NCBI GenBank assembly: GCA_030432295.1
Contig: JAUIHI010000025.1
Location: 1-64,000, forward strand
Reading direction: 5' to 3'
Length of the DNA stretch: 64,000 nt
DNA from: Anaerolineae bacterium
GTDB lineage: Bacteria > Chloroflexota > Anaerolineae > Caldilineales > Caldilineaceae
How positions within the stretch are numbered: position 1 is the stretch's first letter; each line of letters opens with the position of its first letter. The notes beneath the pieces were generated by a model that did no database searches, had not been told where the DNA came from, and was given only the letters and a program-made list of their open reading frames with translations. Position numbers and translations under genes: made by a program. Of this stretch, positions 1-64,000 are shown piece after piece.

Positions 1-1
1 A

Positions 2-121
2 GCAAAGTGGCAGCAACGCACACCCGGCATGGCTGCCGGATTGACAGACCATGTTTGGTCCTTCAGAGAGCTACTCACCGCCAAATTTGAGCCGATTCAT
101 TGTCAAAGTATTAGCGGATGA
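2..121 (+). CDS. C-terminal end of a transposase (partial, cut by window edge)
   Basis: The frame is open from the first base and ends at TGA 119-121. It encodes about 39 residues including '[16 protein letters not shown]' and '[18 protein letters not shown]'. From memory this resembles the C-terminal tail of DDE transposases of the IS1-like kind found in cyanobacteria and Chloroflexota, where a '[12 protein letters not shown]' stretch closes the protein. The rest of the element lies left of the window, so the family is not certain. Its stop lies just upstream of the first recognisable glycosyltransferase homology, suggesting that the insertion truncated the neighbouring gene. Confidence 0.6.
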
Positions 122-122
122 G

Positions 123-1277
123 CACCCTGATTCGCCTGCGGTGCAGAATAGCTTCAATCAGATCGAAACTCGGGTGGGTCGGGTGGTGGTGGATGGCTTG
201 GCCGAGGGCGCAGATGTTTACCTGTCGCCCAATTTCTACAACTATTCGCCCCTGCGCTTTCTGGTCTATGGGGCGGTGGCCGACCAGATGGCCGAGAACC
301 CGCTGGAAAATCCGCCCTATCGACTGGCCCGCCCGGAGGTGGATCTGCCCCTGGCAGCCACGGGCAACGGTGCGCTGCTTCTGCTCGATCTACACTACGA
401 ATCCCTGTTGGGCTATGTGACCGGTTTCTATCCCAATGCCCAGATGGAACTGGTGCGGGGTCCGAGCGATATGCCCCTCTTCTGGCAGATACGCATACCG
501 CTGGCCGATTTAGCCGCCTATCGCGGGCTGATGCGCACGCTGGTTACGACGGATGGCAAATCGACGGTGGAACAGGTGGTGGGGTTTGACGTGCCTGCCC
601 AGGCAGAGATTGGCGAAGTCCAGTGGACCGGGACGCTGCAAGTGCCAACCAGCGGTCTGTATACATTTGTCGCTACCCACGCCCAACTCTTTGTGGATGG
701 CGCTCTCTGGGATGCGCCCCGCTATCTGAGCCGCGGGCTGCATGAGATCAACTTGCGCCAGCCAGATTTTGCTGGTCAATCGTCCCAACTGGCGTGGCGG
801 CTAGGGGAAGGACCTGTGGAGCCAGTACCCCTGTCGGCTTTCCTTACGGCAGATATGCCGATTCAAGGCTTGACAGGATTTTACTTTACGGGTGATAATT
901 GGGCCGGTACTCTCGTCTTCCGGCAAGTTACCCCCTTTCTGTTGTTGGCCTGGCCCCAAAATGAGCCTTTGCCCCATCCGTTCAGCGCCATTTTTGTCGG
1001 CTCCTTGCGCATCGAAGCCGCGGGGACCTATCGCTTCCGGCTTCACGCGGATGATGGGGTGCGGTTTGCGCTGGATGGCGTTACCCTGGGCGAAGGGCTG
1101 ACACCGGATCAGCCCAATCAGTTCAGCGTCGATGTGACGCTTGCGCCGGGTCTGCACGATCTGCGCATCGACTACTTCCAGCGCTATGGGGGGAGTGCCC
1201 TACAGTTTTGGTGGCAACCGCCAGGCCAGGCCGAAACGCCTGTGCCACCGGATGTGCTTGTGCCAGATTCACAATAG
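123..1277 (+). pseudogene. 3' remnant of a GT39-like glycosyltransferase with PA14 domains, truncated by an IS
   Basis: The frame aligns by eye with the C-terminal halves of the next two genes. 'ADVYLSPNFYNYSPLRFL' matches 'ADVYLTQFFYNHPTVRFL' in the third paralogue. Two PA14-like beta-sandwiches follow: a short one with 'VQWTGTLQVPTSGLYTF', then a full one from 'GLTGFYFTGDNW' to 'GGSALQFWWQPPG'. The membrane half with the catalytic Asp-Glu is missing. A TGA at 42-44 closes this frame upstream and the ATG at 51 lies inside the transposase, so that ATG is probably not a native start. Family knowledge: PA14 domains often bind sugars or sit in carbohydrate-active proteins. I read this as a broken gene, although a short PA14 protein could still be expressed. 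Confidence 0.7.
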
Positions 1278-1362
1278 CCCATCCCAACTGCTTGTCTGGT
1301 CACCAGCAGGAATGTTATGGTAAGGCGAATCTATCGACAATCAATGGTGAGGCGCACGATAT

Positions 1363-4332
1363 ATGGAACAGGAAGTTACACCCGATAAGGTGGTGTTCGA
1401 TCGGCGTGGATTGTTGGCTTGGGTAGTGCTTCTGGCCGCGGGTTCGCTGGCTATCTGGACACAGCTACGCATAAACACCTTTCCTTCGGCGACTACGGCC
1501 GGCTTGCTCTTTCTGGCGGCAGGACTTCTTTTTGCTTTTGCTGCACCGGTCATCCAAGAGAAGATGGGTTGGCCGCCGCGACCTCGACGCTGGGAGGGCG
1601 CGCGCCAGGCACAGATCGGCGGTGGACTGGCTTTGCTGCTGGCCCTGGTCGCCACCTACCTGCTCTGGGATGACCTTTCCAACCACTGGGGCCTACTGCT
1701 TTGGCTGGCCGCGGTTGTCGCGCTGCTAGTCAGTTTCTGGTCTGCCCGCCCTGTCGCTGCCCAGGAAGACCCGGTCCGGCGCTGGTTTCCTCCCTTCTCT
1801 TATCCTAGCCGCTTTGACATCCCACGCAATTTGGAAATTTTGATCCTTGTGTTGATCATTGCCGGTGCCCTGACCGTGCGCGTATGGGATTTCAGCCTCT
1901 TTCCCAACGGTCTGCAATCGGACGAGGGCAACAACGGCATCGACGCCTTGAAATGGATCAGCGGCGCGCCCTACACTCCCTATTCCGAATCGAATGAGGG
2001 GCAGGCATCTCTCTTTACTTATCTGATCGCCCTGGGGTTTTCCTTTTTTGGCCCCTCCCTCGAAGTCATGCGCTCGGTCTCTGCGCTGGTAGGCGTGGCG
2101 ACGGTTATAGCCTTCTACTTTTTAGTGCGGGATCACTATACCGTGCCCGCTGCCCTGGCGGGAACAGCCCTGCTCGCCTTTTCCCGCTGGCATATTACTT
2201 TCAGCCGCATCATCTATGAACTGATCTTGACCCCTCTGGCGCTGGTTTTGCTCTTCTACTTTTTGCACAAAGCCCTGCGCGATGGGCGGCTGCGGGATTT
2301 TGTCCTGGCAGGGCTGGCCCTGGCCTTTGGCTTCAACACCTACACTGGCTTCCGCACCGCGCCCATCGGGGTCGGGCTGCTGTTGCTTTACTGGCTGATT
2401 GTCCGTCGCAAAGAGGCCGCTGCTGTGATCGGCGGCTCGTTTCTGTTCGCGGGCAGCGCGTTGATCGGGCTGATCCCGCTAGGCATCTACGCTATCCAGC
2501 GCCCGGATGTAGTCTTTTTGCGCACCAGCCGCCTAAATATTTTGGGCGAAATCGACGCTGTTGGTTCCCTACAACCCCTCTGGACAAACCTGCGCAACTA
2601 TCTGCTGATGTACAATCTGCGCGGCGATCCGGTCACAATCAACAATCTGCCCGGAGCGCCAGCGGTGGCTGTTATTGTCGGCGGTTTAGGCCTGCTCGGA
2701 CTGGTCTATGCCCTGCGCCACATCAACCAGCCCCGTTTCTTTATGGCCTTTGCCTGGATCGCAGCCACCCTGCCCGCCGGTATTCTCTCTGTGACGCTAG
2801 AATCGCCCTCCTCCCGGCGGGTGATTGGGATGTTGCCTCTGGTCATTCTGCTCGTCACCGCTGTGATAGACGCCTTTTGGCGCAGTAGCGTGCGCACATG
2901 GCACGGGCAGGCGCGCTGGCTGTGGGGCGGGGTGATCGTCGGTCTGGTTGCTACCGCGGGCTATGCGGATTTGGATATGTTCTTCACCCGTCAGGCCACA
3001 GCCGAATCGGTGCAGATGGCCTTCAGCCCGGTGGAGTCGTCGATTGCCCGCTACATGACCGGTTTGGACAAAGAAGCCGTACTCTATGTCAACCAGGGCT
3101 TTCGCAACCATTCGGCCATCCAATTCATCGCGCACAACCCGGAATACACGGTGCTGGACACCTCTCTGCATCTGCCTCTGCCCGAACCCCAGGACAAGCC
3201 CGTCATCTATATTCTGAGTCTGGACGACGAGCGGCTGCGGTTTCTCTTTGAGCAATTCTATCCAGGGGGCATCTGGGAGCAGCATACTCTCAACCCAGGC
3301 CCGCCCCTTTTCGACACATTTACCGTGTCCCCAGAGCAACAGCAGCGCGCGACCGGTCTACTGGCCCGGCTTACCCCGCCTGGTGACTGGCAGGATCCAA
3401 GCGGGCCAGCCCAACGCACGGAGGGGATTGTGCTGCCCCAGCCATTCCCGGCTGAGGGGGCGGGTGTGGAGGTGGTCTGGTCTGGCTCTCTGCGCGTGTC
3501 ACTCTACGGCCTCTACAGTTTTCGCCTGGAAGGAGCCGCCAACGCCTCGCTGCTGATCGATGGCGTAGAGGTGTTGGTCGACGGGCTGTCCGGGCAAAGA
3601 GAATTGGTCGGCGGCTTTCATGACTTTGTGTTGTCCGCAGACCTGCGCGGGCAGGCTCAACCCCAATTGTTCTGGGGCGTGAATGGAGCCGAGCAACCCT
3701 TCCCGCTGGCTGCGTTCTTTACTTTTCCCGCACCGCCTTTCGGCCTGACCGGTGTCTACTATCCCAACGCGGTCTGGGGTGGCGAACCGTTTGTCCGCCA
3801 GCGGGATATTGTCGTAACCTCCACCGATGGGCTGGTTTCCCCCTACAGCGTCATCTGGACAGGGGAGATTCAGGTGGATGTGGCTGGCCCGACCAGCTTT
3901 GGCACCAATTCCGACGACGGTTCACTTGTGTATGTGGACAGACATCTGGCCGTGGACAACGGCGGCTCTCACGGCGCGGAGTATCGGGAAGGAGCGCCTT
4001 TGGAATTGAGCGCAGGACGCCACCCCATCGAAATTCGCTACTTTCAGGACGGCGGCTCCCATCGCTTTGAACTCTATTGGAGCCAGCCGGGACGTGGCCG
4101 CCAGTTGGTGCCACCGGATCGTCTCTTCGTCGTCAACTCTGATAGTACCGTCCCGACATTGCCATCGGATGCGCCAGTCTCACCTGCTGCAGCACCATCG
4201 CCAGCCGAGGGCGGAGCGGTGCCAGTCGCTGTGCCTGTAGCTCCTCCTTCACCGCTGGCAACCCCATCGCCAAATCCGTTGCCGTCAGAAGAAGCGCCGT
4301 CATCGCCCATTCCCACACCGGTCAACGAATGA
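1363..4332 (+). CDS. GT39/ArnT-like membrane glycosyltransferase with two C-terminal PA14-type domains
   Basis: The 989-residue protein begins with a multi-spanning membrane half. Hydrophobic helices lie near residues 17-36, 45-65, 86-102 and 108-127, with a further series from 158 to about 560. The first extracytoplasmic loop carries 'LQSDEG' with Asp187-Glu188, the acidic pair expected of the GT-C/PMT (GT39) fold, which transfers sugar from a polyprenyl-phosphate donor. After residue 650 come a short PA14-like sandwich ('VVWSGSLRVSLYGLYSF') and a full PA14 domain ('GLTGVYYPNAVWGGEPF' to 'HRFELYWSQPGRGRQL'). The protein ends in a Pro/Ser/Ala-rich tail. It overlaps the next gene by 4 bases (ATGA), so the two are probably translationally coupled. 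Substrate and acceptor are unknown. Confidence 0.85.
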   Translation: MEQEVTPDKVVFDRRGLLAWVVLLAAGSLAIWTQLRINTFPSATTAGLLFLAAGLLFAFAAPVIQEKMGWPPRPRRWEGARQAQIGGGLALLLALVATYLLWDDLSNHWGLLLWLAAVVALLVSFWSARPVAAQEDPVRRWFPPFSYPSRFDIPRNLEILILVLIIAGALTVRVWDFSLFPNGLQSDEGNNGIDALKWISGAPYTPYSESNEGQASLFTYLIALGFSFFGPSLEVMRSVSALVGVATVIAFYFLVRDHYTVPAALAGTALLAFSRWHITFSRIIYELILTPLALVLLFYFLHKALRDGRLRDFVLAGLALAFGFNTYTGFRTAPIGVGLLLLYWLIVRRKEAAAVIGGSFLFAGSALIGLIPLGIYAIQRPDVVFLRTSRLNILGEIDAVGSLQPLWTNLRNYLLMYNLRGDPVTINNLPGAPAVAVIVGGLGLLGLVYALRHINQPRFFMAFAWIAATLPAGILSVTLESPSSRRVIGMLPLVILLVTAVIDAFWRSSVRTWHGQARWLWGGVIVGLVATAGYADLDMFFTRQATAESVQMAFSPVESSIARYMTGLDKEAVLYVNQGFRNHSAIQFIAHNPEYTVLDTSLHLPLPEPQDKPVIYILSLDDERLRFLFEQFYPGGIWEQHTLNPGPPLFDTFTVSPEQQQRATGLLARLTPPGDWQDPSGPAQRTEGIVLPQPFPAEGAGVEVVWSGSLRVSLYGLYSFRLEGAANASLLIDGVEVLVDGLSGQRELVGGFHDFVLSADLRGQAQPQLFWGVNGAEQPFPLAAFFTFPAPPFGLTGVYYPNAVWGGEPFVRQRDIVVTSTDGLVSPYSVIWTGEIQVDVAGPTSFGTNSDDGSLVYVDRHLAVDNGGSHGAEYREGAPLELSAGRHPIEIRYFQDGGSHRFELYWSQPGRGRQLVPPDRLFVVNSDSTVPTLPSDAPVSPAAAPSPAEGGAVPVAVPVAPPSPLATPSPNPLPSEEAPSSPIPTPVNE

Positions 4333-7300
4333 AAAGACTACTCCCCTATGCCAATCTCCTGATTGGGGCGCTCGCTATCGGGCTGTCAATTGTAGCCCAA
4401 CTTCAGATCGGGGTGGGACGCGACTGGCTGGCTGCTGCGTTCTTCGCCGTGGCTCTGTTTCTGGCCCTCTTCGCCTTTCGCAAGGCAGGCAGCCTGGATG
4501 GTTGGCTGCCCACCGACGCTGTCGTGGCAACCGTAAAAGGAAGGGGCTGGCTATGGCTGGGGCTGCTTATGCCTGCTGCGGTCAGCGCTTACAGCATTTA
4601 CCGTTTGGATCCATTGCATCCCACTAACTCCTTCTGGCTGCTCCATCTGACAAGCCTGGCCCTCTTTGGGGTGGCCGTGCTTCTGCTTCAGATAGCCAGC
4701 CGGGGCACAAGCGACGATCCCCCGGCCCGGCCCTGGACGGGTAACGAGCGTTTTCTGGTGGTTATGATTCTGCTGATCGGCCTCTTTCTGCGTGTCTACC
4801 GCCTGCCCGAATTTCCCTTTGGCGTCTGGTTCGACGAATCGAGTACCGCTGAGATGGCTCTGCGTGTGCTAAACGAACCGGACTTTCGCCCCGTCTTTGT
4901 GAGCGCCATCTACGGCCCTGCCCACTACGTCTACCTAGCCGCCGCGCTCTTTTCGGGGATGGGGGTCTCGGCTTTTGTCCTGCGTCTGGTCAGTGTGATC
5001 ATCGGCGTGTTGACGATCCCGGCTGGCTTCTTTGCAGGCAAGGAGTTCTTTGGACGGCGGGGCGGTCTGGTCGTGGCTTTTCTGATCGCCGTGGCCCACT
5101 GGAATGTCAATTTCAGCCGTATTGGAATGTTCAACATCAGCCCGCCGCTCTTCGAACTGTTGACCATCGGTTTTCTGCTGCGGGGGATGCGTCGGGGCCG
5201 GGTGGCGGACTACGCGGCCGCGGGTCTTTCTCTGGGGCTGGGCTTCAATTTTTATGTGGCTTTTCAGATATTTTTCGGGGTCATCGGTCTCTTTATCCCT
5301 ATTCAACTGGTTGCCCGTTCGGGGTATCTGCGTACGCACTGGAAGGGGCTACTGGTGTTGGGGCTGGGCGCGTTGCTGCTGCTTGCACCCATTGCCGACT
5401 ATGCCTGGACCGACCAGGAGACCTTCTTTGGGCGCACCCGGGGACTTTCCATTTTTGCTGAAATACCTCAGGAACGGTTGGGTGAGGCACTGCTCGAAAA
5501 TACCCGCAAACATCTGTTGATGTTCAATGTGGCGGGGGATTCCAACGGGCGGCATGGTCTGCCCGGCGAACCGGAATTGGCCCCGATTGTCGGCGCGCTC
5601 TTTGTGCTGGGCATCGGTCTGAGTTTGGCCCGCATACGCCGTGCCCAGGCCTTGCTATTGCTGCTGGGGCTGGCGATTCCTCTCTGTGGCGGCATCTTCT
5701 CTCTGACTTTCGAGGCACCGCAGGCTTCGCGCACGATTCCTGTTCAACCCGCGGCTATGCTCCTGGCTGCCTTGCCCATCGGCCTGCTCTGGCACGAGTG
5801 GTCAAGCAGTCGGATTGGGCGGCGCTTTCCCCGGCTTTTTGTCTGGCCCCTGCTGACGCTGCTGGGTTTTGTGCTTGTCTTTGAATTCAATCTGCTATTC
5901 CAGCGGCAGATCAACAATTTTACCGTCTGGAATAGCTATTCCACCTCCGAGACCATCGCGGCTCGGGTGATTGCCGAGGAGGGGATGGACGCGGATGTTT
6001 ATCTGACCCAATTCTTCTATAACCATCCGACTGTCCGTTTTCTCGCCCGCAACGCGCCCCCCGTACACCCCCTGGACACTACCGCGCATCTCCCCCTGCA
6101 TCTGGCCCCCAGCCAGGATGTGATTCTGATGGTGGAGGCGGATCGCCAATCGATTGTGGATGAGGCTCGGCACTTCTATCCCAACGCAGTAATTCGGGAG
6201 TATACCCCACCCTTTGGGGGGCCAAATGTGTTGAACTACGTGCGTCTGAGCGCCCAGGATATTGCCAGCATCCAGGGCGTGCACGTGGTCTACTTCGCCG
6301 GTACGGATTGGGAAGGTGAGCCAGCGCAGACCCGGCACGAGGGGGGAATTCAGGCCGTGTGGCCCGCTACATCCCCGCTGCCCTTGCCCTTTGTTGCCGA
6401 ATGGAGTGGGGTATTGGCGGCGGATGTCTATGATCAATACAGGCTCATTCTGCGCACGCCCGCAGCCGCGGAGATGTATGTGGACGAGACTCTGGTGGCC
6501 TCTGGCACTGGCGGCGAGCTCAGCGCGTCTTTGCCACTGGCAAAAGGCAATCATCGCCTGCGTGTGCGAGCGGTGGGCGGCGAAGGCGCGGTCTCGTTGA
6601 CTTGGCAGGTGGGTCAGGCCAGTGAAACCCCCATACCCGTCTGGGCGCTGAACACCTCACCGCCTGTGACCAATAACGGGCTGTTGGGTCGCTACTACCC
6701 CAACGGTGACTGGCAGGAACCGGTCGCCTTTGCCCAGATCGATGCCCAGATCAACCTCTACTTTCACGTCATCCCCCTGCAGCGGCCCTATACGGTGGAA
6801 TGGAGCGGCAAAATTGCCATCCCCGCACCCGGTTTCTACCGTTTCGGGGTAGAATCCATCGACGAGTCCGAAGTCTACATCGACGAACAGTTGCTGGCCG
6901 CCAGTGTTGAGTCCAATCAATACGACGAAAATGGCGTGGAATTGACCGCTGGCCTCCACGACATCCGCATCCGTTTTGGCGACCGCACAAACCATACCCA
7001 CGTCAATCTGTATTGGGTGCCGCCGGGCCGCGGGCAGCAGCTTATTCCTTCCCGCTTTCTCTTTCCGCCGATGGGCAGCTACGACCACATTCGGGTGGAG
7101 GACATCGCCCTGGACGAGGCCGTCACCCCAGGGAATCTGCCGCCCGTGGCTGGGAATGGTGAGCCTGTGGCCGCTGGATTGGGCGTGCAACGACCTGTGA
7201 CGGCCCAGGGCGTGCCTGTGGACCTGACCCAGCCCAGAGGACTGGGTATCTCCCCCGACGGGGCGACGCTCTATGTGGCCGATGCCAAGACGGTGCTGGT

Positions 7301-7982
7301 GATGGATAGCAGCGGTAAAGTCCAGAAGCGCATCCAGCAGGGCAGCGTGCGCTTCCAGGAAGTCTCGGACCTGGCCGTGGGGCCGGACGGGGAACTCTTT
7401 GTGCTGGATGCGGGCAACGGTCGCATCGCCGTTCTGGACGCCAGCGGCGAGTATCTGCGCGATCTGCCCGTCAACGAGTCCTACAGTGGCCGCTCCCGCG
7501 GGCTGTTTGTGGACAGCGCAAATCACGTCTGGATCGCCAACACACCGAACGGGCAGGTGGCCTCTTTCGATCAGAGCGGAACGCTGCTCCAATCCTTCCC
7601 CCTGGCCCCCGGCCAGGAGACCCAGCCCGTCGATGTGGCGGTCACGTCCGACGGCACTATCTACGCCACCGATGTGGTCTCCAGCCAACTCTTCCAGATC
7701 AAAGCCGGTTCCAGCCTGCGCCAGGCCTGGAATATCCCGGTTGCCAACAGCGGCGACGGCCCCCACCTGGCCGTGGGCATCGACGACACCCTCTACATCA
7801 CCGCGCCGGAGATGGGACTGATTCTGAAACTGACCCCCGATGGTGAACGCCAGGCCTGGGCTGTCCCCTGGCGCACGGACGTGCCGCCAAAGCTGGTGGG
7901 CATCGCAGCCGGGCCAGACGACCAGATATGGGCCATCGACAGCAGCGCCAGTCTGTTGTTGTCGGCCAGAGGTGGCAATTGA
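4329..7982 (+). CDS. GT39-like membrane glycosyltransferase with PA14 domains and a C-terminal NHL-type beta-propeller
   Basis: This 1,217-residue paralogue of the preceding gene has the same plan. A polytopic GT-C membrane half carries the acidic pair Asp169-Glu170 in 'GVWFDESSTAEM'. Two PA14-like sandwiches follow at roughly residues 650-770 and 780-915. The last 260 or so residues are new: repeats such as 'LYVADAKTVLVMDSSGKV', 'LFVLDAGNGRIAVLDASG' and 'VWIANTPNGQVASFDQSG', typical of NHL/SMP-30 six-bladed propellers. Start and preceding stop overlap as ATGA. The TGA stop at 7980-7982 overlaps the start of a palindrome. By analogy with GT39 proteins it should face the outside with its domains; the propeller may bind carbohydrate or protein. 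The fusion itself is clear; its function is inference. Confidence 0.85.
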   Translation: MKRLLPYANLLIGALAIGLSIVAQLQIGVGRDWLAAAFFAVALFLALFAFRKAGSLDGWLPTDAVVATVKGRGWLWLGLLMPAAVSAYSIYRLDPLHPTNSFWLLHLTSLALFGVAVLLLQIASRGTSDDPPARPWTGNERFLVVMILLIGLFLRVYRLPEFPFGVWFDESSTAEMALRVLNEPDFRPVFVSAIYGPAHYVYLAAALFSGMGVSAFVLRLVSVIIGVLTIPAGFFAGKEFFGRRGGLVVAFLIAVAHWNVNFSRIGMFNISPPLFELLTIGFLLRGMRRGRVADYAAAGLSLGLGFNFYVAFQIFFGVIGLFIPIQLVARSGYLRTHWKGLLVLGLGALLLLAPIADYAWTDQETFFGRTRGLSIFAEIPQERLGEALLENTRKHLLMFNVAGDSNGRHGLPGEPELAPIVGALFVLGIGLSLARIRRAQALLLLLGLAIPLCGGIFSLTFEAPQASRTIPVQPAAMLLAALPIGLLWHEWSSSRIGRRFPRLFVWPLLTLLGFVLVFEFNLLFQRQINNFTVWNSYSTSETIAARVIAEEGMDADVYLTQFFYNHPTVRFLARNAPPVHPLDTTAHLPLHLAPSQDVILMVEADRQSIVDEARHFYPNAVIREYTPPFGGPNVLNYVRLSAQDIASIQGVHVVYFAGTDWEGEPAQTRHEGGIQAVWPATSPLPLPFVAEWSGVLAADVYDQYRLILRTPAAAEMYVDETLVASGTGGELSASLPLAKGNHRLRVRAVGGEGAVSLTWQVGQASETPIPVWALNTSPPVTNNGLLGRYYPNGDWQEPVAFAQIDAQINLYFHVIPLQRPYTVEWSGKIAIPAPGFYRFGVESIDESEVYIDEQLLAASVESNQYDENGVELTAGLHDIRIRFGDRTNHTHVNLYWVPPGRGQQLIPSRFLFPPMGSYDHIRVEDIALDEAVTPGNLPPVAGNGEPVAAGLGVQRPVTAQGVPVDLTQPRGLGISPDGATLYVADAKTVLVMDSSGKVQKRIQQGSVRFQEVSDLAVGPDGELFVLDAGNGRIAVLDASGEYLRDLPVNESYSGRSRGLFVDSANHVWIANTPNGQVASFDQSGTLLQSFPLAPGQETQPVDVAVTSDGTIYATDVVSSQLFQIKAGSSLRQAWNIPVANSGDGPHLAVGIDDTLYITAPEMGLILKLTPDGERQAWAVPWRTDVPPKLVGIAAGPDDQIWAIDSSASLLLSARGGN

Positions 7983-8022
7983 TCCGAAGTTCGACTTTTC
8001 CCGAAAAGTTGAGCTTCGGATC
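7981..8022. repeat. Dispersed palindrome, family A (copy 1)
   Basis: The 19-base arms starting 'gatccgaagttcgactttt' pair with the complementary right arm with two mismatches. The core 'gaagttcgactttt' recurs as palindromes at 18677 and 40291. This copy starts inside the stop codon of the upstream gene and lies 12 bases before the histidine kinase start. It could act as a transcription attenuator, but no T-run follows. Confidence 0.8.
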
Positions 8023-8033
8023 TTCCCCGGCCT

Positions 8034-10208
8034 ATGAATAAACAGACGCCCGCTTCGCCAGCCGAAAACGAATTTCTTGCCCAGGTGCGCATCCCTGTCC
8101 AGGCGGTGATCATCGGTCTGGCTTTGGTTGGCGGGGTGATCGGGATGGCGGGCGGCACACCCCAGTACATCTCAGCCACGTTGCCGGTGGCCCTGTTGAT
8201 CCTTGCGATGGCGGGAGCGGCCTGGCTGCTGGCTGGCTGGAGACGGGACGCGGGCGCGTGGGCTGTCCTGGCCGGTCTGGTGGTGACCGTCCTGCTTCTG
8301 CGCTTCCATCTGCAACTGGGCGGCGCGTCGGTGCTGCTGGCAGTCCCGGCCACCCTCGGCCTGCTGCTGCTGGGACACCGACTGGGAACAGGTATCGCAG
8401 CCATCTGCTCGCTTCTGGTCGGCTGGCTGTGGACAACGGGCCAACTTCCCTTTCTCGAAATGGCTCTGGCTTTGGCACTGGTCTGGTCCCTGGCCCTGGT
8501 CTATTGGGTCATCTTTCGGTCAGTTGCCCAGTTGGTGGAGTGGTCCCTGACCCACTACGCAGGTGCGCAGACCGCGCTGGACGAGGCGCGGGCCAGTCGG
8601 GGGCAACTCCACCAAACCCTGGACGATCTGGCCCACGCCAACCGCCAGTTGGGGCTGATGAACCGACGGCTGGCCGCGGCTCAGATGGCCGCGGAGGAGG
8701 CCCACAAGACCAAAGCCGCCTTTGTGGCCAATGTCAGCCACGAATTCCGCACCCCCCTCAATATGATTATCGGCCTCTCGGACCTGCTCATCGAGGCCCC
8801 CCACGTCTACGGATCCCAACTGCCCAGCGAACTGCTGGAAGATTTGGAGATTGTGCGGCGCAACACCCAGCACCTGCTGGCGATGGTCAACGATGTGCTG
8901 GATTTGAGCCAGATTGAGGCCAATCGACTGGCCCTGCACCGGGAACGGGTGGGCCTGGCCGAAGTGGTGGAGCGGGCCGCCGAGGTGGTGCGCCCATTGC
9001 TGATCAAAAAAGGGGTGGAACTGCGGTTGGACCTGCCGCCCGACTTGCCCCCAGTCTATTGTGACGGCAACCGGGTGCGCCAGGTGCTGGTCAATCTGCT
9101 CAGCAACGCGGCCCGGCATACAGAGCAGGGCTGGGTCTCTGTGCAGGTCTCTGCCGATGAGCAGGCGGTGACTATCCGCGTGCAGGACACCGGGCCGGGA
9201 ATCTCATCCGAAGACGCTGCCCACATCTTTGAACCCTTCCATCGGGGCACATTTGGGGCGCGGCGCAACGAGAATGGTAGCGGCCTGGGCTTGAGCATCA
9301 GCAAGCAGTTTATTGAGATGCACGACGGCCAGATGTGGCTGGAAAGTCAGGTGGGCCAGGGCAGTGCATTCTTCTTCAGCCTGCCGGTCAATGCGCTCTC
9401 CTTGCCGGTTGACGGCGCAGAACGCTGGCTGCTGGAGGATTGGCGCTGGCACGAGCGGACCGAGCCAGCCCAATTGCCCCCCCAGAACTACCGGCCCCGG
9501 GTCGTCATCTGCGACGCCAATCCCGATCTCTACGACGCTTTTCGCCGCTTCAACGATCAGACCGAATATGTGCGGGCGGACACGCTGGAGGAAGTCAGCG
9601 GGGTGTTGGCGGAGTTTCCGGTGCAGACGCTGATCCTGAACGACGCCTCGCCCCGGATGCTGCTGGAAAGCATTTCGGATGCCCATCAGCGCTGGCCGGA
9701 ACTGCCGGTGATCGGGTGCAGTCTGCCGCCGCGACTGGGCCACGCTCTGGCCGCGGGCGCGTCGGGTCAACTGCTCAAGCCCATCACCCGGGCCGAATTG
9801 GCGGGTGTGGTCAGGCAGATCGGGCCGGGCACAGTGCTGGTGGTGGACGACGACGAGGACACCCGGCGGCTCTTTGCCCGGATGCTGGTGGCGATTGACG
9901 AAAAGCTGCGGGTAATTACGGCCCCGAATGGCGAGGAGGGGCTGGCGCTGATGCGCTCCGAGCAGCCGGAGTTGGTGCTGCTGGATGTGATGTTGCCGGA
10001 TATGGATGGCTGGCAGGTGTTGGCGGCCAAAGCACAGGACGACGGCCTGCGCCCCATTCCCGTCTTTCTGCTCTCGGCCCAGGACCCCGGCGACGAACCC
10101 CTCTCCAGCCAGATTATCGTTGCCGCGGCGGGCGAGCGCACACCCTTCTACAAACTTTTGCGCTGCGCCGAAGTCATTCCCCTGATTCTGAACCAAGCGG
10201 ACGTGTAG
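8034..10208 (+). CDS. Hybrid sensor histidine kinase with C-terminal receiver domains
   Basis: The 724-residue protein has an N-terminal membrane region of about six short helices (residues 20-165), a coiled-coil stretch (175-225), then a HisKA domain with phospho-acceptor His236 in 'NVSHEFRTPLNMIIG'. The HATPase_c domain has N-box 'NLLSNAARH', G1 'DTGPGI' and G2 'GSGLGLSI'. A degenerate receiver (about residues 490-595, lacking a clear Asp pocket) is followed by a canonical receiver (600-720) with acidic pocket 'VVDDDEDT' and phospho-acceptor Asp651 in 'LLDVMLPDMDGW'. No periplasmic sensor domain is visible, so the stimulus may be sensed within the membrane. The TAG stop is the start of a dispersed repeat. 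It converges on another receiver protein, a likely partner. Confidence 0.92.
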   Translation: MNKQTPASPAENEFLAQVRIPVQAVIIGLALVGGVIGMAGGTPQYISATLPVALLILAMAGAAWLLAGWRRDAGAWAVLAGLVVTVLLLRFHLQLGGASVLLAVPATLGLLLLGHRLGTGIAAICSLLVGWLWTTGQLPFLEMALALALVWSLALVYWVIFRSVAQLVEWSLTHYAGAQTALDEARASRGQLHQTLDDLAHANRQLGLMNRRLAAAQMAAEEAHKTKAAFVANVSHEFRTPLNMIIGLSDLLIEAPHVYGSQLPSELLEDLEIVRRNTQHLLAMVNDVLDLSQIEANRLALHRERVGLAEVVERAAEVVRPLLIKKGVELRLDLPPDLPPVYCDGNRVRQVLVNLLSNAARHTEQGWVSVQVSADEQAVTIRVQDTGPGISSEDAAHIFEPFHRGTFGARRNENGSGLGLSISKQFIEMHDGQMWLESQVGQGSAFFFSLPVNALSLPVDGAERWLLEDWRWHERTEPAQLPPQNYRPRVVICDANPDLYDAFRRFNDQTEYVRADTLEEVSGVLAEFPVQTLILNDASPRMLLESISDAHQRWPELPVIGCSLPPRLGHALAAGASGQLLKPITRAELAGVVRQIGPGTVLVVDDDEDTRRLFARMLVAIDEKLRVITAPNGEEGLALMRSEQPELVLLDVMLPDMDGWQVLAAKAQDDGLRPIPVFLLSAQDPGDEPLSSQIIVAAAGERTPFYKLLRCAEVIPLILNQADV

Positions 10209-10229
10209 GGGCGCTGCTTGCTGCGCCCG
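10205..10229. repeat. 25-base dispersed repeat overlapping the kinase stop codon
   Basis: These 25 bases, beginning 'gtaggggcgctgcttgctg', are identical to each arm of the palindrome at 47210-47266. The TAG stop of the histidine kinase (10206-10208) is inside the repeat. Only one arm is present here. Confidence 0.8.
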
Positions 10230-10321
10230 TTTTATCTCTCGAATTGTTCCAATTGTCGAGGGGTGAGCACGCCCACGTGCGGCTTGGATCGGCACGAGGG
10301 CGTGCCTACTCCTCCGTCTAT

Positions 10322-11512
10322 TTATGGATTCAACGCGTCGTTCAGTGCTTGCAGCAGACTGCTGCGGCCTACGGGTTTGCGGATATAGCCGGTTGCGCCC
10401 AGAGCGCGGGCCAGGGCCTCCTCCTGGATCACCGAGCAGACCAGAATGGGCAGCCGTCGGCCCAGGGGATGCTGGCGCAATTGGGCGAGCAGTTCCCAGC
10501 CATCCACACTGGGCAGCATCACATCCAGCACCACCGCGTCGGGCTGCACTTCTTCCATCTTCTCCAGTAGATTTTCGCCATCGGTCAGAGAGATAATCTG
10601 ATAGCGGGTGTTGGCAACAAAGCGGCGGTAGAAGTGGTGCAGGTCTTCGTTGTCATCCACCACCAGCACACGCAGAGGGGGTGCGGCGTCCAGACCCACT
10701 GTCAGACGGGTCTGATTCTCGCGCTGCTCGACGGTCAGGCTACCGTCGAATTGGCTGAGCAATTCTTGCAGCAGGGGGTCGTCGGGCAGATATTCGATGG
10801 GGGCCGGGCTGCCCGTCAGCCAGATTTGAACCTGCCCACGCGCCTGGGCCGCGTTGATGTCAATCTCTCCGCCTGTCAGATGGCGTGCCCATTCGGTGAT
10901 GGCCCGCACCAGCAGTTGGCGCAGACCCGTGGGCTGAACAGCCACAGCCAGTCCGCTTGGCTGCCCAGCCATTCCCAGCGCCACCCCGGACGAGTGCAGG
11001 ACCGGAGCCAGCAATTCCACTACCCGCTGGATGGTTTCCCCCACATCCGCGGTGACAGTCGGCGCGCCCTTTTGCAGCGCGGTCAATTCCTGGCGCAATT
11101 GGGCGGACCAGCCATCCGGGGGTGGCTCTGTGGGCGGCGCTGTGTGAGGCACTGGGGCCGGGTTGGCCGGTTCTTGCCAGAGCAGACGGGCCAATAGTTG
11201 CACCGCTTCGTTCTGCTCCCGGCGCAGATGGCGGGCGGTGATGTGGAGCTTTTCGGCGACGGCTTCCTGGGTTTCGCTGTAGACGTAGCGCTGGGTGAGC
11301 ACCTGGTAGAGCCGGTCGCTGCGGGCTGCGGCGGGTGTGTTGGGGTTGGGTTTGAGACGTTCGATGGCCTGGCGTAGGGCTTCGGACCAGTCGGCGGAGA
11401 GCGCAGGCAGACCCAATATCCGGTTGAGTTCTGCTGACGGCTGGAAGGAGGGATCGTTGAGGTGATTAAGCGCGCTCTGCAACGCATCCAAAAAGGTTTC
11501 GTAACCTGCCAT
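10322..11512 (-). CDS. Response regulator with N-terminal helix-turn-helix-like region and degenerate ATPase domain
   Basis: The 396-residue protein ends in a canonical receiver domain (about 275-396): acidic pocket 'VVDDNEDLHHF', phospho-acceptor Asp in 'AVVLDVMLPSVDGW' and Lys in 'GYIRKPVGR'. Residues 65-105 ('YSETQEAVAEKLHITARHL') look like a sigma70-region-4-type helix-turn-helix. Residues 140-265 resemble a worn histidine-kinase ATPase lobe ('LRQLLVRAITEWARHLTGG') without N, G1 or G2 boxes. It faces the hybrid kinase convergently, about 114 bases away, so a phosphorelay between them is plausible. The order output-then-receiver is the reverse of usual regulators. DNA binding is suggested by the HTH only. 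Confidence 0.75.
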   Translation of the reverse strand: MAGYETFLDALQSALNHLNDPSFQPSAELNRILGLPALSADWSEALRQAIERLKPNPNTPAAARSDRLYQVLTQRYVYSETQEAVAEKLHITARHLRREQNEAVQLLARLLWQEPANPAPVPHTAPPTEPPPDGWSAQLRQELTALQKGAPTVTADVGETIQRVVELLAPVLHSSGVALGMAGQPSGLAVAVQPTGLRQLLVRAITEWARHLTGGEIDINAAQARGQVQIWLTGSPAPIEYLPDDPLLQELLSQFDGSLTVEQRENQTRLTVGLDAAPPLRVLVVDDNEDLHHFYRRFVANTRYQIISLTDGENLLEKMEEVQPDAVVLDVMLPSVDGWELLAQLRQHPLGRRLPILVCSVIQEEALARALGATGYIRKPVGRSSLLQALNDALNP

Positions 11513-11712
11513 GTCCGCTTTATGTCCGTTCCTTGTCCTTGTCCGTCATCGGTTTTGTCGGTATACTTTTTCTTACACCTCGCGCCATTGTAGCACGCTG
11601 CAATTGGGTGGTCAATCTCCCACAAGATTAGCATCCAACCCGGCGCATACCGTTTCCCAATTGATTCCTTTGCATTTTCTTCACCCTTCAACCGTGCAGG
11701 AGTTCGAGCCTA
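11513..11712. other. Divergent intergenic region
   Basis: About 200 bases separate the response-regulator gene (minus) from the dehydratase operon (plus). It is less GC-rich than the genes and must carry both promoters. I could not place a convincing -35/-10 pair or operator. Confidence 0.4.
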
Positions 11713-12972
11713 ATGGCTGAAAAACCGGTTTCTGGCAGTTTCACCCACCTGCTCGAAGGTGTCGCCCGCGAACCACTTCGGATCACCGATGTCAAGACAA
11801 CCCGGCTGACACACCAACCCACGGACGGCAGGTATGTCCACGAGTGTGGCCCGGTAGTGCTGACCAAATATGACATCGCAGTCGTGGAAGTCTTCACGGA
11901 TCAGGGGCTGGTGGGAATCGGACCGGCCAATGTCAGCGACTCGGACGACTACAGCCATCTGATCGGCCAGAACCCTTTCGATGTGGAGTTGCTGGGACTC
12001 TCTCCCGGGCTGGATGTAGCCTGCTGGGACCTGATCGGCAAAGCCACGGGCAAGCCTGTCTATCAACTGCTGGCGACGGACAACGAGCCGAATCCCCGTG
12101 TCCACGTCTACGCCAGCGGCGGCGTGCACTGGACCTATTACGATAAAGGCGACGGCCAACCCTACGGCGTGGACGCGCTGATCGAAGAGGCCCTGCGCTA
12201 CAAGTCGATGGGCTTCGATACCTTCAAATGGCGGCCCGGCACAGATTGGGAAGAGGCGGGTATCAATCCGCAAAAGTTGGGCGAGATTTGCCGTCAACTG
12301 CGCGAGGCTATTGGCGCGGATTTTGACTTGGGGCTGGAGAAGAAGGGCTACGATTCCTGGACGCTGGAAGAGTGTCTGGAAATGGCCCCCATCATCAACG
12401 ATTTGGGTTTCCTCTTTTTCGAGCAGCCAATGGGCGACGAAGGCCCGGCCCAGTTCGATGATTATCGGCGCATCAAAGAATTGATGCCGAATGTGATGCT
12501 CTGGGGCGGTGAACGTTTCCGCTCTTTGGCTGAGGCCCGCCCCTGGCTGCGGGAACACATCTACGACGCGGTGCAGACCGACGCCTACTACATCGGCCTG
12601 ACCGCCAACTGGTATATGGCCCGCGCCGCGGCTTTCTACGGCGTCAAGCAGGTTCCCCACAATTGGAGTTCCAGCCTGGGCACAATGTGCAACACCCATC
12701 TGGTGGCGGCTGTGCCCAACGGCCATATGTGCGAATTCTTTCTCTACGACAATCCCTTCCGGGACGGGCTTTTCACAGAACCCTACCGCCCGGTGAATGG
12801 CTATATCACCCTTTCCGACAGACCCGGTTTTGGCATGGAACTGCTGCCCGATCTGGAAAAGAGATTCCCCTATCGTCCTGGCCCGATGGTCCAACCCAAT
12901 CCCCGTTTTCCCCACGCCCTGGCCAGAGCACAGGCGCGGGAAGCAGAGGTGCGAGCGCGTTATGCAAGCTAA
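11713..12972 (+). CDS. Enolase-superfamily sugar-acid dehydratase-like protein (mandelate racemase / muconate-lactonising family)
   Basis: The 419-residue protein has the capping domain (20-130) followed by the TIM barrel. Visible active-site elements are the K-x-R motif 'TFKWRPG', metal-ligand glutamates in 'FFEQPMG' and 'WGGERF', and the barrel-end His in 'VPHNWSSS'. At the position of the first metal ligand, usually Asp in 'DxN', the sequence reads 'LGLEKKG', so Glu would have to replace Asp. Family members dehydrate sugar acids (galactonate, mannonate, gluconate and others) or racemise; the substrate cannot be read here. It opens an operon with an ABC importer: its last 11 bases overlap the permease gene start. 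Confidence 0.8.
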   Translation: MAEKPVSGSFTHLLEGVAREPLRITDVKTTRLTHQPTDGRYVHECGPVVLTKYDIAVVEVFTDQGLVGIGPANVSDSDDYSHLIGQNPFDVELLGLSPGLDVACWDLIGKATGKPVYQLLATDNEPNPRVHVYASGGVHWTYYDKGDGQPYGVDALIEEALRYKSMGFDTFKWRPGTDWEEAGINPQKLGEICRQLREAIGADFDLGLEKKGYDSWTLEECLEMAPIINDLGFLFFEQPMGDEGPAQFDDYRRIKELMPNVMLWGGERFRSLAEARPWLREHIYDAVQTDAYYIGLTANWYMARAAAFYGVKQVPHNWSSSLGTMCNTHLVAAVPNGHMCEFFLYDNPFRDGLFTEPYRPVNGYITLSDRPGFGMELLPDLEKRFPYRPGPMVQPNPRFPHALARAQAREAEVRARYAS

Positions 12973-13930
12973 TAATTTGAAATCACCTGCTACAAAGAGC
13001 GGCTTTTTTTCTCGCTGGATAGGCGGTCAGCGGGCCTGGGAGACGAATCTCAGTCTGCTGACGATGGCCCTGCCCGGCATTCTCCTGCTCTTTGTCTTCG
13101 CCTATCTGCCCATGTTTGGGATTATCATCGCCTTCAAAGATTATCGCTTTGTAGACGGAATTCTGGGCAGCGCGTGGGTAGGGATGGAGAATTTCCGCTT
13201 TCTCTTTGGCACAGACACAGCCTTTCGCATCACCCGCAATACACTGGTGATGAACAGTATCTTTATTGCCACGACGACAATCGGCGCGCTGCTGGTGGCG
13301 ATTCTGATGAACGAAGTCTACCAGAGCCGAATGAGCAAGTATTACCAGACGATGCTCTTCTTCCCCTATTTTATTTCGTGGGTCATCGCCAGCTATTTTG
13401 TCTTTGCTTTCCTCAACGGCAGCACGGGGCTGGCCAATCAGATTATCGAGCGCTTCGGCGGTGATCCCCCGTCCTGGTATCGCACGCCAGAAGCCTGGCC
13501 GCTGGTGCTGACGGTGGCCCACATCTGGAACAGCATCGGCTTCAGCAGTATCGTCTATCTGGCGGGCATTCTGGGCATATCGCCGGAGCTTTTCGAGGCG
13601 GCCAAGATCGACGGCGCGGGGAAAGCTGCCCAGATCCGCTACATTACCCTGCCGATGCTCTACCCGCTGATTATCATTCTGGTCCTGCTGGCGATTGGCC
13701 GCATCTTCCACGCCGACTTTGGCCTCTTCTTCTTTGTGCCCAGGGACACGCCAATGCTCTACAGCACAACGGATGTGATCGACACATTTGTCTACCGTTC
13801 GTTGGTGCAGTTGGGCAATATCAGTATGGCCGCGGCGGCTGGTTTCTACCAATCGACAGTGGGCTTTGTGCTGGTGATTACAGCCAACTGGGTTGTGCGG
13901 CGCATCAATCGGGACTATTCGTTGTTTTAG
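12962..13930 (+). CDS. Carbohydrate ABC transporter permease, LplB family
   Basis: The 322-residue protein starts at ATG 12962, overlapping the upstream gene by 11 bases; the frame is open further upstream but that part lies inside the dehydratase gene. There are six predicted helices. The EAA loop that contacts the ATPase is 'EAAKIDGAGKAAQIRYITLP'. The opening 'GILLLFVFAYLPMFGIIIAF' is characteristic of LplB-type permeases for oligosaccharides or sugar acids. It pairs with the next permease and the lipoprotein. No ATPase gene is present in the cluster, so a shared MsmX-like ATPase elsewhere is expected. Confidence 0.9.
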   Translation: MQANNLKSPATKSGFFSRWIGGQRAWETNLSLLTMALPGILLLFVFAYLPMFGIIIAFKDYRFVDGILGSAWVGMENFRFLFGTDTAFRITRNTLVMNSIFIATTTIGALLVAILMNEVYQSRMSKYYQTMLFFPYFISWVIASYFVFAFLNGSTGLANQIIERFGGDPPSWYRTPEAWPLVLTVAHIWNSIGFSSIVYLAGILGISPELFEAAKIDGAGKAAQIRYITLPMLYPLIIILVLLAIGRIFHADFGLFFFVPRDTPMLYSTTDVIDTFVYRSLVQLGNISMAAAAGFYQSTVGFVLVITANWVVRRINRDYSLF

Positions 13931-13942
13931 AGAGAGAACCCA

Positions 13943-14851
13943 ATGACTACTACCACACAGCGAAGGTCCCGCCCCTGGAATCGTTACCGGACACAGGCGT
14001 GGCTGGGCAAAGCATTCGTCCACGCCATTCTGATTGTGCTCGGTCTGGCCTGTCTGATTCCGATGATGTTGGTCATCTCAATCTCCCTGTCGGATGAATT
14101 GGCACTGGTCAAATCGGGCTACCAACTCTATCCCGTCGGTTTCACGACCGCTGCCTACGATTACATCTTGCAGCAGCCGGGCCAGATGTTGCAGGCCTAT
14201 GCCGTGACCGGGCTGGTGACGATTCTCGGCACGGGCTTTGGGCTGCTCTTTTCGTCGATGCTGGCCTGGCCCCTGGCCCGCCAGGACTTTCGCCTGCGGG
14301 GACCGCTTTCGTTTTACGTCTTTTTTACCCTGCTTTTCAGCGGCGGAATGGTTCCCTTCTATATTCTCGTCACCCGCTATCTGGGGCTGAAGGACAATAT
14401 TCTGGCCCTCATTCTGCCCTATCTGGTCACGGCCTGGTATGTGCTGATCCTGCGCACCTCCTTCGCCCAATTGCCCACAGAACTGCTGGACGCGGCCCGC
14501 ATCGACGGCGCGGGGGAGTGGCGCATATTCTTTCGGATAGTGATGCCCCTTTCCAAACCTGTGCTGGCGACAATCGGACTCTTCTACGTTCTGCGCTATT
14601 GGAACGATTGGTTTCTGGCCCTGCTTTTTATCAACGATTCTGTACTTTATCCGCTCCAATATCTGCTCTATGTGTTGATGCGCAATATCTCGTTTCTGGC
14701 CTCCAATCCCCAGACAACAGGTGTGCCAATCCCCACCCAATCGGCGCGTATGGCCCTGGCTGTGCTCGCCTTTGGACCCGCTCTCTTTACCTTTCTACTC
14801 TTGCAGAAGTACTTTGTGCGTGGCATTACCATCGGCGGACTGAAGGGATAA
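13943..14851 (+). CDS. Carbohydrate ABC transporter permease, YtcP/AraQ family
   Basis: The 302-residue membrane protein has six predicted helices and the EAA motif in 'LLDAARIDGAGEWRIFFRIV'. The ending 'LLQKYFVRGITIGGLKG' is the standard tail of YtcP/AraQ-type permeases, in which 'GxxxGxxKG' closes the protein. It starts 12 bases after the previous permease ('agagagaaccc' as likely ribosome site) and forms the second half of a heterodimeric channel. Confidence 0.92.
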   Translation: MTTTTQRRSRPWNRYRTQAWLGKAFVHAILIVLGLACLIPMMLVISISLSDELALVKSGYQLYPVGFTTAAYDYILQQPGQMLQAYAVTGLVTILGTGFGLLFSSMLAWPLARQDFRLRGPLSFYVFFTLLFSGGMVPFYILVTRYLGLKDNILALILPYLVTAWYVLILRTSFAQLPTELLDAARIDGAGEWRIFFRIVMPLSKPVLATIGLFYVLRYWNDWFLALLFINDSVLYPLQYLLYVLMRNISFLASNPQTTGVPIPTQSARMALAVLAFGPALFTFLLLQKYFVRGITIGGLKG

Positions 14852-14935
14852 CAATGTGACAAAGCTAAGGGGGATTCGTCATTCACTCCACCCCTTTGCT
14901 TTGTCATCCTGGCATCCCACCTACCCCATTTCATC

Positions 14936-14941
14936 AGGAGG
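14936..14941 (+). promoter_or_regulatory. Ribosome binding site that fixes the lipoprotein start
   Basis: 'aggagg' lies seven bases before ATG 14949. The frame is open from 14856, but only the 14949 start gives a signal peptide with a lipobox. Confidence 0.85.
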
Positions 14942-14948
14942 AAATCGT

Positions 14949-16493
14949 ATGCAAAAGAACCGTCTCCATTCCATTCTGGCTGTGCTGCTCGTGGCGGCCC
15001 TATTCCTGGGCGCGTGTCCAGCCCCAGCATCTCCGGCGCCCGCAGCCGAATCTGGCGCAGGGGAAGCCACGGCTGCGCCGGCTGGCGATCTGGTCCCCGT
15101 TACCTACACCTACGCGAGTCGCGGTGTCCCCGCGGACCTGGCCGAGGTGCAGGCGGCGATGAATGAGATTCTCAACGCCAAAATCGGCGTGAATCTCTCA
15201 CTGGAGCCGATTGATTTCGGTGCCTACAACGACAAAATGCAGTTGCGCCTGGCCGCTGGCGAAGAGTGTGATGTGATGTTTACCGCGCCCTGGACCAACA
15301 GCTACGCCAACAATGTGGCCAACGGCGTCCTGATGCCTCTGGACGATCTGCTGCTGGAACACGCGCCCGGCCTGTGGGCCAGTATGCCCGAAACCACCTG
15401 GGAAGCGGCCCGTGTCAACGGCAAAATCTACGGCGTCATCAACCAGCAGATCTTCCCCAAGCCCTGGGGCGTGAATGTGCGTAAGGATATGTTGGAAAAG
15501 TACAACTTCAGCCTGGACGACGTGACCCGCTGGGAGGATATGGAACCCTTCCTGCAGGCTGTGCTGGAAGGCGAAGGCATTACACCCGTCTATGCCAACG
15601 TCGATGGCCAGGCCAATCTGTGGCGCAGCCAATACTGGGGCTATGACGGGTTGGATGACGGCATTGGCTTCATCGGTATCAAAGCCAACGACGAATCCTT
15701 GACTGTCATCAACTTCCTGGATACGGTTGAGTACGAAGAATCGGCTCGGCTGACCCAGAAATGGTACGACGCTGGCTACTTCCCGCAAGAACTGCCCCAG
15801 GCCGACGAAGCCGATGCAATGTTCCGTGCCGGCCAGTTTGCCATGAGCTATCACGTGGAAAAGCCCGGCAATGATGTGGAAGCCGAGGCCCGCTATGGCT
15901 GGGAATTCGTCAGCAAAAACCTGACCGATCCGCTGATCCTGGACACCAGCGGCGCCACAGCCACCCTCAGCGCCATCTGCAAGTCTTCCAAGAATCCTGA
16001 GAAGGCGATGGAATTCCTGGATGAACTCAACACCAATGTGGAACTCTATAACCTGCTTGCCCACGGCATCGAAGGCAAACATTGGGTGTGGGTGGACGAA
16101 GGCAATAAAGTGCTCGGCTTCCCCGAAGGGATGACGAATGCCACCAGCGGCTACGATCCCAACACCGACTGGGAGTTTGGCAACCAATTCAACGGCTACT
16201 ATCGGGATGCCAAGCAGGTGGGCGCCTGGGAGAAGACCGCTGAAATGAACGACACTGCCTTCCCGTCGGAAGCCCTGGGCTTTGTGGTGGATCGCACACC
16301 CATCCAGACCGAAATCGCTCAGACCACCGCGGTGTGGACAGAAGTGGTGGAACCCATCGCCAACGGTTGGGTAAGCTGGGATGAGGCCGCGGCCGACGCC
16401 AAGGAACGGCTCGACGCAGCCGGCGCGCAGGTTATCATCGACGAAGTGCAGCGCCAATTGAACGACTGGGCTGCCACCAACAAGACGAAGTAG
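14949..16493 (+). CDS. ABC transporter substrate-binding lipoprotein (extracellular solute-binding family 1)
   Basis: The 514-residue protein starts at ATG 14949 with a lipoprotein signal peptide 'LAVLLVAALFLGAC', whose lipobox Cys is at about residue 23. A low-complexity Ala/Pro linker follows, then a type 1 extracellular solute-binding fold with 'LRLAAGEECDVMFT' near the N-terminus. Length and order resemble LipO/YtcQ-type proteins that work with LplB/YtcP permeases. It would be anchored outside the membrane and capture an oligosaccharide or sugar acid. It is the last gene of the uptake operon, followed by a strong hairpin. Confidence 0.92.
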   Translation: MQKNRLHSILAVLLVAALFLGACPAPASPAPAAESGAGEATAAPAGDLVPVTYTYASRGVPADLAEVQAAMNEILNAKIGVNLSLEPIDFGAYNDKMQLRLAAGEECDVMFTAPWTNSYANNVANGVLMPLDDLLLEHAPGLWASMPETTWEAARVNGKIYGVINQQIFPKPWGVNVRKDMLEKYNFSLDDVTRWEDMEPFLQAVLEGEGITPVYANVDGQANLWRSQYWGYDGLDDGIGFIGIKANDESLTVINFLDTVEYEESARLTQKWYDAGYFPQELPQADEADAMFRAGQFAMSYHVEKPGNDVEAEARYGWEFVSKNLTDPLILDTSGATATLSAICKSSKNPEKAMEFLDELNTNVELYNLLAHGIEGKHWVWVDEGNKVLGFPEGMTNATSGYDPNTDWEFGNQFNGYYRDAKQVGAWEKTAEMNDTAFPSEALGFVVDRTPIQTEIAQTTAVWTEVVEPIANGWVSWDEAAADAKERLDAAGAQVIIDEVQRQLNDWAATNKTK

Positions 16494-16503
16494 TCTCTTA
16501 TCC

Positions 16504-16538
16504 CACCATCCGGGAAGCCACCGGTTTCCCGGATGGTG
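16504..16538 (+). terminator. Hairpin after the ABC operon
   Basis: A perfect 13-base stem 'caccatccgggaa' / 'ttcccggatggtg' starts 10 bases after the lipoprotein stop. No T-run follows, so this may be a processing or stability hairpin rather than a classical intrinsic terminator. Confidence 0.6.
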
Positions 16539-16551
16539 AATGCTCGACAAA

Positions 16552-16597
16552 AGACCGCCGATAGGAGAAGTTCCCCCACTTCCCCTATCGGCGGTCT
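16552..16597. repeat. Second hairpin upstream of the SDR gene
   Basis: Arms 'agaccgccgatagg' and 'cctatcggcggtct' form a perfect 14-base stem with an 18-base loop. It lies 45 bases before the SDR start. It may terminate readthrough from the transporter operon. Confidence 0.6.
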
Positions 16598-16642
16598 ACC
16601 TTTGCAGAATAGACACCCAAAGAACAGAAAGAACCCCAAATA

Positions 16643-17374
16643 ATGGACCTGCACAACAAAACAATTCTCGTCGTTGGCGGCGCGACGGGCATCGGCCAGG
16701 CCACCGCGCTGCTCTGTGCCGAGCGGGGCGCGGATGTGATCGTGGCGGATTTCAACGCGGCGGAGGGCAAAGCCACAGCAGAGGAGGCCAACGGCGTTTT
16801 CATCCCTGTGGACGTTACCGACGAGGCCAGTGTCAAAGCAATGGCCGACAGCATCGCCAGTTCCCACGGCAAGCTGGACGCACTGGTCCAGACTGCGGGT
16901 ATCCTCAAAGGCGCGTATGTGGCTCTGGAAGATTTTGAGCTGGCAACCCTGCGCCAGGTGTTGGATGTGAATACTGTCGGCAGCTTTTTGTGCGCCAAAT
17001 ACGCCAAGCCTCTGCTCCAAAAGGGGGAGAAACCGGCGATTATCCTCATCTCCTCGCCCGCGGCCTACGGCGTCAGCTCTTCCTACGCCTATGCGGTGAG
17101 CAAAGGTGGGGTCAGCGCGCTGGGCACGACGATGGCGGGCAAACTCGCGCCCGAAGGCATTCGGGTCAACGTCCTCTTCCCCGGCGGTATCAACACTTTT
17201 ATGAAGCGCTCTGTGATCGAGGAAGACGCTGTCCGCAAAGGTCAGGACCCCCAGGCCGCGGTGGAAGCAGCCCAATCCAGCGGGCTGGGCGAGCCGGAAG
17301 GGGTGGCAAAAGTGCTGGCCTTTCTGGTCAGCGACGAAGCCGACTACGTGCGCGGCTCGGTGAATACCCGTTGA
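16643..17374 (+). CDS. Short-chain dehydrogenase/reductase, C-terminus short
   Basis: The 243-residue Rossmann-fold protein has nucleotide motif 'VVGGATGIGQATAL', Asp in 'VIVADFN' (favouring NAD over NADP), structural 'QTAGI' in place of 'NNAG', and catalytic Ser/Tyr/Lys in 'ISSPAAYGVSSSYAYAVSK'. The family normally ends 'GxxxxVDGG'; here the protein stops at 'YVRGSVNTR', about 8-10 residues early. No alternative frame restores the ending. It may oxidise a sugar or sugar acid supplied by neighbouring enzymes; the substrate is unknown. Confidence 0.82.
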   Translation: MDLHNKTILVVGGATGIGQATALLCAERGADVIVADFNAAEGKATAEEANGVFIPVDVTDEASVKAMADSIASSHGKLDALVQTAGILKGAYVALEDFELATLRQVLDVNTVGSFLCAKYAKPLLQKGEKPAIILISSPAAYGVSSSYAYAVSKGGVSALGTTMAGKLAPEGIRVNVLFPGGINTFMKRSVIEEDAVRKGQDPQAAVEAAQSSGLGEPEGVAKVLAFLVSDEADYVRGSVNTR

Positions 17375-17522
17375 CCTGAGGGGAGGACGCAGATTCACGC
17401 TGAAAAAAAGATTTACGCAGATATTACCGCTTCGACAGGCTCAGGACATGCAGTGTGAATCAATCCTTTCAGCGCCATCTGCGTCCTCTTTATTTCTTTC
17501 TACATCTTTCTGGAGTGGAACT
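17375..17522. other. Intergenic spacer with dispersed repeat pieces
   Basis: The spacer holds 'gacgcagatt' and 'tttacgcagat' pieces seen in many spacers of this window, plus 'cttcgacaggctcagga' (17431-17447). The reverse complement of the latter recurs at 50099-50115. Nothing coding is visible. Confidence 0.6.
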
Positions 17523-18668
17523 ATGAAAATCACAAAAGTCGAAACAGTGCTGCTCTCCCGGATGCACGAACCCCACGAGCAGTGGGTGACATCCACTTTG
17601 CGTATAGTCAAGGCCGACTGCCCGGTGGTTGTCGTCCATACGGATGAGGGACTGACGGCTATCGGCGAAGCCTGTGCCTATGGCGGGCCGGGCCTGATCC
17701 GGGAATGGGTGGACTGGTACAGCCGGACGCTGGTGGGCCAGGATCCCCGCAGCACCGCAATTGTCCCCCATACCAACGGGCGCACCTGGGCACACGACTG
17801 CGCAGTGGCTGGCATCGACTGCGCGCTCTGGGACCTGCGCGGGCAGATCGAAGGCAAACGGGTCAGCACACTGCTGGCATCCTCTCCCCTGGAAAAAGTG
17901 CGGCTCTACGCCTCCAGTGGTTGCCGCTACGACTGGCGCATCCGCCCCGAACAGTTGATCGACGAGGCGCTGGAATATATCGAGCAGGGCTTCACCGCCA
18001 TGAAATTCCGCATCGGCACCCACTGGGATTGGGACGGCGTGACGGTAGACCGCTTTCTGGGGCTGGTGCGTGAACTGCACCAGACTGTCGCTGGGCGGAT
18101 GGAACTGATGTTGGACGGCAACCAGCGGCTCAGTGAAGAACAGGCCCTGGCTATTGCCAAAGAGTTGGACCGCCTCGGCTTCGCCTGGTTCGAGGAGCCG
18201 ATTCCCCAGGCCGATGTGGACGGCTATGCCCGGCTGAACGGCGCTGTGGATTTGCCCATTAGCGGCGGCGAACAGTACACGACGTTGGAGCAGTTCCGCC
18301 CCTATCTGGAAAAGGGGGCCTATGGCATTGTCCAGCCCGACGCTGGCATCTGCGGCATCAGCGAATTGATGCGCATCGCCGAAGTGGCCCACGACTACGG
18401 CGTCGATCTCTGCCCCCATAGCTGGCACAACGGGCTGATGTGTCTGGCCAATGCCCACGCTGTCGCTGCCCTGCCCAATCCCCGGGTGCTGGAATTGTGT
18501 ATGATTCAAGGCCCGCTCCAATGGGGTGTGCTGGCCGAGAAGCCCGCCATCGAGGACGGCTGGCTGACTCTGCCGGAGCGCTCCGGTTTGGGTGTAACTT
18601 TGACGGATAGGGCTGCGGAAAAGTATCCTTATGTGGAAGGGAATTACTTTATTGAGGTAGTACGCTAA
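17523..18668 (+). CDS. Enolase-superfamily sugar-acid dehydratase (DgoD-like)
   Basis: The 381-residue protein starts at ATG 17523, the native-looking start 'MKITKVETVLL'. All active-site residues of the mandelate racemase subgroup are visible: K161-x-R163 in 'AMKFRIG', metal ligands D198 ('LMLDGNQ'), E224 ('WFEEP') and Glu in 'SGGEQY', and His in 'CPHSWHNG'. This pattern suits galactonate-type or related acid-sugar dehydratases giving 2-keto-3-deoxy acids. Unlike the paralogue at 11713, the first metal ligand is the normal Asp. It is followed by a family A palindrome and the class V PLP enzyme. Confidence 0.87.
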   Translation: MKITKVETVLLSRMHEPHEQWVTSTLRIVKADCPVVVVHTDEGLTAIGEACAYGGPGLIREWVDWYSRTLVGQDPRSTAIVPHTNGRTWAHDCAVAGIDCALWDLRGQIEGKRVSTLLASSPLEKVRLYASSGCRYDWRIRPEQLIDEALEYIEQGFTAMKFRIGTHWDWDGVTVDRFLGLVRELHQTVAGRMELMLDGNQRLSEEQALAIAKELDRLGFAWFEEPIPQADVDGYARLNGAVDLPISGGEQYTTLEQFRPYLEKGAYGIVQPDAGICGISELMRIAEVAHDYGVDLCPHSWHNGLMCLANAHAVAALPNPRVLELCMIQGPLQWGVLAEKPAIEDGWLTLPERSGLGVTLTDRAAEKYPYVEGNYFIEVVR

Positions 18669-18676
18669 CCACCTCA

Positions 18677-18708
18677 GAAGTTCGACTTTTTCCGAAAAGT
18701 CGAACTTC
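18677..18708. repeat. Dispersed palindrome, family A (copy 2)
   Basis: 'gaagttcgactttt' pairs with 'aaaagtcgaacttc' nine bases after the dehydratase stop. The same stem occurs at 40291 and, with two changes, at 7981. Confidence 0.85.
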
Positions 18709-18751
18709 CATCCAACCCATCCCAACCGCATCGGAAAGCTACAAACTCTCT

Positions 18752-19954
18752 ATGACACAGAATGTACGTGACGATTTTCTCCTGCGCCGCGATTGGCGGC
18801 TACTGAACAACGGCTCTTTCGGGGCCTGTCCCATCCCCGTCTTTGAAGTCTACCAGAAGTGGCAGCGTGAATTTGAAGAGCATCCCGGCGGCTTTATGTC
18901 CCGCCAGCACGACCTGATGACCGAAGCCCGCACGGTTCTGGCCGACTATCTGCACACGGACCAGAGCCGCCTGGCCTTCGTCACCAACGCCACAATGGGC
19001 GTGAATGTGGCCGCCCACTCTTTGCGCAGCTATCTGCAACCGGGCGACGAAGTGCTGACCACCAACCACGAGTACGGCGCCTGCAACCACGCCTGGCAGT
19101 TCAACACTGGCAAGGCAGGAGCGCACTACATAAACCACCCCATTTCCCTGCCCCTCTCCCCGTCCAACGACCCGGAAGAGGCCAATCGGCTGGCCGGGGA
19201 AGCCTTTCTGGAAGAACTCTGGGCAGGCGTCACGCCCCGCACCCGTGTCATCTATCTGAGCCATACCACCTCGCCCACCGCCCTGACTTTCCCCCTGGAA
19301 GCCTTGTGCAAGCGGGCGCGGGAGGCGGGCATTCTGACTGTCATCGACGGTGCGCACGTGCCCGGCCAGCGGGAACTCTTCCTGGACGACATCGGCGCGG
19401 ATTTCTACACCGGCAACTGCCACAAATGGATGAACGGGCCGAAGGGGACAGCCTTCCTGCACGTCCGCTCGGAAGTCCAGCATCTGATCGAGCCGCTGAT
19501 TGTGGGCCACGGCTGGTTCCCGGACAAAGTGTCCGAGAAGCCGCTGGTCGATTATGTGGAGCAATTCGGAACCCGGGATATCTCTGGCTTCCTGACCATT
19601 CCGGCAGCCATCGACTATATGGCCCAGCACGACTGGCCCGCTGTGCGCGCACGCACCCACGCCCTGGCGTTGAATGTCAAGCGCGATCTGGAAGATCATT
19701 TCGACACCGAATCCCTCTGCCCTGAACACTTCGACTGGTTCAGCCAGCTCTGCCCCGTCCGCCTGCCCGACAATACGGACATGCCCAAATTGGGCGGCAT
19801 TCTGCGCGAACAGTACCAGATCGAAATGCCGATGATCAACTGGAACGGCACAAAACTCGCCCGCCTCTCTGTGCAGATTTACACCTCCCAGGAGGAGTTG
19901 GACACATTCGTCCAGGCGGTCAAGACCCATCTGCCGGACTGTCTGGAGGTCTGA
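18752..19954 (+). CDS. Class V PLP-dependent aminotransferase-fold enzyme (isopenicillin-N-epimerase-like)
   Basis: The 400-residue protein has the fold type I layout. 'NNGSFGACP' opens the active site, 'LSHTTSPTALTFPLE' and 'IDGAHVPGQ' carry cofactor-binding Ser/Thr, Asp and His, and K225 in 'GNCHKWMNGPKG' is the Schiff-base lysine. The Arg in 'FGTRDISGF' would bind the substrate carboxylate. The family includes CefD epimerases, cysteine desulfurases and small-molecule lyases; the NxxHKW form is the CefD-like branch. It sits after the acid-sugar dehydratase but its substrate is not evident. Confidence 0.85.
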   Translation: MTQNVRDDFLLRRDWRLLNNGSFGACPIPVFEVYQKWQREFEEHPGGFMSRQHDLMTEARTVLADYLHTDQSRLAFVTNATMGVNVAAHSLRSYLQPGDEVLTTNHEYGACNHAWQFNTGKAGAHYINHPISLPLSPSNDPEEANRLAGEAFLEELWAGVTPRTRVIYLSHTTSPTALTFPLEALCKRAREAGILTVIDGAHVPGQRELFLDDIGADFYTGNCHKWMNGPKGTAFLHVRSEVQHLIEPLIVGHGWFPDKVSEKPLVDYVEQFGTRDISGFLTIPAAIDYMAQHDWPAVRARTHALALNVKRDLEDHFDTESLCPEHFDWFSQLCPVRLPDNTDMPKLGGILREQYQIEMPMINWNGTKLARLSVQIYTSQEELDTFVQAVKTHLPDCLEV

Positions 19955-20007
19955 GTTTACCCTCTTTCGAGTGTCAACAGTTGAATGGGAAGTGCCCGGA
20001 AAGAGAG

Positions 20008-20078
20008 TTTGTATACACGGATAGGAAGGAACACGGATTTTTCAAAAATCCGTGTTCCTTCCTATCCGTATATACAAA
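20008..20078. repeat. Long hairpin, family B (copy 1)
   Basis: Two arms of about 35 bases beginning 'tttgtatacacggatagga' pair almost perfectly. A close relative lies at 22079-22144. The two copies bracket the next gene. Confidence 0.85.
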
Positions 20079-20123
20079 TCTCCCCGGAAAATTGAACACA
20101 GATAAAACCAGGAGACCCCACCT

Positions 20124-22058
20124 ATGCCCACCGCCTACCCCTCCATCACTGCCAGCATTCCCCTCACCCAACCGCCTGCCTGGGCTGTGCTGGAACGCAA
20201 GCTGATCGACGTAATGAGTGAATCGGTCCACCCCTTTCTGGAGAAATTTACCCACCCGGACGGAGAACTGATCTGGGGTGACACCTGGAAGAATTCCCGG
20301 GACGGGGGTGACGACCTCTACGAGAGCAGCTACAACTGGCCTCTGCTCTATCTGCTGGGTGGCGGCGAGCATCTGCTTGCCCTCGGCCAGCGCCAATGGG
20401 ACGCCATCACCCGCCAGTTGACCCGGCTGGGACCGGTCCTCAATGAGTACGAGCGGGGCTACGACCAGTTCCATCAGGCCGAGAGCTACATCTATTTCTA
20501 CCTGCTTTGCCTGGCCGATCCCGCAAACGAGCGCAACCGGGAACGTGCCCAGCGCTTTGCCGGGCTGTATATGAACGAAGACCCGGACGTGCCCAATTAC
20601 GACCCGGAGAAGAAGATTATCCGCGCGCCCCACAACGGCAGCGGAGGCCCGCGCTGGGGTTTCACCGACAACGAACCGCCGAGCTATGGCTGGGCCGCGG
20701 GGATGCGGGTCTATGGCCTGCCCTACGAGGACGTGCCCGGCATCACCCACTACGACGACCTCAAAGACCCGGTCATCGCCCAGCGGATGGGCGCGGTGAT
20801 GCAGAAGCGCATGGGCCAGGGCGATGTGGCGGGCAATCTGATGGCGACGAGTCTGGTCGCCAATGCCTTTCTGCTGACCGGGATGGAGAAATATCGGGCG
20901 TGGGTGAAGGAGTATACAGACGCCTGGGTGGAGCGGGCCGAGCAGAACGGCGGTCTGCTGCCCGACAATGTGGGGCTGTCCGGGGAAGTCGGCGAGTATA
21001 TGGACGGGCGCTGGTATGGCGGTCTCTATGGCTGGGCCTGGCCCCACGGCTACTACAACATCGGCATGGCCGCTACCGTCGCTGCCTGTAATGCCTTTCT
21101 CCTCACCCGCCAGGCCGACTATCTGGACCTACCCCGCACCCAATTTGACCGGATTATGGCTCTGGGCGAAGTGCGGGAGATGCGGGCCGATGAGATGAGC
21201 CTGGGCCATCACTGGCTGGATCAGTTCACCGCCGCGGGCGAGGAACCCCGGATGTTTCTCGTCCCCTATCGCTACACCGATTCGGGCTGGTTCGACTACC
21301 AGCCAATGGCCCCGGTCTATCCCACAGCCATCTGGAATATCTCGGCGGACGCTGCCGATTGGGAGCGGGTGGAGTCGGTGCGTCGGGTCGAGCCGGTGGA
21401 CTGGCGGCAGACTGTCTCCTTCCACAACAAAGAGGACGGCGGCCACGAGAAGCCCTGGCTGCGCTTCTTGGCCGGGGAGAATCCCGACTACCCGGAGCAG
21501 ATGCTACAGGCCAGCTACCATCAGGTCTGCCGCCGTCTGGAATTGATCCGCCAGGACGAGCTGGACCTGACAAAGGTCAGCATCCACCACTGGCAGCAGC
21601 TAAATCCCGTGACAACCGAAGCGCTGGTGCAATTGACCCTCGGCGCGCCCCAGATCATCTATAACGGCGGTCTGCTTCATTGCCGGGTGCGCTATTTTGA
21701 TTTGGACGAGCAGCGCCCCGGCTTACCCGCGGATGTGGCCGCTCTGGTCGAAAGCCTGGAAGCCGAGCGCACGGTCATCCATCTGGTCAACCTCAGCCCC
21801 TTCGCCGAGCGCAATCTGCTCCTCCAGGCCGGTGGCTTTGGCGAGCACCGCTTCGACTCTGTGCGCTTCGAGCGACGCACCAGCGACTATCCCGGCGCAC
21901 AGCGTGACTACGCCGCCACACCGCTGACCAGCGAAACCGACGAGCAGCCGGTCAACAGCCAATACCTGCACGTCTGCCTGCCCCCAGCCACGGAAATCAC
22001 CCTGGACCTGGCGACGGCCTGCTACGTCAACGAGCCGTCGTATCAGTTGCCCTGGTAA
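20124..22058 (+). CDS. Uncharacterised 644-residue protein, possibly alpha/alpha-barrel carbohydrate-active
   Basis: I do not recognise the family firmly. The protein lacks a signal peptide and is rich in Trp, Tyr and acidic residues. 'GELIWGDTWKNSRDGGDDLY', 'ESSYNWPLLYLLGGGEHLL', 'PHNGSGGPRWGFTDNEP' and 'GGLYGWAWPHGYYNIGMA' occur along an all-helical first two-thirds, as in alpha/alpha-toroid hydrolases and lyases. The last 150 or so residues are beta-rich and may form a sandwich. Context (dehydratases and sugar importer upstream, hairpins on both sides) points to carbohydrate breakdown. Spacing suggests its own transcript. Confidence 0.75.
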   Translation: MPTAYPSITASIPLTQPPAWAVLERKLIDVMSESVHPFLEKFTHPDGELIWGDTWKNSRDGGDDLYESSYNWPLLYLLGGGEHLLALGQRQWDAITRQLTRLGPVLNEYERGYDQFHQAESYIYFYLLCLADPANERNRERAQRFAGLYMNEDPDVPNYDPEKKIIRAPHNGSGGPRWGFTDNEPPSYGWAAGMRVYGLPYEDVPGITHYDDLKDPVIAQRMGAVMQKRMGQGDVAGNLMATSLVANAFLLTGMEKYRAWVKEYTDAWVERAEQNGGLLPDNVGLSGEVGEYMDGRWYGGLYGWAWPHGYYNIGMAATVAACNAFLLTRQADYLDLPRTQFDRIMALGEVREMRADEMSLGHHWLDQFTAAGEEPRMFLVPYRYTDSGWFDYQPMAPVYPTAIWNISADAADWERVESVRRVEPVDWRQTVSFHNKEDGGHEKPWLRFLAGENPDYPEQMLQASYHQVCRRLELIRQDELDLTKVSIHHWQQLNPVTTEALVQLTLGAPQIIYNGGLLHCRVRYFDLDEQRPGLPADVAALVESLEAERTVIHLVNLSPFAERNLLLQAGGFGEHRFDSVRFERRTSDYPGAQRDYAATPLTSETDEQPVNSQYLHVCLPPATEITLDLATACYVNEPSYQLPW

Positions 22059-22078
22059 TCACTGCCAGTAAAAGAGTC

Positions 22079-22144
22079 TGTATACACGGATAGGAGGGAA
22101 CACGGATTTTTTATTATCCGTGTTCCCTCCTATCTGTGTATACA
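22079..22144. repeat. Long hairpin, family B (copy 2)
   Basis: Arms beginning 'tgtatacacggataggagg' pair around a short 'tttttatt' loop. It is related to 20008-20078. It sits between two convergent genes and probably serves both as a terminator. Confidence 0.85.
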
Positions 22145-22150
22145 AAATTC

Positions 22151-22909
22151 TCACCGGATAAACCCGCTCACTTCCTGGCGAAAATGTTCTGGCTGCTCCA
22201 AATGAATCGTATGCCCCGCGCCATGCACAATCCGTAGCCGGGCATGGGGTATGGCAACGGCCATCTGCCGATTGATAGTGACAAACTTTTCGTCCTCGGC
22301 CCCGGCCATCAACAGCACTGGCATCGCCAGTTCTCCCAACCGCTCCCACAGGCTGGGCTGCACACCAGTCCCCATCCGCCGCAGACTCTCGGCCAGGCCC
22401 CGCGGGTCGTTCCGAAGGCGATTTTCGTGTAGCCATAATCGAGCCTCAGCCGGTAACTTCTCCTGACTTTTCCAAAGGGATATACTTTCCCAGAAGGCGA
22501 CAAAGGCGGGGATACCTTCCCGCTCGATGCGGTCGGCCAGGGCGTCGTCGCTGGCTTTGCGCGCTGCCCGTTCTTCAGGTGTTGCCAGTCCCGGCGACGC
22601 GCTTTCCAGAATCAGCGAACGCACTTTTCCGGGATAGTGGAGGGCAAAGTAGAGGGCCAGCCGTCCGCCCATGGAATAGCCGAGCAGATGGACCGGGCCG
22701 GTCTCTTCCCTCTCCAACAGACCGGCTATCTGAGCGGCGGCTGATTTTATCGTGTAGTCATCAGGAGCGGTGGGCAGGTTTGCGCCGTGGCCGGGGAGGT
22801 CCGGGGCCAGAACACGCAGACCGGCAGCCTGAAACCGGGCCGTGTGTTCCGCCCAGTTTGCGCCGCTGCCAGTGAAGCCGTGGAGGAGAACAATCGTTGC
22901 GTCTGTCAT
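22151..22909 (-). CDS. Alpha/beta hydrolase, MenH-like
   Basis: The 252-residue protein has the oxyanion motif 'LLHGFTGSGANW', nucleophile Ser79 in 'LGYSMGGRLAL', Asp in 'AGAEDEKF' and His in 'GAGHTIHLEQPEHF'. The pattern 'HGFTGSG.NW' with 'GYSMGGR' is typical of MenH (SHCHC synthase of menaquinone synthesis). No other men gene is nearby, and it overlaps the RidA gene by 4 bases, so a general hydrolase role is also possible. The two genes are probably co-transcribed with RidA first. Confidence 0.8.
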   Translation of the reverse strand: MTDATIVLLHGFTGSGANWAEHTARFQAAGLRVLAPDLPGHGANLPTAPDDYTIKSAAAQIAGLLEREETGPVHLLGYSMGGRLALYFALHYPGKVRSLILESASPGLATPEERAARKASDDALADRIEREGIPAFVAFWESISLWKSQEKLPAEARLWLHENRLRNDPRGLAESLRRMGTGVQPSLWERLGELAMPVLLMAGAEDEKFVTINRQMAVAIPHARLRIVHGAGHTIHLEQPEHFRQEVSGFIR

Positions 22910-23292
22910 TGCTGGGGCAGATAGGCGATAGCATCGATTTCTACAGCCGCGCCCAGGGCCAGCCCTGCTTTGCCGACGGTAATCCGGGCCGGTGGGTCGT
23001 CACCCATCACCGCCAGATAGGCTTCGTTCATCTCGCCAAAGCTGTCGATGTCGGCCAGAAAGACGTTGACTTTGACCAGATCGTCCAGTCCCGCGCCGCA
23101 GGCCCGCAGGATTGTCTCGATATTGCGCAGGGTCTGGCTAGTCTGCCCGGCCACACCGCCGGGGGCAAGCTGCATCGAATTGGGCAGGGTTCCCAGCGTA
23201 CCGGAGACGTAAATGGTGTCACCAGCGATGGTGGCGTGGCAGAAGGCGGGCAGTCGGGCCAGTCCGGGTACGATTACGCGTTTGACACTCAT
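22906..23292 (-). CDS. RidA/YjgF family deaminase
   Basis: This 128-residue protein starts 'MSVKRVIVPG' at 23292, the usual RidA length. Typical elements are 'CHATIAGDTIYVSGTLG', 'QTSQTLRNIETILRACGAGL', 'VKVNVFLADIDSF' and the substrate-binding Arg in 'PARITVGKAGL' followed by 'VEIDAIA'. Family members hydrolyse reactive enamine/imine intermediates from PLP enzymes. The open frame extends upstream to 23769, but that part is antisense-like and crosses a palindrome, so I reject the longer form. Its stop overlaps the start of the MenH-like gene (ATGA). Confidence 0.9.
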   Translation of the reverse strand: MSVKRVIVPGLARLPAFCHATIAGDTIYVSGTLGTLPNSMQLAPGGVAGQTSQTLRNIETILRACGAGLDDLVKVNVFLADIDSFGEMNEAYLAVMGDDPPARITVGKAGLALGAAVEIDAIAYLPQQ

Positions 23293-23330
23293 TCGTAGCA
23301 CTCCCGCAAAAGATAGGGACGCAGAGCGGA

Positions 23331-23390
23331 CGCAGATTTTCATGATTTGGATTGATCTGCGCAGATCAATCCAAATCATGAAAATCTGCG
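23331..23390. repeat. Perfect 60-base palindrome
   Basis: Thirty bases beginning 'cgcagattttcatgatttgg' are followed immediately by their exact reverse complement, with no loop. It lies between the aldolase stop and the RidA start. The outer 'cgcagatt' piece recurs in several other spacers. Confidence 0.9.
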
Positions 23391-23408
23391 TACAACTTGT
23401 CTCCAGTT

Positions 23409-24287
23409 TTAGACCGGCATTGTGCGTTTGGAGTGGGCGCGGCCTGCTTTGGCCGTATCTTCCCGGCCACCGGCGATGACCCGCGCTCCCTCGTCGATGA
23501 CCGCGCCGATGGTTTCCGGGTTGGCCGTCTCCAAAAAAGCGATGCCGTGGGCGTGGCAGGCAGCCCGCACCCGCTGGCGCACTTCTTCCATCTCTGGGGG
23601 CAGGGGATTGGGCCGGTGACGATAGCCCAGGGAGAGGCTTAGGTCCCCCGGCCCCATTTCGGCAAAGCCGATGCCGGGCACGGCCAGAATCTCTTCGATG
23701 CGGAGGATGGCCGCGGCGGATTCGATCTTCAACCCCAGGAGCAGTTCCCCTTCCGGGTTCAATGGCCACGGCTCGGCTTTATCCAGATAGTCGTCCCGGC
23801 TCATCCCCCAGACCGCGGCGGCCTCCGGCTCCGAGCCGACACCCCGCCGTCCTTCGCCCAGCCCCGCGCCCACGCCCATGCGGTTGATGGGGTAGCGGCA
23901 GGCTTCCACAAAGGCGGCTACGGCTTCCGGCGTCTCGGCCTGGCAGAGCAGAATGCCGTGGACCCCCCGTGCCAAAATCTGGCGGAACTGCCAGGCGTTG
24001 GCCCGCACTATCTCGGCAGTCGTGCCTTCCACGGGCGCTTCGACGATGACTGTCGGCATCCGGTGGCCGCTGCGGGTTGGCCCGCCGTCGATCAGTCCCT
24101 GGAGGTAGGCGGCCAGCCCGGTCATATCGAAGCAGCCGTGCTCCATACCGACGTTTATGTAGTCGGCCCAGGTTCCCGCGTCGATTTTGCCCTGCTCGTA
24201 GGTAAGGACGTGGCCTGTGTGGCCGCCGGTGTAGTAGATGGGTTGGTCCATCGCCAGCAGTTCAATGGCGCGGTTGAGTCGTGTCAT
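23409..24287 (-). CDS. HpcH/HpaI-type class II aldolase
   Basis: The 292-residue protein starts at 24287 ('MTRLNRAIELL'); an upstream extension to 24452 contains no family sequence. Metal ligands are visible as Glu in 'LGLKIESAAAI' and Asp in 'FAEMGPGDLSLSLGY', the signature of the metal-dependent 2-keto-acid aldolases that split 2-keto-3-deoxy sugar acids or 4-hydroxy-2-ketoacids to pyruvate and an aldehyde. This would be a logical next step after the acid-sugar dehydratases at 11.7 and 17.5 kb. That coupling is inference. Confidence 0.85.
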   Translation of the reverse strand: MTRLNRAIELLAMDQPIYYTGGHTGHVLTYEQGKIDAGTWADYINVGMEHGCFDMTGLAAYLQGLIDGGPTRSGHRMPTVIVEAPVEGTTAEIVRANAWQFRQILARGVHGILLCQAETPEAVAAFVEACRYPINRMGVGAGLGEGRRGVGSEPEAAAVWGMSRDDYLDKAEPWPLNPEGELLLGLKIESAAAILRIEEILAVPGIGFAEMGPGDLSLSLGYRHRPNPLPPEMEEVRQRVRAACHAHGIAFLETANPETIGAVIDEGARVIAGGREDTAKAGRAHSKRTMPV

Positions 24288-24378
24288 TGGGGGTGTCTCC
24301 TGTGGGGGGGAAGAAGTTGAATTTGGTGCGTCGCGTAAGGTGGCGAAGCCACGAGATTGAGTGCAGGCCAGATCAGTG

Positions 24379-24506
24379 AGCGCTGGTTGAGTAGCCGAGT
24401 CTTCGAGGCGTATCGAAACCCAGCGAACGGGTAGCCAAATATGGTCTGTCATACCCGCTTGGTTTCGATACGGCGGGAAACAGCACCCGCCTACTCAACC
24501 AGCGCT
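24379..24506. repeat. 128-base inverted repeat (family C)
   Basis: The ends 'agcgctggttgagtag' and 'ctactcaaccagcgct' are exact complements. Internal blocks 'tatcgaaacccagcgaacgggt' and 'acccgcttggtttcgata' also pair. Single arms with 'cggttgag...tcgaaaccaagcgggt' recur at about 26622-26656 and 55971-56010. The remainder of this 306-base gap shows nothing coding. Confidence 0.8.
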
Positions 24507-24593
24507 AGTCTTGTACCGACGAAAATTGGATGTGACGGGCTTATAGCAGCACTATCAGTTCACGCACCACGCAGCACGCACTACGCAGCACCG

Positions 24594-25727
24594 CTATCTG
24601 TCTCCCAAACAGACGCCAATATCCCGGGCCGTCTGTATCCAGTCGTGGTCCAGGGGCACGGTTTTGCGTTTGCCCACCACATCCTCCAGGGGAACGGGGA
24701 CCGTATCGCTGCCTCGCGCCGCCACCATCACACCGAAGACGTTCTGATTGATCAGCCCGGCGCAGGCTGTGCCCAGACGGGTCGCCAGTAGCCGGTCCGC
24801 GGCGGAAGGTGTGCCGCCCCGCTGCAAATGGCCGAGAATGGTGGTGCGGCTGACCAGCCCGGTCAACTGCTCCAACTGACGGGAGAGATGCAGGGTTTTG
24901 TCCTGCAACTGGAGTTCCACCCCTGCCAGTTTGGCGGCTGCCTTCTCCATTTCTTTCTCGTCTTCGGCCTTTTTCGCCTTCTTCAGCCGTTTGCGGGCTT
25001 TCTTGTAGAGCGCCCGGTCGGTGATGGAATACGCACCTTCGGAGACGGCCACGATACTGAAACTGCCACCCCGCCGCCGGCGCTGGTTGATGGCCTCGGC
25101 CACCACATCGATGTCGTAGTCGATCTCCGGCATCAGAATTACATCCGCTCCGCCGGCGATGCCCGCGCCCAGAGCCAGCCAGCCCGCGTTGTGGCCCATC
25201 ACTTCGACGACAATAATGCGGTGGTGGCTGTGGGCCGTGCTGTGCAGCCGGTCGATGGCTTCGGTGGCGATGCCCAGCGCGGTGTCAAAGCCGAAGGTAG
25301 CATCGGTCATGGCCACGTCGTTGTCGATGGTTTTGGGCAGGGTGATGACATTCAGCCCGTGCTGTTGCAGGTGATAGGCATTCTTCTGGGTTCCACCGCC
25401 GCCCAGACAGACCAGCGCGTCCAGATTGTGGCGATTGTAGGTGTCCACAATCACTTCGGTCATATCCATCGTCTGGCTGCCCACGGGCATTTTGTTCGGT
25501 TTGTCCCGGCTGGTGCCCAGAATTGTGCCGCCCAGAGTCAGAATGCCGGAGAGTTCGCCCCCGCTCAGGCGCATCGTGCGGTCCTGCATCAGCCCCCGAA
25601 AGCCGTCCCGGAAGCCGATGACCTGCATTCCGTATGCGCCCAGCGCAGCTTTGCCCACCCCGCGGATAGCCGCGTTGAGGCCGGGACTGTCACCGCCCGC
25701 GGTCAGGATTCCCACATATTTGGACAT
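24594..25727 (-). CDS. pfkA: 6-phosphofructokinase
   Basis: The 377-residue protein starts at 25727 ('[18 protein letters not shown]'). PFK hallmarks are '[13 protein letters not shown]', 'LPKTIDNDV' and '[13 protein letters not shown]', plus '[15 protein letters not shown]' near the C-terminus. The loop that discriminates ATP from pyrophosphate reads '[10 protein letters not shown]' instead of the usual 'GGDGS' (ATP) or 'GGDD' (PPi), so the Mg-binding Asp103-equivalent is Gly. A charged Lys-rich insertion ('[20 protein letters not shown]') lies at about residues 235-260. The phosphoryl donor is therefore uncertain. It is the glycolytic gene of the region. Confidence 0.88.
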
Positions 25728-25790
25728 AGAATTTTCTCGCTCTCGAATTTGATAAGGTGGCGAAGCCACAAGCCAAAGCAGTCTGCAAAA

Positions 25791-25852
25791 AATGACCTGT
25801 GGCATAGACCGCAAGCGAATTTCTGCTCGCCGTCTACACGCCACAGGTCATT
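25791..25852. terminator. Hairpin between the PH-domain gene and pfkA
   Basis: 'aatgacctgtggc' pairs with 'gccacaggtcatt', with an inner 'tagac'/'gtcta' pair. It lies just past the stop of the PH-domain gene and upstream of pfkA. It may terminate the first and insulate the second. Confidence 0.55.
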
Positions 25853-25892
25853 AGTCTACCGTTCCCGCCGTTGGCTGTCAAAGCGGTGCGAT

Positions 25893-26507
25893 CTACGCTT
25901 CCATTGCCGCCCGAATTGCCTTGATCTCGGCCAGGATAGCCGCCAGTTCCCCGGACTGAGGGCTTGCTGCTGCGGGTTGGGTTGGGTCCGCGTCAGCCCC
26001 AGTGGGGGACATACCCGCCCGAAAGCGGCGCAGCTCTGTCGCCACCAGATCGTAGACTTCCTGCACATTGGGCAGCCCCACCAGTGCCTCTTCGGCGTCG
26101 GTCTGGCCGCTCATGCCCGCGGTCTGGATATTGAGCGTGCCCAGGCCAAAGAGCCGGTCCAGAATGCCCCGGTTGACCATAATATTGGTCACTGTGCGAT
26201 AGGGCACGTGCTTGACCGATTTGGTGATGATGCCCACATGCACAATCACTTCGTCGTCGTGGATTTCGTAGCGCAGACTGTTGTAATAGGGGATCACCAG
26301 CAGGCTGGCCGCAGCCCAGAAGACTACCGCAATCCCGCCGAAGATACCCGCGAAGATCATTCCGGCCACCAGGCCATTGTCAGAGTCCAGGCTGATGGGG
26401 ATGCCGATGACCAGCCCGAAGAGTAGGATGGTAAGGGCAATCAGCCCAAAGGCGACCCGCTGCTTTGTCATATATTTGGGATTGGGGGTAAAGGTTTTGA
26501 CGCTCAT
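25893..26507 (-). CDS. PH-domain (bPH2/YdbS-like) membrane protein
   Basis: The 204-residue protein has two N-terminal membrane helices (about 18-38 and 47-70) and a bacterial PH domain: 'LRYEIHDDEVIVHVGIITKS' then 'VPYRTVTNIMVNRGILDRLF' and 'LNIQTAG'. A Pro/Ala-rich stretch and a short amphipathic helix ('ELAAILAEIKAIRAAME') close it. YdbS/YdbT-type proteins sit in the membrane with unknown function. It is downstream of the YaeQ-like gene on the same strand. Confidence 0.82.
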   Translation of the reverse strand: MSVKTFTPNPKYMTKQRVAFGLIALTILLFGLVIGIPISLDSDNGLVAGMIFAGIFGGIAVVFWAAASLLVIPYYNSLRYEIHDDEVIVHVGIITKSVKHVPYRTVTNIMVNRGILDRLFGLGTLNIQTAGMSGQTDAEEALVGLPNVQEVYDLVATELRRFRAGMSPTGADADPTQPAAASPQSGELAAILAEIKAIRAAMEA

Positions 26508-26621
26508 TGTATGCCTCCTGGGGCAAGCTGGGTATGCAAAATTGACCGCTTCTCAAACTACACCCGATGTCGAGCCTCTGCCTGACAGCGCCCTGCGACC
26601 AGACTGACCTTCGCTCCAGGT

Positions 26622-26656
26622 CAGCGCCGGTTGAGCCTGTCGAAACCAAGCGGGTT
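26622..26656. repeat. Single arm of repeat family C
   Basis: 'cggttgagcctgtcgaaacc' followed by 'aagcgggtt' matches the repeat at 55971-56010 and one arm of 24379-24506. It lies between the frameshifted YaeQ end and the PH-domain gene. Confidence 0.7.
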
Positions 26657-26687
26657 AACCGCACAAAATCTACTTGATCCAGCGGTT

Positions 26688-27231
26688 TCAGGCCCCAATG
26701 CGGTGTTCGGTGACGACGCTGCGGACAGCTCTGCCTGGCTACATCCACAAAGAGTTCGCCGTCGCTACGGGTGATGGACACACTGGCCCGCCGCTCGATG
26801 CGCTCTGCCACGTCGGCGACAAAGCGGGCGTCCAGGCTGTAGATGGGAATCTCCTCGGCCCGGTAGATTTTCTTGCCGGATAGCTGGCTGAGAAGCTGCT
26901 CGACCGCCCGGTGGGTGTAGACCGCGGCTCGCTCCGCGCCCCGGCGGCCTTTGTGCAGATGGGCCGCATCGGGCAATCCCACATCGATCCAGGCCAGCAG
27001 CCGCCCGGTCAGGTCGTGAACCCAGACCGCGGGTTCGTCCCCGGCTGCCACGCCCTGAGTGAAGCTGATGCCCTCGGCGTATTCCAGGCAGTAGGCGAGC
27101 AGGCGCACGAGGAAGTAGTCGGTGCTTTCGGACGGTTCCCGAGCCATGCGCAGGTCGAGAGATTCGTAGACGCCGCGGTCGATGTCAGCGAGTTCGACGG
27201 TTAGGGTGTAGATGGTTGCGTTGAGGGCCAT
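26688..27231 (-). pseudogene. YaeQ family protein with a C-terminal frameshift
   Basis: From 27231 the frame gives 'MALNATIYTLTVELADIDRG', 'ESTDYFLVRLLAYCLEYAEG' and 'GRLLAWIDVGLPDAAHLHKG', the PD-(D/E)xK-related YaeQ family (usually about 180 residues). After 'GELFVDVA' the frame stops resembling the family and runs on to 26380, overlapping the PH-domain gene. Dropping one base near 26735-26743 gives 'GRAVRSVVTEHRIGA' and a stop at 26688-26690, matching the 'xTxHRI' ending and length of YaeQ. Either a real frameshift or a sequencing error is present. The gene starts 3 bases after the isomerase stop and is probably in that operon. Confidence 0.75.
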
Positions 27232-27234
27232 TGC

Positions 27235-28014
27235 CTATTGTCCGGCCCGCAATCGTTCCAGCACATTCTGCACCTGCGCCAACTGAATCCCCACATTCGA
27301 GTACTCATTCTCTGCGCTGTGATGCTCCACGCTGTAGTAGCCCGTGTAGCCCACGTCCCACAGATTCTTGAGCTTCTCTTCCAGCGGACCCTCACAGATG
27401 TTCCAGGCGATGTGGGTGTGGCTGACCCAGGGCGCGACCAGTCGGTCGGCCTTGTCCACTTCTTCGGGCGTGCCCGTCCAGCCGCCCAGATGACAGGAGA
27501 CACCAAAGCCGGGATTGTCCACGGCCTCGTAGACCGCCTTCAGGTTCTCCCAACTCCGTTCCGGTCCCCAGTGGTTTTCGATGCCCATCTGAAAGCCGTT
27601 GTCGTAGGCGAACTGGGCGTACTCTTTGTAACGGGCCACGATAAAGTCGAACTCTTCCGGTGTCCAGCTTTCGTTGCGGCTGCCGGCGTCGATGCGCACA
27701 AAGCGGGCGTTGAGCTTCACCGCGGCGTGGAGGAAGGCCCACGCCTGTTTGCTGTTGCGTTCCCGAATCGCCGCGTCCGCGTCCCAGACGTGGGCCTGGT
27801 CCACGCACAGATCGGCCAGTTCCAGCCCCCGGCTGACCAGCCCTTCCCGCACTTTGTCCAGATAGTCGTCCTCTGTGCTGGGGAAGAAGCCGCTCCAAAT
27901 GTCAGCCGCGTTCAGGTGATAGCGGTACTTGCAGCTTTCCAGATAGCCGAAGATATCCATCTGGCCCGCGTTGAGCAGTCCGCGGAAGGAGTAGGAGAGA
28001 ATCGAAAGCTTCAT
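27235..28014 (-). CDS. Sugar phosphate isomerase/epimerase (xylose-isomerase-like TIM barrel)
   Basis: The 259-residue protein starts at 28014 ('MKLSILSYSFRGLL'), giving the normal family length. Barrel motifs include 'FVRIDAGSRNESWT', metal ligand Glu in 'MGIENHWGPERSWENL', 'GVSCHLGGWTG', His in 'VSHTHIAWNICEG' and Glu in 'YYSVEHHSAENEYSNV'. These give the Glu/Asp/His/Glu metal site of AP-endonuclease-2-type sugar isomerases and epimerases. It fits the carbohydrate catabolic neighbourhood; the exact sugar is not readable. Confidence 0.87.
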   Translation of the reverse strand: MKLSILSYSFRGLLNAGQMDIFGYLESCKYRYHLNAADIWSGFFPSTEDDYLDKVREGLVSRGLELADLCVDQAHVWDADAAIRERNSKQAWAFLHAAVKLNARFVRIDAGSRNESWTPEEFDFIVARYKEYAQFAYDNGFQMGIENHWGPERSWENLKAVYEAVDNPGFGVSCHLGGWTGTPEEVDKADRLVAPWVSHTHIAWNICEGPLEEKLKNLWDVGYTGYYSVEHHSAENEYSNVGIQLAQVQNVLERLRAGQ

Positions 28015-28108
28015 TGGTGGGTGTCCTTTCGTAGGTGAATTTGTCAGAAAACCCTCTGTGTAATCTGCGTTCATCTGCGTAAATCTGCGTACAAAATCCT
28101 TCTTTGAA

Positions 28109-28333
28109 TCAATCGGAACTTTCGGTTTGACGCTGCTGCTTTCCAAAAGCCTCGACCGAACGGTCAACTCTCAGTTGACGTTCGTCCATCCCTTTTACTT
28201 TTGCGTAGTGGATGGCCAGTTCCCAGGCGGCATCAAAACGCGCTGAAGAAGATTGGGCCTGCCAGAATTCGATATCAAAGGAACGGTCCAGTTCTTCGAT
28301 CCTTCCGTAGCGTTCTTTCACTTCTTTGTTCAT
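28109..28333 (-). CDS. Small protein of unknown function (74 residues)
   Basis: The protein 'MNKEVKERYGRIEELDRSFD...' is charged and helical, with 'IEFWQAQSSSARFDAAWELA' and 'RQLRVDRSVEAFGK'. I recall similar small proteins ('FW..Q....RF.AAWE') in Chloroflexota and cyanobacteria, often paired with a nucleotidyltransferase-like gene as a possible antitoxin-type component. No such partner is next to it here. Family memory is the only support beyond the open frame and composition. Confidence 0.6.
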   Translation of the reverse strand: MNKEVKERYGRIEELDRSFDIEFWQAQSSSARFDAAWELAIHYAKVKGMDERQLRVDRSVEAFGKQQRQTESSD

Positions 28334-28463
28334 AGCCGCGTGATGTGTGAGGTGATAAAACGAGCATAGGAACGCAGATTACGCCGAGGACGCAGATTTC
28401 GCAGATTGATCCGTGTCAATCCTTTCAATCCGTGCAAATCCGTGTACTTTTCTGATTCAGTCA

Positions 28464-29696
28464 TTATACTTCCTGTCGCTTCACCCACGCCACCGCGCCC
28501 AGCCCCGCGGCCCGGCCTGTGGCAAAGGAGGCCGTGAGCAGGTAGCCGCCGGTGGGGGCTTCCCAGTCCAGCATCTCCCCCGCGGCGAAGAGACCGGGCA
28601 GGCCACGCAGCATCAGATGCTCGTCCAGCGCCTCAAAGGAAATGCCGCCTGCTGTGCTGATAGCCTCGGCCAAGGGGCGGGGGGCGAGGAGCGGGATGGG
28701 CAGTGATTTGATGGCTGCGGCCAAGCGCTTGGGATCGTCGAACACATCCCGCTCCAGAAACTCCCAAAGCAGCCCCGTCTTCACCCCGTCCAGATTGACC
28801 GCCCGTTTCATGTGGTTCGCCATCGACCGCTTGCCCCGGGGCTGGGAGAGGCGGCTGACCAGCCGTTCTTCCGTCCAGTCCGGGGCCAAGTCGAGCTGAA
28901 TGACAGCGCTGCCCGTCGCTTCAATCGTATTCCGAAGTGGTGCGGAGAGGGCGTAGATCAGACTGCCCTCCACGCCGGTGGCGGTGACGATAAACTCGCC
29001 TTGCTGCGCGTAGTCATATCCAGTAGCATCGGTGAAGTGGATGACCACTGGCTTGACCGGTTGCCCCTCGAAGCGGCTGCGGAAGTGTTCGGTCCATGCC
29101 ACATCAAAGCCACAGTTGGCCGGACGCAGGGGGGCAATCGGCACGCCCCGTTCCGCCAACAGGGGAACCCAACCGCCGTCGGACCCCAGCTTCGGCCAGC
29201 TTCCACCGCCCAAGGTGAGTACCGTTGCATCGGCTTCCACCCGAACTTCGCCATTTCGTGTAGCGAAATGGAGGCTGCCGTCGTCATCCCAGCCCAGCCA
29301 GCGATGACGAGTGTGAAAGACGACACCCGCTTCCCGCAGACGACGCAGCCAGGCCCGCAGGAGTGGTGCGGCTTTCATCTCCGTGGGGAAGACCCGTCCC
29401 GATGTGCCGACGAATGTCTCCACGCCCAAGCCCGCTGCCCAGGCCCGCAGATCGTCCGGGCCGAAGGCGTCAAGCAGGGGAGCGATCTGCTCCCGCCGCG
29501 AGCCGTAACGGTCGAGGAAGTCGGGGTACGGCTCGGAGTGGGTCAAATTCAGCCCACCCTTCCCAGCCAGCAGAAACTTGCGTCCGACGGAGGGCATAGC
29601 GTCGTAGAGATGCACTGGCAGACCGGCCTGACTGATCACCTCCGCCGCCATCAGCCCCACCGGTCCTCCGCCGATGATAGCGATCACGTAGGCCAT
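28464..29696 (-). CDS. FAD-dependent oxidoreductase, HI0933/BaiN-like flavoprotein
   Basis: The 410-residue protein begins with the Rossmann motif 'VIAIIGGGPVGLMAAEVIS', then 'GRKFLLAGKGGLNLTHSE', the diagnostic signature of the HI0933 family. 'VLTLGGGSWPKLGSDGGW' and the C-terminal 'AGEMLDWEAPTGGYLL' complete FAD binding. The arrangement resembles the TIGR03862 subgroup. The role is unknown; relatives reduce steroids or act in tRNA-linked or redox housekeeping. It is followed by a hairpin separating it from the aldolase/dehydrogenase gene. Confidence 0.87.
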   Translation of the reverse strand: MAYVIAIIGGGPVGLMAAEVISQAGLPVHLYDAMPSVGRKFLLAGKGGLNLTHSEPYPDFLDRYGSRREQIAPLLDAFGPDDLRAWAAGLGVETFVGTSGRVFPTEMKAAPLLRAWLRRLREAGVVFHTRHRWLGWDDDGSLHFATRNGEVRVEADATVLTLGGGSWPKLGSDGGWVPLLAERGVPIAPLRPANCGFDVAWTEHFRSRFEGQPVKPVVIHFTDATGYDYAQQGEFIVTATGVEGSLIYALSAPLRNTIEATGSAVIQLDLAPDWTEERLVSRLSQPRGKRSMANHMKRAVNLDGVKTGLLWEFLERDVFDDPKRLAAAIKSLPIPLLAPRPLAEAISTAGGISFEALDEHLMLRGLPGLFAAGEMLDWEAPTGGYLLTASFATGRAAGLGAVAWVKRQEV

Positions 29697-29704
29697 CCAT
29701 TTTT

Positions 29705-29784
29705 AACGCAGAGGCGCAGAGGCGCAAAGGTGCAGAGGAGAACCAGCCTTTCTTTGCGTCTCTGCATCTTTGCGCCTCTGCGTT
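29705..29784. repeat. Imperfect inverted repeat with 'gcagaggcgca' units
   Basis: 'aacgcagaggcgcagaggcg' on the left pairs with 'cgcctctgcgtt' and adjacent bases on the right. The 'acgcagaggcgca' unit also appears near 55920 and, degenerate, near 53030 and 56838. It lies between the end of the aldolase-dehydrogenase gene (29794) and the flavoprotein start (29696). Confidence 0.8.
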
Positions 29785-29793
29785 GAAATTGCA

Positions 29794-31977
29794 TCATCGC
29801 AGAAATGCCTCGTGCAGGCCGCCATCGACAGTCAGAATCTGGCCGGTGGTTTTGCTCAGCGCATTGCTGGTGAGCAGCCAGGCCGCTTCCGCCTGATCTG
29901 CCGGGGTGATGGGGGCGCGGGTGAGGGTGCGCTGGGCGTAGAATTCAGCCAGCCGGTTGCGCAGGGCATCGGTCTCCTCGGCTTCGTCGTAGGGCAGGTT
30001 GTATTTCGCCAGGGAGCTGATGACCCGCTCTCGCGGGAACATCGCGCTGCCTGCGACGACAGTAGCCGGGGCTAGGCCGTTGACCCGCACCAGCGGCGAA
30101 AGCTCAATCGCCAGCTCCCGCACCAGATGGTTGGCCGCGGCTTTGCTGGTGTCGTAGGCCAGGCTGCCTTTCTTCGCCACGACGCCGTTGGCGCTGGTCG
30201 TCAGCACAAGGGTGCCGGACAGCCCTTGCACTTCCCAGATGCTGCGGGCCTCGTCGGCCACAATATAGCCGCCGGTCACATTGACCGCAAAGGTCAGCCC
30301 CCACTTGTCGTCGGGGATGTGACCGCTGGTGTCCGGCGGGAAGAAGATGCCGGCGGTGACGACCAGATTGTCGATGCCGCCGTAGGCCAGGACGATCTGG
30401 TCCAGCATCGCGCGCACACTGGCTCGGTCGGTGATGTTCACGCCCAGACCGATGGCCGGTCCGCAGGCGGAGATGCCCGTGCCCGCTACGCCGATGCCCA
30501 TCCCGTAGATGGCGGTCAGTTCGTCGGCAGTGGCCTGGGCTGCTTCGACGCTCAAATCCGCGGCGACGACATGCGCGCCCTCCTTCGCCAGCCGGTGGGC
30601 CACTTCTTTGCCGATGCCGCTGCCCGCGCCGACGACGACTGCGATGTGGCGGGCCAACTCCTGTTCCGGGGGCATACGGCGCAGTTTGGCCTCTTCCAAC
30701 AGCCAGTACTCGATGTCGAAGGCTTCCTGCTGGGGCAGGGCGGTGTACTCGTCCATTGCTTCCGCGCCCCGCATCACCGCCACCGCGCAGTTGTAGAATT
30801 CGGCGGTCACCCGGCTCTCACTTTTGTTCTTGCCCCAGGCCACCATTCCCACACCGGGGATGAGGATGACCGTCGGATTGGGGTCGCGCATGGCCGGGGA
30901 ATCCGGGTGTTTGCAGCGCGCGTAATAGGCCGCGTAGTCCAGCCGGTATTGGGCCAGCCCGCTCTCCAGTTTCGCCAGCAGCGCCGCCAAATCTTCGCTC
31001 TGGGGATTCCAGTCCACGTAAAGGGGTTTGATTTTGGTGCGCAGGAAGTGGTCCGGGCAGGAGGTTCCCAACTCGGCCAGGCGGGCCGCGTCCTGGCTGT
31101 TGACAAATTCGAGAATCGTTTGGTCGCTCTGGACAGTGGCGATGAAACGGTTCTGCTGGCTGACCAGTCCCCGTAGCCGGGGCAGAAGCTCCACCAGAAG
31201 CGCGTTCCGGTCCGCGTCGGAAAGGGTGGCGTACTTCTGCCCGCCGAAGGTACGGTCGCCTTTGTCCCGGCTGTCAATGTAGCGGGCGGCCTTTTCAATG
31301 ATGTCCAGGGAAAGTTCGTAGCAGGCTTTGTCATCGTCTGCCCAGTTGATCAGCCCGTGGCCGCCCATCACCAGCCCTTTGTAGCCGGGGTTCTGGCGGG
31401 CCAGGTCGCCCATTACCAGCCCCAGATCGTAGCCAGGGCGCTGCCAGCCCACCCAGCCGATCTCATCGCCGAAGATTTCCGCGGTCAATTCCTGGGAATT
31501 CTTGGCCGCGGCGATGGCGATGACCGCGTTGGGGTGGGTGTGGTCCACGTGGGCGGCGGGGATGAAGGAGTGGAGGGGCGTGTCGATGGAGGTGGCCCGG
31601 GGGTTGAGATTGTAGACGCAGTGGGTGTAGAGGGCCACCATCCGGTCTTCGATGGCGGTCTTGACGCCTTTTTCCTCGGCTGCGTCGTAGATGGCCCGCA
31701 AACTAACCAGCTTATCCATATAGAGGCTGGCGAAGTTGGCCCGCTTGGATGTGCGCAAATCGCCGCCGGAGCCTTTGACCCACATGACTTCGACCGCTTC
31801 GCCGCTGAGGGGATCGGCCATGGACACTTTGGAGGAGGTGTTGCCGCCGCCGGTATTGGTGATGCGCTGGTCTGCGCCCAAGAGGTTGGAACGGTAGACG
31901 AGCCGATCCACCGGGTCTAGTTTGTCCGCGGTGGCGTCGTCCCACAGGTAGTTGACGTGTTTGTAGTTGGAAGGCAT
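29794..31977 (-). CDS. Bifunctional class II aldolase / short-chain dehydrogenase (rhamnulose-1-phosphate aldolase / lactaldehyde dehydrogenase type)
   Basis: The 727-residue fusion has an N-terminal class II aldolase domain (about 1-430): 'NTGGGNTSSKV', 'VKGSGGDLRT', zinc ligands in 'HVDHTHPNAVIAI' and 'MGGHGLINW'. The C-terminal SDR domain (about 450-727) has 'VVVGAGSGIGKEVAHRLAKE', Asp in 'VVAADLS', 'LAYDTSKAA' and the normal ending 'GQILTVDGGLHEAFLR'. This architecture is the RhaD/RhaE type that splits rhamnulose-1-phosphate and oxidises L-lactaldehyde, reducing NAD. It agrees with the sugar-catabolic theme. Rhamnose isomerase and kinase are not in the window, so fucose or another deoxysugar is also possible. 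Confidence 0.9.
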   Translation of the reverse strand: MPSNYKHVNYLWDDATADKLDPVDRLVYRSNLLGADQRITNTGGGNTSSKVSMADPLSGEAVEVMWVKGSGGDLRTSKRANFASLYMDKLVSLRAIYDAAEEKGVKTAIEDRMVALYTHCVYNLNPRATSIDTPLHSFIPAAHVDHTHPNAVIAIAAAKNSQELTAEIFGDEIGWVGWQRPGYDLGLVMGDLARQNPGYKGLVMGGHGLINWADDDKACYELSLDIIEKAARYIDSRDKGDRTFGGQKYATLSDADRNALLVELLPRLRGLVSQQNRFIATVQSDQTILEFVNSQDAARLAELGTSCPDHFLRTKIKPLYVDWNPQSEDLAALLAKLESGLAQYRLDYAAYYARCKHPDSPAMRDPNPTVILIPGVGMVAWGKNKSESRVTAEFYNCAVAVMRGAEAMDEYTALPQQEAFDIEYWLLEEAKLRRMPPEQELARHIAVVVGAGSGIGKEVAHRLAKEGAHVVAADLSVEAAQATADELTAIYGMGIGVAGTGISACGPAIGLGVNITDRASVRAMLDQIVLAYGGIDNLVVTAGIFFPPDTSGHIPDDKWGLTFAVNVTGGYIVADEARSIWEVQGLSGTLVLTTSANGVVAKKGSLAYDTSKAAANHLVRELAIELSPLVRVNGLAPATVVAGSAMFPRERVISSLAKYNLPYDEAEETDALRNRLAEFYAQRTLTRAPITPADQAEAAWLLTSNALSKTTGQILTVDGGLHEAFLR

Positions 31978-32413
31978 TTTTCTGCTCTCTTTCGTGCAGG
32001 GGATGGATGGCTATGCACGAAAGAGTGTAGCAGAAAGGGGCAGGTTGTGCGAGTTTGTAATAGTTTTGGGGTAGGACAGAGATAATTGTGTGGGGGCAGC
32101 TTATGATGCTCTGATTCCATGGAGCGTGGTTGCAAAGTATTGCGTTTTTAACCGGAACAAATACAAATTATTTTCATCATAGTAAAATCAAAGAAGTTTT
32201 TGGAAATAGAATTTCACGATAATCAGGTTAGGATTGACGAAAATAAAGCTAATTTATGTCTAAAAATTTTCTTGGAACTACTATGCGTAATATAATTAAT
32301 ATGTAGAAAATGGATTTGACATATGAATTGTAATAGGTAATACTATCCATGTTCGTAACATAACGTTGTGGTTGCTTAGTCGTTACTTGTAAAAATCAAA
32401 AGGAGCATGCTGA
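31978..32413. other. AT-rich intergenic region of about 435 bases
   Basis: Base composition drops sharply, especially 32140-32350 with many A/T runs, unlike the rest of the window. I see no gene in it. A promoter for the next gene can be proposed. The composition suggests that this patch and the orphan gene after it arrived by transfer. Confidence 0.6.
32316..32343 (+). promoter_or_regulatory. Candidate sigma70-type promoter
   Basis: TTGACA at 32316-32321 and TAATAC at 32338-32343 are separated by 16 bases and lie about 70 bases before the start of the secreted orphan. An 'aggagc' ribosome site lies at 32401-32406. Confidence 0.5.
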
Positions 32414-32929
32414 ATGAGCAACGTACAGTCTAGATTTCCCTTTCGTGTTGTGTTGTTTTCTCTCTTGATTGCGACTGCGATTTTCTTGGGTGCAGCTGGG
32501 CCTAGCTTTGCTGCCGAGCCGATTTACTGTTCTGTCGGCGACTTTGTCTGGAAGTGCGCTGATGGCAGTGAAACATACCTCAAGGCGCCAAATCCCCCGA
32601 TTCCTGGCCACGCAGGCTATGGTCACTTTGTTTCATACCTCTGGTCTGGTTCAGGCGCATATGGTAATGACAATGTTCAGCTTGACAAAGACTTTGCCAT
32701 GCGTTTCAGAACAACTCAGAAGTGGGTCTCTTGGTGGGATAACGATGGCGAGATGCACACAGAGAGGAATATCAACGGTGTCGTGACGATCCCGTCTGAT
32801 GCAGTCATCGTCAGCATCCCAGGCGATATTACCGGCAACTTCGATATCAAGGGGTGGGTCAAAGGTAAGCTGGTCACAACTGGCGAGTACGTCCTGGCTT
32901 CCACGTCAAACGTAGCGAAGCGCTGGTAG
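32414..32929 (+). CDS. Secreted protein of unknown function (171 residues)
   Basis: A clear signal peptide, 'VVLFSLLIATAIFLGAAG' ending at 'PSFAA', is followed by about 135 residues with two early Cys ('YCSVGDFVWKCADGS'), many aromatic residues ('SYLWSGSGAYGND', 'WVSWWDNDGEMHTERN') and no recognised domain. The composition is less GC-rich than its neighbours. The ATG at 32414 is preceded by 'aggagc'. The gene stands alone, with a strong terminator after it. I cannot assign a function. Confidence 0.75.
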   Translation: MSNVQSRFPFRVVLFSLLIATAIFLGAAGPSFAAEPIYCSVGDFVWKCADGSETYLKAPNPPIPGHAGYGHFVSYLWSGSGAYGNDNVQLDKDFAMRFRTTQKWVSWWDNDGEMHTERNINGVVTIPSDAVIVSIPGDITGNFDIKGWVKGKLVTTGEYVLASTSNVAKRW

Positions 32930-32976
32930 TAGTCCTCTGTTTAGTGAGTTTTGTAACCACAACGAACTGTGTTGAG

Positions 32977-33010
32977 AAACTGGCAGGTCAACAACCTGCC
33001 AGTTTCTTTA
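32977..33010 (+). terminator. Intrinsic terminator of the secreted orphan
   Basis: A perfect 12-base stem 'aaactggcaggt' / 'acctgccagttt' is followed by a T-rich stretch. Confidence 0.8.
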
Positions 33011-33067
33011 TTTATCTCGAAACCACTACCTGCTCAAAAGGTTTCCACATTCTGTCCAATTCCAGAC

Positions 33068-33121
33068 ACAAAAAGCGGGGAGCGAAAGGCTCGAACATCC
33101 TTCGCTCCCCGCTTTTTGTGT
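33068..33121. terminator. Strong bidirectional terminator
   Basis: Exact 20-base arms, the left beginning 'cacaaaaagcggggagcg', enclose a 14-base loop, with A-run and T-run on either side. It separates the plus-strand secreted orphan from the minus-strand glycosidase-like gene and fits both directions. Confidence 0.85.
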
Positions 33122-33148
33122 TAAATCCTATCCAAGCCGTGCCTTTCC

Positions 33149-34453
33149 CTACCCCAACGCCTGCGCCACAAACTTCACATCATCCCACAGCCCTTCCTGC
33201 ACATAATAGACTCGCACCTCCCCCGTGCGTAGCTGCTCGGCCTGCTGGCCCACATAGCGCAGACCGCCCACATCCAGCGAAAACTCTTGGGAATTGGGCA
33301 CAAAGCCGTCGGCGAGGATGCGCTTCTGGATGGCCGCGTCTTTGTTGAATCGTATGCGCTGATTGGCCCGGCCCGCGGCCACGAGACTGGCCCGCAGTAT
33401 ACCCGCGTTGACCGCTGTCGCTGGTGGTGTCGCGGGGGTGGGGGGTGGCGCGACCGGAGGCGGGACAACCGCTCCCGCCGCGCTGGTAGCTCCACCAGCG
33501 CCAGCGGAATGCCACTGTTTCTCCGGCGGCACCGGCTGGGGAATGGGCTGATCCGGCCCTTCCCGATTCAATTTCTCCAGCCGATTCATTACCCCGCCCA
33601 GATGCTCGAAGCTGTGCCAGGGCGAGACCGCGCCCACCACAAAAAGACAGGCCCCCATCACATACTCATCCCGCATCAGTTCGTGGTTGTACCAGAGCAG
33701 GGATCGCCAATACTGCTCTTCTGGCACAGGATGGCTCTCGTGCCAGGGGCCTACATCCTCGCCGCCGGAGACGCCCTGGGTCATCCCGCATTCGGTGATA
33801 ATGACCGTATGCTTGTTGCCATACTTGGCCCGCACCCCCTCCAAATCCATCGTGCGCCGGTAGCGCAGGGCCAGCCACATCCCCTCTTCGCCCTTCTCTT
33901 CAATATTGGACTTGTGCAGCCGCCACAGGTCGGGGAAATCGTACTCGTGAAAGCCCAGATATTTGTAGGTTTCCAGTGTCCCGGCGAAGTGGTCCAGAAA
34001 GTCGCTGCCCCGCATATTGCCCGTGGCAAAGTTCATGGCAATCGGCTCGAAGCCACCGGCCCGCAAGCGCTCACCGTAGGCCACCTGAAAATCGTCATAC
34101 TTGCGCTTCTGGTCCGTGTCCACGTGGCCGGGCATCACTTCGTTGTAGGATTCCCAGGCGTCGAAGAGGGGACGTCCATTGATATGGGCGTTGTTGGCCT
34201 CCAGCCCTAGTACCTTTTCGGCATAGCGCTTGCCAATCCCCTTGGGATCGTCCACAAAGCGGCTCTGCTGCTCATTGGGTACGTAGTCCCGTCCGATCAG
34301 AAAGACATCCGGGTGAAACCCCCGCACTTTTTTCCAAAAGTCGATGTTGGAGTCCATCGACTTGATCACCCGGGGCTTGAGCCGCCGGATGGCATCCAGC
34401 ACGTCATCCCCGGTGCGGTTGACGTGAAAGCCATATTTGTGAAACTGTGACAT
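33149..34453 (-). CDS. Glycoside-hydrolase-like TIM-barrel protein with Pro/Ala linker
   Basis: The 434-residue protein shows a clan-A-type layout. 'KSMDSNIDFWKKVRG' leads to 'FDAWESYNEVMPG', whose Asn-Glu is where the acid/base residue is expected, and 'HTVIITECGMTQG' offers the nucleophile Glu. A Pro/Ala/Thr linker (about 330-365) joins a short C-terminal domain ending 'LWDDVKFVAQALG'. There is no signal peptide. It is the downstream neighbour of a larger protein with a similar barrel. Substrate unknown; the two Glu positions are read by eye, not by alignment. Confidence 0.7.
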   Translation of the reverse strand: MSQFHKYGFHVNRTGDDVLDAIRRLKPRVIKSMDSNIDFWKKVRGFHPDVFLIGRDYVPNEQQSRFVDDPKGIGKRYAEKVLGLEANNAHINGRPLFDAWESYNEVMPGHVDTDQKRKYDDFQVAYGERLRAGGFEPIAMNFATGNMRGSDFLDHFAGTLETYKYLGFHEYDFPDLWRLHKSNIEEKGEEGMWLALRYRRTMDLEGVRAKYGNKHTVIITECGMTQGVSGGEDVGPWHESHPVPEEQYWRSLLWYNHELMRDEYVMGACLFVVGAVSPWHSFEHLGGVMNRLEKLNREGPDQPIPQPVPPEKQWHSAGAGGATSAAGAVVPPPVAPPPTPATPPATAVNAGILRASLVAAGRANQRIRFNKDAAIQKRILADGFVPNSQEFSLDVGGLRYVGQQAEQLRTGEVRVYYVQEGLWDDVKFVAQALG

Positions 34454-34475
34454 TGAGCACCTCCGGTGGGTAGCA

Positions 34476-34546
34476 GGTATTGGATATCAGATATTGGGTA
34501 TTTCGTAGTGATACAGAAGGCGCGTCACTGGCAAATATCCAATACC
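34476..34546. repeat. Inverted repeat between the two glycosidase-like genes
   Basis: 'ggtattggatat' pairs exactly with 'atatccaatacc' over a 47-base loop that holds another partial copy, 'atattgggtattt'. It may attenuate transcription between the two genes. Confidence 0.65.
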
Positions 34547-34558
34547 CAATTCCTTTTG

Positions 34559-37348
34559 TTACGGCAGCCACCGCCCCGGCTCTTCCACCGGCGGCGGGGT
34601 GGGCGCATAGCGGGGAATATCCCGCATGGCCTCCAAGTCCCGGCCATAGAGGACGAGATTGAGTTTGGATTGGTCCAGGAATGGCATGGGATCGCAGAAG
34701 CCGCCCCAGCCATCTTTGCGCGAGTAGGGGTCGATGCGGATGCTGAAATGGAGATGGGGTCCGGTGCTGTTGCCCGAATTGCCCGACTCGCCCAGCACTG
34801 TCCCTTTACCGACCGCCTGTCCGGGCCGCACAATCGATTTGTTCAAATGGGCGTAGTCCGAGTGGCCCCAGCGATGGGTCACCCGCACCCAATTGCCATA
34901 GCCGCCGGGCAGGAAGTCAGCGTAGCTCACGGTGCCTGCGTCCGCGGCCAGGATGGGCGTGCCAACTGGCGTGCCAATGTCAATGCCGTTGTGTCCCTTC
35001 AGGGGCACGCCGTCGTAGGGGAACTGGCCGTATATCTGGGGGTTCTCTCCCCACAATTGAGTAATCGGGTGATTGCCCCTATAGGGCACGCCCAGGCTGA
35101 TCAGATTGCGGAAGATGGCCGGGGCCAGCAGCCGGATACCGATGGGGCTGACCTCCGCAATCCAACCATCCACGGCTGGATTGTCCACGCCGCTCACCCG
35201 CCACCAGCTAAGACCGTCGGCCTGGCGTGGACCCTCGGCCAGCTTCAGCAGTGCTTTGCTGGGGACAACCGCCACCACATCGCTGTCGGGTTTGCCCATA
35301 TAGCCCGGCGAGCGACGGGCATTCACATCGTAGGGGGAGATGTTCGTCACCGGCGCGCCGGCTGTGTAGGTGGCAACAGCAGTCGTCTCCACCGGCTTGG
35401 GCGGCGGCGGCGCACTCTTGCCCAGCAATTCGGCACCGTCCGTGCCCGACTCCGCGGCCCAGCCCACCAGCGCCCGATTCTGCGCGTCCGTATGGGCGAG
35501 ATGCCACCAGGTCAGGTCATCGGCCTTCTGCGGACCGGCTTTCACCAGCCCCGATTTGCCGTAGGCGATCTCCCCCGCGATGTCGTCGGGGGTTTTGCCC
35601 ACATAGCCTGGAGAACGGCGCAGGTTGACAAATGTCTGGGCGAAGACGGTCTCACCTGCCCGGAACTTGCCTGTTTTCCCCTCTCCCGCAGCGGGGGAGG
35701 GGCTGGGGGTGGCGGGTGCTGTTGCGCCCCCGCCCTGGGCCTGCTGGCTGGACGAGAGCAGAACTGTGCCGTCCACCGCCACCTGGGCCACCCAGCCGGT
35801 GGTTGGCTGTCGGTTCACCGTAGCCTGAATGCGCCACCAGACAATGCCGTCCACAATGCGCGGCCCCTCGGCCACAGTCGCCAACGCGTCCAGGGGCAGG
35901 TCGGCCACAATGTCGTCATCGGTCTTACCCCGGAAACCGGGCGTGCGGCGCAGACGGGTCGTGTCCAGGGTGAAAATTCGTTCCCCCACCGTGAAGGGCC
36001 TGCTGGGCGGGTCGCCTGCCGCCAGCAGAGGCGCGTTCGCACCGATGGCTTGGGCGGACCAGCCATCCGCGGTTGTGCCGTCGGCGCTGAGGCTGGTGAT
36101 GCGCCACCAGACCAGATTGTCCGCGTTCCGGGGACCTTGCATAATTTTGACTGGGGTGTGGGGCGGCAATTCGGTCAATACATCTTCCGCTGGCTTGCCC
36201 GCAGACCCGGGCGACTTGCGCAGGCGCACGATCGTCGTCGTGTGGGCGGCTGCCTCGACTGCAAAGGCCGCCACCCCCGGCGTCGGGTTCCAGCGATAGT
36301 CGTTCGCCAGCACTTCCTTGAAATCTTCGATGACGCCGTTTTTTGTCTCCATCACCCAGCGGTCGATATTGGGCCAGCGGTAGAGGATCAACGACCGGAT
36401 CTGCTGGTTGCCCGGCGTCTGGTTCCAGCGATTGATCTCGGCGTAGGCCGCTTTGACCCAGCCATTGTTGGCGTCTTCCCAGGGGTAATCCTCGTCGGCT
36501 TCAGTGATGTAGACGGGCAGGTGGCGCATATTGGCCGGAACTGCCTCCATAAAATCCCGGTAGGTAAAGAAGTGGTAGTGGCGGTTTTGGAAGGGGGGAT
36601 CCATCTTCCCGTCCGATGTCACCAGCGCCGGGTCTGTGCCGTGGGTGTAGGTGTGCAGGGTAATGCCGTCGCAGTTGTCCGGCCCCAGCGCGATGAGGAT
36701 GTCCTGAAAGTAGCGCACCCAATCCCCGTCCGGGTTGCCCGGATAGGCGGTGTTGTTGTTCCAGGGAGCCACCGAACCAATCAGCACCTGATCGTTGGCC
36801 CGGCCCGGTCGCTTTTTGATCTCCTGGCGGCAGAGGCTGTAGCAGCGGGCGTAGTCGCTGGGGGTGATGGCCTGGCCGTGCTCGATGCCCCGACTGAGAG
36901 GTTTCTCCGGATGGAGTGCGGCAAAGCGGTCCGGCAGGGAGCGCAACTCGCCGTCTCTGGATTTGGGGTCCGGGTCTCGGCTGAAGGGCAGGTCCGGGCT
37001 GGCGAAGGCGCCGGGCCGTTCTACCCAAAAATTCATTTCATTGCCGATGATCCAAATGTGGCAGCCCTGGCTGGCCTCGACAAAATTGCCCACCCGCCGG
37101 GCAAAGTCGGGGTATTTGTCCGGCGCGGGAATGGTTCCCTCGGGCTTGTAGGCGTTGTTGATCCGCACAATCACCCCATAGCCTGCGTTGGCCCAATTCG
37201 TGTAGTTGCCGCCATTGCGGGCGTTGGGATCGCTGCCCACACCTTCGGTAAAAAGCACCCATCCCTTACGCCCCACATCGGCCATGTGGTTCTCGCCGCC
37301 CGGCTCGTGCAGACCAAAAATGTAGGGGGATTCGTGTAGTGCTGACAT
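34559..37348 (-). CDS. Chimeric protein: glycosidase-like TIM barrel, four SH3-like repeats, M23 metallopeptidase
   Basis: The 929-residue protein starts at 37348, with 'cggaggaa' just upstream (37353-37360). Residues 1-340 form a clan-A-like barrel with Asn-Glu in 'WIIGNEMNFW' and Glu in 'VYITEADEDY'. Residues 355-690 hold four SH3-like repeats built on 'RRSPGYxGKxxxD' and 'GPxxxDxLxWWRI'. The C-terminal LytM/M23 domain keeps all zinc ligands: 'KGHNGIDIGTPVG', 'DYAHLNKS' and 'GPHLHFSI'. M23 enzymes cut peptide cross-links of peptidoglycan and SH3 repeats bind cell wall. No signal peptide is visible, so export, if any, is non-standard. It follows a kinase and a PP2C phosphatase gene. Confidence 0.82.
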   Translation of the reverse strand: MSALHESPYIFGLHEPGGENHMADVGRKGWVLFTEGVGSDPNARNGGNYTNWANAGYGVIVRINNAYKPEGTIPAPDKYPDFARRVGNFVEASQGCHIWIIGNEMNFWVERPGAFASPDLPFSRDPDPKSRDGELRSLPDRFAALHPEKPLSRGIEHGQAITPSDYARCYSLCRQEIKKRPGRANDQVLIGSVAPWNNNTAYPGNPDGDWVRYFQDILIALGPDNCDGITLHTYTHGTDPALVTSDGKMDPPFQNRHYHFFTYRDFMEAVPANMRHLPVYITEADEDYPWEDANNGWVKAAYAEINRWNQTPGNQQIRSLILYRWPNIDRWVMETKNGVIEDFKEVLANDYRWNPTPGVAAFAVEAAAHTTTIVRLRKSPGSAGKPAEDVLTELPPHTPVKIMQGPRNADNLVWWRITSLSADGTTADGWSAQAIGANAPLLAAGDPPSRPFTVGERIFTLDTTRLRRTPGFRGKTDDDIVADLPLDALATVAEGPRIVDGIVWWRIQATVNRQPTTGWVAQVAVDGTVLLSSSQQAQGGGATAPATPSPSPAAGEGKTGKFRAGETVFAQTFVNLRRSPGYVGKTPDDIAGEIAYGKSGLVKAGPQKADDLTWWHLAHTDAQNRALVGWAAESGTDGAELLGKSAPPPPKPVETTAVATYTAGAPVTNISPYDVNARRSPGYMGKPDSDVVAVVPSKALLKLAEGPRQADGLSWWRVSGVDNPAVDGWIAEVSPIGIRLLAPAIFRNLISLGVPYRGNHPITQLWGENPQIYGQFPYDGVPLKGHNGIDIGTPVGTPILAADAGTVSYADFLPGGYGNWVRVTHRWGHSDYAHLNKSIVRPGQAVGKGTVLGESGNSGNSTGPHLHFSIRIDPYSRKDGWGGFCDPMPFLDQSKLNLVLYGRDLEAMRDIPRYAPTPPPVEEPGRWLP

Positions 37349-37382
37349 TTGGTTCCTCCGTTCCATTCCTCGAATAGGGTTG

Positions 37383-37856
37383 TTACGCACTGCTCGCCGC
37401 GCTGCCCGTTTTGGGAACCGGCGGCAAAGGGTAGCTCATCTGGGCAATCGGATTGGGCTGTCCCTTCAGCCAGGCCAGCACGTGGGAGAGCACCTCCCGC
37501 GCTTCCAGCCCACTGGTGTTCAGCGCCAGGTCGGCATGTTGGCGGGCGTGGCGCAGCCGGTGTGCTTCAGTTGCCAGCCAGGCCGGGTCCCAGGAAACGT
37601 CCGGGCGGCGCTCGATCTGTGTCACCAGATCGATTTCCAGGTAGATCAGCAGGGCTGGTGGACGAATTTTGCGCCACATTTCTGCCATTTCGCTGTGTTC
37701 CTGGCTGGCCGCGCGGGCGTTATAGCCCTGTTCGCGCAGACCGTTCACCAGCGTTGATTTGCCCGCCGCGCTCACGCCGACTACTTTGATAAGAGGCAGA
37801 TTCTCCCATTCCGGTCGGTTTGGGGCCACATCGGTCTCTTTTCTGGGCTGGATCAA
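37383..37856 (-). CDS. Small P-loop kinase-like protein
   Basis: The 157-residue protein has a Walker A motif 'GVSAAGKSTLVNGL' and the layout of adenylate-kinase/AAA-type small kinases. 'LLIYLEIDLVTQIERRPD' fits a strand-helix after the P-loop, and 'RLRHARQHADLALNTSGL' resembles the lid and the 'D..i.t' strand of such kinases. It overlaps the upstream PP2C gene by 4 bases and ends 34 bases before the start of the chimeric M23 gene. The substrate is unknown. Confidence 0.75.
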   Translation of the reverse strand: MIQPRKETDVAPNRPEWENLPLIKVVGVSAAGKSTLVNGLREQGYNARAASQEHSEMAEMWRKIRPPALLIYLEIDLVTQIERRPDVSWDPAWLATEAHRLRHARQHADLALNTSGLEAREVLSHVLAWLKGQPNPIAQMSYPLPPVPKTGSAASSA

Positions 37857-38566
37857 ATGGGGAAGCTCACGGCCAATCGGCGGATTTCATCGCCCCGTTG
37901 GTTGCCAACCAACATCAGGACCAAAACGGTGCAATCGTCCTGGGCGCGTCCCTTATCCAGCTGCAGCGCGGTTTCCAGAATGGCGTCGGCCAGCCCCTGG
38001 GCCGATACGGAACCCTTGGCCTGGGCCGCCCGCACTACCGCTTCTACATCCATTGACTGGCTGCTGCGGGAGCCAGCGCTCAGGATACCATCGGTAAAGA
38101 CGGTCACACACAGACCTTCCGTCAGGGGGATTTCGGTGATGGCCGGTTTGGTGTTGGGGTGAATTCCCACGGCTTCGCAACTCTCTGTCAGCCATTCGCT
38201 CTGGCCGCCCCGGCACAGGAGAACCGGGCAACGGCTGTTGCGGCTGATGACCAGCGTCTGGGTCGTCAGGTCTACACTGACGATATTCAGTTCGGCGCTG
38301 ACTTTGCCCCCCCGGTGGGTGCGCAGGTAGTCGTGGGTGGCCCGGGCCACCGCACCGTCCCGCACACCTTCAGCCAACAGGCTCAGGGCCTTGCGCGCCA
38401 CCAGATTACTGATGATCTTGGCGCTGCGCCCGCTCCGTTGTCCATCCACCACCACCAGGCTGACACCGCCGTGGGGACGTTCCACCATTTCGACTGTATC
38501 GCCGCTTTCGCTGGTGGCGTATTTCCCGATCTTTGCCACACCAGCCTGAATCTCTAAATTTGTCAT
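37853..38566 (-). CDS. PP2C/SpoIIE-type protein phosphatase
   Basis: The 237-residue protein carries PP2C features: 'GDTVEMVERPHGGVSLVVVD' near the N-terminus, 'GLCVTVFTDGILSAG' in the middle, and the metal-binding 'AQDDCTVLVLMLVG' near the C-terminus. Its compact size fits the SpoIIE-like phosphatases that reset anti-sigma or other phospho-Ser/Thr signals. It heads a probable operon of phosphatase, P-loop kinase and chimeric M23 protein, with a 4-base overlap to the kinase. PP2C genes also recur in Chloroflexota conflict and signalling clusters. Confidence 0.82.
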   Translation of the reverse strand: MTNLEIQAGVAKIGKYATSESGDTVEMVERPHGGVSLVVVDGQRSGRSAKIISNLVARKALSLLAEGVRDGAVARATHDYLRTHRGGKVSAELNIVSVDLTTQTLVISRNSRCPVLLCRGGQSEWLTESCEAVGIHPNTKPAITEIPLTEGLCVTVFTDGILSAGSRSSQSMDVEAVVRAAQAKGSVSAQGLADAILETALQLDKGRAQDDCTVLVLMLVGNQRGDEIRRLAVSFPI

Positions 38567-38648
38567 GGCCTTGCACTATCTAAACATTAGTGAGGGGTTT
38601 TGTCAATGCGATCTTTTGTGGTCGATCCGGCTGTCACGCACGTTCCGT

Positions 38649-40271
38649 CTACTGCGCGTGCATAGTCATCGACACCTGGCCGGACGAAACTGTGCGCCCG
38701 GAATTGCCGCTGGCCGCCTGCACCTGGAAGGTGTAGCTCTGGCCCGCCGCGTCCCCAGGCACATCTACGGCGACTGAAATGATGCGCCGCTCGCCAGCGC
38801 CCACACCCACCGAGAGGGAAGTGTCGGCACAGTTGCCGTCATCCCGGCAGATGACCGCGTTCCACGGCCCGGTTTTGCCCAGATCGACAAACATTTCGTC
38901 GGCCAGGGAACCCGTATTTTCGACCTGTAGATTGACCTGGCAGCGCTGGCCCACGAAGCATTGCTTCTGGTTTCCGCCGTCTACCGTCACCTGCACCCCA
39001 TAGCTGGGGGGAATCGGTGTGGCCGAAGGCGTCCCCACAGGGGTCCACGTGGGGGTGGGAGTGAGAACCGGTGTGTTGGTCGGTGTGGCTGTGGGCACAA
39101 CTGTATTGGGCACCAGTTCCACAAAGACGGTGTGGGTCTCTTTGGAGCCGTCCTGTCGCAGCACATCCAGGGTAAAGGTTTGACCAGCCCAGCGCAGACA
39201 GACCTGGCTCTCCCCGTGGCCGGGCACACCCACATTGTCCAGGAAGACAGCCCGGGCATTTTCAACATCCCAGGAGAGAATAGTGCAGGCACCGGGCAGG
39301 ACCGACTGGTTGGCCGCCCGGAAGGAGACAGTGGGCAGCACAAAATCCGGCGTACCTGTGGCCGGGACGCTCCCAGGCACTGGCGTGCCGGGATTGCCTG
39401 GTGTGCTGGTGGGTACTACAAATTCGGGCGTCGGGCGGCGGGTCGGCGTGGGCGGGGTGTCGCCGGGCTGGGTGATGACGAGATTGCCTGCCACCGCGGT
39501 TGCCAGCGCCGGGGCCAAGGGATCGACTGTCTGGTCGGCGGGTGTGGGCGTTGTGATCACCACCGGCCCCACCGGCTCGCTGCTGTCTTGGGTCGGCGTC
39601 ACCGCTTCGGGGAAGGCAAAGGTGGCCGAGGGTGTGGGCAGTTCGGTCACAATCACAAGGGGTTCTGCTCCCGGTTGTGGTGTCGTCTGCGCTGCCGCGG
39701 TCTGTTGCGCCACAGATAATTGGGTTTGGGGCTGCCCGGTGGCAGTGACGAGCACAAGCACTGTACCCGGTTCGCTGGCGGCTGGTTCGCTGGCTGCTCT
39801 TTGGGAGATAGCGGCGATGCCCTGGCCCACCATCCGCCAGCCCGCATAGGCCGCCAGTGAGCCGCCACACAACATAAATACGAGCAGCAGCGTAGCCACC
39901 CCCGCCCACACGCCCAGGCGGGATGGGCCACGCTCTGGCCCATCAAAGCCCAAGTCGTCGCCCAATCCCAGCCCAGATCCCACAGGCAAGCCGAGTACTG
40001 ACATTTTCTCGGCGGAGTCATCTTCCAATGTCAGCGCGCCGGGCTGGGATTGAAGCAGGCGAAAGCGCGGGCAGAGCCGGTGGCTTTGGCCCAGGCAATA
40101 GGTGGCCTGATCCCGCAGGAGCAACTGATCCCGGCTTTCCAGCCCGTCGTCGGCGGGATCGATCAGATGCACCACCGCGCAGTGGTTTTCAAAGCTGGGA
40201 TAGATGGCCGGGTCGCACCGATTGCCATCGGCATCGACCGCGCCCACGTGGGGGCAGATGGGTTGGGTCAT
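38649..40271 (-). CDS. Membrane-anchored protein with Cys-rich N-terminus, Thr/Pro linker and Ig-like C-terminus
   Basis: The 540-residue protein starts with a cysteine-patterned cytoplasmic-looking segment: 'ICPHVGAVDADGNRCDPAIY', 'FENHCAVVH', 'YCLGQSHRLCPRF'. I recall this pattern before LysM- or TP-linked domains in Chloroflexota. One membrane helix follows ('WAGVATLLLVFMLCGGSLAA', about 125-145), then a long Thr/Pro/Val linker. Two beta-rich domains come next: one with 'CTILSWDVENARAVFLDN', and a CARDB-like one ('NLQVENTGSLADEMFVDLGK' with paired Cys). It probably displays a binding domain outside the cell. No enzymatic motif is seen. Confidence 0.7.
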   Translation of the reverse strand: MTQPICPHVGAVDADGNRCDPAIYPSFENHCAVVHLIDPADDGLESRDQLLLRDQATYCLGQSHRLCPRFRLLQSQPGALTLEDDSAEKMSVLGLPVGSGLGLGDDLGFDGPERGPSRLGVWAGVATLLLVFMLCGGSLAAYAGWRMVGQGIAAISQRAASEPAASEPGTVLVLVTATGQPQTQLSVAQQTAAAQTTPQPGAEPLVIVTELPTPSATFAFPEAVTPTQDSSEPVGPVVITTPTPADQTVDPLAPALATAVAGNLVITQPGDTPPTPTRRPTPEFVVPTSTPGNPGTPVPGSVPATGTPDFVLPTVSFRAANQSVLPGACTILSWDVENARAVFLDNVGVPGHGESQVCLRWAGQTFTLDVLRQDGSKETHTVFVELVPNTVVPTATPTNTPVLTPTPTWTPVGTPSATPIPPSYGVQVTVDGGNQKQCFVGQRCQVNLQVENTGSLADEMFVDLGKTGPWNAVICRDDGNCADTSLSVGVGAGERRIISVAVDVPGDAAGQSYTFQVQAASGNSGRTVSSGQVSMTMHAQ

Positions 40272-40290
40272 CGACTTTTCTGAGAAATAT

Positions 40291-40326
40291 CAGAAGTTCG
40301 ACTTTTCAGAAAAAGTCGAACTTCTG
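40291..40326. repeat. Dispersed palindrome, family A (copy 3)
   Basis: Perfect 16-base arms 'cagaagttcgactttt' / 'aaaagtcgaacttctg'. It lies just downstream of the CCA-adding enzyme gene and upstream of the membrane-protein start. Confidence 0.9.
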
Positions 40327-40334
40327 GCGTAGTT

Positions 40335-41864
40335 TCACATTTCGCGTTGCAGCAACAGTTCGGAGGCCAGGGCCAACGCTTCGTCCGCGCTGGTCACTTC
40401 GCCTGCGGCCTGGGCTTCTGCAATAGATTCTAACAGATAACCCATCATTCGCCCCGGTGCGAGATCGAGCGAACGCATTAGTGTATTGCCGTCCACCAGC
40501 GTATTGCCCGCGACGGCTGTATTGGGCGCAAAGGCAAAGTCGATGATGCCTGTGATGCCGTTCAGATATTCGCCCCAATCGCCACCCCTGGCCTTGCCGG
40601 GAGCCTGTCGGTCGGCCAGGGCCAACAGCAGCACATCCAACCCCGTGCGGTCGCCCTTTTCGCCTGTGGCTGTGGCACGCAGGAAACGGTAGCAGGCCCG
40701 GCGGCTGATGACCCCATCGGGGAAGGCGTCGGAGAGGTGGTGGGGGCGCATGTGGGCCGCGGCCACGGCCTGGGCCACCTGCACCTCCCGGCGGCTGAAG
40801 CGGAGGGCGTCGCTGCGCTCGGCGGCAATCGTCGCGCTGACATCTTCGTGGCCGAAGAAGCGGATGCGGCGCTCGCCGGTTTCCGCCACTTCTTCGGAGA
40901 AAGCCGCGGGTTTGCCTGTGTCGTGGAAGAGGGCGTGCCAAACCAGCCAGCCCGCCCGGCTGTGGCCCGCGGAAAGCTCCTCGGCAAAATGGATTGCCAG
41001 TTTTTCCTGCCAGGGCGACAAGGCAACCTGCAAATCGGCATCGGGCAGACTGTCGGTTTGACCGGTCAGCCAGTCGCGCAGGGCCGCTGCGTAGTTCATC
41101 ACCTGCACTGTGTGGCCGAAGACGTCCAGGTGGTGGGGCGGACTCTGGCGGATGTGGTCTGTGGCCGCGACTTCGGGCAGTACGTGGGCCAGCAGCCCCA
41201 GCCGGTGCAGTTCGGCCACCGCATCGCCGGGGCTGGGCAGGGCAAGGATTTTCCATAGCTCGTCCCGCTGGCGCTCCGGGCTGGCCTGGGTCACCTGGGC
41301 GGCCAGCGGCTGAATCTGGCGCTCTGTCCCGTCCTCAATCGCAAAATCCAACTGCCCGGCAAAGCGGACAGCGCGCAGCATCCGCACTGGGTCCTCAGCC
41401 AGACTCTGGGGGCTAACGGCCCGAATCAGCCGTGCGCGCAGATCGTCGGCTCCGCCCCACAGATCGATCAGCCGGGGTGGCTGGTTCGGGCGCAGTTCCA
41501 GGGCCAGCGCATTGATTGTGAAATCGCGCAGGGCCAGATCGTCGGCCAGTTCCCCCCGCAGCGCGGCCAGATCGCAGACCAGCGGGGGCGCGTCCTCCCG
41601 GTTCAGGACAATCCGGGCCACATCCCGCTCTGCGTCCAGGGGGTAGTAGGCCCAGCCCAGCCGGTCCGCCACCCGGCGGGCGACCGGCAACACCGGACTT
41701 TCCAGGGCCAGGTCCAGATCGGTGACGCCTGCTTTGCGGCCCAGCAGGGCATCCCGCACCGCACCACCCACCACATATACCGGTTCCCGTTGGGCCAGGA
41801 GTGTTGTCAGGACCGCTTCAAATTCCGGCGCGGCCCAATTTTCAATCGTCTGCTCACTGTTCAT
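40335..41864 (-). CDS. cca: CCA tRNA nucleotidyltransferase / poly(A) polymerase family with HD domain
   Basis: The 509-residue protein has the class II nucleotidyltransferase head ('YVVGGAVRDALLGR' and the catalytic 'VTDLDLALE' DxD), the flexible-loop region 'RDFTINALAL', and 'RMLRAVRFAGQLDF'. It also has a C-terminal HD hydrolase domain with 'HALFHDTGKPAAF' and 'FFGHEDVSA'. It adds or repairs the 3' CCA of tRNA. The HD domain makes it the larger bacterial form with phosphohydrolase activity. It starts one base after the CHAT gene stop, so it is probably co-transcribed. Confidence 0.93.
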   Translation of the reverse strand: MNSEQTIENWAAPEFEAVLTTLLAQREPVYVVGGAVRDALLGRKAGVTDLDLALESPVLPVARRVADRLGWAYYPLDAERDVARIVLNREDAPPLVCDLAALRGELADDLALRDFTINALALELRPNQPPRLIDLWGGADDLRARLIRAVSPQSLAEDPVRMLRAVRFAGQLDFAIEDGTERQIQPLAAQVTQASPERQRDELWKILALPSPGDAVAELHRLGLLAHVLPEVAATDHIRQSPPHHLDVFGHTVQVMNYAAALRDWLTGQTDSLPDADLQVALSPWQEKLAIHFAEELSAGHSRAGWLVWHALFHDTGKPAAFSEEVAETGERRIRFFGHEDVSATIAAERSDALRFSRREVQVAQAVAAAHMRPHHLSDAFPDGVISRRACYRFLRATATGEKGDRTGLDVLLLALADRQAPGKARGGDWGEYLNGITGIIDFAFAPNTAVAGNTLVDGNTLMRSLDLAPGRMMGYLLESIAEAQAAGEVTSADEALALASELLLQREM

Positions 41865-44072
41865 TCACTGCTCACTTCCCCATCCCACCTGGATATTTGG
41901 ATCGCCGTAAAGGGTGTAAGCCAGCCAGGTGGAGTTGGCGGGTGCCTTCTCGCGAATCTCCTGGCGTGCGGTGTGGAAGGCCGCGCCCAGGGTTTGCCCG
42001 TCCTGCAATTCGCTGTAGAAGCGCAGAGCAAAGTCTGCGGCCAGCGCGTCGTTTACCTCCCAGAGCGCACCGATAAAGACACCGGCCTTGGCCTGGTTGA
42101 TCATCTGACCCGCCCATCCGCCCAATCCGGCCAGGGAGAAACCCATACGCGCGCCGTGGCAGGTGTTCATAAAGACCAGTGGCCGCCGTTTGCGCAGGCC
42201 AAAGACCGCCTCGCCCACCAGATCGTCCGGGCGCAGTTCCGTATTGTTTTCCAACAGAATCGAGGAACTGTCGATGCTTTTGGCGTTGAGGCGTCCGTGG
42301 GTGGAAAAGTGGAGCAGTTCGACCCCCTCTTTGCCGATCTGGCGCACCTGGGCCAACTGACGCAGGGTCTCCCCGATGGCAATGCGGCGGGCGGGCAGGC
42401 TTCCGAAAAAGTCCACTTCCCGCTTGACTTGGGTCAGGTCTGTGTCCGGGGCCACCAGCCGGGCGGTGTCGATGCGCAACCGGTCCACCTGTCCCGGCCC
42501 AGCCAGCCAGCGACTGATCTGCCAGCCTTCGGCCAGAAAGTCGTCGGCCTCGCCTTCGTCCATATCCACAGGCTTGACCATCTCCCAGGGAATCCACGGC
42601 TCGTCGCTGACAATGTGGAGGGACTTCAGCACCCCCTGCTCGCGCAGTTTGACCAGCTTCCAATAGGCCCGTTTGAGTTTGTCGGGGAAAAGGGAAAGAA
42701 AGAGGCCGTTGCCGATGGCGGTCAGCCGGTCGTGGATGTCGGCGATGACGTCCGCATCGGCAGGTTGTCCACCTGCCCACTGGTTGAGTTCGTCGTAGCG
42801 CTCCTGCATATATGCCTGGGGTTCTACAGCCATCTCCACGCCACCCATCGGCGCATTGGAGACATCCGCTGCCTGGTGGGGGGAGGAGAGTTCAAAGGTC
42901 AGCCGCTTGCCATCGGCCCGGATGCGTATCTCCACATCGGGCGGGGGTGGGGGAAACTGGGGTATCTCCACTGACGAGGGCGGCTGGCGAAAGGTGAGCG
43001 CGTCGGTTGCGGCGGGTCCGGCGGCGACCGGTTCCTGGCTGCTCACCTGCACCACAAAACGGGCATTGCTGATCAGCCGCCCCCTGTGGCGGAAGTCGAT
43101 GCTGATCTGGCGTTCTCCCTCCTCCTGGCCCGCGGTGAGAATAAATGTGGCCTTGTCCGAGTCCTGAAAGCTGTAGACTTCCACGGCTTTTTGCCAGGTG
43201 TCGGTGCGTTCGCTAAAGCTGGGCGCGTCCAGATGGACGTGCAGGATTTCGGCGGTGAACTCTTCGACAAAGCCCACATTCACCACACCGCTGCTCATCG
43301 ATGCGGCGGCTTTCTCTTGGGTCAATTGTACAGTCAATGGGCGGGTCTGGCCCGGTTTCAGCCAATTGGCAAAACGGATGTCTGTGTGGAAAGGAACGCT
43401 GAGTGCGAAGGCTGGCGAGCGGCTTTCGTCTTCGCTGGGGGAGGCTTCTTCTGCATCTTCCCGCGCGGGCAGAGCCATTTCCAGTGGTTCAACCGCCGTG
43501 GCCATGGCAAGCTCCCGCTCGAATACGGGTTGCATCGCTTCCAGCCCTTTGGCTGGGGTGAAGCTCTCCTCAACACGTGTGGCATTATTTTCTTCTGCCA
43601 TTGCGACGTGGACGCCGCCAATCCCGTTGGGGAAAAGCTCAGTCAGGCTTTTGCGCGTGCCGGAACGCATGCGCAGGGGCTGGTAGATCAGGCCGACAAA
43701 ATCGTCTCCGTTCACCGCCACCAGCGCCCTCCCTTCCTGGCGACGATTCCAGCCAGCCACTTCCCTATCCGTCATCGGGTCGTTGATGTCCACGACCTGC
43801 TGCACTGCCAGAAACCAATCGAAATCCGCCAAAGGCCGGTAGAGTTGGCTGTACTGCTCGTCCGAATCCAGGCGGGCGAGGCGGGCGGTGATGCGGTCCA
43901 CCCGTTCCACCCGGTAGCTGCCATCGTCCAGCCGGGTCAGGACGAAAGTCTCCCGTTCGGCCAGAGCGCTCTTCAGAAAGCGCTGAAGCACATCGCATAA
44001 AAATTCATAGCCCTCAGCCAGGAGGACGTTGGGCTGTTTCTGTTCGTCGAGTACGGATTGGCTGATAGGCAT
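41865..44072 (-). CDS. CHAT-domain caspase-like protease
   Basis: The 735-residue protein ends in a CHAT domain (about 480-735). The catalytic His is in 'ELLHFSTHGRLNAK' and the Cys in 'LVFMNTCHGARMGF', followed by 'GGWAGQMINQAKAGVFIGAL' and 'YTLYGDPNIQV', all typical of the family. Residues 215-330 look like a beta-sandwich ('VPFHTDIRFANWLKPGQTRP'); the first 200 residues are unlike anything I recognise. CHAT proteases act as conflict or cell-death effectors (for example the gRAMP-associated TPR-CHAT). Here the gene lies beside cca rather than a CRISPR or STAND gene. Confidence 0.85.
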   Translation of the reverse strand: MPISQSVLDEQKQPNVLLAEGYEFLCDVLQRFLKSALAERETFVLTRLDDGSYRVERVDRITARLARLDSDEQYSQLYRPLADFDWFLAVQQVVDINDPMTDREVAGWNRRQEGRALVAVNGDDFVGLIYQPLRMRSGTRKSLTELFPNGIGGVHVAMAEENNATRVEESFTPAKGLEAMQPVFERELAMATAVEPLEMALPAREDAEEASPSEDESRSPAFALSVPFHTDIRFANWLKPGQTRPLTVQLTQEKAAASMSSGVVNVGFVEEFTAEILHVHLDAPSFSERTDTWQKAVEVYSFQDSDKATFILTAGQEEGERQISIDFRHRGRLISNARFVVQVSSQEPVAAGPAATDALTFRQPPSSVEIPQFPPPPPDVEIRIRADGKRLTFELSSPHQAADVSNAPMGGVEMAVEPQAYMQERYDELNQWAGGQPADADVIADIHDRLTAIGNGLFLSLFPDKLKRAYWKLVKLREQGVLKSLHIVSDEPWIPWEMVKPVDMDEGEADDFLAEGWQISRWLAGPGQVDRLRIDTARLVAPDTDLTQVKREVDFFGSLPARRIAIGETLRQLAQVRQIGKEGVELLHFSTHGRLNAKSIDSSSILLENNTELRPDDLVGEAVFGLRKRRPLVFMNTCHGARMGFSLAGLGGWAGQMINQAKAGVFIGALWEVNDALAADFALRFYSELQDGQTLGAAFHTARQEIREKAPANSTWLAYTLYGDPNIQVGWGSEQ

Positions 44073-44081
44073 GGGACGCTC

Positions 44082-45161
44082 CTACTTTCTGAGAATATCT
44101 TCCACAGGCAAAGCGTAACGAATGTGGCCTTCACGACCAGTCGTTGTGGTAGCCGCGCAGAGAGAATTGAGCACAGCCTCCTCCACCGCTTCCACCACCG
44201 CGGGGAAAAGGGCCGCCATCGCCCGCCCCTCGTCAGCCAGGAAGGCAGCCGTCTCCGTAAGCGCTTGCGGCCAGTGCAGAATGCGCCGGGCTGTGCTGAA
44301 GGCAATGACGAAATCTCCGCTGCCGTGGCCGATGTGGCTGCCTGTGCGGGCCAACCCCGCGCCGGCGCGCACGCAGAGCCGGTGCAACTGGCGGCTGTCC
44401 AGAGGAGCATCGGTCGCCAGCACAACCATCACCGATCCCTTCTCTGCTGGCGACGGTTGGGGCTGATCGGGCGGCTGTAGCCAGTCCCCCACGGGAATTC
44501 CCGCGAAGATCAGTTCCTCGGCCCGGCCAAAGTTTGTCTGCACCAGTGCGCCGACGGTCCAGCCGCCCCATTCGGTGGGCGTCAACCGGCTGGCCGTGCC
44601 GATTCCGCCCTTCCATCCGTAGCAGGTGGTTCCTGTGCCCGCGCCGACACAGCCTTCCACAACCGGCGAAAAGTCGCGGCTGCCGCGGGCTGCGGAGAGG
44701 GCCGCGTCGACTTCGGCCTGTCCCACGGGCCGCGCCTGCAAGTCGTTGAGATAGCCGTCGTTCGTCTCGCCCACGACAACATTGACCGTCCCTGTGCTGC
44801 GAGCGATCTCCGGGTTGTGGCGGATGGCGTCGGTGGCCAGGCCGTCGGCCACCCGCCAGACATTCAGCGTGCCGGTCAGGCTGATGGGCGACTCAATTTG
44901 GCCCAGTTCCCGCACCTCTTCAAAGCCGCACGCTTTGCCAAAACCGTTGATCGTATGCACGGCAGCCGGGACTTTCTCTCGGAATAGGTTGCCCGGATGG
45001 GGCAGCACGACCGTCACGCCTGTGTGGATGGACTCGCCCCGGATCAGTGTGGCATGTCCCACCCGCACCCCGGCCACGTCCGTGATGGCGTTGCCGGGTC
45101 CGGGCGGCAGGTGGCCGAGGGAAAAGTTGTGGTCGCGTAGGCGCTTGGGTGATGGAATCAT
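44082..45161 (-). CDS. P1 family aminopeptidase (DmpA-like, self-cleaving)
   Basis: The 359-residue protein matches the P1/DmpA N-terminal-nucleophile family: 'DVAGVRVGHATLIRGESIHT', 'GVTVVLPHPGNLF', 'TCYGWKGGIGTASRL' and the probable autocleavage site with nucleophile Ser in 'EKGSVMVVLATDAPL'. The late motif 'RTGSHIGHGSGDFVIAFS' is also standard. Members cleave N-terminal or beta-amino-acid residues from peptides. It lies 9 bases upstream of the CHAT gene on the same strand and probably shares its transcript. Confidence 0.9.
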   Translation of the reverse strand: MIPSPKRLRDHNFSLGHLPPGPGNAITDVAGVRVGHATLIRGESIHTGVTVVLPHPGNLFREKVPAAVHTINGFGKACGFEEVRELGQIESPISLTGTLNVWRVADGLATDAIRHNPEIARSTGTVNVVVGETNDGYLNDLQARPVGQAEVDAALSAARGSRDFSPVVEGCVGAGTGTTCYGWKGGIGTASRLTPTEWGGWTVGALVQTNFGRAEELIFAGIPVGDWLQPPDQPQPSPAEKGSVMVVLATDAPLDSRQLHRLCVRAGAGLARTGSHIGHGSGDFVIAFSTARRILHWPQALTETAAFLADEGRAMAALFPAVVEAVEEAVLNSLCAATTTTGREGHIRYALPVEDILRK

Positions 45162-45176
45162 TGGGGTAAACGAAGC

Positions 45177-45596
45177 TCAGGCAGCCAGCGGCAGGTGGCG
45201 CACAGAAGTAAACGGTATGGGATGCGGTGTGTGGGGCAACTTCACTGCCGAGAGCTGCAGAAAGTGGCTGACGGACGGCATTCGCAAAATGCGCAATATT
45301 TCATCTCGCTGTTGAAGCGGCAAAGATTCAATACCAGTCAGGCGGAAGCTTTCTGGGCCATATTCGGTATCCTGGATCAGATGGGAGAATGAGGTGAAAA
45401 TCAGACTACGTGGGGACGCATTGTTCTTATCGTACCGCAGCACAATTTCATCGGTCAGTTCGATGCCTGTCCCCGATCCGCTGGCAAAGAAAATTTCCAG
45501 CGTATCTCCTTCGCTGTCGTACTCGATACGCACTTTCTCTCCTGTCGGAAGCGTTTCAATCCATTCTTGCAACCATTTTCTCGTTTGTGTAGCCAT
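45177..45596 (-). CDS. DUF2283-like protein, likely antitoxin
   Basis: The 139-residue protein contains 'VRIEYDSEGDTLEIFFASGS' and 'GIELTDEIVLRYDKN', the strand pattern of DUF2283. Proteins of this kind are often encoded next to DUF4258-type or other small nuclease-like toxins. It starts 11 bases after the stop of the presumed toxin gene. The extended C-terminus (from residue 75) may bind the toxin. The pairing is established from family knowledge plus spacing, not from direct evidence. Confidence 0.65.
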   Translation of the reverse strand: MATQTRKWLQEWIETLPTGEKVRIEYDSEGDTLEIFFASGSGTGIELTDEIVLRYDKNNASPRSLIFTSFSHLIQDTEYGPESFRLTGIESLPLQQRDEILRILRMPSVSHFLQLSAVKLPHTPHPIPFTSVRHLPLAA

Positions 45597-45607
45597 TGCC
45601 GTATACC

Positions 45608-45928
45608 TTAAGTTTCTGGAGCCGTCTCGCCCCAGGCTGTAGTCACAAAATTATTGGCGACTTCTGTTCCATCATCCAACTGCGAGAAACCAAAGACGAC
45701 GATGACGGTAATGCTGTTGCTGCCATCCGATAGCCCTTTGCAGGGGTGGCGGTAGCGAAAACATTGAGGGTCTCGGCGTTCCTGGCGGCGTCGGCCAAAT
45801 CGCAGCGAATTCAGCACATCTTCCCGGCGTCCGATCAGTTCCTCGTGGCGAATTTCGATGTGTTCCCACCGTTCTTCGGTGAGGTAAATCTTCCGCCCAT
45901 CCCGATCTGTGACGGTCCAGCGACGCAT
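45608..45928 (-). CDS. Small nuclease-like protein, likely toxin
   Basis: I choose the start at 45928 ('MRRWTVTDRDGRKIYLT', 106 residues), because 'ggagg' lies seven bases upstream; the open frame itself extends to 45970. 'LTEERWEHIEIRHEEL', 'REDVLNSLRFGRRRQERRDP', 'ITVIVVFGFSQ' and 'NNFVTTAWGE' form a short alpha-beta pattern like RelE/BECR-fold or DUF4258-type toxins. A conserved His (in 'EIRHEE') could be catalytic. It precedes the DUF2283-like gene by 11 bases. Confidence 0.6.
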   Translation of the reverse strand: MRRWTVTDRDGRKIYLTEERWEHIEIRHEELIGRREDVLNSLRFGRRRQERRDPQCFRYRHPCKGLSDGSNSITVIVVFGFSQLDDGTEVANNFVTTAWGETAPET

Positions 45929-46069
45929 CTCTCCCATCCTCCGATGATGTCTGCGGTCCAATTGTAACACCCCCGTCAGGCAGGGTCAAGCGGCAAATGT
46001 TGCTACGATCAGGTAGCAGAATTATAGCACGCCCAGATTATTCTATCGAGCATCCAACGGAGTAAACGC

Positions 46070-47170
46070 ATGAGTAGCTCTTTTACTACTGACGCAAGCC
46101 GCCTGAACCGCCTCTACACCTTCCTCGCCACCGCGGTTGACCGGGGCGACCTGCCCGGCGCGGCTGTGCAGCTTTCCCAGCGGGGCAAAGCGCTGCCCGC
46201 CCGGGTCTTTGGCCGTTTCGCTCCCGCCGCGGACGCGCCGCCTATGCAGCCCGATTCCATCTTCCTCGTCGCCTCCATCACCAAACCGGTGGTCGTCTCG
46301 GCGGTGATGCTCCTGGCCGAGCGGGGCGAACTGCTGCTGGACGAACCCGCCCGCCATTTTGTGCCTGAATTTGCTGGCAACGGCAAAGAGGCCATCACCC
46401 TGCGCCATCTGATGACCCACACCTCTGGCCTGCCCGATATGCTGCCGGAGAATCAGGCGCTGCGGGAGGCCCACGCGCCGATGGAGGAGTTCATCCGCCG
46501 CATCTGTGATTTGACGCCCGACTTCCCCGCGGGCACAGGCATCCAATACCAGAGCGCGGGCATCGCCATTCTGGGCGAGATTGTCCAGCGGGTGAGTGGA
46601 CTGCCCCTGCGAGACTTCCTGCGCCAGGAGATTTTCGATCCACTGGGGATGCACGACACGGCGCTGGGGATGGCCGGTCTGCCCAAGGAGCGACTGTCGC
46701 TGGTGAATGTGCCCACCGAGCAGATCGGGGCGGACTGGGGCTGGAACAGCGATTACTGGCGAAATCTGGGCGCGGCCTGGGGTGGAATGTTTTCGACGGT
46801 CAGCGATCTGACCCGCTATTTACAGGCATTTCTCAATGGGGGCGAACTGGACGGGGTGCGGCTCTTCAGTCGGGCGACGGTGGCGGCGATGCTGCGGGAC
46901 CAGACGACACCGATGGTATCTATTCCGGCTGAGCAGCGGGCGGTCCACGGCTGGGGACTGGGCTGGCGGCTGGCCCCGGCTACGGGCTGGCGCTACTTCG
47001 GCGACCTGCTCACACCGGGCAGTTTTGGTCACGGCGGCGCGACAGGGACAGTCTGCTGGGCGAACTCGGCGCAGGAAACGACGTTTGTGCTGTTCACCAC
47101 CCAACCGGCGGTGTGGAGTGAGCCGCTATTGGGCCGAGCTTCCAATTTGACCGCGGCCTGTGTTTTGTAG
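46070..47170 (+). CDS. Serine hydrolase, beta-lactamase family (class C-like)
   Basis: The 366-residue protein carries the S-x-x-K motif in 'LVASITKPVVVSA', the Tyr motif in 'GIQYQSAGIAILGEIVQ' and 'GSFGHGGATGTVCW' in place of KTG, as in esterases and D-aminopeptidases of this family. No signal peptide is visible, so a cytoplasmic esterase or peptidase is more likely than a true beta-lactamase. Its TAG stop is the first base block of a large palindromic element. Confidence 0.88.
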   Translation: MSSSFTTDASRLNRLYTFLATAVDRGDLPGAAVQLSQRGKALPARVFGRFAPAADAPPMQPDSIFLVASITKPVVVSAVMLLAERGELLLDEPARHFVPEFAGNGKEAITLRHLMTHTSGLPDMLPENQALREAHAPMEEFIRRICDLTPDFPAGTGIQYQSAGIAILGEIVQRVSGLPLRDFLRQEIFDPLGMHDTALGMAGLPKERLSLVNVPTEQIGADWGWNSDYWRNLGAAWGGMFSTVSDLTRYLQAFLNGGELDGVRLFSRATVAAMLRDQTTPMVSIPAEQRAVHGWGLGWRLAPATGWRYFGDLLTPGSFGHGGATGTVCWANSAQETTFVLFTTQPAVWSEPLLGRASNLTAACVL

Positions 47171-47351
47171 GTGCGGTTTCTTGTGAATTAAGAAAATAAC
47201 CGGGCAACTGTAGGGGCGCTGCTTGCTGCGCCCGACACCTGCGGGCGCAGCAAGCAGCGCCCCTACGTCATTACCCGATCAATTTTTTAATGTCCAACTA
47301 ACCGCACAACGAGGGACGGACCTTGAATGTACGGTTAGAAACCGCACCTAC
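47167..47351. repeat. 185-base palindromic MITE-like element between convergent genes
   Basis: Outer 14-base exact inverted repeats 'gtaggtgcggtttc' (47167-47180) and 'gaaaccgcacctac' (47338-47351) enclose a perfect 25-base palindrome (47210-47234 / 47242-47266). Arms identical to the latter occur once at 10205-10229. Weaker pairing fills the space between. The TAG stop of the plus-strand hydrolase (47168-47170) and the TAG stop of the minus-strand rluD (47348-47350) are both inside the outer repeats. No coding capacity. Confidence 0.85.
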
Positions 47352-48307
47352 CCATCCATCCCATCCAACAGCGCCTGTAATTCCGGCGGCAGGGGCGCGA
47401 CGAACTCCCGCTCCTCACCGGAGGGCAGGCGAAAGCGCAATTTGTGGGCGTGGAGAAAGTGGCGGTCCAGGCTGAGCCGCTGGCGTTTGTGGCCGTAGAG
47501 GGTATCGCCGACAACCGGGTGCTTCATCCAGGCGCAGTGGACACGAATCTGGTGGGTGCGTCCGGTGAGCAGATTGGCCCGGATGAGAGTGAAGTGGGCG
47601 GAGAGTCCGCTGACCAGTCGGGTGTGGTAGATGGCCGCCGTATGGTATTCGGTGATGGCTTCCCGTCCCGGACTTTCGCCGGTCTGTGGGTCGATGGGTA
47701 GCACAGCCTGGCGCTTGCGTTCCACCGGATGGCGGCCAATCGCCGCGGCGATGCGGCCCTGGGGCGGGTCGATGCGCCCTTCGAGCAGGGCCAGATATTC
47801 TTTGCGGACTGTGCGGGCGGCAAACTGGCGCTGCAAAAAGCGATGGGTCTGGTCATTCTTGGCGACGACAATCAGGCCGGAGGTTTCTTTGTCCAGGCGG
47901 TGAACGATGCCGGGCCGCTTCTCCCCGCCCACGCCGGCAATCTCCGGGCAGTGGTGCAGAATGGCATTGACGAGGGTTCCACCGCTGTGCCCCGGCGCGG
48001 GATGGACGACCAACCCCGCTGGTTTGTCCACGACCAGCAGGTCGTCGTCTTCGTAGACAATCGACAGGGGAATCGCCTCGGCCTGGAGTTCGGTGTCGGC
48101 TGGCGCGGGGATTTGGACAGTCACCTGCTGGCCCGCCTCCACCTTCAAGCTGGCTTTGGCCGATTGCCCATCCACTAGCACCGCACCGTCGGCGATCCAG
48201 CGCTGGATCGCGGCCCGGCTGTGCTGGGGCAATTGCCCGACCAGCCAGCGGTCCAGCCGTTCATCGGGTGCAGGATCGGGCACATCAAATCGGAGGGGGA
48301 TGGGCAT
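47348..48307 (-). CDS. rluD: RluA/RluD family 23S rRNA pseudouridine synthase
   Basis: The 319-residue protein has an N-terminal S4-like RNA-binding domain ('LVGQLPQHSRAAIQRWIADG') and the catalytic Asp in 'GIVHRLDKETSGLIVVAKND'. 'NLLTGRTHQIRVHCAWMKHP' and the C-terminal 'HFLHAHKLRFRLPSGEE' complete the RluA family. RluD modifies helix 69 of 23S rRNA. Its neighbour upstream is lspA, the usual bacterial partner, which supports the RluD assignment. Confidence 0.93.
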   Translation of the reverse strand: MPIPLRFDVPDPAPDERLDRWLVGQLPQHSRAAIQRWIADGAVLVDGQSAKASLKVEAGQQVTVQIPAPADTELQAEAIPLSIVYEDDDLLVVDKPAGLVVHPAPGHSGGTLVNAILHHCPEIAGVGGEKRPGIVHRLDKETSGLIVVAKNDQTHRFLQRQFAARTVRKEYLALLEGRIDPPQGRIAAAIGRHPVERKRQAVLPIDPQTGESPGREAITEYHTAAIYHTRLVSGLSAHFTLIRANLLTGRTHQIRVHCAWMKHPVVGDTLYGHKRQRLSLDRHFLHAHKLRFRLPSGEEREFVAPLPPELQALLDGMDG

Positions 48308-48352
48308 AGCAGCTTTCAGACTTGAATGGAATAGAATCAGAATAATTAAAGA

Positions 48353-48436
48353 GAGGACGCAGATTATCGCAGAAACAACTGATTTGCACTGATTTTATCA
48401 GCGTCAATCAGTTGTTTCTGCGTAATCAGCGTCTCG
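48353..48436. repeat. Imperfect inverted repeat between rluD and lspA
   Basis: 'cgcagaaacaactgatt' on the left pairs with 'aatcagttgtttctgcg' on the right, and the outer 'gagaggacgc...' arm pairs partly with 'gcgtctc'. 'gacgcagatta' belongs to the unit seen in several other spacers. Confidence 0.75.
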
Positions 48437-48445
48437 GCTTCTGGA

Positions 48446-49012
48446 TCAGGCTTCGGCGGATTCCAGCGGATCGCCCGCCATTTTGGCCGCTTTTTCGCGG
48501 CGGGCTGCCTGTATATCCTGCCACAAAATCACAATCGCCAGCCCGATTACACCGCCCACCACCGCGCTGTCGGCCACATTCCAGTTGGGGATGTAGTAGA
48601 AGCCGGGGATACCGGTCACAATAAAGTCGGTGACAAAGCCCTGTTCGATGCGGTCGATCACATTGCCGATGGCCCCGCCCATCTCCAGCCCCAAGAGCAC
48701 CCGTACAAAACGCTCGGCGACCGGCAGGTGTTGGGCCGTGTAGTAGAGGATGCCGATAGAGACGGCGATGGCAACAACTGTAAAAAAGACCCGTCCGCCT
48801 TGAAAGATGCCAAAGGCCGCGCCGTAGTTGTTTACGTGTTGAAAACTCAGGTAGCCTTCCAGGGCTGGAATCGGCACTGTGGAACTGTAGAGAGGCATGG
48901 CCGCCCGAATCAGTTCTTTTGTCCAGCGGTCCAGGCCAATCACCACCCCCGCCACGACCAACACAATCCACCAGCGCTGGGCCAGGCTGCCCAGGCTCAA
49001 TTTCTGCGCCAT
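48446..49012 (-). CDS. lspA: Lipoprotein signal peptidase (signal peptidase II)
   Basis: The 188-residue membrane protein keeps both aspartates of the aspartyl peptidase: Asp in 'GGAIGNVIDRIEQGFVTDF' and Asp in 'WNVADSAVVGG'. Four helices are visible, and the N-terminus 'GVVIGLDRWTKELIRAAM' is typical. It removes lipoprotein signal peptides after acylation, so it would process the lipoprotein at 14.9 kb. 'ggagtagagg' precedes the start. The tail 'ARREKAAKMAGDPLESAEA' extends beyond the usual length. Confidence 0.94.
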   Translation of the reverse strand: MAQKLSLGSLAQRWWIVLVVAGVVIGLDRWTKELIRAAMPLYSSTVPIPALEGYLSFQHVNNYGAAFGIFQGGRVFFTVVAIAVSIGILYYTAQHLPVAERFVRVLLGLEMGGAIGNVIDRIEQGFVTDFIVTGIPGFYYIPNWNVADSAVVGGVIGLAIVILWQDIQAARREKAAKMAGDPLESAEA

Positions 49013-49039
49013 TACCTCTACTCCTCATAAATATCCTGA

Positions 49040-49108
49040 CCACAAAGATACGAAGACACAAAGAAAAATAGTTCTTCTCTTTAACTTTGTGCCTTCGTAT
49101 CTTTGTGG
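49040..49108. repeat. Hairpin upstream of lspA
   Basis: 'ccacaaagatacgaagacac' pairs with the mirrored 'cttcgtatctttgtgg' and adjacent bases; the arms are 24 bases with one mismatch. Related 'cgaagacgcaaaggcacaaag' pieces occur before hisA (53024-53050). Confidence 0.8.
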
Positions 49109-49240
49109 TTTCCTTTGATGGGTTCTTCTTGCTTTCGCTATTGTATCGCACCTGAACGGAAATGGTGAATTGCAACAGATATGCTATACTATTTCGGTTG
49201 TCAATTTTTAGCAGTAAGCAGCTACCCGAAGGAGACGGAA

Positions 49241-50056
49241 ATGGCCCGTGAGATTACCATTGCGCTTGTGCAGATGGCCCCTGCCCTGGCAAACCCGGAA
49301 GAGAATCTGCGCAAGATGGGCGATTTTGTCGAGCGCATTTGCAGCGAGCAACCCACGGACCTGATCGTCTTCCCCGAGCTTTCCTATACGGGTACAGAGT
49401 TGGGCCTGCGCGCCACGGACCTGGCCGAACGGGTTCCTGGCCACGCCACCAACTATCTGGCCAAACGGGCCAACGACTATAACGTCCACATCGTCTTTGG
49501 GCTGGTGATCAAAGAAAAGGTGGAGAGTATCCTCTACAACGGCGTCGCCTGTCTGGGACCGGAAGGGGACATTCTGGCCTCCTACCGTAAAGTCCATCTA
49601 CTGGGCGAAGAGCGCCAGGTCTATCGGGGCGGCTTCCGCTTCTTCAATGTGGATGCGGAGTGGGGGCGCTTTGGCCTGATGATCGGCTCGGACCTGGTCT
49701 TCCCCGAATCTGCCCGCAGCCTGAATCTGGAAGGTGCAGAACTGGTCGTCCTCAGCGCCAACTGGGAGGCCAACCACCAGGAGCAGTGGCGTGCTCACAT
49801 CATCAGCCGGGCCGCGGAGAATGCCTGTTTTGTGGCTGCGGCCAACCGGGTGGGCCAGGAACCGACAATGGAGTTCGCCGGTGACAGTATGCTGGTGGGG
49901 CCGTCGGGCGAGGTCTACACAGTGCTGGAAGACCCGATTGAGGGCTATGCAGTGGCGACGATTGACTTGGAAAGGGTGCGGGAAGTGCGGGAAGAACGCC
50001 AGATCATCCAGTTCCGCGAGCCAACTGCCTACCGCTCCGTCGTCAAGAAATATTGA
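49241..50056 (+). CDS. Nitrilase-superfamily protein lacking the catalytic cysteine
   Basis: The start is ATG 49241 ('MAREITIALVQMAP'), with 'ggaga' eight bases upstream. The 271-residue protein follows the carbon-nitrogen hydrolase fold, with Glu46 in 'LIVFPELSYTG' and Lys117 in 'ASYRKVHLLG' intact. The nucleophile elbow, normally 'ICYD', reads 'FGLMIGSDLVFPE', so the Cys position (residue 149) is Gly, with Ser150 next to it. It cannot work as a normal amidase. It may be a binding or regulatory pseudoenzyme, or Ser150 could stand in. The rest, including 'ANWEANHQEQWRAHIISRAA', is well conserved, arguing against simple decay. Confidence 0.85.
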   Translation: MAREITIALVQMAPALANPEENLRKMGDFVERICSEQPTDLIVFPELSYTGTELGLRATDLAERVPGHATNYLAKRANDYNVHIVFGLVIKEKVESILYNGVACLGPEGDILASYRKVHLLGEERQVYRGGFRFFNVDAEWGRFGLMIGSDLVFPESARSLNLEGAELVVLSANWEANHQEQWRAHIISRAAENACFVAAANRVGQEPTMEFAGDSMLVGPSGEVYTVLEDPIEGYAVATIDLERVREVREERQIIQFREPTAYRSVVKKY

Positions 50057-50188
50057 TGTAACAAAGGACACGAACAATACGGATTTGCACAGCGGTGTCC
50101 TGAGCCTGTCGAAGGGATAGAAACTGCAAAATCTGTCTCCTCTGTGTGATCTGCGTCCCTCTCATTTTCTCTGTTCTTGGACAAATTC

Positions 50189-50758
50189 ATGACCAATGCG
50201 AAGCAAGCAGCCCAGGTCCTTTTTCAGCCGTTGACCAGCGGTGGCTGGCAAAATCACCCGGAGATGGCCGACTACCGGGCCGAGTGGTTGAGCAGCCTTC
50301 TGGTCGAGCGGGCCAACTGGAAGGAAGACGCCTTCCCCCGCTCGTTTGGCGATGTGCAGATTGCCGGGCCGGGCTATGTCTGGTTTCGTTTCTGGCTGCC
50401 AGAACAGGACCAGGTGGTGGAGAAGTATTTTGACACCGATGGCAATTCTGTGGGCGTCTATGTGCCTGTGACTGAGGTGTTGGAGCGGCGGGGCGAAGTC
50501 TGGCGCACGGTTGAACTGGTGCTGGCCCTCTGGCTGGACGCCACCGGACGGGTCTCTGTCCTGCGCGAGGATGACTTTGACGAGGCTGTGGAGCGGGAGA
50601 TTCTGACACCTGTCGCCGCGGAACAGGCCGAGCGTCGCATCCGGGAGCTGACCACAGCCATTGCCGCCGAGCAGTTCCCACCGCCGCTGGTGCGCAACTT
50701 TGAGATTAATGTGGAAGAGAACGACGAAAACGAAGAAAACGATGTGGAACAGGTCTAG
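50189..50758 (+). CDS. DUF402-family protein
   Basis: The 189-residue protein starts at ATG 50189 ('MTNAKQAAQVLFQ'); a TTG 12 bases upstream is possible. Core family features are 'VWFRFWLPEQDQVVEKYFDT', 'VGVYVPVTEVLER' and 'LVLALWLDATGRVSVLREDD' followed by an acidic helix ('DFDEAVEREILTP'). DUF402 proteins form a split beta-barrel related to the phosphohydrolase FomD and nucleoside-diphosphatases. The C-terminal tail is very acidic ('NVEENDENEENDVEQV'). Function here is unknown. Confidence 0.75.
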   Translation: MTNAKQAAQVLFQPLTSGGWQNHPEMADYRAEWLSSLLVERANWKEDAFPRSFGDVQIAGPGYVWFRFWLPEQDQVVEKYFDTDGNSVGVYVPVTEVLERRGEVWRTVELVLALWLDATGRVSVLREDDFDEAVEREILTPVAAEQAERRIRELTTAIAAEQFPPPLVRNFEINVEENDENEENDVEQV

Positions 50759-50834
50759 CAACTACCTGTTGCCGGTGTGTGTATGAACCTTCCGATTGGA
50801 ATTTCCAATCTCTAGCCCCGAATCACTGACTCTT

Positions 50835-51554
50835 ATGATCGCCATCCTTGACTACGGCGTAGGCAATCTGCGCAGCGTATACCACTCCTTCGAAGCGGTC
50901 GCCACACCACTGGGCATTCAGGTGGATATTGTGGACCACCCCACCGACTTTACCCGTTGGCAGGCGGTTGTGCTGCCCGGCCAGGGCGCGTTCGGCGACA
51001 GCGCCGACAATCTGCGCCGCCAGGGCTTTGTGGAGCCTCTACTGGAAAGCGTGGACGCGGGCCTGCCTCTGCTCGGCATCTGCGTGGGGATGCAACTGCT
51101 CTTCGACGAGAGCGAAGAGATGGGCCAGCACGAAGGGCTGCATCTGATCCCCGGACGGGTGCGCCGTTTTCCCGCAGCTATGCCCGATCCCGCCCGCCCC
51201 GGCCATCTGCTGCGGGTTCCCCAAATCGGCTGGAATCAACTGCACCGCCGCCAGGACGATCGCCTGCTCGATGGCGTCAGTGACGGAGCCTATGCCTATT
51301 TTGCCCACAGCTACTATTGCGACGCCGCAGATCCCTCGGCTGTCCTGGCTTACACCGACTACGGCATCGACTACCCGTCGATTGTGCGCTATCGCAACGC
51401 CTGGGGTATCCAGCCCCACCCGGAAAAGAGCCACACCGTTGGCCTGCACATTCTGGGCAACTTTATGAAAATGGTAACAGAGGGATCGGAGACTGGAGAC
51501 TGGGGACTGGGAAGCGTTGCCCCCGATTCCCAATCCCCAATCCCCAATCCCTGA
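50835..51554 (+). CDS. hisH: Imidazole glycerol phosphate synthase, glutaminase subunit
   Basis: The start is ATG 50835 ('MIAILDYGVGNLRSV'), the canonical HisH N-terminus. The oxyanion region 'VVLPGQGAFGDS', nucleophile Cys83 in 'LLGICVGMQLLFD' and catalytic His and Glu in 'GIQPHPEKSHT' are intact. HisH releases ammonia from glutamine for HisF. The normal protein ends near 'LGNFMKMVTEG'; here about 20 extra residues ('DWGLGSVAPDSQSPIPNP') are translated from an intergenic repeat. The next gene starts six bases after the stop. Confidence 0.94.
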   Translation: MIAILDYGVGNLRSVYHSFEAVATPLGIQVDIVDHPTDFTRWQAVVLPGQGAFGDSADNLRRQGFVEPLLESVDAGLPLLGICVGMQLLFDESEEMGQHEGLHLIPGRVRRFPAAMPDPARPGHLLRVPQIGWNQLHRRQDDRLLDGVSDGAYAYFAHSYYCDAADPSAVLAYTDYGIDYPSIVRYRNAWGIQPHPEKSHTVGLHILGNFMKMVTEGSETGDWGLGSVAPDSQSPIPNP

Positions 51555-51560
51555 TCCCAA
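51481..51560. repeat. G/C-skewed inverted repeat at the hisH 3' end
   Basis: 'gagactggggactggga' on the left and 'tcccaatccccaatcccc' on the right form an imperfect hairpin. It overlaps the end of hisH and abuts the next start codon. Confidence 0.7.
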
Positions 51561-52144
51561 TGCTCTTCCTCATCACCCACGCCCACACCCAACAGAAAAG
51601 GGATGCCGATGCCACCGGCTGGGATCTGTCCCCGGCTGGATACGAACAGGTGGCGGGGTTGGCTCGGCTGTCCTTTTGGAATGGTGTGGACCGAATTGTG
51701 GTGAGCAGCGAAGCCAAGACCCGGCTGACGGTTGGGCCCGTGCTGGCAGAGCGGCGGCTGCCGCTGACTGTCGATCCCTGCTTCGATGAACTGGGCCGGG
51801 GCAGTGGATGGGTGGACGACTACACCGCACGGGTGGCGGAGGTCTTTGCCAACCCGGTGCGCTCCATTGGTGGCTGGGAGAGCGCGGCTGACGCGCTGGC
51901 CCGCTTCCGGGAAGGTATCAGCGCCCTGGCCGATGCCTTCCCGCAAGAGACAATCGCGCTGGTCGGCCACGGGCTGACCTTCAGCCTCTTTCGGGCGCAT
52001 CTGCTGGGACAGGCACAGGTCAACTTCGACGATTGGCAGCGCCTCTCCTTTTGCGCCCTGGCCGAGGTGGAATGGCCGGGGCTAAAACTGGTGCAGGATT
52101 TCCAGCCGATTCCGGGTACACCTTTAATCGAAAGGGGAAAGTAA
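51560..52144 (+). CDS. Histidine phosphatase (phosphoglycerate-mutase-like) family protein
   Basis: The start 'MLFLITHAHTQQKRDADATG' at 51560 gives 194 residues. The family signature 'RHGxT' is replaced by 'THAHT': the phospho-accepting His is kept but the Arg and Gly are changed. The acid 'CFDELGRGSG' and the second His in 'ALVGHGLTFSLF' are present. Its place between hisH and hisA suggests a role in histidine synthesis; a histidinol-phosphatase role is possible but unproven, since known histidinol phosphatases belong to other folds. It ends immediately before the MBL-fold gene. Confidence 0.78.
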   Translation: MLFLITHAHTQQKRDADATGWDLSPAGYEQVAGLARLSFWNGVDRIVVSSEAKTRLTVGPVLAERRLPLTVDPCFDELGRGSGWVDDYTARVAEVFANPVRSIGGWESAADALARFREGISALADAFPQETIALVGHGLTFSLFRAHLLGQAQVNFDDWQRLSFCALAEVEWPGLKLVQDFQPIPGTPLIERGK

Positions 52145-53011
52145 ATGGCAAACCTATCCCTCGAATTCCTCGGCACATCCGGGGCCATCCGCACACCCCG
52201 CCCCGGCTGCAACTGTCGGCTCTGCGCCCAGGCCCGGCGCGTCGGCATCCCCTGGGAGCGGGGCGGACCCAGCGTCTTTGTCCACGGGCCGAATGTGCTC
52301 ATCGACACGCCGGAAGAGAGCGCTATGCAGGTCAACCGGGCGGGCACCGGCCCGATTGCAGCGGGCTTCTACAGCCACTGGCATCCGGATCACACCGCGG
52401 GCCGGCGCATGTGGGAGACCCGCAACTGGGACTTTCGGGCCTGGCCGCCGGACCACATCTGCACGCCTATCTACCTGCCCCCAAACGTCGTGCGGGATTT
52501 TGGCGTCTTTATGGGGCTGAAGGAAAATTTCGACTATTGGCAGGCGAAGGGGCTGGTGGATGTGCGGCAGATGGACGGGCCGGTCTCCCTGGGCGGTTGG
52601 TCTATCACCGCCCATTCGGTCCATGAGGAGTACGTCTACGCCTTTCTCTTTGAAGAAGAAGACGGTCAGCGGCGGGTGCTGATCGCAATGGACGAACTCT
52701 ACGGTTGGTCGCCACCTGCCGAGTTTGTGGGCGTGGACTTGGCCGTGCTGCCCACAGGCATCTTCGAGTTCAACCCCTTCACCGGCGAGCGGCGGATGTC
52801 CCCGGATCATCCGGTGCTGGAACGGGAGGCCACCTGGCGGCAGACTGTGGAAATGGTGGAGAAGTTGCAGGCCAAACGGGTCATCTTCGCCCACATCGAA
52901 GAGCCGGACGGCAATTCGCCCGAAGAACTGCTGCTGTTGGCCGACGAACTTCGCCGTTCGCGTGGATGGAATGTTACCTTCGCCTATGATACACTCGTGG
53001 TAGAGTTGTGA
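52145..53011 (+). CDS. MBL-fold metallo-hydrolase (PhnP-like)
   Basis: The 288-residue protein has the metal-binding '[16 protein letters not shown]' (HxHxDH) and the following ligand positions 'ITAHSVHEE', 'LIAMDELYG' and '[10 protein letters not shown]'. A cysteine cluster at the N-terminus ('[14 protein letters not shown]') is characteristic of PhnP-type phosphodiesterases, where it binds structural zinc. PhnP hydrolyses cyclic ribose phosphates. Its reading frame starts directly after the stop of the histidine-phosphatase-family gene, so the two are likely co-expressed with hisH. Confidence 0.83.
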
Positions 53012-53057
53012 GAACGACGACCAACCACGAAGACGCAAAGGCACAAAGACAAAACGA

Positions 53058-54308
53058 ATGATTATTTACCCCGCAATTGACCTGCGCAACGGGCGCTGTG
53101 TGCGTCTGCGCCAGGGCGACCCGAACGCAGAGACAGTTTTTGGCGAAGACCCGGCGGAGATGGCCCGCCATTGGGAGCGTCAGGGCGCGGAATGGCTGCA
53201 TGTGGTCAATCTGGACGGCGCATTCGACTACGCGCCGTCTGGCTTGGACGACGGCGGTGGACTCACCCCTCTGGTTACACGCCTGGACTCGCCCAATGCT
53301 GGCTTGCCCCCGGTCGAACTGCCCATCAATCTGCGCTGTCTGCAAAACATTCGCAAGGCGATTTCGATACCCATCCAGTTTGGCGGAGGAATGCGCAGCC
53401 TGGACGACATCCGCCTGGCCCTGAGTCTGGGCGCGGACCGGGTGGTGCTGGGGACCGCCGCGGTCAAGAATCCGGACCTGGTGCGGGAGGCCATCGAGCG
53501 TTGGGGGCCGGAGCGCATTGTGGTGGGGATCGACGCCAGGGATGGCAAAGTGGCAACCCACGGCTGGCAGGAGACCAGTGGATTGGATGTGATTGAATTG
53601 GGCCACCGGATGGCCGCACTGGGCGTACATCGGGTGGTCTACACCGACATCAGCCGGGACGGGATGCTCACCGGCGTCAATGTGGCCAGCACGGCCAATC
53701 TGGGCGATATGACCGACCTGCTGGTGATTGCCAGCGGCGGCGTCGCCAACATCGACGACATTCGTGCCCTGAAACGCCACGAACATTTCAATATAGAGGG
53801 CGCGATTACTGGCCAGGCCATTTATACGGGGAGTTTGGATTTGGCCGAGGCCATCGCCGTGGGCAACGAACCCCTGCGTCGCACCAGCGCGGGTCTGTTG
53901 CCCTATCGATATACAGAAGACGGACCGCGGGTACTCCTGCTCTGGAATCTCTTCTTTGAACAGTGGCAATTTCCTCGGGGTGGCAAGGAGGACGGAGAGA
54001 GCGAACTGACTTGCGCCCAGCGGGAGTTCAGCGAAGAGACCGGCCTGCCCATTTTGCGTGTTCACGAAGCCTACAGCGCTACCCTGCATTACGTGGCCCG
54101 CATCCGCAACCACGACATCGAACGCACAATCGTCTATTATCTTGCCGAAGCCGGGCCGGGCGAAACCCATTTGGGCCAGGACAAACACAGCGAATACCGT
54201 TGGGCCAGCCTGGACGAAGCCCGCACGCTGCTAATGGACACCTCGCCCGAACAACTGCCCGCGTTGGATGCGGCGAATGAGTACTTTTCCACCAACCAGG
54301 AAAGGTAG
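53058..54308 (+). CDS. hisA: HisA fused to a C-terminal Nudix hydrolase
   Basis: The 416-residue protein is a two-domain fusion. Residues 1-265 are HisA, the ProFAR isomerase: catalytic Asp8 ('PAIDLRNG'), Asp159 ('[10 protein letters not shown]'), Thr196 ('[10 protein letters not shown]'), plus phosphate-binding 'FGGGMRS' and 'ASGGV'. An insertion of about 25-30 residues (58-90) lies between strand 2 and the usual 'NL..I' helix. Residues 278-412 carry a complete Nudix box starting at Gly308: G308...E314...R322-E323-F324-S325-E326-E327-T328-G329. The linker is short ('[11 protein letters not shown]') with no stop or ribosome site inside. The Nudix domain probably cleaves a nucleoside-diphosphate-linked compound; its link to histidine synthesis is inference. 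Confidence 0.92.
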
Positions 54309-54372
54309 GGGCTGCGGCAAGCCTCATCACTTCACCCTGTCTTTTTGTCATCCTTTATTTTTCGGAGTTTCT

Positions 54373-55170
54373 ATGCTTGCTAAACGCGTTATTCCCTGCC
54401 TGGATGTGAAAGATGGCCGGGTGGTCAAAGGTGTCAATTTCGTCGATCTGGTGGACGCGGGTGATCCGGTGGAGCAGGCCCGGGTCTACGACCAGGAGGG
54501 CGCGGACGAACTGGTCTTCCTCGACATCACCGCCACCCACGAGGCCCGGGAGATTGTGGCCCAGATGGTGCGCAAAGTGGCGGACGCCGTATTCATCCCC
54601 TTCACAGTCGGCGGCGGCATCCGCACAGTGGACGATATGCGGGCCATCCTCCTGGCCGGTGCGGACAAAGTGAGCATCAACAGCGCCGCGGTCAAGACCC
54701 CCGAAATTATCAGCGAAGGCGCGCAGCGTTTTGGCAGCCAGTGTATCGTCGTGGCGATGGATACCCGGCGTCGCCAGGGGGACGATTTGGCCGCGCGTGG
54801 CCCCGGCTGGGATATTTTTGTCAGCGGCGGGCGCATCAACACCGGGCTGGACGCGGTGGAGTGGGCCAAAAAAGTCGAGCGTCTGGGCGCGGGGGAGATT
54901 CTGCTCACATCAATGGACGGGGACGGCACGCTGGAAGGCTACGATGTGGAACTGACGCGAGCCATCTCCGACGCTGTGCACATCCCCGTCATCGCCAGCG
55001 GCGGCGCGGGCAAAGCGTCCGATTTCGCGGCGGCTGTCACAGAGGGGGGCGCGGCCGCGGCCCTGGCTGCTAGCCTCTTCCACTTCCGCCAACTGAGTGT
55101 GATGGATGTGAAGCGCCATATGCAGGCGGCGGGTGTGGCGGTGCGCATACCGGAGGGGATGGCGGAATGA
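54373..55170 (+). CDS. hisF: Imidazole glycerol phosphate synthase, cyclase subunit
   Basis: The start is ATG 54373 ('[20 protein letters not shown]'), the canonical start; a longer open frame upstream is not family-like. The catalytic acids Asp11 (in 'CLDV') and Asp130 (in 'VVAMDTRRR') are present, with phosphate-binding 'TVGGGIRT' and 'ASGGAG'. Length 265 is normal. HisF makes imidazole glycerol phosphate and AICAR from the HisA product using HisH ammonia. It overlaps hisI by 4 bases (ATGA). Confidence 0.96.
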
Positions 55171-55538
55171 CGACGGACAACAGACCGCAGGCCGTGCAAG
55201 ACGCAGATGGCGCTGATCAGTTACTTTCTGCGCTGGTGTACAACGAAGCGGGGCTGATTCCGACGATTGTGCAGGACGCGTCTACCCGACAGGTGTTGAT
55301 GATGGCCTGGATGAACGCCGAGTCGCTGGGCCGCACGCTGGAAATCGGCGAGACAGTCTTCTGGAGCCGCAGCCGCCAGGAGTTCTGGCACAAAGGCGCG
55401 ACCAGCGGCAACACCCAGCGGGTGGTCGAATTGCGCGCCGACTGCGACGGTGATACACTGCTCGTCCTGGTGGAGCCAGCCGGACCGGCGTGCCATACGG
55501 GGGCAGTGAGCTGCTTTTTCCAAACAATTATTGGTTGA
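55167..55538 (+). CDS. hisI: Phosphoribosyl-AMP cyclohydrolase
   Basis: The 123-residue protein has the HisI hallmarks: '[20 protein letters not shown]', '[20 protein letters not shown]' and the metal-binding block '[19 protein letters not shown]' with '[10 protein letters not shown]'. These Asp and Cys residues bind Mg and Zn. It opens the adenine ring of PR-AMP. The phosphatase half (HisE) is a separate gene here. The short N-terminal extension before '[10 protein letters not shown]' is variable in the family. Confidence 0.94.
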
Positions 55539-55627
55539 TTGGTTGGCTGGTTGATTGGTTCACCGACAACCGGCCCGGCACGTCTATTCAACCAATCAAC
55601 TACTGAACCAATGAACCAATGAACCAA
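55529..55627. repeat. Tandem/inverted 'ttggttgatt' repeats between hisI and hisE
   Basis: 'ttggttgattggttggctgg' repeats on the left are answered by 'caaccaatcaac' and 'gaaccaatgaaccaat' on the right. The hisE start codon (55619) lies inside the right side, so a stem could affect its translation. Confidence 0.75.
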
Positions 55628-55906
55628 TCACCTATCCTCGAACATCTCGTCGCCACTATCGCCGACCGTAAGGCCAATCCGACCGCTGAATCCTACACCG
55701 CCTCTCTCTTTGCCGCAGGCATCGGGAAGATAGCCCAGAAGGTGGGGGAGGAAGGGGTGGAGGTCGTCGTCGCCAGCCTCAACGAGAGCGACGAACGGCT
55801 CGTCTCCGAAATGGCGGATCTGCTCTACCACAGCCTCGTCCTCCTGGCCGCCCGGGATGTGGCCTTTGCCGATGTGGAAGCGGAGCTGGCCCGGCGTTTT
55901 CGTTAG
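55619..55906 (+). CDS. hisE: Phosphoribosyl-ATP pyrophosphatase
   Basis: The 95-residue protein matches HisE: 'EHLVATIADRKANPTAESYT' then 'KIAQKVGEEGVEVVVAS', with the metal-binding 'EEGVEV' and 'SEMADLLYHSLVLLAARDVA'. The all-alpha MazG-like fold removes pyrophosphate from PR-ATP. It is the last histidine gene in this cluster; hisG, hisD, hisC and hisB are not in the window. The start lies in a repeat-rich leader. Confidence 0.93.
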   Translation: MNQSPILEHLVATIADRKANPTAESYTASLFAAGIGKIAQKVGEEGVEVVVASLNESDERLVSEMADLLYHSLVLLAARDVAFADVEAELARRFR

Positions 55907-55970
55907 GGGAACTGCCTTAACGCAAAGGCGCAGAGAAGCAGAAAATTGGCCCGTTGGTGGCAAGACTAGC

Positions 55971-56010
55971 GCCGGTTGAGCAGCGAAGCGTGTCGAAACC
56001 AAGCGGGTCT
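55971..56010. repeat. Single arm of repeat family C, with a 'gcagag' unit nearby
   Basis: 'cgccggttgag' and 'tcgaaaccaagcgggtctac' match the repeats at 26622 and 24379. An 'aacgcaaaggcgcagagaag' unit at 55919 precedes it. Confidence 0.7.
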
Positions 56011-56034
56011 ACTGCTGTTTTGGTGCATTACGTG

Positions 56035-56820
56035 CTAACCGTTCCCCCCTGTGGGCGGAGGATTGTTCTGTGTATTCCCCACAAAATCCCCATCTGTGAC
56101 ACTCACATTCCCCTCCACATAGGCCCCGCCGCTGGTATCGATATTTGTGATGCGCCGGTCTGAGTTGTCGATCAGTACTTGCAGTTGAGCGGCCACCGCG
56201 TCCCGGTCGGTTTCGAGCAATTCCAGAAAGCCAACGGAACCGGATAGGCCAAGAATGCGACTGTGAAAATCGGTCAGGTCTTGCAGCGCTGTTTGCAGGG
56301 CCTCTCCTCTGCGCTCGGCCAGTTGTCGGGCTTGGGTCAGTTCGTCAGTCGTTTGCAGGTTGGCAAGCAGATTTTTTAACTGCCAGACCGATTCACCCAC
56401 GATACGAATGATGCGGCCTTCGTGCTCATCCATCAGTTGGAATATCTCGCCCCATTCGTTGCTCTGGGCCAACCCACCTACAATCGGTGCAATGTTCTGT
56501 CCGTAGCTGTCGCTCAGATGGTGGAGTCGGCTGCAAATTTCCTCCACATCCCGATACCAACTGCGCGCGGAAACCATTTCCAAATCCCGGCGAATGGATT
56601 GGATTTGTCCGCTGCCGATATCCCCGTCGTCCAGCAATTTGATGTCTACCAGAATTGTGTACAGACCCCGAAAGGCCTGGTCCACCACCTGCACCAGCTT
56701 GTCCAGAAAATTGAGAACCCGGCGCAGATCAGCGTTGGGTACATCCGTCTGGGTAGTCACGCTGTGGGCCATACGTAAAATCTGGCTGCTCAGAGCCTGG
56801 AATTGGTTGTCGTCTGGCAT
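56035..56820 (-). CDS. Coiled-coil protein with Gly-rich C-terminal motif shared with the adjacent caspase
   Basis: The 261-residue protein is mostly helical: 'NFLDKLVQVVDQAFRGLYTI', 'LKNLLANLQTTDELTQARQL' and similar stretches. The C-terminus 'ITNIDTSGGAYVEGNVSVTD' plus 'GDFVG' closely resembles residues of the caspase at 56929 ('NTGGGAYVERDVNVTGGDFV'). Such repeats occur at the ends of STAND, caspase and related conflict proteins and may fold as a short beta-helix for assembly. It is 108 bases downstream of the caspase gene on the same strand. No catalytic motif is seen; an adaptor or inhibitor role is inference. Confidence 0.75.
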   Translation of the reverse strand: MPDDNQFQALSSQILRMAHSVTTQTDVPNADLRRVLNFLDKLVQVVDQAFRGLYTILVDIKLLDDGDIGSGQIQSIRRDLEMVSARSWYRDVEEICSRLHHLSDSYGQNIAPIVGGLAQSNEWGEIFQLMDEHEGRIIRIVGESVWQLKNLLANLQTTDELTQARQLAERRGEALQTALQDLTDFHSRILGLSGSVGFLELLETDRDAVAAQLQVLIDNSDRRITNIDTSGGAYVEGNVSVTDGDFVGNTQNNPPPTGGNG

Positions 56821-56928
56821 TTGATTCTCCTTTCAACGCAAAGATGCAATGACGCAAAGAGGCAAAGATATTCAGCGAGTCTTCGATGTCTTGCCAGTTT
56901 GCATCCCTTTACGTTCAACTAGCGCAAT

Positions 56929-58284
56929 CTATTTTCTCAGCTTTCCCAGCACATACTTTGTGGCCCCGCCTGCCAGCTTCCCCAGGGCTGCGGGTGCAAA
57001 GAGACCGACCAGTGCCTCCACTGCCCCCGGCACGAGTCCTCCCAATTCCTCCACCAGATCGGCCATCTTATTGTCGTCGGCCCTTTCCCCTTTGGCTGCC
57101 TCGGCTTTGAGTTCTTCGACTGCGGCTTGGGCTTCGGGCGACGCATTGCGTACAGCCGCCTCCAATGGCGCGAAATAGTTGGCCATATCGCCCATCGATT
57201 GATTGACCCCGCCCGTGACCGTCCACCCCGGCTGATAGAAGCCGCCGCTGACATTCACTCTGTCCCGCCCCACAAAATCGCCGCCGGTTACATTCACATC
57301 GCGCTCGACGTATGCACCGCCGCCGGTGTTGACGTTCCTGGTTGTATGTGTATCTCCGATCCGCCCCACATTGCCGCCGACTGCTGGACCGGAAACTGTG
57401 CCTGTGATGTTCAGTTGGTTGCCGCGCACTGTCTGGCCCTGCTGGTTGATAGTCAGTCCCGCGAACGCGCCTGGCTCCGGTTCGATTTCCACATTCTGCA
57501 AACGAGTGGGTAGCCCTTTGGCCTGGACCTCGCCGCCAGAATGGAAGGCCACGACGAAATTGTCCGCCTGCTCGTAGTTGAGGAGCGGGTGCTGCTTGTC
57601 GCCTGTGCGCTGGGGGACTTTGCCGCCTGTGTAGATGGCGATATCCGCCACCCGCACTTTACCGTCTGCCTGGGATGCGCCATCGCCACAAAGCGCTTCC
57701 AACAGCGCTAATGTGAAGGCGCTACACGGCTTGCCCGCGTAGGAAAGTTCGTCGGCCCGGGAAGAGGCGATGATTACCTGTCCCCTGCCCTGGGCCAGCA
57801 CAGCCGTGGCTTCTGGGGGGAGGGGCGCTTTGGTGAGGGTATCCCCACCTGCCCTTGACGGGTCCAGCCCGCCCGCGTGACAGCAGTCCAGGAGCAGCAA
57901 CAATTTCTGGGCGGGGATGGCCTGTAACTTCTTTGCAAAATCCTGGCCGCTGATGGCGGTCTTACCCAGCGCGGCCTGGTCATAGCCAAAGGGCATCAGG
58001 AAATGCAGTATTCCGTATTGGGACTCCACCTGATAGCCGTGGCCGGAAAAGTAGACGATGACCGTCGAATCCGGCTTGGCGGTCTGGGCCAGTTTGTCCA
58101 ATCCGGCCAGGACATCAGCTCGCCTCGCCTTTTCCCCGGTGAGCAACTGCACCTGCCCCTTCGGATAGGCGCAGCGCTCCTCGTCGGTGAGGATGGCGTT
58201 CATCTCCACCGCGTCGTCGATAGTGTTGGCCAAATCGCCGCCGACGCCGACCAACAGAGCGTGGCCTTCTGTGAATGTACTCAT
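56929..58284 (-). CDS. Caspase-like (peptidase C14) protein with Gly-rich beta-repeat and C-terminal helices
   Basis: The start is at 58284 ('MSTFTEGHALLVGVGGDLAN'), preceded by 'aggaga'; the longer frame to 58329 runs into REP sequence. The 451-residue protein has a caspase domain (1-250) with His82 in 'VYFSGHGYQVES' and Cys135 in 'LLDCCHAGGLD'. After a linker come repeats ('GNQLNITGTVSGPAVGGNVG', 'GGAYVERDVNVTGGDFVGRD') and a C-terminal alpha-helical region ('VNQSMGDMANYFAPLEAA' to the end), probably an effector-associated domain. Metacaspase-like proteases of this type act in bacterial conflict and programmed death systems. The downstream gene shares the Gly-rich motif. Confidence 0.87.
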   Translation of the reverse strand: MSTFTEGHALLVGVGGDLANTIDDAVEMNAILTDEERCAYPKGQVQLLTGEKARRADVLAGLDKLAQTAKPDSTVIVYFSGHGYQVESQYGILHFLMPFGYDQAALGKTAISGQDFAKKLQAIPAQKLLLLLDCCHAGGLDPSRAGGDTLTKAPLPPEATAVLAQGRGQVIIASSRADELSYAGKPCSAFTLALLEALCGDGASQADGKVRVADIAIYTGGKVPQRTGDKQHPLLNYEQADNFVVAFHSGGEVQAKGLPTRLQNVEIEPEPGAFAGLTINQQGQTVRGNQLNITGTVSGPAVGGNVGRIGDTHTTRNVNTGGGAYVERDVNVTGGDFVGRDRVNVSGGFYQPGWTVTGGVNQSMGDMANYFAPLEAAVRNASPEAQAAVEELKAEAAKGERADDNKMADLVEELGGLVPGAVEALVGLFAPAALGKLAGGATKYVLGKLRK

Positions 58285-58294
58285 CTTTTTTCTC

Positions 58295-58485
58295 CTCTCG
58301 TGCCCATCGCTCCCGCGTGGGCACGCCAAGCGGACGCTCTGCGTCCGCAGGTGGATGACGAGTTACTGCTGTGTGGGACGCAGAGCGTCCGGGGGAGTTC
58401 CCACGCGGGAGCGTGGGAACCAGTGCATCAATTCTCGTGCCCATCGCTCTGCGTGGGCACATCTTCGGGACGCTCTGCGTCTGTT
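58295..58485. repeat. REP palindromes between caspase and RAYT genes
   Basis: Three units combine a 'cgtgcccatcgctcccgcg' type hairpin with 'ggacgctctgcgtcc': 58299-58346, 58376-58420 (inverted) and 58436-58481. The same units lie on the other side of the RAYT gene. Head-to-head REP pairs of this kind are the usual substrate of RAYT transposases. Confidence 0.85.
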
Positions 58486-59019
58486 TCACCACTGCGTCGT
58501 TACGGGGATCAGCCCCTCCATTTCGGCGTAATTGCGTGCGCTGGAATAGCGCCAATCCGTCGGTTTGTCCACATAGCCCCGTTTGACCGGGTTGTTGTGG
58601 ATGTACTCGATTTTCTGTCGCATCATTGCCTCACCCTGAATTAGTTGAGGATGAGAGCCTTCTTGCCACAACTGATAGGTCCGATCCTTCTTGTGTGGCA
58701 ACCTGAGTTCAGCCAACTGGTCGAGAATGTGTTGCGCCTTACGCGCTTCCAGATAGTCGATGATCGCACGGGCTGTCCAGGATTTGAAGTCACCCATTTC
58801 CTTCGACAGGTCCTCGGCTTCGGCCACCAGATGGGTGTGGTTTTCCTGAATGACGTAGGCGTAGAGGATCAGCCGTTCCTGCTCCTGGAGAAAGCGCAAT
58901 GAGTCCAGCAGAATTTGGGCGATGGGTCGGCTGGCAAAGACGGGCAGCCAGTTGACGACAGTTGCGGTCAGAAAGTGAGGTGCATTGGGTTCGACTACCC
59001 GGTAGCGGCTGCGGGCCAT
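58486..59019 (-). CDS. REP-associated tyrosine transposase (RAYT, Y1 HUH family)
   Basis: The start at 59019 ('MARSRYRVVEPNAPHFLTAT') follows 'aaggag' with good spacing and gives 177 residues. 'YAYVIQENHTHLVAEAED' holds the HUH histidines and 'QKIEYIHNNPVKRGYV' the catalytic Tyr; 'PTDWRYSSARNYAEMEG' is the usual ending. RAYTs mobilise REP palindromes. REP-like units flank it on both sides. The frame extends upstream to 59382 through REP sequence and the caspase fragment, which I reject as start. Confidence 0.9.
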   Translation of the reverse strand: MARSRYRVVEPNAPHFLTATVVNWLPVFASRPIAQILLDSLRFLQEQERLILYAYVIQENHTHLVAEAEDLSKEMGDFKSWTARAIIDYLEARKAQHILDQLAELRLPHKKDRTYQLWQEGSHPQLIQGEAMMRQKIEYIHNNPVKRGYVDKPTDWRYSSARNYAEMEGLIPVTTQW

Positions 59020-59034
59020 TGGTTTCTCCTTTCC

Positions 59035-59168
59035 TCTCTCGTACCCATCGCTCCGCGTGGGTGCAATCTTCTGGGCGCTCTGCGTCCGTGTGTGGCATTG
59101 GCGGGCAGATACTGTCAGGGACGCGGAGCGTCCGCTTGGCGTGCCCACGCGGGAGCGATGGGCACGAG
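59035..59168. repeat. REP palindromes upstream of the RAYT gene
   Basis: Two units: 59040-59087 and, inverted, 59118-59166, each pairing 'cgtgcccatcgctccgcgtg'-type hairpins with 'ggacgcggagcgtcc' or its variant. They match the units at 58295-58485 in mirrored order. Confidence 0.85.
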
Positions 59169-59366
59169 TGTATCCGGTTCCAGCCCGACCAACACATCGG
59201 CCCGCGTCGCCTGCTCCCCGGTGAGCAACTGCACCTGCTCCTTGGGATAGGCGCAGCGCTCCTCGTCGGTGAGGATAGCGTTCAATTCCACCGCGTCGTC
59301 GATGGTGTTGGCCAGGTCGGCTCCTACGCCGACCAGCAGGGCGTGTCCTTGTGTGAATGTACTCAT
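59169..59366 (-). pseudogene. Partial duplicate of the caspase gene 5' end
   Basis: From 59366 the frame gives 'MSTFTQGHALLVGVGADLAN' through 'VQLLTGEQATRADVLVGLE', about 62 residues almost identical to the first 62 of the caspase at 58284. It then runs into REP sequence ('PDTLVPIAPAWARQ') and ends at 59115. It lacks both catalytic residues. The two copies also share the 'gtgaatgtactcatc' start region and upstream bases at DNA level. It is probably the stump left when the RAYT/REP unit landed in or beside a duplicated caspase gene. Confidence 0.8.
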
Positions 59367-59446
59367 CTGTTTCTCCTTTCATGCCTTTCTCTCTTGAATC
59401 CGATTGCCGATTTGTCTATATGCCCTCGGTCTCAGTTGGACTTGCT

Positions 59447-62414
59447 TCACCGGCTGACTGAGGGCAAGTAAAGAGTACTTTGTCCGTCTACAGGTATACT
59501 CCGAATGTTGTCTGCTGAGTACTGTTCCCAATTTCCCGCATTGTCCTGCGCTCTGGTTCGGAACGAGTAGATGTGGCCCGGTTCTGCCTGATAGATCGCC
59601 TGAGTTTGGGATGCCTCGATCATCCAATCCATCCATAAACCAGCATCGATCCTAACTTGCACATCGTATCCTTGAATTCCAGACACATCATCGCTGCCAG
59701 ACCATTGAACGCGAATTGGCCTCTCGGCGCTGCGCATCTGAGCTAGTTCAAGCCCCGTGATCTCCGAATATGGTGCATTGACATCCAGGATAATGTCATC
59801 CTGAAAGGTGCTGGATGTGGTGCCGATGGTGTTGCGGAAACGGACATAGACCGTGCGGGGGATGATGTTATTGCCGGATGAGGTGATTTGCCAGTTCTTG
59901 TAGAGACTATAGGGTTCCCACTCTGTACCAGCAAAGCCCCCATCATTGCTGACCTGCATTTCGGCTGTGCCAGCTTGCGCCGGGACACTCAATTGAACAC
60001 CGGTCGTGTTTGTCCAGAGGTCGCCTTGATTGATGGAGAGGCCGTTGTCAATACCGGCGCTGCTGTCCAGAGCAATAGTATCCGTATAAGCAATTGAGAC
60101 ATTGCCCGCCCGGTCACGGAATTGTACATAGACAGTTTTTAATAAGCCGTCAGCGGCTGACAAGAGGTGGGAAGGGGATTGCACAAAGTTGAACCACTCG
60201 CCATAGTCTACGCCGGTGTTGCTCGCCCGGAAACTAGCGACGCCAGACGAATTATCGGTAGCCGACAGAGCAAGGATTGCAGTACGACTTGTCGAGTAAA
60301 GTGCACCGGTCTGCGTAGTCTTTCCCAGATTGATTACGACCGACCCAACGGGTGGGATGCTATCCGGCGTCGCTGTGGGTGTTGGTGTTGCTGTGGATGT
60401 CGGGGTGGTTGGCACGGTAGGTGTGGAGGTGGGCACATCCGACGGCAACCGAAAGGCATAGAGATAGCCGTCGCTGCTCCCGACAACCAGCGTGCCCCTG
60501 GCCACTGCCGGGAAGCTTCTGACGTAGTAGTCTGTCTCGTAACTCCACAACTCCACCCCGTTTGAGGCATCCAATGCATGGATTTTGTTGTCATCGGCGC
60601 CGATATACAGCACACCGCCAGCAGCAGCAATCGAAGATTCGATTCTAGCCCCTAGTGATTTCTTCCAGCGTAGTTCGCCAGTGAGCAGGTCTAAAGCAAA
60701 AATATCCCCTTCGCCGATGTCATGCATAAATACTTTACCATCGGCGACCACCGGCGCTCCGAAGTATAGCTGCCGGCCAGTGTTGTATTGCCAGAGTATC
60801 TCTCCATCCGTCATACGCAATGACTTAATGCTATGCGTATCCGCCAGGATGACACTGCCACCGTAAACCACAGGGGAAGTGTAACTAAACGATTCAAGCG
60901 TATGGGTCCAAATGACAGCCCCTGTCAGTGCATTGATTGCATATAATGCATCACTTTCATTCTTGGCAAATAGCACGCCATTGGCGATGGCTGCTGTTTG
61001 GTTGAGGAATCTGCTGCCCGTGGTATATCGCCACACCAATCCACCATTACGCCTGTTCAGGGCATAGATTCGTTTGTCAGTCGACAAAACGTAAACCATG
61101 TCGCCATAAATCAAGGGTGCTGAGGTTGACCCGTCAAGCAGACCGGAGAAGGTCCACGCTTGCTGGCCCGTCACTATGTCCACCGCAACAATCGTTTTGC
61201 CAGTGTTATCAATGTAGTAGATGTAATGATCTGCGACAGTCATATTCCAACGAGAGGACCCGAACACAACATCATCCAGTTTCCTTCCAGACTGCAGGTC
61301 AAGAGCGATGATTGAATTGGCTGGATAGAACACAATTCCTTCATTCGAAATCGTTGGAGAAATGATGGCTGACGTATGGTCAGGAATACTGGGCAGAGCT
61401 ACTCTCCAGGCGAGTTGCAGCCCACCGGCTCTCTTGATATTGTCTACAGTGAGCAACTGTTCTGCGCTATTGTTGGCATTGCGGTTCTGCCCCTTGAAAA
61501 CGGTGAGCCATTCGTCTCCATCTTGGATTGGAATTTCGGTTGGGGTCTGGGTTGGAGTAGATGTCGGCGTTATCGTTGGTGTCGGAGTAATCGTGGGTGT
61601 AGGCGTCGCCCTAGGAGTTGGTGTGTCGGTATGCGTCGGCGTGATGGTGGGCGTTTGGGTAGGTGTAACAGTCGGTGTTTCAGTTGGAGTAATTGTTGGT
61701 GTGGGAGTCGGGGTCTTCGTCAGTTGGACTGCCACAGCCGGCACGAACACAGTATCCTTGCTGGTGACGTTTACCGTCACCGACGGCGGAGTGGTACCGC
61801 TCTGACCGGGGGGCAGTTTCACTTGCAGCGTATACTGACCGACTGGCACATCGTTCAGCGTATAGACACCGCTGGCATTTGTGATGGTCGTCCGGGTCAA
61901 CGCCTCGCTGCGGCTGCCGTCGCTGAGGGTCACCTCTGCGCTAGCGACGCCGGATTCGTCCCCGTCCTGGTTTCCGTTGCCGTTCTTATCGTCATAGACC
62001 AGCCCGGTTACTTTCGCCCCGCCTCCGGTGGATGGGGATGTGGGCGTCCCAGTGTTTGTGGGGGTAGTGGTAGGCGTTCGCGTCGGTGTCGCTGTGGATG
62101 TGTCAGTGTTCGTGGGTGTTGGCGTAATCGTCGGCGTAGGTGTTGTCGTTGCGGTAGGCGTTATGGTAGGCGTACTGGTAGATGTCGGTGTTCCAAAAGG
62201 CGTATCTGGGTTTTGTTTGGCTACAAAGATGTCGGGGTCTCCTACACTAACAAGAGTGGTACTGCCAAGTTTGGCTGTACCATAAAAGCTCCCCGTTGTG
62301 TAGATGTTTCTAGCTTCATCCAGCGCGATACCATAAGCGCCGTCACTAGACGCGCCGCCCATGGAAATCGCCCATAGGACATTTCCGTCGCTATCCTGCT
62401 TCACCACAAAGATA
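59447..62414 (-). pseudogene. Large secreted SBBP/beta-propeller protein, C-terminal part, split by an IS
   Basis: This segment carries about 990 residues of a gene continuing at 63589-64000 beyond the IS. Order: the remainder of SBBP propeller repeats ('[19 protein letters not shown]'); Thr/Pro linker; an SdrD-B-like domain ('[20 protein letters not shown]', where Asp/Asn loops bind calcium); a second Thr/Pro linker; a PQQ-type propeller ('GQQAWTFSG', '[20 protein letters not shown]'); another linker; then Ig-like domains with '[18 protein letters not shown]' and the C-terminal '[10 protein letters not shown]', an ending common on exported Chloroflexota proteins. The ATG at 62485 lies inside the IS and is not native. 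Without the upstream part there is no signal peptide, so this half is probably dead. Confidence 0.85.
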
Positions 62415-62538
62415 TAGGACTTACGCAAAACGAGATGATTGACGAATTGACAAAGAGTCAATAGATTATACCTGTAAGGAAACAACGCTGCACATTCGTG
62501 CAGATGGTAGATGTGAAGTCAGTGGCCTCTACTTTTAC

Positions 62539-62544
62539 AGGAGG
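62539..62544 (+). promoter_or_regulatory. Ribosome binding site of the IS transposase
   Basis: 'aggagg' lies nine bases before ATG 62554. An ATG at 62550 is in another frame and does not give the transposase, so 62554 is the start. Confidence 0.8.
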
Positions 62545-62553
62545 ATAGGATGT

Positions 62554-63582
62554 ATGCGACCGCGCACCCAAAATGTCACACGGTTGGATTATTGCCAGTA
62601 TTTGTTGGTGAGCCAAATCAACTATACGCTGACGAATTTTGCTGAACACAGCGAGAAATTCAGTCACGATGCCATCAACCGCTATCTTGCTGGAGAACGA
62701 CTGACACCCAGGCTGGTTTGGGAAAATGTCAAAGAACAAGTGGTCCAATCACCGAAAGGGTATCTGGTTTTTGACGATACAGTGGCGGACAAAAGCCATT
62801 CCCGAATGATTGAGTTGGTCCGCCGCCAGTGGAGCGGCAATGCGCACGGGGTCATCAAAGGGATAGGGATTGTGAACTGCGTCTATGTCAACCCGGAATT
62901 GGACCAGTTTTGGATCATCGACTATCGGATTTATGATCCAGAGGGGGATGGCAAGACAAAACTGGAGCACCTGCGGGATATGTTGCTCCACTCTGTTTAC
63001 CAGAAACAATTGCAGTTCCAGGCTGTTCTGATGGACACTTGGTATGCAACCAAAGAGATCATGCTAACAATTGAAGGGTACGGAAAGGTTTACTACTGCC
63101 CACTCAAGGATAACCGGCAAGTAGATGATTCGGGTAGCTCCCGGCCATACCGTCGGGTAGACTCACTCAGTTGGACAGAAGCAGAAAAGCAGCACGGCAA
63201 GGTCATCAAGATCAAAGGTTTTCCAGGTAACCACAAGGTGAAACTCTTCCGGGTTGTGCTCTCCACCAAGCGCACGGATTATGTCGTGACCAACGACATG
63301 ACGCAAGACGACACGCAGGCCGTACAAGAAGTGTGCGGCTTCCGTTGGAAAGTCGAGCAATTTCACCGGGAAACCAAGCAACTGACTGGTCTGGAAGGTT
63401 GCCAATGCCGTAAAGCTCGCATTGTCCGCAATCATATTGCCTCTTCCATTTTGGTTTGGGTTCGCCTCAAGCAAGTCGCCAATGAAACTAGCCAGACAGT
63501 TTATCGTCTCAAACACGACTTATTATCCGACTACTTGAAGCAGCAGCTCAGATCCCCATCTATCCCTATGACTTTTGCGTAA
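62554..63582 (+). CDS. IS transposase, DDE type (IS701/IS4-like)
   Basis: The 342-residue protein has first catalytic Asp in 'GYLVFDDTVADKSHS', second in 'QAVLMDTWYATKEIM' and Glu in 'WKVEQFHRETKQLTGLEGCQ', the DDE triad with the extended helix region typical of IS4-superfamily enzymes. 'CRKARIVRNHIASSILVWVR' closes the RNase H fold. From memory this group is common in cyanobacteria and Chloroflexota and is often labelled IS701. Start at 62554. The gene is intact and lies in a complete element, so it may be active. Confidence 0.9.
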   Translation: MRPRTQNVTRLDYCQYLLVSQINYTLTNFAEHSEKFSHDAINRYLAGERLTPRLVWENVKEQVVQSPKGYLVFDDTVADKSHSRMIELVRRQWSGNAHGVIKGIGIVNCVYVNPELDQFWIIDYRIYDPEGDGKTKLEHLRDMLLHSVYQKQLQFQAVLMDTWYATKEIMLTIEGYGKVYYCPLKDNRQVDDSGSSRPYRRVDSLSWTEAEKQHGKVIKIKGFPGNHKVKLFRVVLSTKRTDYVVTNDMTQDDTQAVQEVCGFRWKVEQFHRETKQLTGLEGCQCRKARIVRNHIASSILVWVRLKQVANETSQTVYRLKHDLLSDYLKQQLRSPSIPMTFA

Positions 63583-63588
63583 GTCCTA

Positions 63589-64000
63589 AGATATCTATAT
63601 TTCCAGCGGCGTGGAGTGTGATATTGCCAAAGGTGGCCGTTTCCTGGAAAGACCCAGTGGTATAGACGTATCCTGCTCTGTCAATGGCTATACCCTTACC
63701 AACGTCGTTCGATGAACCGCCAAAAGCTTGTGCCCACAAAACATTCCCACCGCTATCTTGTTTAACGACAAAGACATCACCAAGCCCGGCGCTGGTTGAC
63801 GCAGTGGTGCTGAAGGTGGCCGTTCCTTGGAAGAACCCAGTGGTATAGACATTGTGTGCGTCATCTACAGCAATACCATAAACATCATTGAACAGAGAAG
63901 AGCCTCTACCCATATCTCGAGCCCACAAAACATTGCCGTTGCTATCCAGCTTAATAACGAAGATGTCTCGCACGCCACCACTGGTGAGAGTAGTGCTGCC
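63589..64000 (-). pseudogene. Large secreted SBBP-repeat protein, N-terminal-side part (continues past window edge)
   Basis: The frame is open to the window edge and encodes SBBP beta-propeller repeats: 'RDIFVIKLDSNGNVLWARDM', 'DVFVVKQDSGGNVLWAQAFG' and 'GKGIAIDRAGYVYTTGSFQE', each with the 'GNxLWAxxxGG...VYTTG' pattern. It ends 'AAGNIDI' followed by IS sequence. It joins in frame with 62414 after removal of the IS. The start and signal peptide lie right of the window. Together the two parts form one interrupted gene of more than 1,120 codons. Confidence 0.88.

Follow-up and report, generated by a model that had tools for sequence, protein, structure and literature searches.

Four open reading frames follow one another on the minus strand of the window, the whole 64,000-nucleotide stretch that was analysed, in the order PP2C phosphatase, small P-loop protein, chimera, and second barrel protein. 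The first (37853..38566) is a SpoIIE-type PP2C phosphatase, assigned by Pfam (SpoIIE PF07228, E 3.7e-20) and by the neighbourhoods of its relatives, and its Asp motifs SGD, VDG, TDG, and QDD are visible. Its partner (37383..37856) is a small, kinase-like P-loop protein, recognised from the open reading frame list, Pfam, and relatives' neighbourhoods; it carries the Walker A motif GVSAAGKST, and its Pfam matches are all below threshold. The chimera (34559..37348, 929 aa) joins a barrel of the GH-A type, four SH3-like repeats, an M23 peptidase domain, and a C-terminal tail, and the second barrel protein (33149..34453, 434 aa) lies beyond it. On the same strand, upstream of the phosphatase, are genes for a membrane protein with a Thr/Pro-rich linker (38649..40271) and a tRNA nucleotidyltransferase/poly(A) polymerase-HD protein (40335..41864), both of which, in several genera, likewise belong to the PP2C operon as its upstream members. 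Immediately upstream of the latter, in the same run, is the gene for a genus-conserved CHAT-domain (caspase-like) protein (41865-44072). The chimera locus is chromosomal, having housekeeping genes on both sides and a synteny that is kept over the Litorilinea-like genus. A prophage at this position was considered and ruled out, given these flanks, the genus-wide synteny, and the lack of prophage genes nearby.

The most probable start of the chimera is the ATG at 37348, which has GGAGG upstream, rather than the GTG at 37390, to which the open reading frame would extend; the N-terminus MSxxHxSPxIFG is common to its relatives in the genus. Residues 1-360 (36269..37348) form the barrel. An AlphaFold2 model (pLDDT 93.4) gives it eight strands in a (beta/alpha)8 fold, with E104 (37037-37039) just after strand 4 and E283 (36500-36502) on strand 7. 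These are the fold and the positions of the acid/base Glu (within an NE motif) and the nucleophile Glu that characterise clan GH-A, and both residues are invariant in an alignment of 62 barrel relatives, where N103-E104 and E283 are among 10 invariant columns and no barrel lacking the two Glu was seen. The nearest folds to the model are GH39 (including PslG), GH51, GH1, and GH44, all of those listed belonging to clan GH-A, with Z up to 21.4. Thus, the barrel is predicted, from its model, to be a clan GH-A (GH39-like) glycosidase. In profile searches, no Pfam family matched the barrel at E 0.1, NCBIfam recognised only the M23 part of the protein, the sole match of a barrel profile in the PDB was a GH5 mannanase chain (5.6e-05), and two members of the family matched DUF5722 weakly.

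The repeats (approximately residues 366-748, 35105..36253) were delineated from the sequence and a repeat profile. Pfam does not recognise them and a PDB profile search with them returned no matches; the repeat profile does match the SH3_3 repeats of phage lysins (hhalign probability 83). The M23 domain (residues 785-872, 34733..34996) is matched by Pfam at E 2.5e-25 and has all of its zinc ligands (HxxxD...H...HxH), as do all 15 of the other M23-ended relatives examined. At the very end lies a conserved tail, ...EEPGRWLP (34562..34606), whose consensus is [DE]xPGxx[RL]P or a near variant; such a tail also ends the M23-ended chimeras L057-L091, L135, and L190, and it is perhaps a routing or docking tag. 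Within the Litorilinea-like genus, dN/dS is about 0.10 for both the barrel and the M23 domain, and the chromosomal gene is therefore being maintained.

The second barrel protein has conserved NE (104-105) and TE (220-221) motifs and no signal peptide. A Pfam search of it found no domain, and its AlphaFold2 model is of low confidence (pLDDT 45.8). Among its relatives, the same barrel is joined to Phage_lysozyme on the viral contig L204, to SH3 and N-acetylmuramidase (Muramidase) domains on another contig (C16) of the source genome, and to SH3-M23 in another genome (G008). Distant relatives (L197-L199) carry twin-arginine-like lipoprotein signals, and the fold is therefore exportable when a signal is present. 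This protein, like the chimera, is probably an endolysin-type wall hydrolase.

The architecture given in the preliminary description, a glycosidase with paired catalytic Glu joined to four SH3-like repeats and an M23 peptidase with all zinc ligands, with a second glycosidase-like gene next to it, is thus borne out, and the predicted domains argue for the proposed capacity to cut both the glycan and the peptide of the wall. That description had also remarked on the lack of a signal peptide, and this absence is real and family-wide: neither a signal peptide nor a TM helix was found in any of 84 barrel relatives, as judged by a crude hydropathy scan, not SignalP. By comparison, in seven of the eight other M23 proteins of the source genome the M23 domain is preceded by a strongly hydrophobic segment. 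Contig C37 of that genome (L201:3092-3658) encodes a second M23 protein without a signal peptide, which is approximately 190 aa long and has relatives across the family.

Relatives in phages suggest where such a protein may have come from. A scan of IMG/VR found the chimera-type barrel in 28 viral loci, where it is mostly fused to M23, GH108 muramidase, N-acetylmuramidase (PF11860), or SLT domains, with SH3_3 in several; some of these proteins are truncated where their contig stops or show no recognised second domain. Nearly all lack a signal peptide, the exception being L157, whose open reading frame, as called, includes a hydrophobic stretch at the N-terminus. In L141, a Phage_holin_4_1 gene (1.4e-30), one further gene, a barrel-SH3-GH108 lysin, TerS, TerL, and portal stand in a row, and L138-L140 are near-copies with the same holin-lysin-terminase-portal cassette. 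Three more loci (L155, L158, and L160) are marked as phage by terminase or tape-measure genes. No match to the barrel was obtained among the known phage and plasmid records of INPHARED and PLSDB, and a search of the literature on Chloroflexota endolysins found nothing on this barrel family. The barrel of the chimera is one of the modules from which phage endolysins are built. In a tree that includes the most similar 80 of 219 cellular rows, the cellular barrels fall inside a wider and deeper viral diversity, with two label changes; among those rows the relatives are Caldilineaceae, and the closest is from a Litorilinea MAG. Transfer from phage to host is the likely direction, for a tree resting on these closest 80 of 219 rows. 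In an even, phylum-wide sample of 71 genomes, two, including the source genome, had the barrel, which therefore appears restricted to a few lineages.

The barrel also occurs in other chromosomal architectures. In 43 of 50 testable loci, the gene immediately before scpA encodes a paralog with a barrel, an Ig domain, and three Amidase_2 domains, the two genes often having touching ends, and the source genome has a signal-peptide-free copy on contig C30 (L056:6992-10861). Like the chimera, this paralog has the homologous N-terminal barrel and no signal peptide; it differs in carrying Amidase_2 repeats, which are partly degenerate, and a C-terminus that is CWB2-like by eye, where the chimera has SH3-M23. 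In several genera, the M23 chimera itself lies just upstream of the barrel-amidase gene. LysM-barrel proteins are a further architecture in the family, and four Anaerolineae proteins (L118, L119, L126, and L133) combine a ribbon-helix-helix-like N-terminus, LysM, and the chimera-type barrel, again signal-peptide-free.

Given all of these findings, the chimera, probably together with the second barrel protein, may be an endolysin-type wall hydrolase that has become fixed in the chromosomes of Litorilinea-like Caldilineaceae and serves lysis or filament breakage, a reading to which we lean with modest confidence. Both barrel genes look like endolysin-type hydrolases inherited vertically in Caldilineaceae chromosomes, because the viral barrels are mostly signal-peptide-free and fused to lysin domains, a pattern that holds for the second barrel as well. 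In this model, the SH3 repeats would hold the chimera on the wall, the M23 domain would cut peptide bridges, and the GH-A barrel would cut glycan, either in peptidoglycan or in an envelope polysaccharide. The protein might accumulate in the cytoplasm and meet the wall once the membrane of its own cell is breached, much as a phage endolysin passes via a holin; its role could then be in lysis or filament breakage rather than in routine secretion. Our best guess is that the chimera reaches the wall by release on membrane failure. Because the barrel belongs to endolysins, the missing signal peptide is explained better in this way than by an unknown secretion system. What has been described for the host fits such a model: L. 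aerophila has peptidoglycan and grows as multicellular filaments with a shared outer layer; these filaments show irregular breakage, membrane blebs, and empty remnants (PMC13319060). The weak point is the membrane-breaching partner: neither of the two holin families searched, PF05105 (Phage_holin_4_1) and PF03788 (LrgA-type), was found in 25 relatives.

Another hypothesis, possible but rather doubtful, is that the chimera is a wall-remodelling enzyme associated with growth or division and exported by an unrecognised, signal-peptide-free route. The linkage of the barrel-amidase paralog to scpA fits a role in growth or division at least as well as one in lysis, the purifying selection on the chimera is strong, and the conserved tail of the M23-ended members could be the routing tag. 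However, no export machinery for such a route was found, lysis is presumably what releases the phage members built on this N-terminal plan, and most of the other M23 proteins of the source genome carry ordinary signals.

It had been postulated that the PP2C phosphatase and the P-loop kinase regulate the chimera, or that a contractile or contact-dependent system delivers it to degrade walls; this is improbable. The order PP2C, kinase, chimera, second barrel does recur in the Litorilinea-like genus and in one sister genus, the only two in which the complete chimera adjoins the pair. In a third genus SH3-M23 alone adjoins the pair, and in a fourth the chimera lies on its other side. However, the chimera is located elsewhere in most genera, and in most genera other than these the pair occurs without it. 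The phosphatase was found in 31 of 41 relatives and the P-loop protein in 32 of 41, mostly as neighbours. In other genera, the pair follows the genes for the tRNA nucleotidyltransferase and the membrane protein, and often two CNNM-like genes, with no chimera at that locus. The pair is thus a class-wide operon of its own, and its link to the chimera is mostly a neighbourhood effect, which speaks against regulation by the pair as a general rule; joint regulation in the linked genera is possible and is not a defining feature. The overlap of four bases between the two genes, reported in the preliminary description, is present (37853-37856), but it needs a TTG start, and the spacing differs among relatives. 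As for contractile delivery, a Phage_sheath_1 gene, possibly of a contractile system, is found elsewhere in the source genome (L202, contig C18, around 204167-204610), unlinked to the barrel genes. This could favour delivery of that kind, but six barrel-bearing genomes of the family, each at least 95% complete, yielded no contractile-sheath gene, and such an export system is therefore not required.

That the chimera is a cytoplasmic peptidoglycan-recycling enzyme, comparable, through its paralog, to the signal-peptide-free Amidase_2 enzyme AmpD, would suit the missing export signals and the Amidase_2 domains of the paralog but is improbable, given the phage lysin relatives of the barrel; SH3, LysM, and M23 modules typically belong to proteins acting on polymeric wall, not on soluble muropeptides, and we know of no recycling role for cross-link cleavage by M23.

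To return to the endolysin-type reading, a bolder extension of it, offered tentatively and with the expectation that it may well prove wrong, is that the whole signal-peptide-free chromosomal set (barrel-amidase with scpA, barrel-SH3-M23 elsewhere) represents phage endolysins that have been domesticated by filamentous Chloroflexota and that link division, or a programmed breakage of filaments, to the cutting of the wall through an undescribed membrane-crossing or self-lysis step. The GH-A barrel is a module absent from Pfam that is common to phage endolysins and chromosomal wall hydrolases of Chloroflexota, a phylum whose envelope is unusual. The chimera thus provides an entry both to filament breakage and to the way in which signal-peptide-free hydrolases get to the wall, and its family points to where lysins active on Chloroflexota walls may be sought. 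It also poses a question that can be tested: when, and in what manner, does a bacterium make use of a phage-style lysin kept in its own chromosome?

The chimera can be set beside several known systems. With GH39 and PslG its barrel has in common the fold (Z 19-21) and the Glu at strands 4 and 7, but it is only 12-14% identical to them, has no Pfam profile match, and is without a signal peptide. Zoocin A, lysostaphin, TagE, and MepM/ShyA likewise have an M23 domain with all zinc ligands, but they are exported or envelope proteins and combine it with other partner domains. Modular phage endolysins (M23, GH108, PF11860, or phage lysozyme, with SH3b) are encoded in phage genomes with a holin, whereas the chimera is chromosomal, vertically inherited, and without an adjacent holin, which stands only beside the phage relative L141, and it has in addition a GH-A barrel. 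In its predicted domains, however, the chimera is built as these endolysins are, with a wall-cutting catalytic module, an SH3 wall-binding module, and no signal peptide.
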